Source of the DNA: Struthio camelus
Lineage: Eukaryota > Chordata > Aves > Struthioniformes > Struthionidae
DNA: 64,000 bases
Reading direction: 5' to 3'
Assembly (NCBI RefSeq): GCF_040807025.1
Contig: NC_090956.1
Span: 4,824,517-4,888,516 of the forward strand
Position numbers and translations under genes: made by a program. Every line of letters begins with the position of its first letter. Position 1 is the first letter of the stretch. The notes under the pieces were generated by a model, which saw nothing but the letters and a program-made list of their open reading frames with translations, made no database searches and was not told where the DNA came from. Positions 1 to 64,000 of this stretch are shown here, piece after piece.

Positions 1-985
1 CCAGAGCACTTTGTTCTTGCTGCTTAAGTGAGGAAGAGGGAGTCGGGCTCCCAGCGCGACTTGCCCAAGCGGGAGCCGCAGGCGCGGAGGCAGAGCTGCC
101 TTTGTGTCGCCTTGACGTGGGTCGCGTCTTCCTGGCGCAGCTCGAAGCGGCGTCCCTGGACGCCAGCGGAGCAGCAAACCCGTTTATGGAAAGCCACCGT
201 GGGCTGCCGGAGGGGAGCGGGCTGCCCGCGCCCCGCCACGTCGCCTCCTGTCCCCGCTGGGCCCCCCCAGCTCGGCGGCAAGGGGCTGGGTGGGACGCGT
301 CAATCACAGCGCTCCACTCGGGCTGGCGCGGCGGAGCGGGGAGGGGGGCGCGGGGAGGGGGTGGGCAGGGGGAGCCGAGCCGAGGCTTTTGTTGGGTTGG
401 GTTCACAACGAGCTGGGCAGGTAGAAGGCCACCAACGCGCCAGCCACCAGCTGCCATCGCGGCCGCCTTCCGAAGCGGGTGGGGAGGCCGTGCACCGCCC
501 CGGCGCGGGCCCTGGGCAGGCCCCTAACCGTGCCCCCCGCCCCGGGGGGGGGGCGCCTCGGGGTACCCCGCGGCAGTGGAGGGGGCGAGCCCAGCGGGAC
601 AACCCCGGAGGGAGGTGGGCGAGAGAGCCCGGGGAAGGGTGGCTGGAGCAATGGGGGGGGGGGGGGGGCGCCGGGGAGACGATGGCCTCCGGGGAGGGGA
701 TGCTGCAGGGAGGTGGGGGGGAGGGATGGGGGGGGGGAAGACCCCGGGGAGGCGATGCCAGAAGGATGCGGGGGGGGGGGGGGGGGGGAAATGCTCCGGC
801 CGACGATGCTGGAGGGATGCGAAGGCGGGGGGGATGGGACCCTGGGGGGCGATGCCAGGGATCGCGGGGGGGGGCCACCCTGGGGGTGGCCGTACCGGAG
901 GGAGGCAGGGAGGTGATGCCGAGGGGGCCAGCAGGCCGGGCAGGCGCTGCCCCGGGGGCGCCCCGTCGCGCCGGCCGCCCCTTAC
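1..985 (-). other. FSCN1: FSCN1 intron 1 (5' part)
   Basis: This is the intron that follows FSCN1 coding exon 1 on the minus strand. It begins at the donor (gtaag on the minus strand, complement of 981-985) and runs off the left edge, so exon 2 is not in the window. The long minus-strand open frame that continues from exon 1 down to about 300 is only read-through into GC-rich intron: after the donor the translation stops resembling fascin and becomes Pro/Arg-rich low complexity. I see no other gene here. Confidence 0.85.
629..930. repeat. G-rich degenerate tandem repeat with long G homopolymers
   Basis: Within FSCN1 intron 1 the plus strand repeats variants of 'ggggaggcgatgcc' and 'ggagggatg' separated by G-runs, including G16 at 653-668 and G19 at 770-788. 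Unit boundaries are irregular, so this is a decayed minisatellite. The transcribed (FSCN1 sense) strand is C-rich. The G-strand can in principle form quadruplexes. Confidence 0.6.
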
Positions 986-1808
986 CTTGCCTGGTGGAGA
1001 CGTTGCGGTCGTTGCCGGCGCGGAGCACGACCTGGGGGCAGCTCTGCTCGAGGGCGAAGAGCTCGTCCTTGCCCACCTTGGCGCTCTTGCCCGCCTTGAG
1101 GGTGCCGCTGGGCCCCGAGGGGGCGAGGTAGCGGCCCTCCCCGTCGCGGAAGGCCACCTTGCCGCAGCGGAACTCGAGGGTGAAGGCGGTGCCGGGCTCG
1201 GCGGCGGCGACCAGGCGGCCGTCGCGGCGCAGCAGGCGGTGGTCGCAGCTCTGCAGGCTGTAGCGCTGCTCCACGAAGAGCAGCGTGATGAGCGCGTCCA
1301 CGCCCCAGGGCACGTCGCGGTCCACGGCCAGCTCGTCGCGGCGGGGGCCCAGGTGCGCGTAGCGCTTGCGGGCCAGGCTGTAGAGGTTGGCCTGCGGGTG
1401 CATGGCCAGGTGGACGCTCCACTTCTCGGCGGCCGAGACGGCGGGGGCGAAGCAGGAGAGGCGGTCCTCGGTGCCGCCGAAGAAGCGGCGGTGCGGCTCC
1501 GACTGCAGCGACCAGCGCCCGTCGCCGTGCGCCACCACGAGGAAGCGGCAGTCGGGGCCCGGCTCCTCGCTGTCGCAGCTCACCCGGCCGTCCTTGTCGG
1601 CCGCCAGGTAGCGGCCCAGGTGGCTCTTGAGCAGCACGGCGCTGGAGTCCTCCCCGTCCTGCTCCAGCGTCCAGATCTGCTTCTTCTTCATGCTGGCGGC
1701 CGAGGCGTTCACCTTGAAGCCGAAGGCCTCCGCCGTCAGGTACTTGTTGCTGCAGTTGATGAGCCCGAACTGGATCTGCACCGGCTCCGCGGTGCCGTTG
1801 GCCGTCAT
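986..1808 (-). CDS. FSCN1: Fascin-1, coding exon 1 (partial gene)
   Basis: Fascin cross-links actin filaments into tight parallel bundles in filopodia and other protrusions. The exon encodes 274 codons plus one base, from ATG at 1808 to a phase-1 donor after ...NVSTRQ. It starts MTANGTAE and contains [70 protein letters not shown] and [15 protein letters not shown], all diagnostic of fascin-1. It covers beta-trefoil domains 1 and 2 and the start of 3, of four in the roughly 493-residue protein. Ser39, the PKC site that controls actin binding, is present just before the KKKQ motif. The start has a good context (caccATGa) and matches the family N-terminus. Later exons lie off the left edge. Gene order FSCN1-ACTB-FBXL18 matches human chromosome 7p22, which supports FSCN1 rather than FSCN2 or FSCN3. 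GC content is very high, unlike ACTB and FBXL18. Confidence 0.97.
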
Positions 1809-1890
1809 GGTGCTGCTGCTGCTGCCGGCTCGCCGCCGCCGCTGCCGCTCGCCGCCCCGCCCGCCCGCCCGCCGCCCTTATAGCGCCGCC
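1809..1890 (-). promoter_or_regulatory. FSCN1: FSCN1 5'UTR and core promoter with TATA box
   Basis: On the minus strand a TATAAGG box lies at 1876-1882, about 70 bases upstream of the ATG, so transcription probably starts near 1845-1850 and the 5'UTR is only about 40 bases. The leader carries a short CAG run just before the start codon. The surroundings are a CpG island dominated by CCG/CGG triplets. The start site is inferred from TATA spacing, not seen. Confidence 0.65.
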
Positions 1891-1994
1891 GCCGCGGCGC
1901 CGCCCCCCGCCGTCGGGGCCGCCCCGCCGCCGCCGCGACCCCCGCCCGCCGCCGCCGCCCGGCCCGGCCCCCGCTGCGCTGCCCTCCGGCCTCC

Positions 1995-2695
1995 TGCATT
2001 GCACGCCCCCCGCCCCACCCCGGCCCCGCACTGCACACCCCCCCTCTACCTTGCACGACCCTCCTGCACTGCCAGACCCTCCCCCGCGTTGCACGACCCC
2101 CCCCCGTATGGCATGACTCCCCCTGCACTGCACACCCCTCTCTGCATTGCAAGACCCCCCCCCGCATTGCACGTCCCCCCCGCATTACATGACCCCCCGA
2201 TATTGCACGACACCCCCCACACTGCACCCCCCCACACATTGCACGACTCTCCTGCATTGCAAAATCCCCCCACATTACATGTCCCCCTCCTGCATTGCAC
2301 GACCCCCCCGCATTGCACGACCCCTCCCCACACTGCACACCCCCCTCTGCATTGCATGTCCCCCTCCTGCATTACACGACCCCCCGACATTGCATGACCC
2401 CCTCTGCCTTGCAAGACCCTTCCTCCATTGCAAGATTCCCCCCTGCAATGCAAGGTCCCCCCCACATTGCAAAATTTCCCTCTGCCTTGCAAGACCCCTT
2501 CCTGCCTTGCAAGACACCCCCCCTGCTGCACTGCAAGATGCCCCCCACATTTCAAGAGTCCCCTGTGCATTGCAAGACCCCCTCCCTTGCAAGACTCCCC
2601 CTGCAATGCAAGACCTGCCCTACATTGCAAGGCCCTGCCTACATTTTAAGACACACCCCCCCCTTGCATTGCGAGCCCCCCCCACCCTTGCATCC
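1995..2695. repeat. Minisatellite upstream of FSCN1, unit about 20 bp
   Basis: There are about 35 degenerate copies of a 19-22 bp unit of the type TGCATTGCACGACCCCCC (plus strand), with TGCAAGACCCC and TACATGTCCCC variants. The array starts about 110 bases upstream of the FSCN1 TATA box and runs about 700 bases, so it occupies the proximal promoter. Several overlapping Cys/Gly/Gln-rich or Pro/His-rich open frames on both strands are by-products of the repeat and are not annotated as genes. Confidence 0.9.
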
Positions 2696-5600
2696 CTCTG
2701 CCTCTCCCTGAGCGGTAGCCACGCTGCAGGGCTGACGGGCAGAACGGGGAGAAGGGTGAGTGACGCCACGTCTCGCAGCCGTCATCGCTGAGCCATCCAA
2801 ACGGCCTCCACCAAGCAGCAGCGAGGCCTGTGCATGCGGTCCCTGGGGGATGCGAACTGCACACCGCAGAGCAGGAGATGCTGGCAGGCCACGAAGGGCT
2901 GCGGGAGGGGAAGCAGTTTGGCTTGCAAAGGCAAAACCCAACGGCCTCGCTGCGGAGGGGCTTGGGTTTGAGCTCCAGACCTTCCCAAAAGTGCTTCCAT
3001 GAGGACTGGAGAACTTGAAGCGCCCCCAGTTGCACACATGGGCCTGCAAACGTTCCCGCTCCTCTAGGTGACCGGCATGCGGTTGTGCCTTCGTCCAGCT
3101 CCCGCGTCCGCCTCTCAGAGCCGGTCCCGCAAGGCAGCGCTCCCCTTGCCGGCCAGAGGGAGCAGCAATAGCCCCCTCCTCGCACCCGTGCCGGGGGGCT
3201 TGCAGGGACACTTGCAGAAACCAAAAAAAAAGCAAAGAGCGAGCGAGTGGGAGGAAAGGAAAGATTAGCTTTCAGCTGGATCAGTGAGCTGAACCGCCTG
3301 CCGCCGTGCCGGGACAAGGGAAGCGTTGGACCACGCTTGCGGGGTGGCAGCGGCATCACGGTGCGGCCGTGAGGACGGCGCTGGCAGAAGGGCTCCCTTG
3401 GGGCTCGCTCCCGCGCCGGGGCAGAGCCTGCGTCCAGCCCGCACCGCCCGCGCTGGTTTGGCACTGGTGGTACTGGTTTGAGCCGCTGCTGCCACCCGTG
3501 GGCTGTGCAGCGCCGCCCGGCCGGCCCCTTCGCGATGCTGCCCCGCGGCTCGGCTCATCCCTGCGCTGGACCGCCTTCTCGTTCGGAGGTCCTCGGGTTT
3601 TAGTGTCGTTTCAAGCGGGTCGTTTTGGCGCAGACCTGCTCTCCGATGGCGTTCGCCTCGCAGCCCCCCGCAAATCCACACGTACGAACAATTTGCAGCC
3701 AGAAGCCAGCGGTCCAGCAGGGTTTGGAAAAAATCCCCCCCCTCCCTGCTTGCACCAAGGCACAGTCGGTTTTATCCCGTGAAAGCCCTGCACGCCTCGG
3801 GCTGCAGCCGGTCCGGCTCAGCTGCTTGGCCCCGCCGGTGCCGGGCTCTGCAGCCTCGTGCCCCAGCGGGCAGATGGCAGCGAGGCTGGGAGAGAAACGG
3901 CTCTTCTGTGCCGGCAAATAAAAAAAAAAAATAGCAATTATGCAGAAAAAAAAAAAAACCCTGTTTTGTCCCCGCAGCCCGGGGGCGGAGGGCTGGCACG
4001 GCCTGGCTCAGCGGGGCCGGCTGCGGCGCGCGGGCGGCTGGCGCGGGCGCCCCGGCCAGCACCGCCTATCCGCACGGCGGGGAGGCGAGAGCAGCGGGAA
4101 AGGCGCTGCGTTTGCCTTGACGTAGCGCGTTTGCCCCGTGGTCTGGCGCTGCCCTCCGGCCCTCCCCGGCCGCGCGGCCCCCCCTCCGCCACCCTGGCCC
4201 CGGCAGAGCGCCCGCGGCCCTCCGAGGAGCTCCCCGCGCGTCTCACCCGTCATCGGACGGCCCTCGCCTTGCCTGCCTTTGGCACAGAAAACACCCTGGG
4301 TTTTCATGCTTGCCTGGATGCTTTTTGCTGCAGCTCAGCTTCATTTATGAAGTCCTGGAGCTTTTAGCCAAGCTCATGAAATCGGGTTTGAGTATCGAGT
4401 TGGTAACACGGGGGAGTTGTGCACGGCGGGGAGGACGCTGCAACCCTCCGCGTTGCAAACAGCGGGCGCGTTTCGCTTGAAACGGGCCAGAAACATCAAA
4501 CGTACCGTATGGCAAGGCATGCAAATGGATGTTATGCCACCGGTGCAGCGGGCCGTTTCATCCTTTTGTTCTTGGGGAGGCAGAGGAGCTGTCCCAGGGC
4601 AGCAGCCCAAGCCGCCCGGGTGGATCTGGGTGGATGGGACGGGGCCGCAGAGGCACCAGCCCGCGTTACAGCAGCCAGAGGATGCTTTCTGCTAGGATTA
4701 GCAGGCGGCCGAAGGCGGCCTGTTTCCAGGCTGACGTGCCGCCGTGCCCACGAGCGCGGCGTGTCCGCGGCACGGTATCGCAATGCATCAGCGTTAACCA
4801 GATCCTCCAGCCTCTGCCGTCGCGGCTCACCAGTCCTCTCCCGTGTTCTCCAGCCAGCTGCAGCCAGCGGTTGGCGAGAGAACGATGGGGGATGCGATCA
4901 GCGGAGGCGATTCCTTGGCGGGAAACGCTCGGAAACCGATCCTCTCTGGTCGATGCACACCAGACTTTGCAAGGGCCCCTGTGCTCTGAGCGGTGCTGTG
5001 CTCTCCGGCTCTCCGCTTTCTCCTGCGTTTTCTTTGTCTTTGTCTAGCGCACCGTTTTGGGGGCGGGGGGGTTCCTGCTGCAGCGCGGCGTGCCGCGAGG
5101 GTTTCCCGGCAGGCGGGATTCCTGCGCGGCGGCGTGCAGCCGGCGGGTGCTGGCCGCGCGGGCTGCAGCGGGGCACCTGCTCGAGGGCCGGCACGGCACG
5201 AGGCTCTCCAAACGGCCGAGCGCCGGGGGGGCAGCGAGCTCCCCGGCGCTCACATCCGGGCTGGCCAGGGCGGGAGGGGGGGGCCGAGCAGCGAGGGCCC
5301 AGGAAACGTGGAGTGCGGGCTGGGGACCCCGCAGCGCTGGCTGCTCTCTGTCCACGAGGGACGAGGGACGGCGCTCCTCGCCGGGGCGGGAGGCGCTGGT
5401 GGGGGCGACTCGACCGCCGCCACCCCGCCGCCCGCATCCCACGCGCCAGGGCTGAGCCTGAAACAGCAGGCCGCCCAAGCGGGGCTGGCGCGCGCGCCGG
5501 GGGAGCGTGCCAGGGCGGCGCCGGGCTGCGGCAGGCCCCTCGCCCGCCGTGCTGCCCACAGCCGCCACGAAGGCGCACGTCCTCAGCCCAGTGCTCAGAG

Positions 5601-7426
5601 GGGCAAAGGGAGGCGGCAGTGGCGGCGCCGCGCTGTTCGCTGTCCTCCAGGCGCGGGATCAGGAGCCGCCTGCCCTAGCGCGGTGCCCTCTTTCCCAACG
5701 CCCCCCCCTCGCCGGGGAGGAGCTGCCCTCCAGCCGCATAAACCGAATTTTTGCCTGCAGCCGTAGCCGCTTGCACCCGTCCGCACGGCAGTTGCTCCCA
5801 CAACCTACCGGGCAGATGTTAAGATGCCGCTGATTGCCTTGTGCATGCAGCCCCGCTTCGCTACCGGCAGCAGCCAGGGAGCAGCGCAGACGGCTTTGCA
5901 GCAAAGAGGAAAGCGTGTTATCAGCCTCTGCCCACGCGTCGCGCCGGAATAAGGCCGCCCGAGCCGCTCAGCAGCGCCAGCAGCGGCTCCTTTCCTCGCC
6001 CAGCCATGCCCGGAGGCGCCCGTCCCCGCGCGACGGGCGCAGCGGGAGCCCGGCCGCACAGAGCCGGGACCCGGCACGCCGCCCTCCCGCCCGCCAAGCC
6101 CCCGCCGCCCCCTCCCAGCACGGCGGCTGCGGCCGGCCCGACGCCGCTGTTATTAGACACGCCGGGCGCTGGCTCCATCCTGCTCCCGCCACTGGGCACG
6201 GGACAGCCCGGAAAGGACCTAACGGGAGCAGCGAAGCCTTAGGGCGGTGGAAATGAGTCAGAGGGATGCGGGGAAGGATGTCGGCGCTTCCTCCGGGGAA
6301 GGAACGAGCAGGGCCGGGAGGAAGCTGCTGGAGGAAGAGGGACAATGCGGAGGAGGCTCCTGTTTACCCGCCCCGAGCACCAGGGCGCGGGGCCGAGCGA
6401 TGCCGGGGCACGGCCACGGAGCGGGCGGGCGGACGGACGCCGTTTGCGGCTCCCTGCTGCGGTCGCCGCAGGGACCGGCTTAGCGCTCGTGCGCTAGGTC
6501 GCGTGCAGGTTAATGATGGTCAGCGACGGCTAGCCGGGTGCCAGGAGAGCCGCCGCGTCCCCCGACCCCAAAGCACGCTGCAGAGATGCGCCTGCTTCTG
6601 CTTGAAGCACCCGGCGTTTGCTCGGCTGGGCACGGGGACGCGAGCGGGGAGCTCGCTGCTGCGTCCTGGGGTGCATCCCTAAACCCAGTCTCTTTGCACT
6701 AATGAGTAATTAAGCCTCCAAGGGGCTCAGGTCAATGCTGCAATGTCCCGGTGCAGCAGACCCCGGCTTTGCAGCAGCAGGACCCGTTGCAGCGACGCTG
6801 GGGGAGCCCGGCCGTCGCAGCGGGGTGAGCCGATGCCGAAGGCGGAAGTGGTCGGGTTCAGCCCTGCCGCTGGCCGGCGTCCGCCGGGAGACGCCGGCTG
6901 CTCCGGGCCCGAGGGGCGGCGCAGGGAACACAGGGCAAGTGTCTCCCGACAAAGCCCTATTCAGCCTCCGCGGCCACTGCCCAGGGAACAAGCGCGCCGA
7001 GCCAGCCCCGGCTAGCACGGGGGGCCGGGGCCGTGCCGCAGCTGCGCGGGGGCCGAGGGGACACGGTGCCGCCGCTGCGGCTGGCAGGGCGGACACCGGC
7101 TCCTTCCCCATCCGCTCCCGGAGCGGTGTGCCCATTGACCGCTGCCGGGGACCGCTGCACCCCGGCCCCTCCGGTCCTGTCCCCTCTGCTGGGCAGGGCT
7201 GGGGTCTGGGCACGGGGAAGGGCAGCCCCAGGCTGGGCCGTGGCGTTGGGGCCCGGGGGGGTCGAGCCTCCCTGCCCGGCGCCAGCTGTGGCTCCCCGGG
7301 CCCGGAGAGCCCCTTCCGGATGGCTGGCTCCATTGTGCCGGTGACAAGAGTCCATTAGTCAGGATTAAAAAGGGGCCCTTGGGGATTAGCTCTGTGCCTC
7401 CTGCTCGTCCTGCCCTCTGCCCCGGA
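2696..7426. other. Intergenic, GC-rich, no gene recognised
   Basis: This is GC-rich DNA upstream of FSCN1 with scattered A-runs (about 3917-3955). Open frames on both strands are low-complexity Arg/Pro/Gly/Ala peptides typical of high GC and resemble no family I know. AP-1/MAF-like TGAGTCAG occurs near 6255. Nothing else could be supported. Confidence 0.6.
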
Positions 7427-8429
7427 GGGGATGGGGATGGGGATGGGGTTGGGGATAGGGATGAGGATGGGGTTGGGGATAGGGATGAGGATGAGGATGG
7501 GGATGAAGACTGGGGATGGGGATGGGGATGAGGATGGGGATGGGGATGGGGATGGGGATGAAGATGGGGATGGGGATGGGGATGGGGATGGGGATGGGGA
7601 TGGCATGGGGATGGGGATGAGGATGGGGATGGGGATGGGGTTGGGGATGAGGGTGGGGATTGGGATGGGGATGAGGATGAGGATGAGGATGGGGATGAGG
7701 ATGGAGATGGGGATGGGGATGGGGATGAGGATGGGGATGGGGATGGGGATGAGGATGGGGATGGGGATGAGGATGGAGATGGGGATGGGGATGAGGATGG
7801 GGATGGGAATGGGGTTGGGGATGGGGATGGGGATGAGGATGGGGATGAGGATGGGGATGGGAATGGGGTTGGGGATGGGGATGGGGATGGGGATGGGAAT
7901 GGGGTTGGGGATGGGGATGGGAATGGGGTTGGGGATGGGGATGGGGATGGGGATGGGGATGAGGATGGGGATGGGAATGGGGTTGGGGATGGGGATGGGA
8001 ATGGGGTTGGGGATGAGGATGGGGATGGGGATGGGGTTGGGGATGAGGATGGGGATTGGGATGGGGATGAGGATGAGGATGAGGATGAGGATGAGGATGG
8101 GGATGAGGATGGAGATGGGGATGGGGATGGGGATGAGGATGGGGATGGGGATGGGGATGAGGATGGGGATGGGGATGGGGTTGGGGATGGGGATGAGGAT
8201 GGGGATGAGGATGGGGATGGGGATGAGGATGGGGATGGGGATGAGGATGGGGATGGGGATGGGGATGGGGATGGGGATGGGGATGGGGATGGGGATGGGG
8301 ATGAGGATGGGGATGGGGATGGGGATGGGGATGGGGATGGGGATGAGGATGGGGATGGGGATGGGGATGAGGATGGGGATGGGGATGGGGATGGGGATGG
8401 GGATGGGGATGGGGATGGGGATGGGGATT
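7427..8429. repeat. (GGGGAT)n hexamer satellite, about 1 kb
   Basis: An almost uninterrupted array of GGGGAT with interspersed GAGGAT, GGGAAT and GGGTTG variants spans about 1,003 bases, around 167 units. The plus strand is almost free of C (one 'ggcatg' near 7602 and one 'gaagac' near 7508) and the minus strand is CCCCAT-rich. Because the unit is 6 bp, frames stay open: Met-Gly on the plus strand, Ser-Pro or Ile-Pro on the minus strand. The 674-codon minus-strand frame is therefore an artefact. Local runs of the same variant order (e.g. GAGGAT GGGGAT GGAGAT near 7700, 7770 and 8100) suggest larger duplications inside the array. Confidence 0.97.
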
Positions 8430-11400
8430 GGACCCTCTGAGCGCTCGGCTCTGGAGGAGGGAGCTGCTCTTTCTGTCTCCTCATGGCACAATTCCCCTCT
8501 CTGATTTCAGATGTGAGGGACAGAGGGGTCCCCACTGAGCCAGGGGACTGCAGAAGGGGGAGGTCGCCTACAGGAAGGGGTGACCTGGGTCCACAAGCGG
8601 CTTTAAGTCCCCCAGGAATGCCTGGCTGCTCCCAAACAGCTGTGTTTCCTGGCGTGCTCGTGAACCCCCTTGCCGAAGCAGCCGCCCTGGGGGAGCCCCC
8701 GTGCTGCCGCTCCCGGCCACGGCGGCGTTGCAGCACCTTGCCGTCGTGCCAGAACGCCCCCGTCATCGCTGCAGGCTCCTCGAGGCCAAAACATTTCCAA
8801 AGTACGGAGAAGCCATGTTTGGTCCCCAGCACCCAACCTCGCATTATCCGCAGAACAGCGGCCTCCCCCGACGCCCGCTCTCCCCAGCCGCACGCGCCGG
8901 GCGGTCGCGGTGCCGGGGCTGACCCTCTGTCTCCTGCTGCACTGGGGTCTCCAGCAGTGTGACGAGTTGGGGTGTCCTGTGACCTCTCTGCAGAAGGGCT
9001 CAGAGCAACCCTCCCTGTCATCGTGCTCCGGACCACGCTGCGCCTCTGCCGTCCGCCCGGGCGGCAGAGCCTGGTGAGTGATGCCGGGGAGCAGGTAAAA
9101 TCTCAGGAAAAACCTGTCTGAGCGAGATCGGTGACCCGCCGACCTCCCCCCGCCCGGACAGCTCCCTCGTGCCTAGGCCGACATATGGCCCATTACTGCC
9201 GCTGGGTCATTTAGGATAATCCATCTCTTTGCTGGCACCTGCCTTGGGTGCAGGGTTGTCCGTTCCGGGCTCTGCTTTCCTGCGGGCCGGAGGGGCGCGG
9301 GGTCGGCCCATCTGCTGCGGCGCCGTGGGGACGGGCAGCTGGCGAGCCCAGGGGACGCCGGCGGGTGCTGCCGCTGCCAGGCCGGGTCCCCGGGACGGGC
9401 CAGGGCGCAGGGACGGAGGGATGCGCCTGGGCAGCGGGGCGTCCCGTGCCGGGCTTCCCTTCAACGCCTTCCGGCAGGCGAGCAGCGGGAAGCGGAGCAG
9501 GTCGCAGCCTGGGCGCCGTGCTGGCCCGGGTGGCGTTTGCCAGGCGCTTCGGTAACCTGCTGCAAGCTCTTCCTAGGTACCTGCTGGAGCCCTCCACGGG
9601 CCCTGGGCTCGGCTTTAGCTACGCGGCGCCGGCTTGCCAGGCTGCCGGAGGCTCAGGCTGGATGCAACGGGGTTAGAGAGGCCGGTCGCCCCCGGCCTGC
9701 CCACCCCCTTGCTGCAGAGCTCAGCACCCCGAGCCCCCGCAGCGGGCACCCCATGGCCTGGGCTAATCCTGCCCCGACAGCTTCTGCCTTGGCCCGCCTT
9801 GGGGCACGAGTAACGCACGGGGCGGCAGCAGCTCGAACCGTTTCGAGGCCGGGGGGGAAAGATGCTCCACGTGGAGCCCGGCCGCGTGGACCCCGCGGGC
9901 GAGCTCAGCGTCCGGCGTCCCCGGCGTGCGTCTGTCCCTCGCGCGCCTCTCCGTCCGCCGGGGCGCGGGGGGACCAGCGGGGGCAAGGCAGCGCTCGGGT
10001 TTTCTTTGTTAGGAGGCAAGCGGCTTCGCGAAGCGACGGGCGTCCGCCTCTTCCAAGCGGGAGCGGAGCCGCCGGCGCCAATGAACGTGGGGAGGTGCGA
10101 GCGCGGCGCTGCTCCGCTGCCCCCCGCGGCCCCCCGCGGCCCGAAGTGCCCCGCGGCTGGAGCCGGCCGGGGGGGCCCGGCGATGCCCAGCCGCCGCGTC
10201 GAGGTCAGGGACGAGGCCGCTCGCAGCCCCGCCGCCGGGACCCGCCGGGGAACGTGCTGGGCTGCAGCCAGCTGAATTCACCTTTGGGGGGGGGGGTGCA
10301 AAACCCTTGCGGCCGAGCAGCAGGGCGACCCGGGGGGGCCGCGGCCCGACGCCGCGGAGGTGCAACCCGAGGGCCCGATAGCAGTGTGCCTGCTGCACCG
10401 CGCCGGGCGCAAGCCTCCGGCTGAGGAAACCCAAGGGCTGCGGGGCGTGAAACTGGTGGTGATGGGAGCCGGGGCGGGGGGGGCGCTTTCCCCCGCCTCG
10501 CCTGCCCCAGCCTGCCGCTCGCCCCGGCTTCCCGCGGCGGGGGGGGGGGCTGTCACGCCGCCTTTATCCCGGGCGCGCGGCCATGGGGAGACACGTCAGC
10601 CCGGGGCGGGAGCGGGGGGCTTTCGCTGCCGAACGGAGGGGCTGGCGGCAGGGAGGCCCCCGGGAACGGCAGGAATGCGGGGAGGCTGGGCGGGCGCTGA
10701 AACCCAAAACCGGCTCCGAGGGGCCCCCCGGTCCCAGCATCCGGCCGCGAGCCGGCTGCAGCCGGGAGGCCCCTGGCGCGCTGGCGGCCGGGAGGCCGGC
10801 GGGCTGCAGCCCCGGCTCGGGGCGGCCGCGGGTGCTGCGGCGAGCCGCCTCGAGAGGGAGGCAGCAGAGCCGAGGAGGCAAACGAGGCCCTGGTTTAGGT
10901 GGGGTTGGCAGTCCGGAGCAAATCCAGAGGGCGCTTCCCTGCTGTCGGACACAGCCACGCTCCCAAACAATCACCCCCATCTTTGCAGAGCGAAAAACGG
11001 TCAAATCGCCTGAAAAATAGGCAATAATGGGTTAAAAGACAGCTGCAGGGAGCTGGAAGAAGAGGTCGTAGCCGGTGCAATAGTCACGGGTGCTGTTGGC
11101 CAAGGGCAGGACCGGCGTCGCCCCCGGCCGCCCCTCGCCTGCTCAGCGCTGGGCTGAGCAGCAGTGCTGCGCCCTTCCCGGCCCGAGGGTCTCGCCCCCC
11201 TGGGGGGCTCAGCGCCAGGGTGCTGGGTGAGGCCGTGGGCATCTCCCCTGCCACCCAGCCAGCCCCTCCTGGGGCAGCATTTCCTCGAGCTTGAGGCTGG
11301 GTTTCCTGGGCAAGGAACTGGGTCCCCGCTGAGGATCCAGCCCCGAGGGGCCCGGAGGGAGCAGGGGACGAGACGGGGACTGCTGTCACTTCTCAGGGCA

Positions 11401-11464
11401 AGGCAATGGCCTTTGGCGGGGAGCTTTCTAGCTCTGGAGCTAGAGCAGGTCCTTGGTCAGTGTG
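8430..11464. other. Intergenic, GC-rich, no gene recognised
   Basis: This GC-rich interval has no conserved protein and no RNA gene I recognise. The short stretch 9176-9240, around 'catatggcccatt', is less GC-rich than its surroundings but has no identified function. Open frames are low-complexity by-products of GC content. Confidence 0.55.
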
Positions 11465-11695
11465 TGGTCCCCTGCGCAGGGTGCATCCTGGCATGCGCGG
11501 TCCCGTGTGCAGGGTGCATCCCGGCCCGTGTGGTCCCCTGCGCAGGGTGCATCCCGGCATGCACGGTCCCGTGTGCAGGGTGCATCTCGGCCCGCGTGGT
11601 CCCCTGCGCAGGGTGCATCCCGGCATGCGTGATCCCGTGTGCAGGGTGCATCTCGGCGTGTGCAGCCCTGCGTGCAGTGCGCATCCCAACACTGC
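11465..11695. repeat. 33-bp minisatellite with 66-bp higher-order structure
   Basis: Seven tandem 33-bp units begin with GTCCCCTGCGCAGGGTGCAT or GTCCCGTGTGCAGGGTGCAT. The two types alternate strictly over the first six units, so the real repeat is a 66-bp dimer; the seventh unit is degenerate. Because 33 is divisible by 3, both strands show repetitive open frames (an 11-residue Cys-rich repeat). These have no support as genes. Confidence 0.93.
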
Positions 11696-14600
11696 CACCC
11701 AGCAGCCTGGCCGCGCTCTGCAGCAGCTCGGCTGGGCGCTTTGGCTACTCGAAATCCTGTTCGGGGTGGACAACATGGAGACAGGCGAGGCTGGTTAGGG
11801 GAGTCAGCTAGGAGCTGTGCTATCTCCTTGGGCCCTGCAGAGGCTGGAAGGGCCCCAGGAGTCAGGAGGGCCCAGGACTAGCTTCCGGCCTCGTTTGGGG
11901 GGGCTGCACCTCTCCCAGGAGCAGGTCCCTTGCTTGTGTGCATCACTTGCAGACACAAAATCAGACCCTACAATCGTCTGGCAGCTGATGCTACAGGACT
12001 CAAGCCCACAACGGGAGGCAGCATCCTGGCAAGGGTCCTCGGGTACCCTCGAGCCAGCGGGCTCCGTCCAGCAAGGCCGGGGCTCGGCGCTGCCGAGAGG
12101 GGGGTCCAGGCCGTACAGCCGGGCTGGGCTGCCTTGTGCGTGAAACCGCTCACGCCGCCGTGCCCTGACCCAGGACGTCCCCGCTCCTCCGGGCCGGGAA
12201 GCTGCAAGGGGAGCGGCTGCAGCCCGCGACTGTCCAGGAGCGCTCGCTGTCCTCCAGGCTCACAACCGGCCGAGCCGAGCCGGCCCGGCCAGCCGGCGGT
12301 CAGCACGCAGCGGCCGTGTCCCTCCGTCGGGGCGGCAGCGTCCCGCGCGGCACCCGTGTCACCGCTGTCGGGAGCGACGCTGCCATATCCCTGCCTTGGG
12401 GGGACGTGGGGGGCTTCAGCGTCACTCGGGGGCTTCACAGGCGCCAGGGCAACGCTTGGCGCTATCGTGCGAACACGAGGCTGCCGAACGTCCGTGCTGG
12501 TGTTGCACGGCCCCGCGGGGAGCGAAGGGTCCGGGCTGAGTCAGACCGGCCGGATCCCCGCAGCAGCAGCGGTGGGGATGGGGATGGGGACGCGGCGGCC
12601 GCGGGCAGCCGGCAGGGCAGGGGGACGCGGGAGGAGGCTCGGGGCTGGGCGCAGCCGGCGCTCAGGAAGGGGACGCGCCTGGCCAGAGCTTCTGCCGCTC
12701 TGGTTTTTGCTTTCGTCCGCGTCCTGGAGGAAACGGACTCGCTCGGCTCCGCTGCCTCGGCCCCGCGACCCCCAAGCCGTGCTCGCCTGGGGGACGGCGA
12801 GCGGGCGGTGGGCGGTGGGAACCGGCCCGCGGCCCGGTGGGTGGGCCGGGAGCTGGGCGAGCGGCGCCGGGCGGCTCGGAGCAGCGCGAAGCAGGGGGGC
12901 ACCCAAGCTCGCGGGGATGCTCGGGTGTCCGGACAGCATCACCCGCTGGTGCCTTCCAGGAGGAAAGAGCCTGGGTGTCCCCCAGCCCCGCAGGGCACAC
13001 GGGGACGTCGGCCGCGGTGGCCCGGGATGCTCCGTACCCAAAGGGTGCGGGAGCTGCGGGCCCGGCTGCGGCGGGGGCTTGCGCCCGCCCCGAGGACACC
13101 CTGCCCCGCTCGCGTCCCCCGAGCACCGGTGGGCGCCTGCCGCGAGACGCCCGTTGTCGGCGGCGCCGGGCGCTCCACGCTCCCGGCAGCCGCGTGCGTC
13201 CCGGGAAGCGTTTCCCGGCCCGGGGACAGGCGCTGCCCCTCCGGGAAGGGTGGCGCTGGGGTGGCGGGAGGCGAGCAGCGGTGTCTAGCGGGAGGGAGCG
13301 TGCGGCCCCGTCTGTGCCGGGCCGGCTGCCGGGAGGGCGCCGGTGCCCCAGGCCCCCGCCTGGCCCCAGCCCAGCCGGGGGCATTTCCCAGTGGGTTCTG
13401 GGGAGGGGGATGCCCAGCCGCCCCCCGGGTGCTGGGGGGGGGGGGGGGCTCGGCACGCTTTTGCCCCTCTTCAGACACCAGCCTTGCAGCCTTTCCCTCC
13501 AAGAGACCCGGAGATGATTAAAGCCCTGAGGCCTTACGCTCTCGTTGCACGCAGCGGCCCGAGCACTCGCTGCAGCCGCCTCGAGGCTCCTCCTGCCGCC
13601 ACGAACCCCGGCGGAGCAAAAGCGCCGTGTGGGAGCGTGCAAACCTCTTTCCTCCCTCCCGCCCCCCCCCGCCGGCTCCCCGGGGCCTCGGCAGCGGCGC
13701 GGCGGCCGGGCCGGGCTCGCTTCCGCCTCATTCCTGCCGCGCTGTGTCACTGGAGGCGAGGGGGCTGGCGCAGGGCCCGGCGCGGTGCCGCCGCTGTTTG
13801 CACAGCTGGGCGAGAGGGCAGCCGGGCAGCGCGGCGCGGGGCACCGCCGCGGCCCCTTCCCACCCGGCGCGGCTCCTTCCAGCGCCGCCTTCCCGGGCTC
13901 GTCGCTGCCCCGGCTCGCTCGGGGCCCCGCTGCGCCGCTCGCCCGCCACTTTGGCGGTTTGCAAAAAAAAAAAAAAAACGCCGCTGTGTGCAGCAGGTTT
14001 GGAAATTTGCACCGGCGGCGGCACCTTGTTGGCAGCCGCGGGGCGAAGCAGCGGCCGGCGGGGCCGTCGCCCCGGCCGGAGCCGGAGCCCGATGCCATCA
14101 GAGCGGTTTCCAAAGGCTTTTAGCAGGCGGGTGAAGGGTTTTTTGGGGCCGGGCAGCCTGCGTGCAAAGCCGTGCCGCAGCGGGAGCCGGCGGTGGCCGG
14201 GGCTGGGTGCACCGTGCCTCCGGCTCAGCCGGGGAGGGGGTCGCTCGGCACCGGGAACCGGTTGCAAAAGGAGAATTTAGGGCACGGGGCAGGTAACTGC
14301 TCATACGGCCGGGGAGCGGGGCGGCGGGGGGCAGGCAGCAGCGCACAGCGCGCCCGCCGGGCCGCAGCGCTCCCGCCCCCCGATTTCGCCTACGCCCGCC
14401 AGCGCGGCCGGGCACGGGGCTGGCCGAGCCGAGGAGCGTGTCCCCCGTGCCCGGGTCCAGCTCGCCGGGTGCCGGCGGGGGACAGCGCCGGTGCAAACGC
14501 CGCTTTTTCCCCCTCGAGTCTCGGGGCGGTCGCTCCGGCGGGTGAGATGCGTCACGCAGGCGCCCGCCGGGCAGGGAAGAGCCGTCGCAGCGCTGAGGCC

Positions 14601-15429
14601 GCTCGCCGCGCCGCTCTTTGCTGGTTATGGCCGGGGACGGAGGTGGCCATCAGCCCCGTTTTACCGACGGAGCAATCGAGGCCCCGAGGCGCGAGCGCGC
14701 GGCGTGCCGCAACGCCTCGCCGCGGCCGCCGGGGCAGCGAGGGGGGTTCAGCCCCCTCCCCAGACCCCGGCGTGGAGAGGCGTTCCCGTACGGATTTATA
14801 CTTTTGCGCCTGGAGACCTAATTCTTTGCAAAAAAAAAAAAAAAGAGAGATTTTGGTGCCTAAATCACGGAGGTTTCACTGCGTGGGGTAAAATCCTGCG
14901 GCTCATCGCGCGGCCCCGCCGGAGGCGGCAGCGGGGACCGGCCCGCGGGGCACAAAGGCCTCCGGGCTGCTGGTAGCCCCGGCCGCGCCAAGATTTATGC
15001 TTCTCTTAGGCCTGACCCCGGGGCGCGATTTCTCGCGCTGCGGCGGCGGCGGGTGCGCTGCGCGGCGGCGGCCCGGCGAGGACGGCGGGAGGCATGGCGG
15101 CGGCGCGGGGCCGCTCCTCCCCGTCCTCCCCCCGCCGCCGCGGGAAGCTCGGGGAGGAAATTGCTGCTGACGGAGCGCCGAGCGCTGGTGGACGGCGGAT
15201 GACTAAGTTTGGCAGTGCTACCTGCCCGCTGTTTTGCCTTTTATGGAGGATTCGAGAGAGCCACTGGAGCAATTCTCCTTACGAATCGGGAGGGATCCAC
15301 CCCGACCTCAGAGAGACGGGAACCGCCTGGTCCCCGGCCGGGCATGGCCGGGACAGGCAGGGCGGCGGTGGCCCCACGCGCCCGGGGCAGCACCCGTCCC
15401 GCCGAGGATGCTGGCGGCCGGGGGTCTCG
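11696..15429. other. Intergenic; probable orphan CpG island about 13.5-15.3 kb
   Basis: This is very GC- and CpG-rich sequence. From about 13,500 to 15,300 it looks like a CpG island: dense CpG, GC boxes, and two A-tracts preceded by the same TTTGC (A16 at 13,973-13,988 and A15 at 14,830-14,844). It is about 12 kb from the FSCN1 start and 17 kb from the ACTB start, so it belongs to neither promoter. No convincing protein or splice structure was found. It could be a lncRNA promoter or an enhancer island. This is inference from base composition only. Confidence 0.45.
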
Positions 15430-16115
15430 CAGGGCATGGGGGTCCGGGAGGGAAGGGGGGATCTTGCAGGCGCTGGGGGTCTTGAAAGGTATAGGGGTCC
15501 AGGAGGGAAGGGGGGGGTCCTGCAGGGGTTGGGGGTCTCGAAGGGCATGGGGGTCGGGGAGGGAAGGGGGGTCCAGGAGGGGCTGGGGGTCCCAGAGAGG
15601 ACAGAGGTCCCAGAGGGGACAGGGGACCTGCAGGGGACAGGGATCTCAGAGAGGATGGGTCTGGGAGGCAAGGGGGGTCCTGCAGGGGATGGGGGTCTGG
15701 CAGGGGATGGGGGTCTGGGAGGGAGCGAGGGTCCTGCAGGGCATGGGGGTCTCACAGGGCGTGGGGGTCCTGCAGGGGAGGGGGAGTCCCAGGGAGGACA
15801 GAGGTCTAGGAGGGGATGAATGTCCCGCAGGGGAGGGGGGGGTCCCACAGGGGATGGGTGTCCTGCAGGGGGCAGGGGTCCCACAGTGAATGGGGGTCTG
15901 CAGGGGATGGGTGTCCTGCAAGGGATGGGTGTCCTGCAAGGGATGGGGGTCCTGCAGGGGATGGGGGTCCTGCAGGGGATGGATGTCCCGCAGGGAATGG
16001 GGGTCTCACAGGGGGATGAGTGTCCTGCAGGGGATGGGGGTCTGCAAGGGATGGGTGTCCTGCAGGGGATGGGGGTCCCGCAGGGGACGGGGATCTCGCA
16101 GGAGATGGGGCGCAC
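15430..16115. repeat. 18-bp minisatellite (GGATGGGGGTCCTGCAGG type)
   Basis: About 38 degenerate copies of an 18-bp unit are present, with GTCTGGCAGG, GTCCCGCAGG and GTCTCACAGG variants. The left half is more diverged and the right half (15,850-16,080) more regular. An 18-bp period keeps frames open in both directions, which explains the Pro/Cys/Thr- and Gly-rich frames here. Confidence 0.9.
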
Positions 16116-16645
16116 TGTCCCCGCGTGGCAGTGGTCAGGGGTGCGTGGGGCGCAGACGGGACATGCCAGGAGCGCGCTGGCCTCGCCGGGGCCGGAGGAG
16201 GAAGCCGCGGGCAGCGGAGGCAGCGCCGTATCCCCCTGTCCGGCCAGGGCACCTGAATGTTTTCACTTTCTATTTTAAGGAGCCGGCGGCTGGCTCCGGG
16301 CGCAGGCTTGGCCCGCCGCCTCCCGCCAGGTTCGGGCACGTGTCCCGGGCGCCCGGCGTGCGTTGCCCCGCAGGCTCGAGGCGCAGGGTGAAGGAGAGGT
16401 GCTGGGGGGGTGTCTGCAACCCCTTCCGGGGAGCGGGCACCCCATTGCACCCCAGGTCCCCTCGCTCAGCTCTGCCACCGGCCACGGCGATGCCGTCTGT
16501 GCCCTGGGAATCGCTGCCGCGTCCCGCAGCCCTGCTCCACCCCGGTGACCTCAGGGAAGGGCATATCTTTTGGAGACGAGGCAAGCCGGGTAAAAACCCA
16601 GTTGGAGCCTGGGCTGGCACGGAGGGAAAGAGAGAGAGGGTATTG
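16116..16645. other. Spacer between two minisatellites
   Basis: GC-rich unique sequence. It contains an AT-rich patch near 16,255-16,280 ('gttttcactttctatttta') but no gene or element I recognise. Confidence 0.5.
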
Positions 16646-16878
16646 GGGACATGTCACTGTGGGGGACACATCACTGTGGGGCACACCACTGCAAGGGGAC
16701 ACCACTGCAAGGGGACACATCGCTGCAAGGGGATGCAATGCTGCAAGGGGGGCCGCTGCTGCCGGGGGGACTCATTGCTGCAGGGGCCATGTCGCTGCGA
16801 GGGGACACGTTGCTGAGAGGGGACACCACTGCAGGGGCCATCGCTGCAAGGGGGGACATCGGTGCAGGGACAAAGGCC
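16646..16878. repeat. Minisatellite, unit about 18 bp (GGGGACACATCGCTGCAA type)
   Basis: About 13 degenerate copies of a 16-20 bp unit with core GGGGACACnnCnCTGCAA. It is a different family from the 18-bp array about 530 bases to its left. Unit length varies, so frames are less consistently open than in the 33- and 54-bp arrays. Confidence 0.85.
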
Positions 16879-17714
16879 AGAGCCATCGCTCCGAGCCGGA
16901 GCTGCTCTGCAGGGCACTTATGGAAACAGGGCAGCCCAGACCTGGGAAGTCCCCAGCTGGTGAGAAATAAGGAGAAAGAGAAATGAAAATGGCACCTTCC
17001 AGCAGGCTGGATGGCTTAAAAAGCAACTGCCCTGCAGGGCCGGGGACAGGCTTTGGCTGACGTCCCCGGCAGCTGCCCTCGCATCTGGGGCGGCCGTAGC
17101 CCCCGGCCCGCGGCGAGGGGGCTGGGACCGCTCTCCTCCCTTGTGTCCTGCATTCTTGGCATTATTCTGCCTTCTCTCCTCCTCCTCCTCCCCTCCAGCC
17201 CAGGGAAGGCTCTCAAACCGCTCCATTTATGGACAGGAGGTTAGGTCACGCGGGAGGGTTGGGGGACGCCTGGGCCCACGGGGAGGGACCTGGGGGGGGG
17301 GTCCCACGTGGGGGGGATCCCCAGGGATCACAGCAGCGATGATACGTGGAAAGAAGGGGGGAGGACACCTGGCTATTGCTCCCCGGATGTCCCCAGGTCC
17401 CCCGTCAGCGCCCCCAGGGATGGAGCCACAGCCGGGGCCGCGCGCGGGAGCAGGGCTGTGGGTGCCACTGGGCTGAATAGGGTGCTGGAGCCACCCTGAG
17501 CTGCAGCTGGCAGGGAAAACACAGCCTCTGTGGGCCAGGAAAGGGTTATCCATCTTGTTTTTTCATTTAATCTTAAAGCTGAAGCCTGGCGGTTTGGGGA
17601 CAAGGCTGCGGTGGCCGGCCGGTGGGGCTCAGCTGGCTGGGGCAGCCGGTGCGGGGGGGGATGCGGGGGGAGGCTGGATGCGACCCCAGCCCCGGGCCAC
17701 TGCGGCGTCACTGG

Positions 17715-17900
17715 GGCGGGTTAAGATGACTCCGAAGCAGCTCCGGATGGTGAAATGCCCTGATTCATTCGAATCATTAATATTAAAGAAAAAATGAGTC
17801 ACCCAATGATAACCCTGCCGTTTGATGACAATTTAGCGGCTGCTTGGGGGTTAGCCTTTGGGGGCTGTTTTTCCCCGGATCTATGATAATGCCCGGGCTG
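17715..17900. promoter_or_regulatory. Candidate conserved enhancer patch
   Basis: This is an AT-rich island inside GC-rich DNA, with a consensus AP-1 site TGAGTCA at 17,795-17,801, ATTAATATTAAAG and CATTAA homeodomain-type sites and a GATAA motif. The sharp contrast in composition with its flanks and the site clustering are typical of conserved non-coding elements. No alignment was possible, so this is a guess from composition. Confidence 0.3.
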
Positions 17901-18119
17901 TTGCGAAAGGGAACGGCTTGGGGTAATAGCAGATATGCAAGGGAGCAGGGTGCCGGGGCCAGACCCCTCGCTGCGGTGCTTCGGCGCGCGCGGCACAGCC
18001 GAGGAGCGGCGCAGGAGGCCGGGGGGTGGCAGCCGGAGCCCCCCGTCCCGCTCGTCCCGCCGGGGCCGGGCAGACGGGCCAAAGCGCCGGCCGGCAGCTT
18101 GCGGGGCGCCCGCTGCGCC

Positions 18120-18245
18120 GCGCCGCCTGACTCAGCCGCCTGGGATTCCCACAGTTCCCGTCAGGTGCTGCCTGGAGTAAATCGGGAAGAGGTTTCACAA
18201 GCCCTGGTAATTAATGCTAATTACAGAGCAGCAACATGAGACTCA
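18120..18245. promoter_or_regulatory. Candidate regulatory patch with MAF-type site and TAAT cluster
   Basis: TGACTCAGC at 18,128-18,136 fits a MAF/NRF2-type half site. It is followed about 80 bases later by GTAATTAATGCTAATTAC (near 18,208-18,225), a tight cluster of homeodomain TAAT cores. No transcript is evident. Its function is inferred from motifs only. Confidence 0.28.
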
Positions 18246-19599
18246 TTTCTTCCCTGGCTGTCCTTCCAAAAATGGCTTTCTGCAGGTGTGGCACCATCCT
18301 TTGCTTGTCATTAGGCGCTGATTCGCCTTGATGAAGCTGAAAGCTTCGAAGGCCTGGGAAAAGACTGGGAAAAGCCGGGCGGAGAAAAGGGCGCCTCGCA
18401 ATCCCTGGCACCGTCGGAGCCGCCTGGGCTGGAGCCGCTGCCGCTCGTGCTTAGCCCAAGGTCAGGAAAACCAATGGGGGAAAAATACCATCCGGCCTCC
18501 TGAGCGACAAAGCCGCTCCTGGCACCTGCCAGCAGAAAAATAAAGCCACGGAGAAGGATCTCGGGTCATTTTTGAGGATTTGCTCCCATGCCCTGGGACA
18601 GGGGAGGGGAAAAGTTGCTGCTTCGGCCTGGCACACGGGGCTTTCTTATAGCTGGCTCTGTGCAACTCCGGTGCCTGCTCCTAAATGCCGGCCGGCAAGG
18701 CGCCGGCGCCTGGCTCCGCTCCTCCCTGGCCCCTGCCCGCGTCGGGCTGCAGGTGCAAGCTCTCCGCAAGCTGCCTTTTCGCTCCGCTCTCTGCGGAGAG
18801 CAGTCCTCAGCATCCACCCATCAGCAGGCGAACATGAGAAAGGGAAAATACCAGCCAAACAGGCTCCCCGGACAAACGCACCCCACAAAGGCAGACCACA
18901 GCGACGGCTCTTCTTCCCGAAGTCCCAAGTTCCTGGCGCAGAACTGATTTTTCACACTTTTGCTATCGCCTACCGGTGCGTCCCCAGTACCAGCGTAGTC
19001 CAAGCTGGGTTCATCCAGGAGCCACCCTTCAGCACGCGTTCCTCTCTCTTCCCTTCCCTAGGATGCTCGTGGCGGCTGTGATAGACAGCCTGACATATAG
19101 AGAGCTGTCTCACGGTCTGCTCCCCTTCGGGGGACAACGACCCTTTTGCAACATACCTGCGGCCCTGCCGGGGGTACCGGCAGGGTGGGATGGGGAGTTG
19201 GGGGTATGCTGGAGGTGGGCATGCTGCAGTGGACAGCCTTGGTGGAGTAATTTGGAGAGCAGATGAGTAAAACGGTTTATAGGAAGTAAGAAGTGTCCTG
19301 GAATGTCACCAAAAGCTCATGCTGCGAGTCGTTGAACTTTTCTGCAGCTTGAAAAAGTCTGGGCGAAGATTTAAAAAAAAAAAGTTTTCCTTGCTGTTTT
19401 TCTCCTTCTGGTCTCCCTGAGCGGGCCATGCTCAAAACCCCTCCACGTGAAAGGGAGCCTGTGGTATTTAGAAATAAAGCAGAGTGGCGCTGGGCTGGGA
19501 GATGTGAGCTCCAGACGCAGCTATAACACCCTGAACAAAACCTTGCCTACCTTATAAACGTGTTGTGCATCTCTAGCACTTGGGCTGCAGAGAGTCTCC

Positions 19600-19945
19600 T
19601 CTTACAATGATCTGTCCAGAGAGAAGAAGTCAGAGGAGACGCACGTATGGAGAAGGCTGCTGCGAAGAGGAGAGGAGCACGTTGTCCTCTGTGTCCACAG
19701 CGAGCAAGAAAACATGGAGACCATGCAAGAAATGCTGAACGTTCAGCACTGGAGAAACAGGTCAGATGTGGGCAAAACCTTCCCCCTGCCTGCGGGTGGG
19801 CTGTGGAGCATCCAGCCTTGGACATTTTAAGAGCAGGTTAGACACAGCTCTCAGGGACGCTTTGGGTAGTTCAGATTCCCTCTCTCAGGGCAGGGAATGG
19901 TCTAGAGACTCCTGGGACCTCTCCAGCCCCATTGTTTGTTATTTT
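19600..19945 (+). mobile_element. CR1-type LINE 3' fragment (old)
   Basis: The right part follows the 3' end of CR1 elements as I know it: 'gagcatccagcc ttggacattttaagagcaggtt agacacagc' and then 'cagggaatggtctagagac tcctgggacctctccag'. This corresponds to the CR1 stretch running from the 'wound-up in ... group' ORF2 tail into the short 3'UTR. The left part (19,600-19,790) is more decayed. No intact coding capacity remains. CR1 is the dominant LINE of birds and other sauropsids, which supports the taxonomic call. Confidence 0.65.
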
Positions 19946-22900
19946 CTGCAGTTGGGGAAAATTGAAACATGGGAAGTGGCTCAGCCTACCTGGTGAGGCA
20001 GCACACCGGACCTGCTGGTGTCGGCATTACCTTTAACACGGGAAATAATCAGACCTGAACAGGAAACATTTCTGGCGCAGGTAGCGAATGGCCAGCTAGC
20101 AGCCTGCTGGGATTGCTTCTGCTGGCCTCTTGCAGCCCAGTTTTGTTGACCAAAGAGGTCTCTCCAGTTTGTTTAAAGCCAAGCTTAGCATTATGGAATT
20201 TGGGTCTCTATCCAACCAGGACAATTGTGTCCTGTTTAATGTAAGTCCTCAGGACTTTCTTAGCAGAGAGAGAGGAAGGGGATAGTGCTTTCCTATCTGA
20301 TGAAGGGGAGTGTATCCAGTCTGGAAACATTTCTTGTTATTTAGGAGTGTAAACAATTTCAAAAGAATCACTGAAGATCACAGAGGAGGAAATCTGACGG
20401 GATTAAATCCACGTAGAGCCAGTTTCCAGGTCGTTTTCATATTCCTCTGTCAGGAGAAAAAGTTCCCCTGTCCCTGCGGCGTGCATGCTGCTGGTGATGC
20501 CCCGGTGCTGCTCCCAGACTGGGTGGGGGCCCCCGCGACAGCAGAGCTGATGGGAAAAGCTCCTTCCCCACGGGGCTAGAGACGAGCTATGGCTTGGAAA
20601 AGAGTCCTTGCATATGACAAGCCTGTCTTCGCCAGAGGTTAAATGAGATGTGTAGGGAGGCATCTGTCTGTGTGGCTTCTAAACAATCTGGACTTTGCTG
20701 CGATTTTTTTCACGTGTCCAAGCTTTTCCCTCTGACTCTCCCTTTGCAGTTTTTCCCTTTGCAGCAATGGGAGCAACTGTGCTTGTAGCCCAAACAGGCA
20801 GGTCTCCTCTCATTGCTCAGTCATTGCTCTGGCCTCCAGCTCACGGTATGTCAGGGTCTGAAGAGCGGGGAGGGAGGAAAAGCGCAACACCAAAAACCGC
20901 GTTCACATTTGCAAGCAGATTCCCCCAAGAATGGTTGCTTTACTGAAATGTCATGCTAATGAGTTTGCTGGCAGAATGCTTATGGAGAAACGTGCTGGAA
21001 AATGGGAATGCAGCAAGTTTTGGCTTTGGGATCACAGCTTTCCGTGCTGCCCGCCCCATCCCGTTCACCCGGAGAAGCAAATCCACATGAGCCTGAGGCT
21101 GGGTGAAGGAGCTCGCTTTCTAACTGGAGCACCAGCAAGGAGCTGCTTGCTAACAGTCCGCTGCCCAGTAATTATTTGGTGACACAATCCAGTATGTAAT
21201 TTGAATAAGTGCAAGAAAAGCGTGCACTGAAAAAGAGACAGAGTGCAGCCAATAAACTAGCCGCTTTGCATGATTCACCCAGCACAACCTGGGCTGCGGG
21301 CTGTGCAGGCGCAACGCTGGCACACCCAATGCCAGACCTTCTGGCAAACATCACTGTGGTCCCTCTCTTTCCATGAAGCCGTTTCTCAGTAGCTTCTTCT
21401 TCTTCTTTTCTAACAGCCTGCAGGAGCATTCCGCATGCTGGATACGAGAGCCGATTTCATTAGCCAGGACCAGTAGTCTACGAGAGGAAAGTCCCAGTCT
21501 GCCTTTTGGGGTTTCCATGGAGCGGGCTTGTCCTTGCTGCAAGATGCTCCTCACCTATTTCTGTGGAGAAACCCCCAACGAAGAGCATTAAGCTCTGGAG
21601 GGGGGCTTAGGCCATAGGCAAATCGGTGGCCTTCTTTATGGGCTGCTAGAGTGGAGGGGGCACCTCAAAATCCCCAGAAGATGAGTTAGCATCAAAACTG
21701 CCTTCCTTTTATAATACCCCAAAGCTTTGCAAGCTCAGAAACATAGTCATTGCTGAGCATAGAGAGTTATCTTGGATGCAAACATAGGCCTGCAGCAGTT
21801 CAGTAGTTTGAGCCCCAGCATCTGCTGGCAGCCAACCCAGAAAAAATGACCAGTTGTTGTGGGGGGGCTCTTCTCCTTCTCTGTTTCTCAGACTTGGAGC
21901 TTTTCCGCTGATGCACAAAGGAGGAAAGAAAAATGGCCTCTTCTCCACTCATCCCTTGCCAAGGAGCCTCCATGCAGAGCACCTACGGCACGGGGAATGC
22001 ACGGGGCCGGGGCATTCGTGCCACAAGGGGATAGTGCTCCAAGCACTCAGAGCAGGGAGAGGAAGAAGAGAAGCATTTCTCAGGCATGTTTCTGGCAAAT
22101 ATATGGCTTATCAAGCACAGGAGGAGGAGGTGGGGGCGGGCATCTTTTGCTGACTGCAGGCCTCAGCTGCTCTTTGGTTTCCGGTTTCCGCTGCATCTGT
22201 CTTGAGCCCAGGCCCCATTGGTTAAGCGAGGCTACAGCCAGGTTTTGCCATTTAAGGCTTATTTCCCCAGGCTCAAGGCTGTGCTAAGAGCTGCTGAGTA
22301 GGTCTGTCAATAGGTGACTCTTTATTGATTTCAATGCATGCCCCTGAAGTCAGGAAGGCTTGTCGAAGGGGAGGGGGGACCCTTGCCTTCTTTCCCTTTC
22401 CCTCCTTTCCTCTCCGTCCTGACCTCTGTCCTTCGTACGCTGCAGGGAGAAGGTGATGTTTCCGGCTTTTGCTGGCCTCTGTGGCAGAGGAAAAGTAGAG
22501 AGAAGGGATATGGTTTTGGCTGTGGAGTGATGCTCCCATTTTAGATGACCCCACAGGGCAGGACAAAATATTTCTCAGTGGGAGGTGCCTCAGTGCCCAG
22601 GTGTGGGGCTCTGGTCACCCTGGGCCTTGGCAAGCGGAGACCCCTGCCACCGAGCGGACCTGCACCCAGCCCCGAACGGGCACCCAGGGCTGGGTGAGCG
22701 CAGAGGGACTGTCGGAGAACGTGTGGCTCAAGGGAAGGAAAAGGGGGAGCCGGGAGGCAGCTGAGCTCTCTCCGGGAGCTGTCATCAAACCCCAGCCAAA
22801 GCCAAGCGCCTCCGTTCCCGGCACCTCGGGGCAGGGAGGGCCAGTGGGCGGTTGTGGAGCCGGGTAGGTTCATGTGCCAGGCGAGAAGTAGGGCACTGCG

Positions 22901-25599
22901 ATCCCTCGAGAGCAAGGCCCTGGGCTGGGCTTTAACAGGAGCTGGCTTGCGGTGCTTATTCCCAGGTGCCACCCAGCATCACCTTGAACACTTGACAGGG
23001 AGCCCCTGAGGCTGTCCAGAGCTGCAGTGCAAATGGCCCTGGGCTTGACTGTGTGCCTGCCCGGCTGCCGCCAGGCAGCAAAGCTCCCTCCTCCTCCTCC
23101 CTGTGCCCTCCTCAAGCTGCCTGGGCCCGGCTTGCCTGTGCAATGCTGCCGTGGCCCAATAAACCCTGAGAACGTCTCATCCTTCTTCCTTTCTCCCCAA
23201 ACACGCTCCGCAGCAGCCCTGACGTGGCTGGTGCCAGTCCGTCACTACTGCTAGGAGTGAGGCAAGACCACTGCGCAGGCCAGATCTGCCCCTGCCTGGG
23301 GCTTCCTCCTTCCGAGGAGCACGGCGGCTCGTTGCTGTGCCTTCCTCTTCCTCGTCACCCCGGAGGCCTTCGAAACAAGAACAAGAGGTTACAAGGAGTG
23401 AAATGTGCTGTGCAAAGGATGTTATGCCCATAGATAGCAATATTTGGAGAGAAATGCTTTCACCAAGGTGGATCCAGGCTGGAACTGTTTTGTGCGTTGC
23501 TCCTACAAAGTCCCTGCAGGAAACCCAGTCCCTGATTTTCTGCCTACTGGCTTGCCTCTTCCTTGGGGCATGCGGGAAGTTGCAGAGACAGTCACCCTTC
23601 CGTGTCACAACCCATTTTCCGTCTGAGCAATCCCATGGTCCTGATGGCCCCTGTATCTGTTTGGCTTCCTCTGCTGCTCTGCTGACCCTGGTGCTCCAGC
23701 AAAGGAAGAGGCCTGGAAGTCACCTCTGAAACCCTGCACAGCTCTGGCATGGGGGAAGGAAGAGAGCTGGAATGTGGATGTCCCAACCCCATTTCTTGGC
23801 CATCGGAGGAAGAGCCAAACCCAAATGCTCCAGCTGAGCTTCCCCATCCTCCCATCTCTGACTGGCCAGCACGGAGGCACGGTGCCATGAGAGGTGCTTC
23901 TGTGGAGTGTGCCACCTTCGAGTTTGGAAGCCCTCAAGGTTTAAATGAGATTTAAGTGGTAGTTTGGCCTCCCACTGGGTAGGGAGTTTCACGCCATGCA
24001 TACACACAACCTGCATTTTTCAAACATTCTCCCAGCCGATAATGTCGCCACCGCCCTGGCTGGGATAAACGCAGGCTCACGCATGTCGCCTGCATGGGAC
24101 CACCACAGCCCCAGGGCATGCAGGCAGCAGCACTGCAAAGAGGCTCCCGAGGGTCACAAAGTTACCCCGGCGCAGGGAAAGACCAGCTCCTCGACGCGCT
24201 CCTCGAAGGCGGCAGGAGAGACTTGACATCTGACAAAACCGTGAGGAATCTGCCGAGTCCATTCACGCTTTCTCCTTCTCCATCTGTACTATAAGGGCCA
24301 GCCCCTTATACAAACTAGCTGTTTGCTGCAAGATGAATATGAAGGTGTCCTCATTAGTCCTTGGGGAAAGTTTTCATTTCAGACTGGGTGAAGACCAGGC
24401 ACACGGCATGTCAACAAGCCAAGGGAGTCACAGTTAGCACATGACATTGACAGCTTTTGTTTAACTTTCTCTTGAGATCTTACCTCCTGCCAGCAGGAAT
24501 GCGTGACACGAGCCAAAGCACACTCCAAAACACTGTCTTGACGGAGAGATGGAAACTTCTGGGGCAATGGGCTGAGAGGGTAATAAAATACAGTTGTTGT
24601 GATTTCTCTTGCGGGGATCGGTGTCTCTGCACAGGAGCTTTGTAATGAGTGGGTTTCTTCAGTCCCTGTACTTGTGCGCTGAGTGACATCCGGGTGATTT
24701 CGAAGCGGATTCACCCCCTTGCACCTCCTGCCCTCCAGGATCCCCCCAAGCCAGGTTTGCTACTGATTTCAGTGAGAGCCAGACCAGAGGGCTGGTTGGG
24801 AGCCACATCGTCCCTGGAGAGAACGGTCTCTCTCCTTCGTCCCGCTGACTGCCCGATGTGAGCGGACTCACCCTGCGCTGCACCGCTGCGCACGGCCTGG
24901 GGACCGACCCTGCAGCGAGCTCAGTCTATCTGACACAGGGGAAAAACCTCCTGGGTCCTGCTCCATTGAGTCACCGGCACCCACTCGCTGACGGCAGGGA
25001 ACAAGCCTGGGACCTCGAGAGGACAAGGTGGGAAGTGACAGATGGTAGCTGGATGTCATTATCGGTGGCTCTAGTGAAAGGGCCGAGTGCTCCGTACACA
25101 TTGAATCACCCTCAGGGGGTTATTTTAATCAAGGAAGACATGGGGAGTGAATGGGGGACTGACAACAGCTGGCCCCACTTCTCCGCCGTGGACTCCTTGC
25201 CTTGGGCAAGGCGCTACGTCAGGGTTTCCCACCTTCTGTGCAAAGAGAGCCAGAAATAGGGCTCGGGCAGGCCCTGAGCAGCTCTGACATGGGCCTCTGC
25301 AGTGCTGTTCCTAGGAAGGGACAAGCTCCCACCTCGCCTGCTTCATCCCTGCGCACCCCGGCCCCTGCGCCTGCAGGCTGAGGAGCCAGGCATGCATTCA
25401 GGGCACCCTATCTGCAGGATCTCATGGCTGGCCCTAAACCACAGCTATCCCAGATCCTTCTCTCCCATTAGCCCACCAAGCTGATGTGACTCTTGTTGCT
25501 GGAGGTAAACGGCAATTAAACCCCCTAAACGCAAAGCATCTCATATTACCTGACATGAGCTATACAGTCCTCCAAACTGGGGGAAATATGTTTCCACCT
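19946..25599. other. Intergenic, moderate GC, no gene recognised
   Basis: Largely unique sequence in which no exon, RNA gene or repeat family was firmly recognised. A perfect 8-bp inverted repeat of TATAAGGG lies at 24,290-24,310. Short open frames (60-140 codons) have no recognisable domain and no supportive splice pattern. Confidence 0.5.
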
Positions 25600-25750
25600 T
25601 CTCCGTATCTCGATTTCCCATATGGAAAATAAAGACAGCCTTCTCTGCCAAAGGCTTAAAGACCCCTGGACAGAAAGTGCCATTAGCCTCATTGCTGTCA
25701 GCAAAGCTGCGATGAGATCAAAGCGACTTTCACGGCGTGCTTGGATATTC
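25600..25750 (-). mobile_element. MIR/L2-like SINE remnant
   Basis: Read on the plus strand, 'ctcgatttcccatatggaaa ataaag' and, further right, 'gatgagatcaaagcgacttt' follow the order of an inverted MIR element (the 'cagtttcc-catctgtaaaa' core, then the 'aaatgagat...aaagcgctt' tail). It is strongly decayed; the family is a judgement by eye. Confidence 0.35.
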
Positions 25751-27429
25751 CAGTATCTGTTTCATCTCCCAGGTACAGTATTAGACAGCAGAAAACTCCA
25801 TCCAGCTGTCCCCCTGTCTTTATTGTTAACGACGGAGAAAAATCAATTTTCCAAGTAATTAAAAAGCAGTTGAAAATACACCGTATGGGATGACATAACG
25901 CTGTGTAACATGTGCGCGAGCCTTTCGATGGGCCAGGTAACAAAACCCCAAGGAACGTCCTTTGTGGGAAAGTCCCCCAGGGACTGCACCATGGCAGCGT
26001 GTTGCTCAACGCCGGTTTGGGAGTCCCCGGTTTCAGTCAGAGGCTGTGCCAGTGGGGTGGCGAACAGTGCCAGAGGGCTGACACTTGCAAAGAAAGTCCA
26101 GGGAGTGTCTGCTTTTTTCTCTTCCCCTTATTTGTTCTGGTTTTAGCTGGAGGAAATATGCCCCGAAGCTGATGCTCTGCCTAGCTGGAAGGGCAGGTCT
26201 ACACGGGGGATCTTTTGGCTGAGCGAGGCTGGTCTAAATCCCCGCGTGGAAGCTCTCCAACCAGAATAAGAGGCCAGTGTAGGGCTCAGCTTATTCCTCC
26301 CCCACTGCCGGGACAGAAGCAAACCTGAAAGATGCATGAGCCAGGCGGAGAGCGCTGGGGAAGGCAGCAAGACGGCACCGCTACAGCGGTCTGCTTGCGC
26401 CAGCCTAATCACCCTGCGCTGGCGAATGACCTTGGGTAGAAATGATTCAACACTTAGGCCTCACCGTCTCTCCCTGTCAAGGTCAACCAGACAGCGCCAG
26501 CAGCGTGTTTAACGGCTGGGGGAAGGGAGGGCCTCGCTCCGCTGCCGTCGGATGGAGAGCCGAGCTGAGCGGAGCCGGCTCTGCCTTGGCCTTCACGGGG
26601 CCAGCGCCAAGGGGCCGGGGATGCACAGCCCCGGCGCTAGCCAGGATGCCTGTTGGCGCCATGGCTGGCCGTTTACCCTGCTTCCTTAAGCCAGGGCTGA
26701 AAATCCAGACCTGGTCATCTGCTCATGGCACAACGCCACCTGCGTGGGCTGGTAGGAAGAGGCGACCCTGGGGCGAGTGTCATGATCTGGAAATGAAGGC
26801 GCAGCAACCAGCTCGGGAGCATGCAAAGGAAGGAGTTGGGAAAGCCGTGCATGGAGGCCAGGGGAGACCAGAGCTGCAGGCACAACTGGGGAAACGGATG
26901 CAGAAACAAGCCCCGTTCAGTGCTTCAGCCTCCCCCGCTCCTGTTATCAGGGACTAAAGCTAGTACAATAGGTTATAAATCAGCCCCATGTCCCTTTCTA
27001 CCACCTCTGGGCAGGACTGTGCCCGCTTGCGCTGCCCCAGCTAAATCTAGCACAGTTTGTCCATCAGTGTCCTGAAAATGGGAGGTGGTGAATTTACACA
27101 CGGTTTTCCAGTGTAGTACGAAATACTAATTCACCCTGGATGAAGGAGACGCTTGATGTGATTTTAGCTTCTCCATGTAGATGCGGCAGGTCAGGGGAGA
27201 ACGGTCCCATACAGAGGTTTGCAGAGAGAAAAGCTTTCATCTCACTCCAGCAAAAGGCATTGATAAATCGGAGTGAGCTCTGAAGAGATCAATACGAAGG
27301 AGCAGGAACTTTGGCTATTGATGTATGAGAATATAGAGTAATCCTTAAAGGGGAAGAGGAGAGTCTGCAGCTATTTGAAAGAGATGAGATAGCATCGGGG
27401 AGACAATGAAATGAGTAAGGGAAGTGTCA
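25751..27429. other. Intergenic, no gene recognised
   Basis: Unique sequence with an AT-rich patch near 25,820-25,900. Several short frames without family resemblance. Nothing else supported. Confidence 0.45.
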
Positions 27430-27565
27430 GGGGCTGTTTAGCGTCAGACTGGAGAGGTTTTAGATTGAACGCGTCTCCATAGAGGGAGAGGTGGAGGCCA
27501 TCAGCGCTTGGATGTTTAAATCGACCAGAGCAAGCACCTCCAAAGGAGGCACGGTGTGGTGAAGT
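27430..27565 (+). mobile_element. Possible CR1 LINE 3' fragment
   Basis: The string 'gtggaggccatcagcgcttgg' followed by 'atgtttaaatcgaccagagc aagcac' has the word order of CR1 3' ends (residual ORF2 tail followed by 'gattt aaa ... ctgga'). It is short and decayed, and could be chance or another LINE subfamily. Confidence 0.35.
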
Positions 27566-29931
27566 CTCCAGCCTCGCAGTTGTCTGTGGTCCCAGGCCTC
27601 AGCTCCTTGATTAGATTTCACCTCAGGCAAATCCCCACTGAAGCTAGCGTGGCGAGGGCTGAACTGCAAAAGAGGAAGGTGCTGGGATGGGTCCCCATGC
27701 TGTGAAATAGGGGATGTGGCCAGGGCCTTTCCCTCTTCCCCTTTGGAGCAGGAAGAGAGGGAAAAGGCAGCGCTTAGAAAAACTTCTATGACTGAGGCAG
27801 AAGGGTGATTTAAAATAGTCTTGCTTCTTTCAGAAGTTTCCCCCTCTTCTCTCGGTCTCATGACAGCCAGAGGGACAGAGCTGAAGCCCAGATGAATGAG
27901 TCAGGGAAGGCATGGATGTGGAGAGCGGCTGGCTCTGAACAGGACACGTGAGAGTTCAAGCCAGTCCCTCAGCTGGCTGGGTAATGTGTCCCCCTTGTCT
28001 AATTCTCTCTCCTCTCCCCCAGAAGAGCGGCAGATGCAGTCACTGCATGAATGAGGGCTGCTGCTCCGGGGGAAGGACGGGAAGGCGAGGCGAATGAGGG
28101 GGCTCAGACCAGCCTTTCCAAATGGGCTGGAAGCGGAGACAGCAGGAGCAGGCGGCTGCAAGGAGAACAATGACAGCACATGCTAAGCAAAATAAGGCCC
28201 CAGTTACAGGCACAGGGAGAAGCAGGCAGAAAAGAGAGTTCACATTTTGTCCCATGAAAGCAGACAAAGTAAAATTGAAGGAGTGGGAGGTACAGGGCAG
28301 GAAGCAGAAATAAAGGCAGGACCGCACACTATCGGTGCCCAGAGCCAGGCCTGACCGTATCAGCCAGCGAAGGGCAGGAGGAATCCTCCTCCAGATGGTT
28401 TTGTCCGGAGCCAGCGTGAGCTGAGCTCTGCAGCACAGACCCAAGGACAGGCAAGGAGAAGTGAAGCAAAACAGGGAAATTCTGGAGTCTGCTTTTGGTT
28501 TCAGGTTGGCTGGCGCTAGGAGGTACTCCATGGCCGTTGCTGTCCTCATGGACCTTTAGAGCAGCCTTGGCAGACCTCGGCACTGAAAAACCGCTTGGGG
28601 GGTTTCCTGTGCTTTCTTTTGCTCTCTCCTCTCTGGGTTACGGCAGGTCTTGGCTGTGCAGAGGCTGTCTGCACCGTGACCCGTGTGCCCTGTGTGCTGA
28701 AGGGTAACACACTTCTACTGAGGTTTTTGGCAATAGGAAACTGAGACCGCCTTGTGTTTTCACGGCACGTAGTTTTGACTATTGCCTTAGCTCAGATCTC
28801 AAACCCTGAAGGTTGCTTATTGGAAGTCTTGTCTCCATCTTCCTTCTCTCTCTGCTAAGACGTAGAGGCATAACTTCTTTTCCATTACTTTTTAGTGGGT
28901 GCGTGAAAAGCTGGGCTCTACATGAGCTTTTCTCCCAGTCTGATGCGTTTGAGAGGGACTCGGAGACAAGCCAGGCCCGAGATGGCAGAGGACGATCACT
29001 GTGGACCTTCGCTGCTCGCTGTTCCTCTTTCTCTCCTTTCGGTTCTCGTGACACACCCAGGTACAGATTAGAAGAGAGCCCTGAATGCAAGACCAGAGGA
29101 TCCTGGCTCAGTCTATCGCATTATGGTCTGTTTAGACCTTGAACACAGCAATTGGTGGGTGGCCTTGCTATCAAATTGCCTTTACGCTCATCACACAAAT
29201 CTTGGCCCGTCCCAACCTCAGAGGAAGTGGCAGTGCCTGGATCACTGGCTGTTTGCTGCGGTTCACATCCTGCGATCCCCATTGGGCCGAAAGTCCCACT
29301 GCCTCCAAAAGACATGAGACCTGGGGCCTGTGTTATTGTGCTCCGGATGTCGGCAGATTGATTGCTTTCTGATTCATTCTCATAATTAGGAGATTCTAAT
29401 TGCCTGGTAATCTCCCGCCCTGCTTAATGGGCTATCTCCTATCTGTGGTTCCCCAGCTCTGGTAGGCCTTACCTGTTCACCAGGATGCTGCAGAGAAGGG
29501 CTTCAGCGGATGCACGCCTGGTCCAGCTAACACAGACGCTCCCAAGCGCCCTGTCCTCCCGCTCACCCCGAGGGCTGCCCACTTCCTGGCCCTCACAGCA
29601 CCTCATTCATACTTTTGGCCCTCAGCCCCTGCTCCCATTAGCCTTTGTGTGCAGGACGGAGCAAAGCGATTGCTGGCTGTGACAGCCACCTCCCCATGCT
29701 GACCTCCCGCTGACATTTCCCTCCCCGTACCCATCACCCCGATGCGTTTGTAGGAGTTTTTGCTAGTGGTTGTTTTCTGCAGGCCCCTCATCAGCGCATT
29801 CAGGGACCCCGTTTTATCCCTGCTGCCCCCAGAGCCACCAGCTATACCCATACCTTGTGGCTCCCCTTATCTGACGTATAATCTTCTAATTAATAATCAG
29901 CCTTTTCAAAGTGGAGTGCAAACATTAATTA
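27566..29931. other. Intergenic, no gene recognised
   Basis: Unique sequence. The patch 29,340-29,435 is rich in TAAT cores (ATAATTAGG, CTAATTGCC, CTTAATGG) and holds a 7-bp inverted repeat GGAGATT/AATCTCC; it may be a conserved non-coding element. A second AT-rich stretch, 29,870-29,945, leads into the MIR-like fragment. Confidence 0.45.
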
Positions 29932-30030
29932 ATTCCCCGTGAGGTAGGTAATTAACAGTGATTATTCCCATTGTCCTGCAAGGGAAGCTGAGATACAGAG
30001 ATCTGGCACCATTCAGCCAAGGTCGCAGAG
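29932..30030 (+). mobile_element. MIR-like SINE remnant
   Basis: The text 'ccgtgaggtaggtaattaac', 'gattattcccattgtcc' and 'gggaagctgagatacagag', followed by 'cagccaaggtcgcagag', follows the MIR core in order (gtgaggtaggtA, attatcccatttt, gaaactgaggcacagag, caaggtcacac). MIR elements predate amniotes and persist as old copies in birds. Confidence 0.6.
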
Positions 30031-30164
30031 AAAATGATCTGCAGCAAGAGCATGTTAGCCCCTGTGCCCCTCCTGCCTGCGCGGCCCTAACAAAAACCTC
30101 TCACTTTGCTGGACTTGATCTTTCTTGGCTGAACACTTCCCACGAGGCCTGAGGGGATGGGACA

Positions 30165-30645
30165 TGGCTCTGGGGCAGCCCATGGCGATGGCCACCTCCA
30201 GCATTGAGGGGACGGGCACGGCCCTAGGGTGGCCCATGGTGATGGCCACCTCCAGCATTGAGGGGACGGGCACGGCCCTAGGGTGGCCCATGGTGATGGC
30301 CACCTCCAGCATTGAGGGGACGGGCACGGCCCTAGGGTGGCCCATGGTGATGGCCACCTCCAGCATTGAGGGGACGGGCACGGCCCTAGGGTGGCCCATG
30401 GTGATGGCCACCTCCAGCATTGAGGGGACGGGCACGGCCCTAGGGTGGCTCATGGTGATGGCCACCTCCAGCATTGAGGGGACGGGCACGGCCCTAGGGT
30501 GGCCCATGGTGATGGCCACCTCCAGCATTGAGGGGACAGGGCATAGTCCTAGTGTGGCCCATGGTGATGGCCATCTCCGGCGTTGAGGGGACAGGGCATG
30601 GTCCTGGGGCAGCCCATGACAATGGCCAGCTCCAGCAGTGAGGGC
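30165..30645. repeat. 54-bp minisatellite upstream of ACTB
   Basis: Eight to nine tandem copies of a 54-bp unit contain CATGGTGATGGCCACCTCCA and GCATTGAGGGGACGGGCACG. Units starting at 30,235, 30,289, 30,343, 30,397 and 30,451 are almost identical; the last two copies are diverged and slightly longer. The near identity of the central copies implies recent unequal exchange. Since 54 is divisible by 3, both strands stay open: an 18-residue repeat in a 275-codon minus-strand frame and another in a 153-codon plus-strand frame. No gene evidence accompanies them. Confidence 0.96.
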
Positions 30646-32339
30646 ACGGGTCCCAGGGGCGTCACCAGGTTCCCGACTCTCTCCTCCCGGCTCTGTCCCC
30701 TCCGAAACACCGATCCCAGATCGGCGCTGGCGCAGCCGGGGCAGCTCTGCGGGGAGGAGGCAGCCAACACGGAGCCATGCCCAGGCCGCGGATGGCTCCC
30801 TGGGGCTGGGGCTGCCGGTCCCAGTCCGTACCCCGTGTCTGCTCTCCACTCGTCTCTCCTCCCTCACATGAGGTAATTGCAAAACTCCATCTCAGAGGCT
30901 TTTGCACGGTTCCTCCTGCTGCTCTCTCCTTTGTTTGTCCCGGGGAGCACCGGTGCGGCTATCCACGCTCACCGGGAGACAGAGCGCTGCGCTTCCCCCT
31001 CCCTCCGGACAGGGACCCCGCCGCCGGGACGGATGCTGGCGGTTTGGGGAGGGCAGCCTGGTCCTCCAGGCCCTAACCCGCACCCGTCCTCGCCGGTGGA
31101 GCCCCCACGGCGGCTCCCCGGTGACAAAGAGCAGGCGGGAGCCGGCTGGAGAGCAGCAGCCTCCCTCGTGCGCCACCTCCCTGCTCACGCTGCCTCACCT
31201 GGGGCCTCTCCGCTCAGGACCCTCTCTGAGATGCCAAACCAGAGGTGTCCCATGAACAACATGCATTTTTAGCTTCCCCTCCCCCGCCCCGGGGACTTTT
31301 TCTGTTGTTACTGCTTTCAGCTAGACTGGATATTTAAAGCACCTATGCTAAAGCCGGTGTGCTTCACACTGGCAACAGATTGCAAGTTGATGCTGCTACT
31401 TTACTTACAGGGCTGCTTAATTAACTTGATTAATCAGCCCATGTTTGTACAGTGTTCTGGGGATGCAAAGCCCTCTGTCGCTGCTGGCCGCTGTTTTGCT
31501 GATGGTGCCCTCGCCTTGATTTTGAACTGGTATCTTATCGTAGTAACGAGACACAGGATTGCAGAAACGCAGCCCGGAGAGGGACAGCCACGTATCGCGC
31601 CGCACACCCTTCCAGCAAGCCTTGCCCCACCTGGATCAAAGGGGGGGGGGGAACCAAATATTGCCCAAATCCAGCCAAATCGCTGCTCAGGCAGTGACCC
31701 CCGTGCAGAGGGGCAGGCATCCCTCGCCGGCCAGCCGAGCCGCTCGGCTTGACTCAACGCCTTAGTCAGAGCCGGGGGAGCGTTTCCTTCTTCCAGGTGA
31801 CATGTCCGCAGCGCCTTCTCCCTTCATAAAAACATAGTCGTGTTTTAACGGTTTTCTGAAGGGGAAGGCAGCGTTCGCCCGGCAGGTTCACGGGACGGAC
31901 CGGCCGCAGCGGGTCGCGAGAGCTCTTCCCCGCCGCCTGCTGACACCAGCAGCGCACTTGGCCCGAGATCTAACTTTCCACCGGAATCCGGTCCGGATCG
32001 CCGTGACCCTTCGCCCGGCGCCCGGGCAGCGCGCTGGGCAGACAGACAACGGGCCCCGCCGCCCCGCAGAGACACCCAGCGTGGGGGGGCCGGGGCCGAG
32101 GCGGCCCCTCGCTGCGGCCTTTCCCGGCCGGCTCCGCTTCTTTGTGTTGCCGGGGGGGGACAACGCGGACGCCCCCCGCCCGCCCTCCCTCCGCTGGGCC
32201 CACGCGGGGCGAGCCCCCCCCCAGCCCCACACCCCTCCGCGATGTGTGGTGAGGGAAAGGAGGGAGAGCGCGGGGGGGGGGGGGGGAGCGGGGGGCGCTG
32301 CCTCGCGCGAGGCGCGGCGGCGCGAGGCGGGGAGGCGCG
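30646..32339. other. Intergenic region upstream of the ACTB promoter
   Basis: GC-rich at both ends with an AT-rich patch at 31,330-31,460 (CTTAATTAACTTGATTAATC and neighbours) that may be a distal ACTB element. From about 31,870 the sequence enters the ACTB CpG island. No exon was recognised. A G15 run at 32,272-32,286 ends about 60 bases upstream of the CCAAT box. Confidence 0.5.
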
Positions 32340-32440
32340 GCGGGGGCCAATCAGGAGGGCGCGCTCCGAAAGTTTCCTTTTATGGCGAGGCGGCGGTGGC
32401 GCCGGCCCTATAAAACCCGGGGCGCGCGGCGGGCGGGAGT
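32340..32440 (+). promoter_or_regulatory. ACTB: ACTB core promoter (CCAAT, CArG, TATA)
   Basis: In order: CCAAT box at 32,347-32,351, the SRF-binding CArG box CCTTTTATGG at 32,376-32,385, and TATAAAA at 32,409-32,415. The block from the CCAAT box to GGGAGTCGCTGCG follows the chicken beta-actin promoter as I remember it, including CGCGCTCCGAAAGTTTCC upstream of the CArG box. SRF binding to the CArG box couples actin transcription to growth signals and to the G-actin/MRTF loop. The start site is estimated at about 32,438 from TATA spacing. Confidence 0.95.
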
Positions 32441-32540
32441 CGCTGCGAGCTGCCTCCGCCTCGCGTGTGTGTGCGCGCGTGCCCTGCTCCCGCCTCGCGC
32501 CGCCCGCCCGCCCCGGCTCTGACCGTGCAACTCCCCAAAG
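32438..32540 (+). other. ACTB: ACTB non-coding exon 1 (5'UTR)
   Basis: The short leader exon runs from the inferred start to the donor at 32,541 (AAAG|GTGAGC). It contains no ATG. Its position, size of about 100 bases and pyrimidine/GC-rich content match the vertebrate ACTB first exon. The remaining leader bases (34,217-34,222) are in exon 2. Confidence 0.85.
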
Positions 32541-36892
<4,352 letters not shown>

Positions 36893-36946
36893 ACCGGACT
36901 GTTACCAACACCCACACCCTTGTGATGAAATGAAACCCATAAATGC
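36893..36946 (+). promoter_or_regulatory. ACTB: ACTB 3'UTR zipcode (IGF2BP1/ZBP1 binding)
   Basis: The 54 bases after the stop are the zipcode that localises beta-actin mRNA to the leading edge and growth cones through IGF2BP1 (ZBP1). The bipartite site is intact: CGGACT at 36,896-36,900 region and ACACCC at 36,914-36,919, about 13 bases apart, within the accepted spacing. Compared with the chicken zipcode from memory, I count about three substitutions, all outside the two contact elements. Confidence 0.93.
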
Positions 36947-37464
36947 GCATAAAACAAGATGAGATTGGCATGGCTTTATTTGTTTTTTTTTGGCGCTTGA
37001 CTCAGGATTAAAAAACTGGAACGGTGAAGGTGTCAGCAGCAGTCTTAAAATGAAACATGTTGGAGCGAACGCCCCCAAAGTTCTACAATGCATCTGAGGA
37101 CTTTGATTGTACATTTGTTTCTTTTTTAATAGTCATTCCAAATATTGTTATAATGCATTGTTACAGGAAGTTACTCGCCTCTGTGAAGGCAGCAGCCCAG
37201 CTCTGAGGAGCCAGTACCAGTTACTGGTGTTTGGTTATAATTGCTTGTCTGTAAATTATGTAACCCAACAAGTGTCTTTTTGTATCTTCCGCCTTAAAAA
37301 CAAAACACACTTGATTCTTTCTCTGATTTGTCAAGCAAGTGGGCTGTGTTCCCCAGTGATAGATGTGAATGAAGGCTTTACAGTCCCCCGCAGAGTCTAG
37401 GAGAAGTGGTGCCAGTATGTGGGGAAGGGAGGGGCTACCTGTACACTGACTTAAGACCAGTTCA

Positions 37465-37470
37465 AATAAA
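37465..37470 (+). terminator. ACTB: ACTB poly(A) signal AATAAA
   Basis: AATAAA in TTCAAATAAAAGTGCACAC, followed by a GT-rich downstream element (GACTGGTGTTAGCTGTTCTT). No second AATAAA was seen in the next several hundred bases, so a distal tandem site near the gene is not apparent. Confidence 0.92.
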
Positions 37471-37488
37471 AGTGCACACAATAGAGGC

Positions 37489-40400
37489 TTGACTGGTGTT
37501 AGCTGTTCTTTTCTGTGGTGCTTTGTGACAGTTACTACATGCTCCAATCTAGTCTTGCCAGGCTGTGAGGGTTGGGTATCTGACCTGGGTTGTGTGCTCA
37601 TGCTGTGGGTTGGCTGGTGTGGAAGCCAGATGGCTCCCTGTGATACACCGGGGGGGGGGGGGGGCTGAGCCTGCCAGGCAGTGAGGGCTCAGCCCTGAGG
37701 CTGCCCTGTGCTGTTGTGTGCTGCAATACAGAGCTGCTCTATGAGGGATGGCCAGTGGGGGCAGAGCACTCCCTGCTGCTACCAGCCACTGGAAGGAGCT
37801 GGGTTTGGTGGGAATTAAAACAGCATCTTCAGAAAAGCAACCTTCTGCATTCCCTCCCTGCTGCTGCAGTGTAACCCAGCTTTGAGCTGGTGAAAGCAAA
37901 TGGGGTGAGGGATTGCCCTAAACACTGCCCCAAAGTAGCTGGCTTCTCTAGCCCGGTGGCCAAGGCAGGCTTGGGGAATGCAGCTCTCCAAATCCCAGGG
38001 AGCGGTATGCCCTCTGTTCCCTGTGTCAGGTGCCTGAGCTTCCAGTCTCCATCCTGCTCCAATTTTCTGTGCCTCTGACCAAGCGGCAGCTGCTTGCTGT
38101 GCCCTAGGTGCAGCCCGTGACAGTCCTGGCTGGGAGAGGGAGGTGCTCACTGGAGTGTAAGCAGCTTCTGGGGAGTGAAGGCAAGAGCAAGTCTTTCCTG
38201 TGAAGTAGGAAAATTGTGACTTTACAGAGCAGAGCTCTGAGGCTGTTGTGCGTTGCTGTGCATGGGTGGGGCTGGGAAAGGGGTGCGAGGAAGCAGCTGG
38301 AGGAGGAAGCTGTGTTATTTACTCAGTAACACCTAGAGACGGGCTCCAGCGCTGGCTGAGTAGATGAGGCAGCCTGGGTGGGGAAACTCTGACTGTGCTC
38401 CCCTTGCTCTGAGCTGTGCAGAAATGTGCTGCTGGCCTGGCTTCCTCCAGGAAAGAGACTTGTGTGGCTCTTCAGCTCAGTCCCCATCCTCTTGATGTCT
38501 GAACCGCCTGTGCAATTTCAGCCTTACTTAGCAGACTGAGTTCTTGCAGGTGTGAAAATGAGCAGCCGCACTGGGGATCCTCACAAAGCTCTGATGGGAG
38601 CTTAAGCCCTATCAAGCACAGGGAAACCTGCAAGGTTCAGGGAACTGCGGCCGCTTGTCCTGGTGCGAAAGGAAGAAGTTGGAGAGGAGCAGGGCTGCCA
38701 GGTCAGGGACCAGACAAGCAATGCCAGGTGATGCTTTGCATCGCCTACACAGGTGAGGACGAGACCTTGGAGCCTCGCTTACAGGCATGCTGGCTTTCCG
38801 AGACTCCTCCAACCTGCCCACCTTTGAAGAGCTAATGGCTGCGTTTGTGTCACGTTCGCAGCAGATGAAAGGCAGGAACAAGCTCCATTAGCTCTTTAAT
38901 CCTCTGCCCAGCCTGATCCTGCTCCAGCGTCATGCTGCGTTCAGGGTGGACCTGCTGGTTTCTGCCCTTTGTCTCCTCAGCTTCCCTTTGACTGCCCTGG
39001 GTGCAGCAGGAGCCTGGCAGGGCTGTAGGTGCAGACTCCAGGCTGGGCAGAGGAGGTACTGGAAACGTCAGCTCCCAGTGGGGGAGGTGAAACAGGCTGG
39101 AGCAGGGCCCACACGGGGCTTATAACCCAGAGTCTGAGGGGAACTGGGGTGAGGAGGAGGCAATGGCTGCCCCTGGGGTAGGAGCTGGTGGGAGTGGGCC
39201 CGGAGAAAGGCCGGGAAGGGAGAAGATGGAGACTGGGAAATGGGCATCAGTCTGCGAGTCTGGCTCCTGCCTTCAGTCCTCCCTGACTGCTTTGGAAAAA
39301 TTTTTCCACTGATTGCTGTGGAAAAATGTGTTGAGACACAAACAACAGAAGAGGTGATGGTGGCAGTGGGGGAGAAACCACAGAACAGCAAAATGCCCGG
39401 GGCTAAGAGCAGTTCAGGCAGGAAGAAGTGTGGGTACAGGGAGAGACAAGCGCCCCGCTGATGCAGAGCTGCCTGAGCACAGGGGAGCTGGGCTGATTTT
39501 GCATGCTTCAGAGAGCAGAAAGCCAGGCTTTCTCCCAGTTAACACTTCGCTAGGTTTTTCCTTTCTTCCTATTTTACTGCTCCAGGCGACCAGCCCCCCA
39601 ACTAAAACAAGGCTGGGCTTTTGCAGTCCTTCCCGATGCCTCTCCAGTGCGAGGCTGCCATGCGCACAGATGCTTTGCAGGCTGCTCCAGCAAGACGTGG
39701 TTTATACCTCCTTTGGGCCATTACATGCTGGAGAAAAGTATGTGGTGCCGAGCAGGGAAGCCTGTGAGCATTACTCACTGCTCTGGACTCCTGCAAGCAG
39801 GGGGGAGTCCAGGATGTTTCCTCTCAGGGACGCCAGGGACTGGAAAGGAGGCATTTTTTAACTGCAGCCTCTCCGTTAGTGTGTTTTGGAGGACTCAGTT
39901 CCTCCCCTTGCTATTTGACAGAGCCGGGGAAATGCTGACATTGGCCACGGGATTGGCTGTAGAGGGTCACAGAAGAGAGTATTTAGTTGTGTCCTGGCTC
40001 TTCAAGCCACCAGCAGTGGGGTCTTTAAGGTAGGAGTCAAAGAAGACGTGTCGGGAATAAGCAGGCCCCTGGCTACCTCCTCCTCCTCTGGCAAAGAGGT
40101 TTAGACACCTCCTGAGCCAGGGGTTGTGCGGGGATCAGGGGTTAAAATGGCCACCAATAGGCCAGTCCCCCCAGATGGGCCAGGCTGAGTGGGTCTGGTT
40201 CAGTGGCTGTGTGGTACCAGCATTTCCCAGGCTTGCAGAGATGTCAGGACCATCTCCCTCCACAGCCTTTGAGATGAATAGATCGTTACAAGCCAGGCAG
40301 CCCTTCCTCACTGCCCTTCAGTGGCACAGGGGCAGATGGCTCACCTGGGAGCTGAGCAAACACAGTTCACGCCCCTTCTTTGCTGAGAGCTCCCAACTTT

Positions 40401-42780
40401 TGCTCCTGCTGGAGACAGTCACCTGCAGTTCACTTGCAATTAGCTGGTGAACTGGAAAGTCACCTCGCTGAGCCGCTTATGGAATCAAGCCACTGCCAAG
40501 AATTAGTGATGTCCTTGGCAAAGGAGACTGTTGCAGTTCTTGGGACTTAGCCCTGAAGGGCCTCCTTGTTCAGTGGTCTCCTAGCCTTGCGAGGGAGCAC
40601 TTTTCCATGACCTGGCAGCCTGCTGCATTGCAGAGAAATGCTCCCTCATCAGTGGGGTCCGTTTTGCTCTTTAGAGGGTGTGTGCTGCTTCAGGAAAGGT
40701 GCAAGCTGGCTGCATGCAAATGGCCTGGGAAGTCCTGTGGCATTCAAAGAGAATTGCCTCCTTGTGGAAGTCCTCTCCAAGCATGCAAAGCATCAGCTTA
40801 AAAACGGGCTGAGGTGTCATTTCACAGATGGGACTGTGGGCATCATCTGGGCTAGGAGGAGAAGTCCTGGTCTTTGAAGTCGGTCTCTGCAGAGGGATTA
40901 CTGACCTGCAGCCTGCCCTGACTTGCATTATATCCATCTGTAATCTGCTTTAGTAGGCCTTACTGTATTAGGCTGTATCAAGTACTCAAAATCACTTGCA
41001 GCGGTAGAGAGACCAGTGTTCCTAAGCATACCAAGTGCTCTAGCCACTGTAATCCAGCTGGGCTTTAGTTATATTGATAAAAAGATGAGATGTCTGGGCT
41101 GTATCAGTGCTAAGAAGAATCAGTGGAGAGAAATGACCCAAGGGTTTCCAGGTCAGTCTGGCCATGAACAATAAAGAGATGTTGCCTTACGCAAACTGAC
41201 TTGATACTATCACTAGATTTATTTGTTTGCCCTCCTGGACTGGGATAGCATGGTATGTGCTTGCCTTCTTTGGGACAAAAACAGCTGCGTATTAGTCATA
41301 AGATAATCAAATCTGCTCTGAGATGGCCCAGGTTGGAACTGAACCTACCTTCTTGTGGAGGTTCTCATGAATTTCACGGGGTGTGTCAGCATTCGGTTTG
41401 GCAGTTTGTTCCTTCTTCCCTTACGGTCTATCTGATGTCCTACTGCCATCCTGTATCAAACCTCTGTGTCTTATCTATAGTGCCACATGGCTTATTTGCT
41501 TGGTGGCTTGTGAGTCTGAGTGCAGCTCCTCTTTGGAACAGCTGTGAGCCTAGTTTCTCCTGGGAAGGTTCTTCAACCTATCTGGGTTCCCAGCTCATAC
41601 TTGGAGTTAGCAACTGCTGCGTGGTCCACACATGTCCCAGGGCTGGGGGGAACCTGCAGTTGGTCCTAACACAGGCTGCACCAGCCAACGCGCTCTCGTT
41701 GCGACATGCAGGTATCGGCCAAGTATTTGAGCACCGTGGCCATCGCTGGCCCCGTTTTGGCCATCTTTGCGTCTCTAATTTGTATTGCTCCTAGGAGGCT
41801 CAGCCCAGAGTCTGGGCAGGGCTTTTACTCTGCTTATTGGCCCTGCTGTTGATTTTATGTACATTTGCATTGGAAATTCAAGTCTTCTCCAGCCTGGTCT
41901 CTGCTTTCCCTGATGACTGCAAATGTGGTAGGTTGGTAGATTTTCCAGATGTCAAACAAGTCAGTCCTGAATGAAGAGCCTCTGGATTTAATTTGTCATT
42001 ACCTTCTATTTAATTCAAACATGTAACAAATACAGCAGGGGCAGATGCTTTTACTGAGGCTCTCCCTCAGCTAAGGGCTCAGAGGGGTTTTTCTCTATAT
42101 TTCCAGATCCTTCTCACAGGCCCAGAAACAAAATAGGTAACTCAAGACTTGAGGCACTCGATATTTCTAAGCTAGAAACCCACCCCACCCCTAATCTTTG
42201 AGTCCTCATTCATGGCCTTAAAATAGCAACAATCAAGCAGGAAGAAAGCAGCAGCCTATTCATCTTCCTTTGGGGGTCATCTTTAAAGAGCACTTTTTAT
42301 GAATAATGAAATTCCCACAGAGTACGTGTAACTCTAGAAATTCCAGCACTCTAGCCCTGCCTGTACTTGAGATTTGGGATCAGGAGCTAATGATAGCAAT
42401 GCCAAGCCAGCTGCACCCACAGGAGGTTGCTATTTGCCATGGCTGAGCTCACCGCAGCTCTTGAAGAGTTCTGCAAGGTCCTCCATGCACCAGCGAAGCT
42501 AAGGATTACACCTCACACCTGTGGCCAAAAGCTAATTCAGCCTAGTTAGAGCCCAGATTTACGATCATTACCTGGGACAGCAGTGAACGTGAGGCCAACT
42601 GGTTTATATTTTGGGTCTTCCAGCTGGGGTGGGTGCACTGGAGGGAAGCGGAAGGACACTGAGGAACCCATGCCCTCCTTGTTAGTGCTAACCAATTTAG
42701 GGCCCACGCGTGTCACATCTCCTACATCCCAGCTCCTCCCAGGCTAGGAGACCACCAAGGACAGCGAGAGGATTATTTTT
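37489..42780. other. ACTB-FBXL18 intergenic spacer, no gene recognised
   Basis: 5.3 kb of moderate-GC unique sequence. A G15 run lies at 37,650-37,664 just past the ACTB poly(A) site. Open frames of 60-180 codons have no recognisable domain or exon pattern. I see no RNA gene. Confidence 0.55.
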
Positions 42781-43476
42781 TTCTGAACGCCTCCAGCGCT
42801 GCCTGCGTCGCTCTGCCGGGTGAGTCAGCGCTGCGCCCGGTTTCCTGACGCGCCTCAAAGGCCGCATTTAATGTTCTCGGAGCTGACTCAGGGCGGCTTC
42901 GCGGGGTGCCGGGTGCTTGTGATCGGGGGAAGAACCGGCCCGCCGACGGCGCGGGGGCTCGACGGCCGGGAGCCGCCTGCGGGCTAGGGAGGCCGAGGGG
43001 AGGCCGCTCGCCCCATCTTCTGCCGCTACCCGAAGCCTCCCCGCTCGCGGCTGTGAGGCAGATGTGGTGGAGAGCCGCCACCCGCGATCGGCAGCCGGGC
43101 GGGAGGGGATGGTGTGTGGGGGCGAGGGCTGGCCTGGAGGAGACGGGGAGATGGGGGAGGCGGCATCCCGACCTGGACCCCGCCACTCCCAACATGGCGG
43201 CGCCGGCCCCGCCGCGCCGCTCCCAAAATGGCGCCGAGGAAGGGCTGCCCGCCCCTTCCCGCCCTCCACCGCACGCGGGCCGGGGCCACGCTCAAGATGG
43301 AGGCGCGGGGCGGCTGCAGAGGACTCGGAGGAGTGGCGAGCCGCGGAAGCCGGGTCATGGCAGCGCCGGAAGAGCCGTGCGGCGGCCGGGCCGGCTGGGA
43401 GCCAGACCGGGAGGCGGCTGGTTTGAGCGGCGCCCGGGGGAGGCGGCGGCGGCGGCAGGCCCGCGGTGCCGCCGCC
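42781..43476 (+). promoter_or_regulatory. FBXL18: FBXL18 CpG-island promoter and 5'UTR
   Basis: This is a TATA-less CpG island leading into the first coding exon; the start site cannot be fixed by eye but is probably between about 43,200 and 43,450. Two MAF/NRF2-type sites face each other upstream: TGAGTCAGC at 42,821-42,829 and its complement GCTGACTCA at 42,882-42,890. Several CAAGATGGCGGC-like YY1 motifs (aacATGGCGGCG near 43,193, aaaATGGCGCC near 43,227, aaGATGGAGGCG near 43,294) lie downstream, as is common at housekeeping start sites. Confidence 0.7.
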
Positions 43477-43494
43477 ATGTTGCGCTGTGGAGAG
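43477..43494 (+). CDS. FBXL18: FBXL18 coding exon 1
   Basis: Six codons, MLRCGE, then donor GTGAGG at 43,495. Phase 0. Chosen because it joins in frame to exon 2 and because the human gene also has a very short N-terminal segment ending in Gly-Glu at the same splice position. Confidence 0.8.
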
Positions 43495-46400
43495 GTGAGG
43501 CCCGGCCGCGGGGCGGCGGCGGCCTCGGCGGGCCGTTAGCGGGGGCTGCGCGCGGGCTCGTCGCCCTCCTCGGGCTTCCGCTGAGGGCGGCGGGGGCAGC
43601 GCGGCCCCGCTCGGGGGTGGCGGGGCCGTGGGGCGGCTGGGCTGGGAGCCGGTGGCCGCTCTCTGGCGGGGCTGGGCGGCGCGGCCCGAAATAACCCTCC
43701 CGCCCTCGGCTGGGATCCCTCTCTTGGCCTTCCGAAAGGGTTGGGACGCTGGGTCAAATCACCCTTTTTGGGGGGGTGGCGTTGCGTTAGCGTCGATCTG
43801 AGCTTTATTAAAGACAGGGTGAAAGCAGCAGCAGCCGTCGCCAGCGTCGCTCCCACCGCCGTGGCCTGGGCGAGGCGGCATCGCCCGCAGCCGGGCCCGG
43901 TGGCGGCGATGTCCCCGGGCACGCCAGCGAGTGCTGTGTCGCTCGCTCGCCAGGCCTGGGCCGTGGGGCCGCGGTGGCGGCGAGCCCCGCGCTCCCAAGG
44001 GTGCCTGCCGCCGCACCCGCCAAGCCTCAAGCGGAGCGCCGAGGGGACATAACTGTGAGTCTACGCCGTTTTGAGTGGTTAAGGCGCAAACGTGCGGCAG
44101 AAGACCTGTGGATGCTCTGAAGCTGGACTGCAGTGCTGTTATTTTATTATATATGTGGATGTATACGTGTAACCTTTCGAAAGGCTAAAGGTTATCTCAA
44201 CAGATTGCACTCAGAGGAAAGGTGGAGGGAGAATGATGTGTGACATTGTGAAAGAAATGGGGGAAGTTACTTTCCCAATCGCAAAATAAGCAGCAAAAGT
44301 GGATTGAACGTAAAGAGTTTTTTTTCTCATTCTAAAGTGGTCCACAGCAAAAGAGTGAATGAAAATACTGTGGCTTTGTGCATAGTTTTGTACTACTCAG
44401 TATTGTTTTCTAAGGGAAAGTTTTTGGTTTCTCCATGCGGACAGAAGTACTTTGTGATACAAGTGGTTCTACTTCCGTTTTGCTGCACTTCATAAATCGT
44501 TCTTAGTCTTAAGGTATCTGTTTTCTCACGAGCTTTGAAGTTTCTGAGCTAGTAGCTTTTCTTTTCTCTTTTCTTTTTTTTTTCTTTTTTTTTTTTGCAG
44601 GAGATCGTAAGTGGGGAGTGCGAGGAAGAAAGTAACGGTGTCAACTTGATGGATTTTTCCGATGAGATCCTTTTGCACATCCTAAGCTACGTCCCTTGCA
44701 CAGACCTTGTCCTGAACGTCAGGAGAACCTGCAGGAAACTTGCAACGCTCTGCCTTGACAAGAGTCTAACCCATACAGTCTTACTTCAGAAAGACTACAA
44801 GGTGGGGAGAGTAGCTTGCTTCTTCTGTTAGCTCTGAAGACAAATCTGACTTCTGACAAAGTTCCAAGGAATAAGCTTCTGTGTGTCTGCATAAATATGC
44901 TGCAGTTGAACTGTGAAGGCAAATGAACAATAAAACTGTTTTACAAAAGCATTTGTTTTCCAGAATGCTTTGTTAGACGAGCTCTCTGTTCCCTTAGTTA
45001 GATAAAACGCCGTCAGTCAAAACTGTCGTCTTTTAGTTTCTGGAAGCTAAAATGAAAGTAAATGTGACTTTACTCAACCACAGTCAGAGGCAGCTATAAT
45101 TGGAAAGTTAACACTTTCTCAAAACGTTTTTTTTCCCCATATTGTACAAAAAATCTGCACAACCAGAAAAGTTTGTGCATGTAGCTGTCAGGCGTGCAGT
45201 CAGCTAAGCCAGAAAATGTGTATCTGTTGTAACAAAAATAAAACTAGGGATGAAGGGTAGTAAGTTTTTTGCTGGGACTTGGTGATACAGTCCTCAAAGG
45301 AGAGCCTCTTTGCTTCATTTCCAAACAAGGAAATTGGATGAAGGAGAATGGAAACACTCTTCTTTCAATATATATTTCCATAGATAGCTGTTTCTATCTG
45401 TCTGCTGAAATAGCTTTGCCATTAGAAAATGGAGGTTGTCCTCCATGCCACTGGAGTGGCGTGCTGAACAGATCCAGCCTCACGGTCGGTATTGCAGAAC
45501 TGCACAGACTGAGGAGGTAAAGGAAGTATAATCTTAAGAGTCCAAATCATGGCAAATACTATGCCAACTATCAGCTCTATAATAATTCTTAGACTGTGCT
45601 AGTGTCCTGAGACATTTGGATGAGCCACGTAATCTCAATGCTAACCACTGTTATCCCAGTCTTCAGATAGGAAACTGAGTCGCTAGCCGCTCTTACCATA
45701 TATCTCATTGAATCTGGTTTTGTTTAAGTACAGGTAAACAAAGACAAAGTGAAGCAGCTGATGAGGGATATTGGAAAAGAGATTTACCAGCTGAACATGG
45801 CTGGGTGCTACTGGCTGCCCAGCTCCTCTATTGACCATATCACACGGTGCAAGAACCTGGTAAAACTGAACTTGTCTGGGTGCCACCTCACCTCTCTCCA
45901 CCTCTCAAAGACGCTGTCCACGCTCCAGCACCTGCGCTCCCTTGCGATAGACGTCAATCCGGGTTTCGATGCCGGTCAACTAAGCAGCGAGTGTAAAGCC
46001 ACTCTTAGCCGTGTCTTGGAACTGAAGCAAACCCTTTACACTCCATCGTATGGCGTTGTTCCCTGCTGCACTAGCCTTGAGAAACTGCTGCTTTATTTTG
46101 AGATCCTTGATCGCTCACGGGAAGGTTTTATGCTTTCTGGGCAACTAATGGTAGGTGAGAGCAATGTCCCCCATTACCAGAACCTTCGTGTCTTCTATGC
46201 TAGGCTGGCTCCGGGCTATGTTAATCAGGAGGTGGTGAGGCTGTACTTGGCTGTGCTGAGTGATCGAACACCTGAGAATCTTCATGCCTTCCTCATTTCT
46301 GCCCCTGGTAGTTTTGCAGAGACAGGAGCCACTAAAAACCTTCTGGACTCCATGGCTCGAAACGTACGTCTGGATGCTTTGCAATTGCCCAAAGCCTGGA

Positions 46401-49400
46401 TTAATGGCTCTGGCCTCCTGCAACACTTGAAGTTCAACAACCCTTTCTACTTCAGCTTTAGCCGGTGCACCTTATCTGGTGGTCAGTTGATCCAGAGGGT
46501 TATGAACGGTGGCAAGGATCTTAAAAGCCTGACCAGTTTGAATCTCAGTGGCTGTATTCACTGTCTGGCTCCGGAATCCTTGCTTCGAAAAGCAGAAGAT
46601 GACATTGACAGTAGCATTCTGGAAAGTCTGGTAGTGTCCTGCTGTAACCTGAGACACCTCAACCTCTCTGCAGCTCACCATCACAGCTCAAAAAACATAG
46701 GGAATCATTTGTGCCAGCTTCTGGCCAGACTAAAGCACCTACTCTCGTTAGCGCTACCAGTCTGCTCCATCACGGATGTTGCTGCAAACGTGGAAAAGCC
46801 TCCCATGCAGTCTAATGTGATGCCCCAAACATTAGGAAAGAAAGTCCGGATAGGGGTACAGACGTATTCAAGTCAGAAGCCACAGTCTTCAGTATTCTGG
46901 GCTTTGATGGGAAGCCTTCCACTTTTGGAAAACTTGGAAATAATTGGGTCCAGTTTTTCCTCTGCCATGCCCCGCAACGAGCCAGCGATTCGGAACTCGT
47001 TGCCTCCTTGTGTCCGGGCCCAAAGCGTGGGGGATTCGGAGGTAGCTGCCATTGGCCAGTTGACTTATTTGCAGAGCCTCACCTTAGCACAGCTGCCAAA
47101 TATCCTTACTGGCTCTGGGCTTATTAGCATTGGATTGCAGTGCCAGCATTTGCGGACTCTTTCGTTGGCCAACCTGGGCATGATGGGGAACATGGTCTAC
47201 ATGTCTGCTCTCACGGACATGCTGAAACGCTGCAAGTGTTTGAGAGATCTCAGGTGAGGGGTTGTTGCTGAACATTGCCCTTTTGTTTGTGGATTTCTGG
47301 AAATCTAGTATGCGATTGGTTATGGCTAGCGTAACAATATAGCAAGTGTTTGTGTCTGGTGAAAGGTAGCTGCAACGGCTTGAAAACTGAATGTTTTTCT
47401 TCCGGAATTATGGAGAAGGGGAATGAATCTCATGCTGTCCTCAAGGGCTCAGGCCCTTTAACCGCTATTGTAAGAGTATAAAGTCTCTATGCTGCAGCTG
47501 TCTTCCTTTCAGCTAAGGAGGAGTGGATGCAATTTGTTTGTGAGCTAACAGCCTGCCAGGGCGGTGTCAAACGCTGTATGCCTTTTCTGACTTTTTGGCT
47601 TTTTATATGCTTAAATCTCTGGAAAACTTCCAAGGAGGAAGACTCTCCTAAGATATCTGGTTAATGTAGAGATCTTCTCAAGTTTCCCCCTGAGATATTT
47701 TTCTACCTTTGGTTTGTATTGAAGTTTTGCCTGTTTTTTGTGTTTCTTTTTCTCTTCTTGATAATATGTTGAAAACATTCCAAATCTAGAGTTCTTCCTG
47801 TTGGTGTTTCTTGCTTGGTAGGACCTAAATGTTTTGCTTCTTCAAATGTTATTACTTTGGAAAGGTGCCCTGCTGCCACCCTCAGTTCACAAAACAAGTG
47901 TAAAACACTCAGCAACAGTAAAAGCAAGGCCAAGCTCTCAGGGAATACTGGTGTGATTGCCAAGACAGTTACAGTGTGACAAAAAGTTACTGCTCATCAG
48001 CTGAGGCTGGTGTTTGTGTTCATCTTCCTAATCCATTGCCATAGTGAAGGGAAACAGGGTGGCTAAAACTTCAGGGGGGGTTTTCCTTTCACACCACTTC
48101 CCCTTTGTAGCAGGCAAGGAGCATGTTGGTCTCCCTCTCTCCTAGAAGGGATGGCAGCTGTTGGAGATGGAATTGCTTTTGATGGCTTGAGTCACGTGCA
48201 TATATCTTTACCCTTCAAGACGTTAAACAACCGTGGGAGTACGGAGATCGGGGAAACGGGTTTTGATGTGCGCTGCTGCATCGCTCAGTTTAAGCCCTGT
48301 AGTTTCCAGAGATTTTGAAGTGGAGGCCAAACGTGAGGCAGCGTAGAGGACGAGCAAGGGTGTCTTCTCGCAGTAACAGCTACGCGTTGCGGTGTAAGAT
48401 GTCTGTCTGTCTGTCTGTCTTTTTGAGTAAAGTCTGGGAAGGTTCTGCGTAGGTTTAACATGTTTTTAATGCTTGGTACTTCCTCCTGATAATGCAGTTT
48501 CCTTTCCATTTAACTAGTTCTCTGCTGCTTCTACCCTTTTGTCCCCACCCCATTAAGGATTTTTCTCTAGGCTTAGAAATTAGTTGTAGATGATATTCCA
48601 AAGCAACATTGTCATCTAGCGGGTGAAAGGCAGTACTGCAAATGTCTTGCCACTTCCACAGAGATTGACCTAGAAACCTCCTGTGAGAAGGCAGGAGCTT
48701 CTGTGCTTTTTGATCTGAACTTATTATGGACCGGTAACACTGTAGAAAAATTGGAGAGGCTCCCCATTTCTCTAATGTTCATTTTAAGCTATTACCCAAT
48801 GTGCTAGTGGGCTGTTATGTTCTTCTGATATTGTTACCTGACCAGCAGTCTCAGGCTGGGACTTTAAGCCACGCTTTATCAGTTAACGAGATTAAGGTGC
48901 TGAGATACCCCCACATACTGCAAAAGCCTGCACAGAGATTATCCAGCTCAGGTTGGGACTGACAGCATGTTATCACCTAGTGGATTAACCATCTTGGGGC
49001 TCTTGGCCTTGCTGACCCAGTGACTGGGATTCCCAGGTGCTCCGAGGTCCTGTAGTAAATCTGCATTAAGCAGACATGCTCTCTTGGTGAGACCGGCCCC
49101 TGAGCGGGTTCTGCTCTTGCAGACTGGTTTGTGTGAGGGAGCAATCCAGTGAGGCTGTTAGTTGAAACATGGACCTCTCGTTGGCCACGTGTGGCTTCAC
49201 TGAGTCATTTTGCGCTCTTCTGGGCCACGATGTAAGACTGAGCACAGCAATAATAGCAAATCCTGACTGTTCTCTGGGCCTGGTGTTTAAGATAAAGCTT
49301 GGACTGATGATGGTTCTTGCTGTGGGAGAGCAGTAGCTTTGATCCTTTTCCATCCTTTTTCCTGTGACCAGGGAGGGCTGGTTATGGTTGCTCTGGCTCA

Positions 49401-52400
49401 AAGGCATGAGTTCTGCATCACCCTGTGTGAGTCATGAATTTTTCATGCCTGCTTCTGTCTAGGTAGTACACCGAATATGACTGGTTTGATCGGCGTTTGG
49501 TGCACTGGAGCAGTAACTCCCCAGTTCCACAGCAGCTGCTCAGTGGATACTAGGTAGCAAAAGCTAGGCTATGCTTGTTCTAAGAGCAGGATGGACCTAC
49601 TGGTCATATCTAAGGCCCATCTCACCAATGTGCTATGGTGGAAAACTGGCAGAACCAGGATTTTGTGTGGGAATGCTCTGTGCGATCTGGAATTCTGCAG
49701 TTTAGATCTTTCTGCAGTAGCGTTACATTTGTGTCTCTGTCCTCCAGATTGCATAGCTCGAAGGTAGCTAGCAAGCAAGAGGCCTGAGCTTGCAAAGCCT
49801 TGTTTGTCCTGCCATACTCCCGACACATGCACGTAGAAGGGTATTGCATGTGTAAGTGAAACAGGTGGGAGAAACTGATTGCTCCGTTTACTAACTGGCC
49901 TTGAATGTTTTGTCTTTCCTCTGGTTTGAAAGCGCTTAGGCATGAATTGCCCATTGACTTATTTTTGTTTGTTCTTGCAGGCTAGAACAGCCGTACTTCA
50001 GTGCAGGCGCCCAATTCTTCCAAGCACTGAGTCATTGCTCTTCTCTCCAGCGGCTTTGCATCGTCTCCCGGAGTGGGACTCTGCAGTCTGACGCAGTGAT
50101 GTCATTCATGGCCAGCTGCCTTGAGGTCATCATGTGCCACATGTTTATGGGAGAATCTCTTACCGTGTGCAAAAATCTCCAGCAGTCTATTGTCCGGAGG
50201 TGAGTGCGGAAAGGGGTTGATGGGTGATTTCTGGAGCTGCTCAAGATTTATCTCCGTTTCCTTGCCCGCTAAGGTTTATATGGCTTGGAGCACTTGTTCC
50301 AAGAAGCTAATAGGTACTGTGTAACTGCTTGGCACATGAGCTAGCCTCTTATTTTAATAAGAGTCAATCAGTGAAATATTTGAAGGTGGTATATGAATTT
50401 CTGATTCCATTCCCACCCATGTTCTCTGCAGTTCTGTCAGGGCTGAGCTGAAGTTCTGGATGTACAGCTCCGTCATAAATCAAGTGGCAATTTTGTGTAA
50501 ACAAAACATCTGGCGACATTTTAAGTACTGAGAGGTTTGACCTTGAAGCTTTCCTCCTTTCCCACAAGTGACTAAGATAATTCTGTCTTCTAATCACTTG
50601 TAAATGTCACTTACTGATAATCCCCTGGCAGCGCAACTCAAAGCCTTTAAAGGGTTGTTGTGAAGGGTTTTTTCTTCAGGGCGGGGAGGGGGGAATGGTA
50701 CAAACTGCCTTTGCGTGTTTGGCAGTTCTTAAATGCATCTTGCCTGGCCCCTTGCAGTGTTCTGAAGCTCACATGGTGGGAAGCGCTTGTGTGTGAGCCG
50801 TGAACTGCATTTGAAAAGAGGGCTTTTAATTATGCTTGGCATTTTGAAATCTTTTAATAGTGGCAGTCATCTTACAAAATATTTCCCATGCAACAGACTC
50901 TTTTTTTTTTTTCCCCCCTATAAGGCATTTTCTCCGCCTTCAGTCTGTTTTCTTTGTCACCTACTGTTGCTTTCCCCTGTTAAGCTCTAATAAAAATTTC
51001 AAATCACATGGGCTCACATGGCATTATTACTGCATCCTAAAGGGTGCTCCTCCCCCCAGCCTTTCTCCAGCTTCAAACTGACTTATTAGACTTGGCTTGT
51101 TTCCTAGAATCAAATCCAGAAGAGCCTACGACTATATTAGCTACCTATCAAACTGCATATGAGGTTGGTTGTTGCTGCCTCTTAGAAGGCCTGTGTTCTT
51201 TTGGGATGGTGATTGTTGGACACATCCAAGTAAATTCCTTGTGATGTGTCAAGGGCTTCTTGGGTTTTTTTTTTTTTCTTTTTTTACAGGGCTTCATGTC
51301 TGTAAGAGCATTCTTTGGTCTGATACAGTTGTGCTTTGAGGATCCTCAGAAAGAACCAAGAATCCACAATTCACGTTTTTTATTCTGCCCTCCTGTCTAA
51401 GATGCTATTGCAGAACTGGCCAAAATTTTAATGTCCTTTTACTGGAAAGAAATATATTTTTCTGCAGTCTTCTTTTCCTCCTTTTCTGTGTCGCATATGG
51501 ATCCTCACTACATTCTGTACCTCTTAATAATTTAAACCCTGGGAACTTTCCAAAGAGCAGCTGATGCCTCATGGAAATGTTAAGAACTATTTTTATATTT
51601 AGCAACAATTCTGGCCGTCATATTATTTTTCTTCTTTTGTATTTTATTAATGGGGACATTTGTATGAAAACTATATATATATATATAGATAGAGCTAGAT
51701 ATATTTTAAGGGAGTATCTGCTCCCACTGCTAATTCTGCACCTGAAGTCATCATAATCCTCTATGACACAGTAATTGGTGGCTCTGGAAACGATTTTGAT
51801 GTCACGGAAGATTATGACTTCAGGAGGAGGATAAGCAGTGGGAGCAGATGCTCTCCTAAGCAACAAAGATCCTGTTCTCATGCAACTGTCTCTAGTAATA
51901 AAATGCAAGGAACGAAATACAGAAAATGATGTGTAAGCAAGGCCTGGAGTTTTCCATGAGCCATCGGCAAGCCTTTAACCATGTGACTTTTCCAGTGATC
52001 CCATTCTTGTCCTTGCCCAAATGCGCCTACAGATGGGGTCAGAAATTGACTTTCTCTTGGCTGCATTTTTATCTATTACTCCAAGGGCAAAGAGACATGC
52101 CATAAAATCTGTGAGTGCGTTTTCTTGCTAGCTAGCTCGTTGCTTAAACCTGTGGATGAGGGCTCGAGTTCACCCAGCACGGCTTCCTGTAAAAATGTGC
52201 TGCTAGCATGTCTTTAATCCAAGCCCTAAATTGTAAGAGCCTATTGGGCAGCAGGTTTGAAGTAAGATATCCTGTGCCAGAATGAAAGAGGGTGATTTAT
52301 CTTTTTTGATTTGGAATCTGTGCAGATGCTGAGTGAGTGTGTAGGGAAGACGTGAAGAGCAGGTGGGAAGGAGGAAGCGAGAGCGGGGATGGCAAAGCTG

Positions 52401-55400
52401 CAAGCCTTCCTTTGTTTGCTCCTCTTCCTTTGAGCTGGGGGAATCGATCCGTATTCCTCAGGTCCCATTAAGGATTAGACTTCCTGGTTCAGGGCTATGG
52501 AGATGACCTTTTTTAGGCTGAGAGCAGCCAAGGGATTGATGCTTTTGAACAGGGAGATGTGGCCTAAGTGATTTTCATGCCCTCTCTTTTTAGAGGGGAT
52601 TGGGAAGAATGGGAGTGAGGAGCTGGAAAGGCCTGGGGCTGAGCATGCACCAGTAGTTTGCTGCAGGCTGTAGAGCTGAGGGAGGCTTGAAAATGCAATC
52701 TAGTGCAGTACAGTGGGGTTTTTTGTTTGGGTTTTGGGTTTTTTTTGTTTGTTTGCTTTCGAATATTGATCCATAGGAGGGATCAGGTCACAGAAGAGAC
52801 TGGTTGGGGGAGAACAGACTAGTTACCTGTTAGGGTGCGTATACAAAGAGTAATGTTGGGAGCTCAGGTGTTAAATCTGCTATTTCACATTGATGACTTA
52901 AAGCCTGATCTGATTCTCAAACTGTTCTTGTCTGTAAAATAAGGATAGTGTTTATGTATTTGTTTTGCCTGCCTGCCAAGAGAGTTGCTCTCACATCTAT
53001 GACAGCTCTAAACTAGGCCCCATGTTGTCCATTTTTCTCGTAGACGTTTTCCTGGTTAAAGTTTGCTGCCGTTTGACAGGGATTAGTTTTCATATTTAAA
53101 TCATTAACGCCTCTGATTCCATTTTGCCTCTTTTGCAGTGAAACACAGTAAGCTGAGCAGAACTCATCTGGAGCTCTCATCAGCAAACAAGAGGCTTGCA
53201 AGGGCAAGGTCTCCTCTGAGCTTTACAGAAGACTGTTTCCCTGTGGGCAGATAAATCATTGCAGTGTTTTTCTTTCTTCTTTTTTTCTTCTGTGCGTATG
53301 GGAGGGGTAATCTCCCTTATGGTTCAGGGACATACTCTGTGCACGTAAGGAAAAAAGGTCCTAGTGGTTAGAGTGGGAGATGTGGCTTGAGTGATCCTTA
53401 TCCACTTCCCTGATCTTCCTCAGATTTCACATGTGACAGTGGTCTTGTCTCGCAGCTTCTCTGTAAAACAGTATTTCTTTCTTATCATATGGTGCTCAGC
53501 TGCCGTACTTCAGATAGAAGCTAACCTAATGAACACAATGTTTCCCCTTTTACGCTTGCACCCGAGCTTTGCCAAAATGCTTAGCTCCAGGCGTGTGTTG
53601 TCTTTGCTTAATAACTCTTCCGTTAAAACCACTGCAATGTTAACTCCAGAAACATGGTAAAACACTGCAGTCCAGGGTTACTGGACCCAAGGTTGTAGGT
53701 TCAAGTGTGACCGCAGTTCTCTTGTTGTGCAAGAGGCCTCCTTGAAATGGGAGGTTTGCTGCTTCCTTTGGGGCTGACCTGCTGTGCTGTGATTCTTTCT
53801 AAATGCCTGCAAAGGCCAGTGTATCCAAAGCCTGTCCTGCCGGCGTGGTCCAGGAGGATGTGGCTTGCCTTCCCAGAGGGCTTTCAAATTGTGATTTTGT
53901 GAGATAGTCAGTAGATGGAGCTGTGACCTATGGTAGGCGTCCCACTACTCCATGCTGTCCTGACGTATTGCTTGCTAAATAATCTTGTCTATACGCCTGT
54001 ATTTCTCTGCCCCAGAAATCTAGTGGGGAAAGGAATTTGGATGACTTCAGCGTAGCGCTGCTGCATGGCGTCGTTACTGGGCACTTCAGATTTGTAAGAC
54101 AAGTTGCTTTCCTCTTAAAGCTTACCGGCAGGAAACAGGCTGGCAGAGGGGATGGGGAATGCTTGGAAAATGTCCCCGTGGCCTCAAGGACAGTTTTTAT
54201 TTTCTGGTGGGTTTCTTTGAATTTTACTGGTTTTAGCTTAAGTGTTTAGGTAGCTCCTATCCTTGTAATAATTTCAAGGACTCTACAATACCAAACAATA
54301 CAGGCCTGTGAAAAGTCCTTGAAAAACACCTTGAAACAGATCAAGAAAGCAACAGTGGGGGGGAAAAAAAAATCTCTGAGAGAGAGTGGTGTCATTAGGG
54401 ATTCTTCATACATAGGGAGAAAGTGTCAAGGCGTAGAGCTGAGTTGTGATTTATAGAAATGCAATCCAAGTTAAGCCATGGTAGAAAGCGTGGTCAGGAA
54501 GCAAAAGCCTGTGGTGCAGCTGAAGCGTGTTTCGGGGAGGTGGGTAGGCAGCTTGGCTCAGCTACTCGCATCTCCTGAGAGCGCTGTTGTAATCTCCTGT
54601 GGCCCGACAGCTGTCGGGAGGTGGTGTAGAGGACCAGGGCTAGCTCGAGTCCTGGCACAGCATCCCCCAGGGGTTGTATGCAGGGTTGGAGCAGCAGCGT
54701 TTGGCGGTCCCGGCTCCGCTACCTGCTGCAGGGCGAGTCAAGGTCTCTGCTGTTGGTACCCTAGCCACGCTGGCTCTGTCCCCAGCAAATGGCTCTGTAA
54801 CGTGACTGTGCCCTGCTGTGCCCCACTACTCGGATAGCTCTGAGGGTTAACCAGTGCTCTCAAGTGCAGTGAATTTTTACTATTTTAGGATAACCTGCTT
54901 GTTCTGGGGATCCAGGACCTGGAGAAAGAGAGATGCTAACTTAGCCTTCCCATTGCTGCCTGGGGCAGGTGCGAGCGCTGCTTAGTTTGAAGTGACTTTC
55001 ACAGTAGGACTCCTGCCACTTTCCAGGAATAGCTGTTTCAAGCCGAATTAGATCTTGCTATTCAAACTTTTCTGGTGTTGTCTAAATTTTCCCCTGCTTG
55101 TTGTTGTCCTTTTTAACATTAAATTCTTGGCTGGGTCTTTCCTCTTCTTAAACTGCTGATGTCAATGGCCCTGGCAGGCGGCGACAGCCATGACATGGAA
55201 GGGCTGCAGGACCCTTCTGGGATTCAGGTGCAGAAGTGGGACTTGCAGGTGGGAGCCTGGGGCAGGAATGTGAGTGTCTGGGAAGTGCTGAGTGAGCCAG
55301 TCCCTCTTCTGTGTTAGGCACAGAACTAAAATGCCACAACTGAATTTTTGCTCACCTCAGAGCTAAGCTTTCTCCCCTCCCTTGTTGCTATTGCCTTGAA

Positions 55401-58400
55401 AGTCCCTTCAGTTTCTCTTTCTAGTAAGCTGATTTATTCTTCATGGCCTGATTCTCATTTTGGGCTTGGCCTCAGAAAAGCCCTTGTGGATGTTCCTCTC
55501 GACTTGTAGATCGGATGGGAGGAGGCTGTAGGGCAGTAAGTGAGTAGAAAATCTTCTTTGAATTCTGCGAAGTCCTCCGCTGTCCCTTCTGCGCTGCCCA
55601 CCTGACTGCCGCAGTTGTATTGACACTGCAAAAAGCTGGTAGTACCACCTAGGGCTTATTTGAGATTTTCAAGCTGTCTTTAGCTTCCTTTCATCACCTT
55701 CTCTTCCTTCTGACCTTGAAAAAGTACCTCGCAGTACACTGCTGTTTTTCCTGAATCCCAGAGCCAGCACGGTAGCTGCCAATCCCACTCCGCTAGCCTA
55801 AGCATGTTGTGGGCTCAGTCCCTGCGTCTGATTGCAGAAGACTTAATGTATCGCTAGGCTGGTGTAGTGAATCATTAGCATCCTGTTCCAGCTTTCATTG
55901 TCTGTTTCATTTCCTGCTCTTAGAAACCCCTGAATCATTCTGTCACAGGCTGAATAACAAACTGCATCCTTGTCAGCTTGCGTTACCCAAGAATTCGTTG
56001 GCGGGCTTGGTGAAGACTGACTTTGCTTGGGGTGTGGTCCTGACACCTTTGCTTCTACCAGGGATGTTGTTTAAGGGTGGGTTGGAATACTTTGCAAGCT
56101 AGCGCAACGTAGGGGACCATCCCCAATTTTGTATGTTGATATATCTTCTTTTGGGGGTACTAATATGTCTCCTTCTTGAATGCGTTCCTGTGGCTAACGC
56201 AAATGACGTGTTTTAAAGGCTAGGTCTTGTGTTTTGAGGAGAGTTCAGTCCCAAAACCCTCCTTAGAGAGTAGTTGGTTTGTACATGAAACAGGTTTCGA
56301 GCAGTGTCCTCCTCTCTCTCTTGGCTGAGAAATAATATTGGAATAGTACTGTCATGCTTTTCTCTTCATGAGGGTGTAAAAGGCTGAACGGAAGCATTAA
56401 CTGCAGCTTTAAAGCATTTCCATAGTAAAATAAATCTAATTGAACAGTTATTGCAGTAGCTTTTTAATTTGTGGAAGAGATTAGGAAATAACTTTCAGCT
56501 TGCTCTGGCAGAGCGCTCCCCTAGGACGTGTCCTGGGCACTCTGGCATCGCTTCTCGGGTTCTCGTTCCCTCCCTCTCTAATTGTCCGGTCATGTCTGAC
56601 TGATGCAGAGTTCGGCTGGCCAAATAACGCAAGAACCTCAAACTCTGGAAGCATGTTTGATATAAGCCTCAGCTCACGCAGGAGTAGTAGTGGAGCATCA
56701 TTCATCTCTTATAGAGAAAGACCACAGTCCAGAGAAATAATTTGCCTCCACTCAGGGGATGAGTTGACATGTGCTGGGAGACTTACCAGTACCGTGTGTG
56801 ACCGACTTCCAGAGAGTCCAGTCTATGCCCCTTTGTCTCAGGTTGGAGGCTGTAACGATAGGACTTTAGGTGAGGGGAAAATGACAGGCTTTGGTAGGAT
56901 GCCAGTTGGTGGGTATAGACATGGCAGGTGGAAGACACCATTGGAAGACAACACTTTAAGGAGGCAATACCTTGTTGTGATTCCTCAAATTGCTTTTACC
57001 TCACACAACTGCTTTCCTAAGGAACTTTTGAAGTCCATTTCTGAGATTAGAAGGTAAAGTGTGCTCAATGCTGATACTCTGTCAGGGTTGGAAATGAGAT
57101 TGGTATTAGGGAACAGGTCTGCTTTACAGTCACTGCGTGCAGGCTTTGGAGCCTTATTGAGAGGTGAGTGGCAGGGGTCCACCCTGCTCACAGATGAAGG
57201 TGCCTGAGGGGAATTCAACCCTCAGTTTCTTCGATGTGGCTAGCAGAAGCTCTGGCGAAGCTTCATTTTATGCTCTTGGCAGTCATTGCAAGCAAAGAGA
57301 GGTCTTGCAGTTCCCCAGTCCTGACTTCTGGGAATGACCAGTGGAATGAATCCTAAGTGCACGTCTGGCCTTCCTGAAGGGATGAGAAAAGCATGTGTAT
57401 GTACGTTGGGTCATGTCACTTGTCAGCTGCTCCAGCTTGTCCTGGCCCTTCTCCATTCCGCCATGCCATGCTTCAGGGATGGGAGTTTCCAGCCCTGGCT
57501 CAGGTACATTGGCTGAAGCTTACAAGGCAGATGCCACATTTGAACTTTGGAGATTTCCATCTTCCAGTGAAAACAAACTTATGCTGTGCTTGGCGGAGGA
57601 TTAACAGGGTTTTTATGCGTGTGGGTGAAAGAGCTGTGCTCAGGCTAAAATGAGAGTCAGACTGAATTCTCTTCTCTTGGGAAACTTGCTCCTCTCCAGA
57701 AGCAACTTGCCAGGTGACAGGGCTGTGCGTGAAGTCTGCATGAAGGAGAGAGGAGCTGTGCGACCACAGCAAAGATTAGAGGGTTATTGTGAAAGTGATG
57801 TGGACTGGAGTGCAAGCCTTCTCCAGACCCGCTGTGCTTTGTTCTGCCGAATCAAGCTCCTCGAGGTTTCCTTTCAAATTCTGTCTGGAGCCTCTTTCCC
57901 CATAAGATCATCTTGTTTGTTGAAGTTTAAAAATCTGGCCTTGATCCACTCCTGATACTCCGTATTTCCTCATTTTATCTGATGTGTACCTCTTTTATTG
58001 CGAGTGCTTAATTATACCACCTTGTGTGCCCTTATTCCTGCCTGCCAGTATTTGAAGTGGGATGTGCTGAAACCTCTGAATTTGGCATAGAGTTTTTTTT
58101 TTTCTCAGTTTTCTCTGGAGATCTCAATGGAAAATACATTCTTCAGTTCCAAATACTGCATTGTCCTTTCTTTATAACAAAGAGAAAGGTAAGTTTGAGC
58201 AGGGCCTAACAGAGTCAATCTGTCTTCTTCTGGGAGCTGTGGTGCAGACAGTTACACTGGAGCATAGTCCATCATTGCAGGCTGCCTGGTGAGACTTACC
58301 TGTAGTTTTGGGCTGCCTGGTGAGACTTACCTGTAGTTTTGGGCTGCCCTTTAGCTGCGTCAGCAGGTGGAGTTCTGGGGACTCGGTGGGCTCCTCTTTA

Positions 58401-61400
58401 AAGAAGTATGTCCGAAAACACACTCTGAGGGTGTTTGCCAGGAGATAACTACATTCTAGGGAGCAACTCTTTTTGTCTTGCTAAAATCAAGGAAATCTGG
58501 TTGAAGTGCAGCCCTGCTTTAGACTTTTTCCCCTGCTTTTTGACTTTGTCCCTGACCTACCTATTGGGTCTTGCCATGCTGGTTGGAAGTAACTGAGACC
58601 ATAGCGTTAGGCTATTTACCAAGCTGTTCACTTGAAAATAACCTTACTGTGTCCAGTCCACACCTGTTCGGGGATAATTCTGGAGGCAAATAACAAAGCA
58701 CCATTAACCCTTCCAGCCATGAGCAATGTGTTCAAGATCTAACTGTAGGATGAGGTTATACCTCAGCCGATGCCAGGATGAATCGGGGAAGCAGGGTGTG
58801 CTTTAATCTCTGTGTCCGTCTCCCAGCTCCAGGGATGACTCCAGCCAACTGCTGAAGTCAGACCCACTCTGCGTCGACATCCAAATGAAGACGCTTTCGG
58901 AGACTTCCTTGTAAAAGTTCCTGCTGGGTGGTTGTTGGTTTGGTGTTGCCTCTGCTGGGCTAGAGGCTATACTGGAAAATATCTGTGTGGAGGGGTATTT
59001 TCTTTTGTTATCCCAGTGGTTGGTTCTGATTAAAGGATCTGTTTTGAAGGGGCTGCTAGTCAGTTGCCTAGAAAACTTGCTTTCATTTAATTAATCGTGA
59101 TGAGTTTAGTCTGGAGGTTTTGTAGGAGAGAGCAAGCAAGCATATCCTTGGCTTCTTTCCCTTGGAGGAAGGCAGGGTTTCATGTCTGGAACTGCAGCTC
59201 TTTTGTCTCCCCAGGTCAACATCCGTCTCTGTCCTTCGGCTTTTTATTTTACAAGCCATGTGCTTGCAGAGGTAGATCCAGTTTGAAGTCCATCCAGGTG
59301 TGGAATGAGGAAAGAACCGTCAAGAAGATTACAGGAGCTATTCTGCAACTCATTAACTCAATCTCTTCCCCTTCTTGTTATCTCCTCCCCATGCCTGGGG
59401 CCTTTCGAACTAGTGCTCTAAGTGCTTCTCGCTTAATCTAGCCCACCTGGACAGGTGTATGAAGAAAGGAATTGCCTTCCGGGGAAAGGACTAAAGGAGC
59501 ATAGATTGCAGAGGGAGTCTGCTTTTGGGAACGGCTAATCCCAGTTTAACATTATGACAGCTGCTTGTTAAAATCAGGGTGTTTTTTAACAGGCAGTTAA
59601 GGGAGAGGCTTTGCACGCACTTTTAGCTGAGAATAATAGTGAGCCATGTGCATTTGATTTTTTTTTTCCTTAAATCATGCAAATTGTACATGGAAAGAAT
59701 TCTACGGCGTCAACTTGCTGGGGTATGGAATTTACAAGGTTTGCAGTCACATACAGCTTCCTGTTTGGGGGGGAGACAATTACAAAGCTTTCTTTTTGTT
59801 TTATTTTCTGTTTTATTATATATATATTTTTAAGATCAAGTTCAAATCTCTTACATAAATCCAGCCTTTTTGGAAGGTATACTTGCTCTGGTGGTTTTCC
59901 CCCCCTCCCCCAAGCTGTCTTGGTGGCAGATTGTCATGTAAACTTGTCTAGGTTCTTGTTTTTATAGATACATGTAAAAACTGCTTATAAGCTACAACTT
60001 TGTGTATGGTGAGAAAGCAGCATGCAGATCTAATTTAAGAGAGTCTATATACAAAGAAAGAAGCAGAGGCTTCTTTGCCTTGGGGATTTTATGGTCAGGA
60101 AGGCTGTATCCTACAAAGATGGCTGGTTTTTTTTCTACGCTGAACTTCAGTAAGCTTGGTCTATTAACATGATTTTCTCTGCAGGACTGTGGGGTTGGAT
60201 AAGAAACATGAAGAACCGAGGCAGAGGAGGGACTATCAAACAGACATTTGCTGTATTTTATGTAATTTCACTGCAGACTTTACCCACCTGCCTCCCAGAT
60301 CAGCGATTATTTGCTGGTTGGTTTCTTGTAGGCAGCACTGTGGAAGTAAGAACCTGTACGGCTCCTGCACAAGCCTCCCGATGAGCTCTAGGAAAGGTGT
60401 TCTTTTCTGCCAGACCTTAGGTATGAGGCATGAAGGGCAGGTCTGTGATGCGGAAAGGTGTAAAATTTCCCCAGGTAGTTCTGGTGCAGGAAATCCTTGT
60501 TCCTGTAGCTACTTAGGTCCAGGCAAATTAATTCAATCCACCAGGACTGAATAACTAAATTTGGTGTCGGTATCTGCCTGCTACATTTTTGGCACCTCTA
60601 TCGCAAATCGTTTGTGGATGAGAACACCTTTCCTGTCTCCTGGAGACATGCCAGTCTCTTGTGGCCTTTCCTTCAGCTGGCCCTATTGCCGGCACTGGTT
60701 ACTTGGGATTTTCATGCGTGTTTCCAGATCTCCAGCTATTCCCTCTCTATTTGGGAGAAAACTGGCTGTTTCAGTGCTAGGGATGAGCTGGGAATTTTCC
60801 AGACGCGCGTCTGTAAAGGAGAAGCTTGTTCAGCAGTGATCTCCTCTTCAGACCAGCACAAGTTGGTTCAGCCTCAGTGGACTGATGCTGCCAGTCTGGC
60901 GCTGCCTCCTTTGCAGCGATAGCGAACTGGCCCTCACCACACGGCCCAGAGGCAGTGTCTTGGTGGCATATTACTAATAGTCACAAATGTTTTGATCTTA
61001 AGGGCGTAACCCTTAAGCTATGGCATACGTTCCCTTCCCCCCAGCTTTAAAAGCTAGTGGGGGGAAGCTGACCTTTTCTTGTTATGGTACAGTGAGCAAT
61101 GCTCTTTCTCTCCCCCACGGTCCCTTACTCACCAGGTTGCTGTCTTGTAGAACTGATGGGGTTGTGGGCTTTTTTGTATGGTTCTTTTTACATTGTATAT
61201 ACGGCTTTAGCTTTTGCTGATCTCTTCCTCTGTTGTGTAACGATAACCTTGCTGCTCCTCTCTCCTATTGTCATATCAGGCCTCTCACTTGCAAGGTCTG
61301 GGATGCTCGGTGGGTGCTGGCAAGCAGACCCAGTGGTGTATTGTTGGCGAGGGGTGCTGGGAGGACAGGAGACAGATTTTTTTAAGAGGGGGCAAAAAGT

Positions 61401-62252
61401 CTGAGGCTGTGGCTTCAGAAGCTGGAACCCAGAATTCAAGTGATGAATGGGGATACTTGCATGCATTTCTGTTTAGAGCAGATCACATGCTGCCAAGACA
61501 GGTTTTCTGCAGCTCTTATTAAAAAGGAGGCTGCTGCGTGTGTGTATGTGAACACACTTAAATGCTTATCTGCAGATCTGAGCTTTCTAAACTTGCCTCT
61601 GCTCTAATTGCAGAATGTAGACTGTGCACGCTGAACATCTGAGCCCGAAGTGATAATCCCAGGTTCAGCCCTGGGGGAATGCCTGGCGCTGCTCTGGCCT
61701 GATTTTTAATGGCTCTGCAACTTGCTGCTGGTTTGCAGAAGGCTTAAATTGTTATCCCTCAGCACCTTGCCCAACTTGGGCAAAGCTCTTGGGATCTCTG
61801 GTCCTCTGAGAATACCCGTATGTTGTGATTTTGCTCCCTCCTCCTGCCTCGTGTCAGGCCTGAATTGGGCTTGTGTCAGCTCAAAAGACTCGCTGAAAAG
61901 TGGTGCAATCCCAGCCTGTGCTCTCTGCTCGCACACAGAGGAAAGAGGGGAGACCTTGACTTCCAGTTTCCCCTCCTGCCTCATCTGAACAACCCTGCTT
62001 TGCTCCCCTGCCATGCGAACTGTATCTATGCAAGCCCCTCTCTTGCACTGGAGAACTGATGTTTCTCCTTGGCTAATAATCTGTGTCTGATTTAGTTTCC
62101 AGGCAGAGCGCCCTGCGTTAAATGTCGTCATTTTCCCTCTGCTTCATGAGGACTTGACAGAGGTCATCAGAGATGTCCCTATGAGGCACTTGGATGAAAT
62201 TACCTTGTTTAAAAGCAGAGTGGCTGAGGAACCTCCCAACCTGTGGTGGTGA
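43477..62252 (+). CDS. FBXL18: F-box and leucine-rich repeat protein 18 (five coding exons)
   Basis: FBXL18 is the substrate receptor of an SCF (SKP1-CUL1-F-box) ubiquitin ligase; published substrates include FBXL7. Joined exons (43477-43494, 44601-44801, 45734-47253, 49981-50199, 62096-62252) give 704 residues and TGA. Residues about 21-67 are the F-box (LMDFSDEILLHILSYVP ... RRTCRKLATLCLDKSL). The rest is leucine-rich repeat, with motifs LVKLNLSGCHLTSLHLS, SLTSLNLSGCIHCL and LRHLNLSAAHHHSS, and the C-terminus DEITLFKSRVAEEPPNLWW matches the short human isoform. All joins are in frame: phases 0, 0, 2, 2. The start at 43,477 has context gccgccATGt and gives a six-residue exon 1 (MLRCGE), which parallels human MASSGE. 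The N-terminus before the F-box is diverged and shorter than human (from memory). The frame is open upstream to 43,114, so a longer N-terminus cannot be fully excluded. Confidence 0.95.
43495..44600 (+). other. FBXL18: FBXL18 intron 1
   Basis: 1.1 kb. The left half continues the CpG island and the right half is AT-rich, ending in a T-tract before the acceptor. A stretch near 44,240-44,310 ('ggaagttactttcccaatcg') is vaguely MIR-like. No gene. Confidence 0.8.
44601..44801 (+). CDS. FBXL18: FBXL18 coding exon 2 (F-box)
   Basis: 67 codons, EIVSGEC to LLQKDYK, phase 0 at both ends. Preceded by a long T-rich tract and TTTTTTGCAG; donor GTGGGG is non-optimal. Carries essentially the whole F-box that binds SKP1. 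Confidence 0.95.
44802..45733 (+). other. FBXL18: FBXL18 intron 2
   Basis: 0.93 kb, AT-rich. Near 45,640-45,690 the string 'gttatcccagtcttcagata ggaaactgag' follows the MIR core order and may be an old SINE. No gene. Confidence 0.75.
45734..47253 (+). CDS. FBXL18: FBXL18 coding exon 3 (main LRR exon)
   Basis: 1,520 bases, about 507 codons, from VNKDKVKQLMRDIG to KCLRDL plus two bases of Arg. Acceptor TTAAGTACAG has a poor pyrimidine tract; donor GTGAGG. Contains most leucine-rich repeats and stretches nearly identical to human, such as SSECKATLSRV, TPSYGVVPCCTSLEKLLLYF and FNNPFYFSFSRCTLSGG. Confidence 0.97.
47254..49980 (+). other. FBXL18: FBXL18 intron 3
   Basis: 2.7 kb of unique sequence with a short (GTCT)5 microsatellite at 48,401-48,420. 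No RNA gene or coding exon recognised. Confidence 0.75.
48401..48420. repeat. (GTCT)5 microsatellite
   Basis: Five perfect tandem GTCT units inside FBXL18 intron 3. Confidence 0.9.
49981..50199 (+). CDS. FBXL18: FBXL18 coding exon 4
   Basis: 219 bases: completes Arg, then LEQPYFSAGAQFFQALSHC ... NLQQSIVR plus two bases of Ser. Acceptor TTTGTTCTTGCAG, donor GTGAGT. Confidence 0.96.
51706..51859. repeat. Long imperfect inverted repeat (hairpin)
   Basis: Two arms of about 65-70 bases face each other around a loop of about 15 bases near 51,775-51,791. ATCTGCTCCCACTGCT (from 51,716) pairs exactly with AGCAGTGGGAGCAGAT (ending 51,849), and CCTGAAGTCAT (from 51,741) with ATGACTTCAGG (ending near 51,825). 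The outer ends TTAAGGGAG and CTCTCCTAA still match at most positions. By eye the arms share roughly three quarters of their bases. Candidates are a decayed MITE-type DNA transposon or an intronic hairpin RNA. I do not recognise the family. Confidence 0.8.
58281..58342. repeat. 31-bp perfect tandem duplication
   Basis: Two identical 31-base copies start GCTGCCTGGTGAGACTTACC, at 58,281 and 58,312, and a third partial GCTGCC follows. On the minus strand each copy contains CAGGTAAGT, a perfect U1 splice-donor consensus (58,294-58,302 and 58,325-58,333). Confidence 0.95.
62096..62252 (+). CDS. FBXL18: FBXL18 coding exon 5 (last) with stop
   Basis: 157 bases: completes Ser, then FQAERPALNVVIFPLLHEDL ... 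PPNLWW and TGA. The acceptor CTGATTTAG has a weak pyrimidine tract. The frame closes exactly with exon 4 and the peptide matches the human C-terminus. It lies 11.9 kb from exon 4. Confidence 0.95.
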
Positions 62253-62384
62253 CTGTCGTGGCATGGAAGGGACAATTGGAGTGAACACACGGAAAATTTC
62301 TCGTTGGCCTGGCTTCCCCATCTTCAGCCTGTGGTTGCCTCACTGGATGCTCTGTACAATCACTTTAATTAGGTGCAATTGCAA

Positions 62385-62390
62385 AATAAA
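62385..62390 (+). terminator. FBXL18: FBXL18 poly(A) signal AATAAA (proximal)
   Basis: AATAAA in GCAAAATAAAAAATGC, 133 bases after the stop, gives a 3'UTR of about 150 bases. It is the first canonical signal after the stop, so it is the likely, though not necessarily only, end. Confidence 0.6.
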
Positions 62391-62405
62391 AAATGCTGGG
62401 CCTTT

Positions 62406-62808
62406 GCCATGAGGAAACATCGACTGGGTAATGCTTGCATCTGAAAATCCTATCTCCAAGGCTTCTGGAATACGATGAGTATTTCCTTGCAGTTAATAAT
62501 GACTTGCTTTGTTATTTCACTTAAGTTAAAGGTAAGAGAAACTGACTTAATGATGCTCTTCCCCTGTGTTGCCTGGTGTAAGGCCCCTGTGTATTTAGGC
62601 AGTGTTTTGTGATATTGGTGGAAATTATTCTTTGCTTTGGCCTATTTTTGGCAAAATAGCAAGCCTAGGCCAGCTAAGAGGCACAAAAGTGTGTTGCTCC
62701 GTTGAAATGCATCACATCTTTTCTGTGTTACAAACATGCATTCATAGTCGCATACACATGCAGTCACAGATATTTAAAGAGTTTTTTGAATGAGAAGTAC
62801 CTCAAGGA

Positions 62809-62842
<34 letters not shown>

Positions 62843-64000
62843 GAATAACAAATCATGGTCATTCGTCCCTTGGTCGTGGTATATTCTTCTTGCTGATAAT
62901 GTTTCCATCAGTTGGCCTGGTGGAAGAAGTTCTCAGCGGTTTTTGAAATCCTTGTCCTAGGGTCAATGGAGCCCACAGTGAGTAAGTTGAAGCTTAGATC
63001 TGATTTAAATGCAGTCTGTCTTGCAGTTTAGATGGGAATGTAGTGTTCCAGTTCTGTCCTTAGATCCCATGCCTTGAGCTCATGCTAATTTTAGAGATAT
63101 TAATGAAATATTTTCAGTGTGATTTCAGACGGCTTCTCTGCTCCACAGAACTTCCTCAGGCATCAGTAGTGGTCTGGATCACTTTCATATTGCCTTATTT
63201 ATTGAGCACTTTTGAAAGCATCAGACAGTTGTCCCAAAAGCCAAACTGCAAATTTCTGGCGTGACATTTCTGGGTGGCAGTCAGATTTCTGTTTTGCTGG
63301 AGTAGTTTGTGGTAGAACGCTGGGTTTGTCTTTTGCAAAACAGTTATCAACCTCAAGTTTATCCAATTTCTCTACCTGTAATCTCCTAAATGCTACCTAA
63401 TGTGTTGAGTGGTTTTGCTGTAACGCTACTTTTCTGGGAGAGGCCCTGGGTTATCCAGAGATGATGTCCCCAGCTCCTCGTCAGCATTTTCTATGCAGAA
63501 TGCCATCTCCTGAGCGCTGTTCTGTGATCAGTGGCTCCCAGGAAGCCTGGTTTGACAGGGGATAGATTTGAGAGCAAAATGCATCTCGCAGCTTCGGAGG
63601 ACTTTCCCTCCTTGCTTTCCCATCAGTCAGGAACCTACCTGTCTGAAACTATGACTTGTTGGTTTATGTTTTGGGCGAGACTGTGGTATCTCTTATGCTC
63701 AGATAGGTTAATGTTAACATGCTCATTAATGCCGCAGCCTTTTATTAGCATAAAGTCTGTGCATTGCTAGAATTAACCGCGGGTGTGTTTGCTGTCTGCC
63801 TTTGGTTTCTCCCCCTTCCCTGGTCAGGACTGGGGGCCAGCAGCAGTCTCAGATTTGCAGCCAGGAGCTAGGTGGTGAGGAAGGCTTACAATTGCCCAGG
63901 AACGACTGCGTCTTCCTCACTGCCGAGCCGGGAGCGCTCCTGAAACGTTTGAGAGTCTCAGCCTCTGGTCAAATACCATCGTGGTGTGGGTGTGAGGAGC
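62406..64000. other. Downstream of FBXL18, nothing recognised
   Basis: Moderate-AT unique sequence with a T30 run. In human the next gene past FBXL18 is TNRC18, but none of its exons was recognised in this stretch. Confidence 0.5.
62812..62841. repeat. T30 homopolymer
   Basis: Thirty consecutive T residues. Could be the tail of a retroposed sequence on the minus strand, but the sequence to its left shows no recognisable element. Confidence 0.9.

Follow-up and report, generated by a model that had tools for sequence, protein, structure and literature searches.

The window, the stretch of 64,000 nucleotides of Struthio camelus DNA analysed here (NC_090956.1, positions 4,824,517 to 4,888,516), contains coding sequence of FBXL18. 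A long reading frame of FBXL18 (45728-47257) matches the Pfam family PF19729 (2.2e-252), and the exon ending at 50199 continues the same profile at positions 509-583. It is followed by an intron of 11.9 kb (50200-62095), which opens with a GT donor at 50200 and whose AG acceptor precedes 62096. The terminal exon (62096-62252) has no Pfam or PDB match; the C-terminus that it encodes is recognised from that of human FBXL18. A sequence-only reading of this DNA had placed a hairpin within an intron of FBXL18. This is borne out, by the PF19729 exon upstream and by the splice sites that bound the intron, and the element is located about 1.35 kb into this last FBXL18 intron. The features are collected in Table 1.

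The window was scanned for inverted repeats (11-base seed, minimum 30 nt), giving 33 pairs, of which the 25 longest were listed. The longest of the 33 is 51706-51759/51806-51859, in which two 54-nt arms, 81% complementary, are spaced 46 nt apart. The segment 51690-51875 is predicted to fold into a stable hairpin of 60 pairs (-84.5 kcal/mol, z -9.5), and none of 200 shuffled sequences folded equally well. The inverted repeat proposed at 51706..51859 is thus confirmed, and the perfect blocks of 16 and 11 bases that had been noted in its stem are both visible in the sequence. Its limits, however, were drawn too narrowly. These coordinates cover the middle third of the palindrome, and the element does not have 154 bases but about 429 nt, target site included.

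Complementarity extends outwards, with gaps, through 51628-51671/51874-51917 (75%) and 51560-51577/51951-51968 (89%). The whole of 51550-51978 (429 nt) folds as one end-to-end hairpin of -171.8 kcal/mol (z -11.6), which was equalled by none of 100 shuffles. Taken alone, the outer extension has a score of 27. All of 300 shuffles score lower (mean 11.5, maximum 18), whereas among real pairs from the window the mean is 14.5 (sd 5.0) and 27 is a tail value that at least 10 of 300 exceed. The pairwise score is therefore indecisive by itself, and the extension is accepted as part of the element because it is homologous to the other copies described below. The family arm profile matches this copy, locus L001, at 51548-51786 (+) and 51992-51782 (-), corresponding to locus coordinates 1359-1597 (+) and 1803-1593 (-) plus 50189.

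It had been suggested that the element inserted at a TA-rich tract. The tract is part of the left arm; the family consensus has AGGATCTTTGTTTC at this place, and the tract is therefore not flanking target sequence. The TA tract is thus ruled out as the insertion site; the conserved target is a TTAA at other coordinates.

Table 1 Exons of FBXL18 and parts of the palindromic element in its last intron, in window coordinates.
Feature	Position	Strand	Basis
Coding exon of FBXL18 on the 5' side of the element, with a GT donor at its end (approximate start)	49976-50199	+	PF19729 LRR_FBXL18, 1.3e-39
Whole decayed palindromic MITE copy, both target-site tetranucleotides included	51550-51978		Arm-profile matches; end-to-end fold
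Element proper, without target-site tetranucleotides	about 51554-51974
Left target site, CCAA at present, aligning with family TTAA	51550-51553		Sequence; arm-end alignments
Left arm (TIR), beginning AGAGCAGCTGATGCCTCATGG (inner edge approximate)	51554-51773	+	Arm profile; alignments
TA microsatellite tract within the left arm, in place of family sequence	51672-51687		Sequence; family consensus
Inner left stem, as first seen	51706-51759	+	Fold; inverted-repeat scan
Central loop, resembling family TTGGTTGCAGTGGAAATGA, which orients the element (edges approximate)	51774-51791	+	Fold; arm consensuses
Right arm (TIR; inner edge approximate)	51792-51974	-	Arm profile; family alignment
Inner right stem, as first seen	51806-51859	-	Fold; inverted-repeat scan
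Right target site TTAA, intact	51975-51978		Sequence; arm-end alignments
Last coding exon of FBXL18 (probable), on the 3' side of the element, up to the stop codon	62096-62252	+	AG acceptor; frame continues upstream exon

The hairpin had been read as a decayed transposon consisting of terminal inverted repeats (TIRs) only, a MITE, and this idea has held up. The window's own genome (1.45 Gb, 262 contigs) contains dispersed, diverged copies: there were at least 14 matches to a 186-base query, at least 23 to a 741-base query, and at least 69 when the best-preserved copy (C5:40.65 Mb) was used as the query. These counts are lower bounds in which one copy was often matched in both orientations. Once repeats, and places on contig C40 that double places on C41, had been removed, 39 distinct loci were left, and all were examined. 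An arm-profile match (E up to 0.01) was present at 38 of them, which together have 61 arms, and both arms were seen at 23 loci; the single locus with no match (L025) was excluded. The left arm of L081 is weak (E 0.0034) and is missing from the 60-row arm alignment, so that the pairwise comparisons below cover 22 copies and not 23. A 19-base core pattern, allowing up to two mismatches, had 57 genome hits, compared with 25 for the reversed control. These counts include the doubled C40/C41 places and support a family of tens of copies. An exact 18-mer of the element had no match in a scan of viral_contigs.

The arms of the FBXL18 copy adjoin each other and their divergence grows gradually outward, as in a purely local inverted duplication within the intron, of no mobile origin. 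The same palindrome with the same ends is nevertheless present at dozens of other loci, and these dispersed copies refute a local origin, for which we see practically no likelihood.

The matches on C40 (70.4 Mb) and C41 (89.9 Mb) are paired, and across some 18 Mb the offset between partners hardly varies (about 19.46-19.53 Mb). Ungapped comparison of four such locus pairs gave 2062/2064, 3085/3091, 3237/3239 and 2294/3110 identical bases, the last pair probably being thrown out of register by an indel. One C41 hit in the 19-base pattern search (1.96 Mb) has no C40 partner. Palaeognaths have Z and W chromosomes with a long recombining region, and C40 and C41 are possibly such a pair.

The structure of the parent element can be seen from the family. 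Copies were oriented by the central loop, close to TTGGTTGCAGTGGAAATGA, and 11 of the 60 arms were omitted because their centre was ambiguous. Consensus sequences built separately for the two arms, A from 23 and B from 26, are identical at 208 of 234 positions; of the 203 positions where both have a majority base, 191 are identical. The parent therefore consisted of two arms of about 220 nt around a short loop. A perfect palindrome with no loop was considered and rejected, as the centre holds an oriented loop. The element is thus short (about 420 nt) and non-coding, and has terminal inverted repeats, as seen in the two consensuses and in the end-to-end fold. Its dispersed copies share the same ends (38 of 39 loci, a lower bound), with a sharp edge at TTAA. 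It is firmly assigned as a MITE.

The sharpness of the edge is clear from the coverage, which rises from 12 to 32 arms between arm-model positions 141 and 161. Of the 24 arms extending to the edge, 13 have exactly TTAA as the tetranucleotide, and among the remaining 11 there are 7 that differ from it by one change. The base directly outside it is mixed in the profile alignment (3 A, 6 C, 6 G, 7 T). Profile column 148, four bases outside TTAA, has A in 13/13 arms, whereas in an ungapped reading of the 24 arms the same position is A in 12/24, and no base exceeds 12/24 at any of eight outside positions; the conservation of column 148 is therefore taken to be an effect of gapped alignment. Family termini consist of TTAA followed by AGAGCAGCTGATGCC, with the consensus AGAGC inside and arms starting AGAGCAGCTGATGCCTCATGG. 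The FBXL18 copy has CCAA as its left target site and TTAA as its right. The left CCAA is a decayed TTAA, and the TTAA conserved at arm ends suggests that this tetranucleotide was duplicated on insertion.

TTAA is also targeted by piggyBac transposons, whose ends usually begin with CCC or CCY. Kolobok transposons have a TTAA target and RR termini, and T2-MITEs have TTAA and AGGRR, according to a study that also describes one Xenopus Kolobok with AGAGCAAG termini and TTAA sites (PMC6004289). The arm-end alignments of our family show the same TTAA target site. The consensus AGAGC fits RR and AG, although not AGGRR as written, and the right arm of the FBXL18 copy reads AGGCT. A dispersed palindrome with TTAA/AG ends carries the published marks of Kolobok and T2-MITE elements, and is therefore an ancient DNA transposon, non-autonomous and bearing long TIRs. 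From its ends the superfamily is probably Kolobok. Assignment to another TTAA-targeting superfamily, either piggyBac or one so far undescribed, seems rather unlikely: the shared target would fit piggyBac, but AGAGC is consistent with the Kolobok RR/AG rule (PMC6004289) and differs from the usual piggyBac start.

The copies also provide information on whether the hairpin has been maintained. In the inner arm, mean identity is 0.691 within a copy (22 copies) and 0.680 between copies (1725 cross pairs); in the outer arm it is 0.535 (17 copies) and 0.577 (1463 cross pairs). A generally maintained hairpin would make the arms of one copy more alike than arms of different copies. This is hardly so, and the arms have decayed nearly independently, therefore mostly neutrally. 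A simulation of decay with site-specific rates gave a small mean excess of +0.022 (s.e. 0.009, 22 copies) for the inner stem, and a deficit of -0.019 (s.e. 0.011, 17 copies) for the outer part. Identity of arms to the consensus is about 0.65-0.91. At the neutral rates of birds this points to an age of well over 100 million years, and the insertion is therefore predicted to be common to most or all birds.

The FBXL18 copy itself is better paired than most. By fold z it is the second most stable of 38 copies, at -11.1 (60 shuffles), the best being -15.3 and the median -3.1. Its inner identity is 0.81 compared with 0.71 simulated (p 0.008 uncorrected; none of the 39 tests gave a lower value, but significance is lost on correction), while its outer identity shows no excess (0.61, with 0.64 simulated). 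At all six inner-stem sites where both arms leave the consensus, they have the same derived base. Among the other 58 arms, three of these states recur, in 14 (position 334), 13 (position 375) and 6 (position 322), whereas those at positions 310, 311 and 323 are rare or absent (2, 0 and 2 arms). Both arms also share an inner deletion of 4 nt, which is present in five other family arms and is therefore not a private compensatory change. The shared changes are compatible with a private sub-lineage, with conversion between the arms or with weak constraint.

The same 4-nt deletion occurs in one arm only of L018 (C2:41.9 Mb), L026 (C21:13.07 Mb) and L008 (C4:16.7 Mb), hinting at arm-specific sub-lineages or arm-to-arm conversion.

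It could be supposed that the inner stem in FBXL18 stayed paired for a long time after the death of the transposon, through selection or through gene conversion between its arms, and that it now serves birds as a double-stranded or small-RNA hairpin derived from a fossil Kolobok-type MITE. The basis for such a reading is the set of changes at 310, 311 and 323, together with the rank of the stem, and we regard it as very improbable.

A further proposal would be exaptation of the family, in a cis-regulatory or structural role, with constraint on the inner 100 nt or so of each arm. The majority base has a share of 0.75-0.87 in arm columns 311-370, compared with 0.59-0.81 in most outer columns between 151 and 300 (ten-column means), and the arm carries ATTTGCAT and TGACATCA, which we take to be octamer-like and CRE-like motifs respectively. 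On the other hand, the copies were found through matches centred on the inner part, so ascertainment favours inner conservation, and exaptation appears quite improbable. Overall, the inner 100 nt or so (arm-model positions 271-370), where both of these motifs are located, are better conserved than the outer part, and ascertainment may explain this.

Another suggestion was that of a new small-RNA hairpin, in which the MITE has given rise to a microRNA or endo-siRNA gene, with Drosha or Dicer cutting FBXL18 pre-mRNA in the inner stem. The great stability of the inner hairpin and the six doubly changed sites described above would be in keeping with this, and there is a precedent in primate miR-548, which derives from palindromic MITEs, namely MADE1 (PMC1784062). 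The suggestion was not supported by Rfam. At gathering scores the whole window contains only a mir-3533 match, with no known microRNA family at the element or in the 20 of the 37 other matching loci that were searched. At E<=1 there are three sub-threshold matches at the hairpin, the best of which, MIR7533, reaches 39.7 bits where its gathering score is 230 (551-base search, E 1.7e-6); it was rejected, and is read as an effect of hairpin shape.

The form of the stem also counts against processing. Drosha prefers an unpaired base some 35 bp away from the loop of a pri-miRNA, but the 60-pair stem has no single-stranded base at that distance, and pairing continues to 429 nt. Long intronic hairpins can be ADAR substrates. 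With arms that decay about as fast as independent copies, and with the 4-nt deletion shared with five other family arms, there is in our view very little likelihood of a small-RNA gene here.

The mir-3533 match in the window (36203-36286, 109.4 bits, gathering score 104) is within a reading frame that we recognise as the coding sequence of beta-actin, and the mir-3533 family may be a misannotated actin exon.

On the basis of these observations, we conclude, with a probability of roughly 0.85, that the last FBXL18 intron contains a single old and decayed member of a low-copy palindromic MITE family, TTAA-targeting and most likely Kolobok-type, and that this copy most likely has no function and is decaying neutrally. 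The parent would have been a non-coding DNA transposon with two inverted arms of about 220 nt around a loop of about 18 nt, presumably mobilised in trans. A TTAA-targeting transposase, most likely of Kolobok type, would have moved it into what became the last intron of FBXL18. If transcribed in FBXL18 pre-mRNA, the copy would form a long imperfect hairpin, to be spliced out and degraded.

A striking hairpin is thereby placed in a known class of genomic fossil. The ancient TTAA-type palindromic MITE family now has defined ends, and its copies can be used as orthologous markers. They also allow the idea that long palindromes in introns stay paired to be tested in nature; pairing has been lost in many of them, a caution against taking single stable hairpins to be RNA genes.

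In the open PMC literature, no description of this MITE family was found (weak evidence of absence), nor anything on FBXL18 with an inverted repeat, and the core 16-mer as text gave 0 results. The family may have been catalogued before now. Among ancient vertebrate repeats, PMC5753468 gives UCON29 as Kolobok, and UCON29 resembles the FBXL18 element, by description only, as an ancient class II repeat. In a bird, a 114-bp Kolobok-type fragment has been annotated in the chicken MHC-B region (PMC9635633), and this too is compared with our family by description only. MADE1, the source of hsa-mir-548, is likewise a near-perfect palindromic MITE in transcribed DNA, transcription being presumed for the FBXL18 element. 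As described in PMC1784062, MADE1 is 80 bp long with 37-bp TIRs, and is abundant, with 7,850 annotated copies. The FBXL18 element is about 420 nt, decayed, and has TTAA rather than the TA of mariner; the present searches turned up no small RNA derived from it. Close parallels are also seen with the T2-MITE and Kolobok elements of Xenopus (PMC6004289), which share with it the TTAA target, AG-type termini, inverted repeats and the lack of coding sequence. The FBXL18 family differs from them in being nearly all arm, in the few and very old copies found, and in having AGAGC in place of AGGRR.
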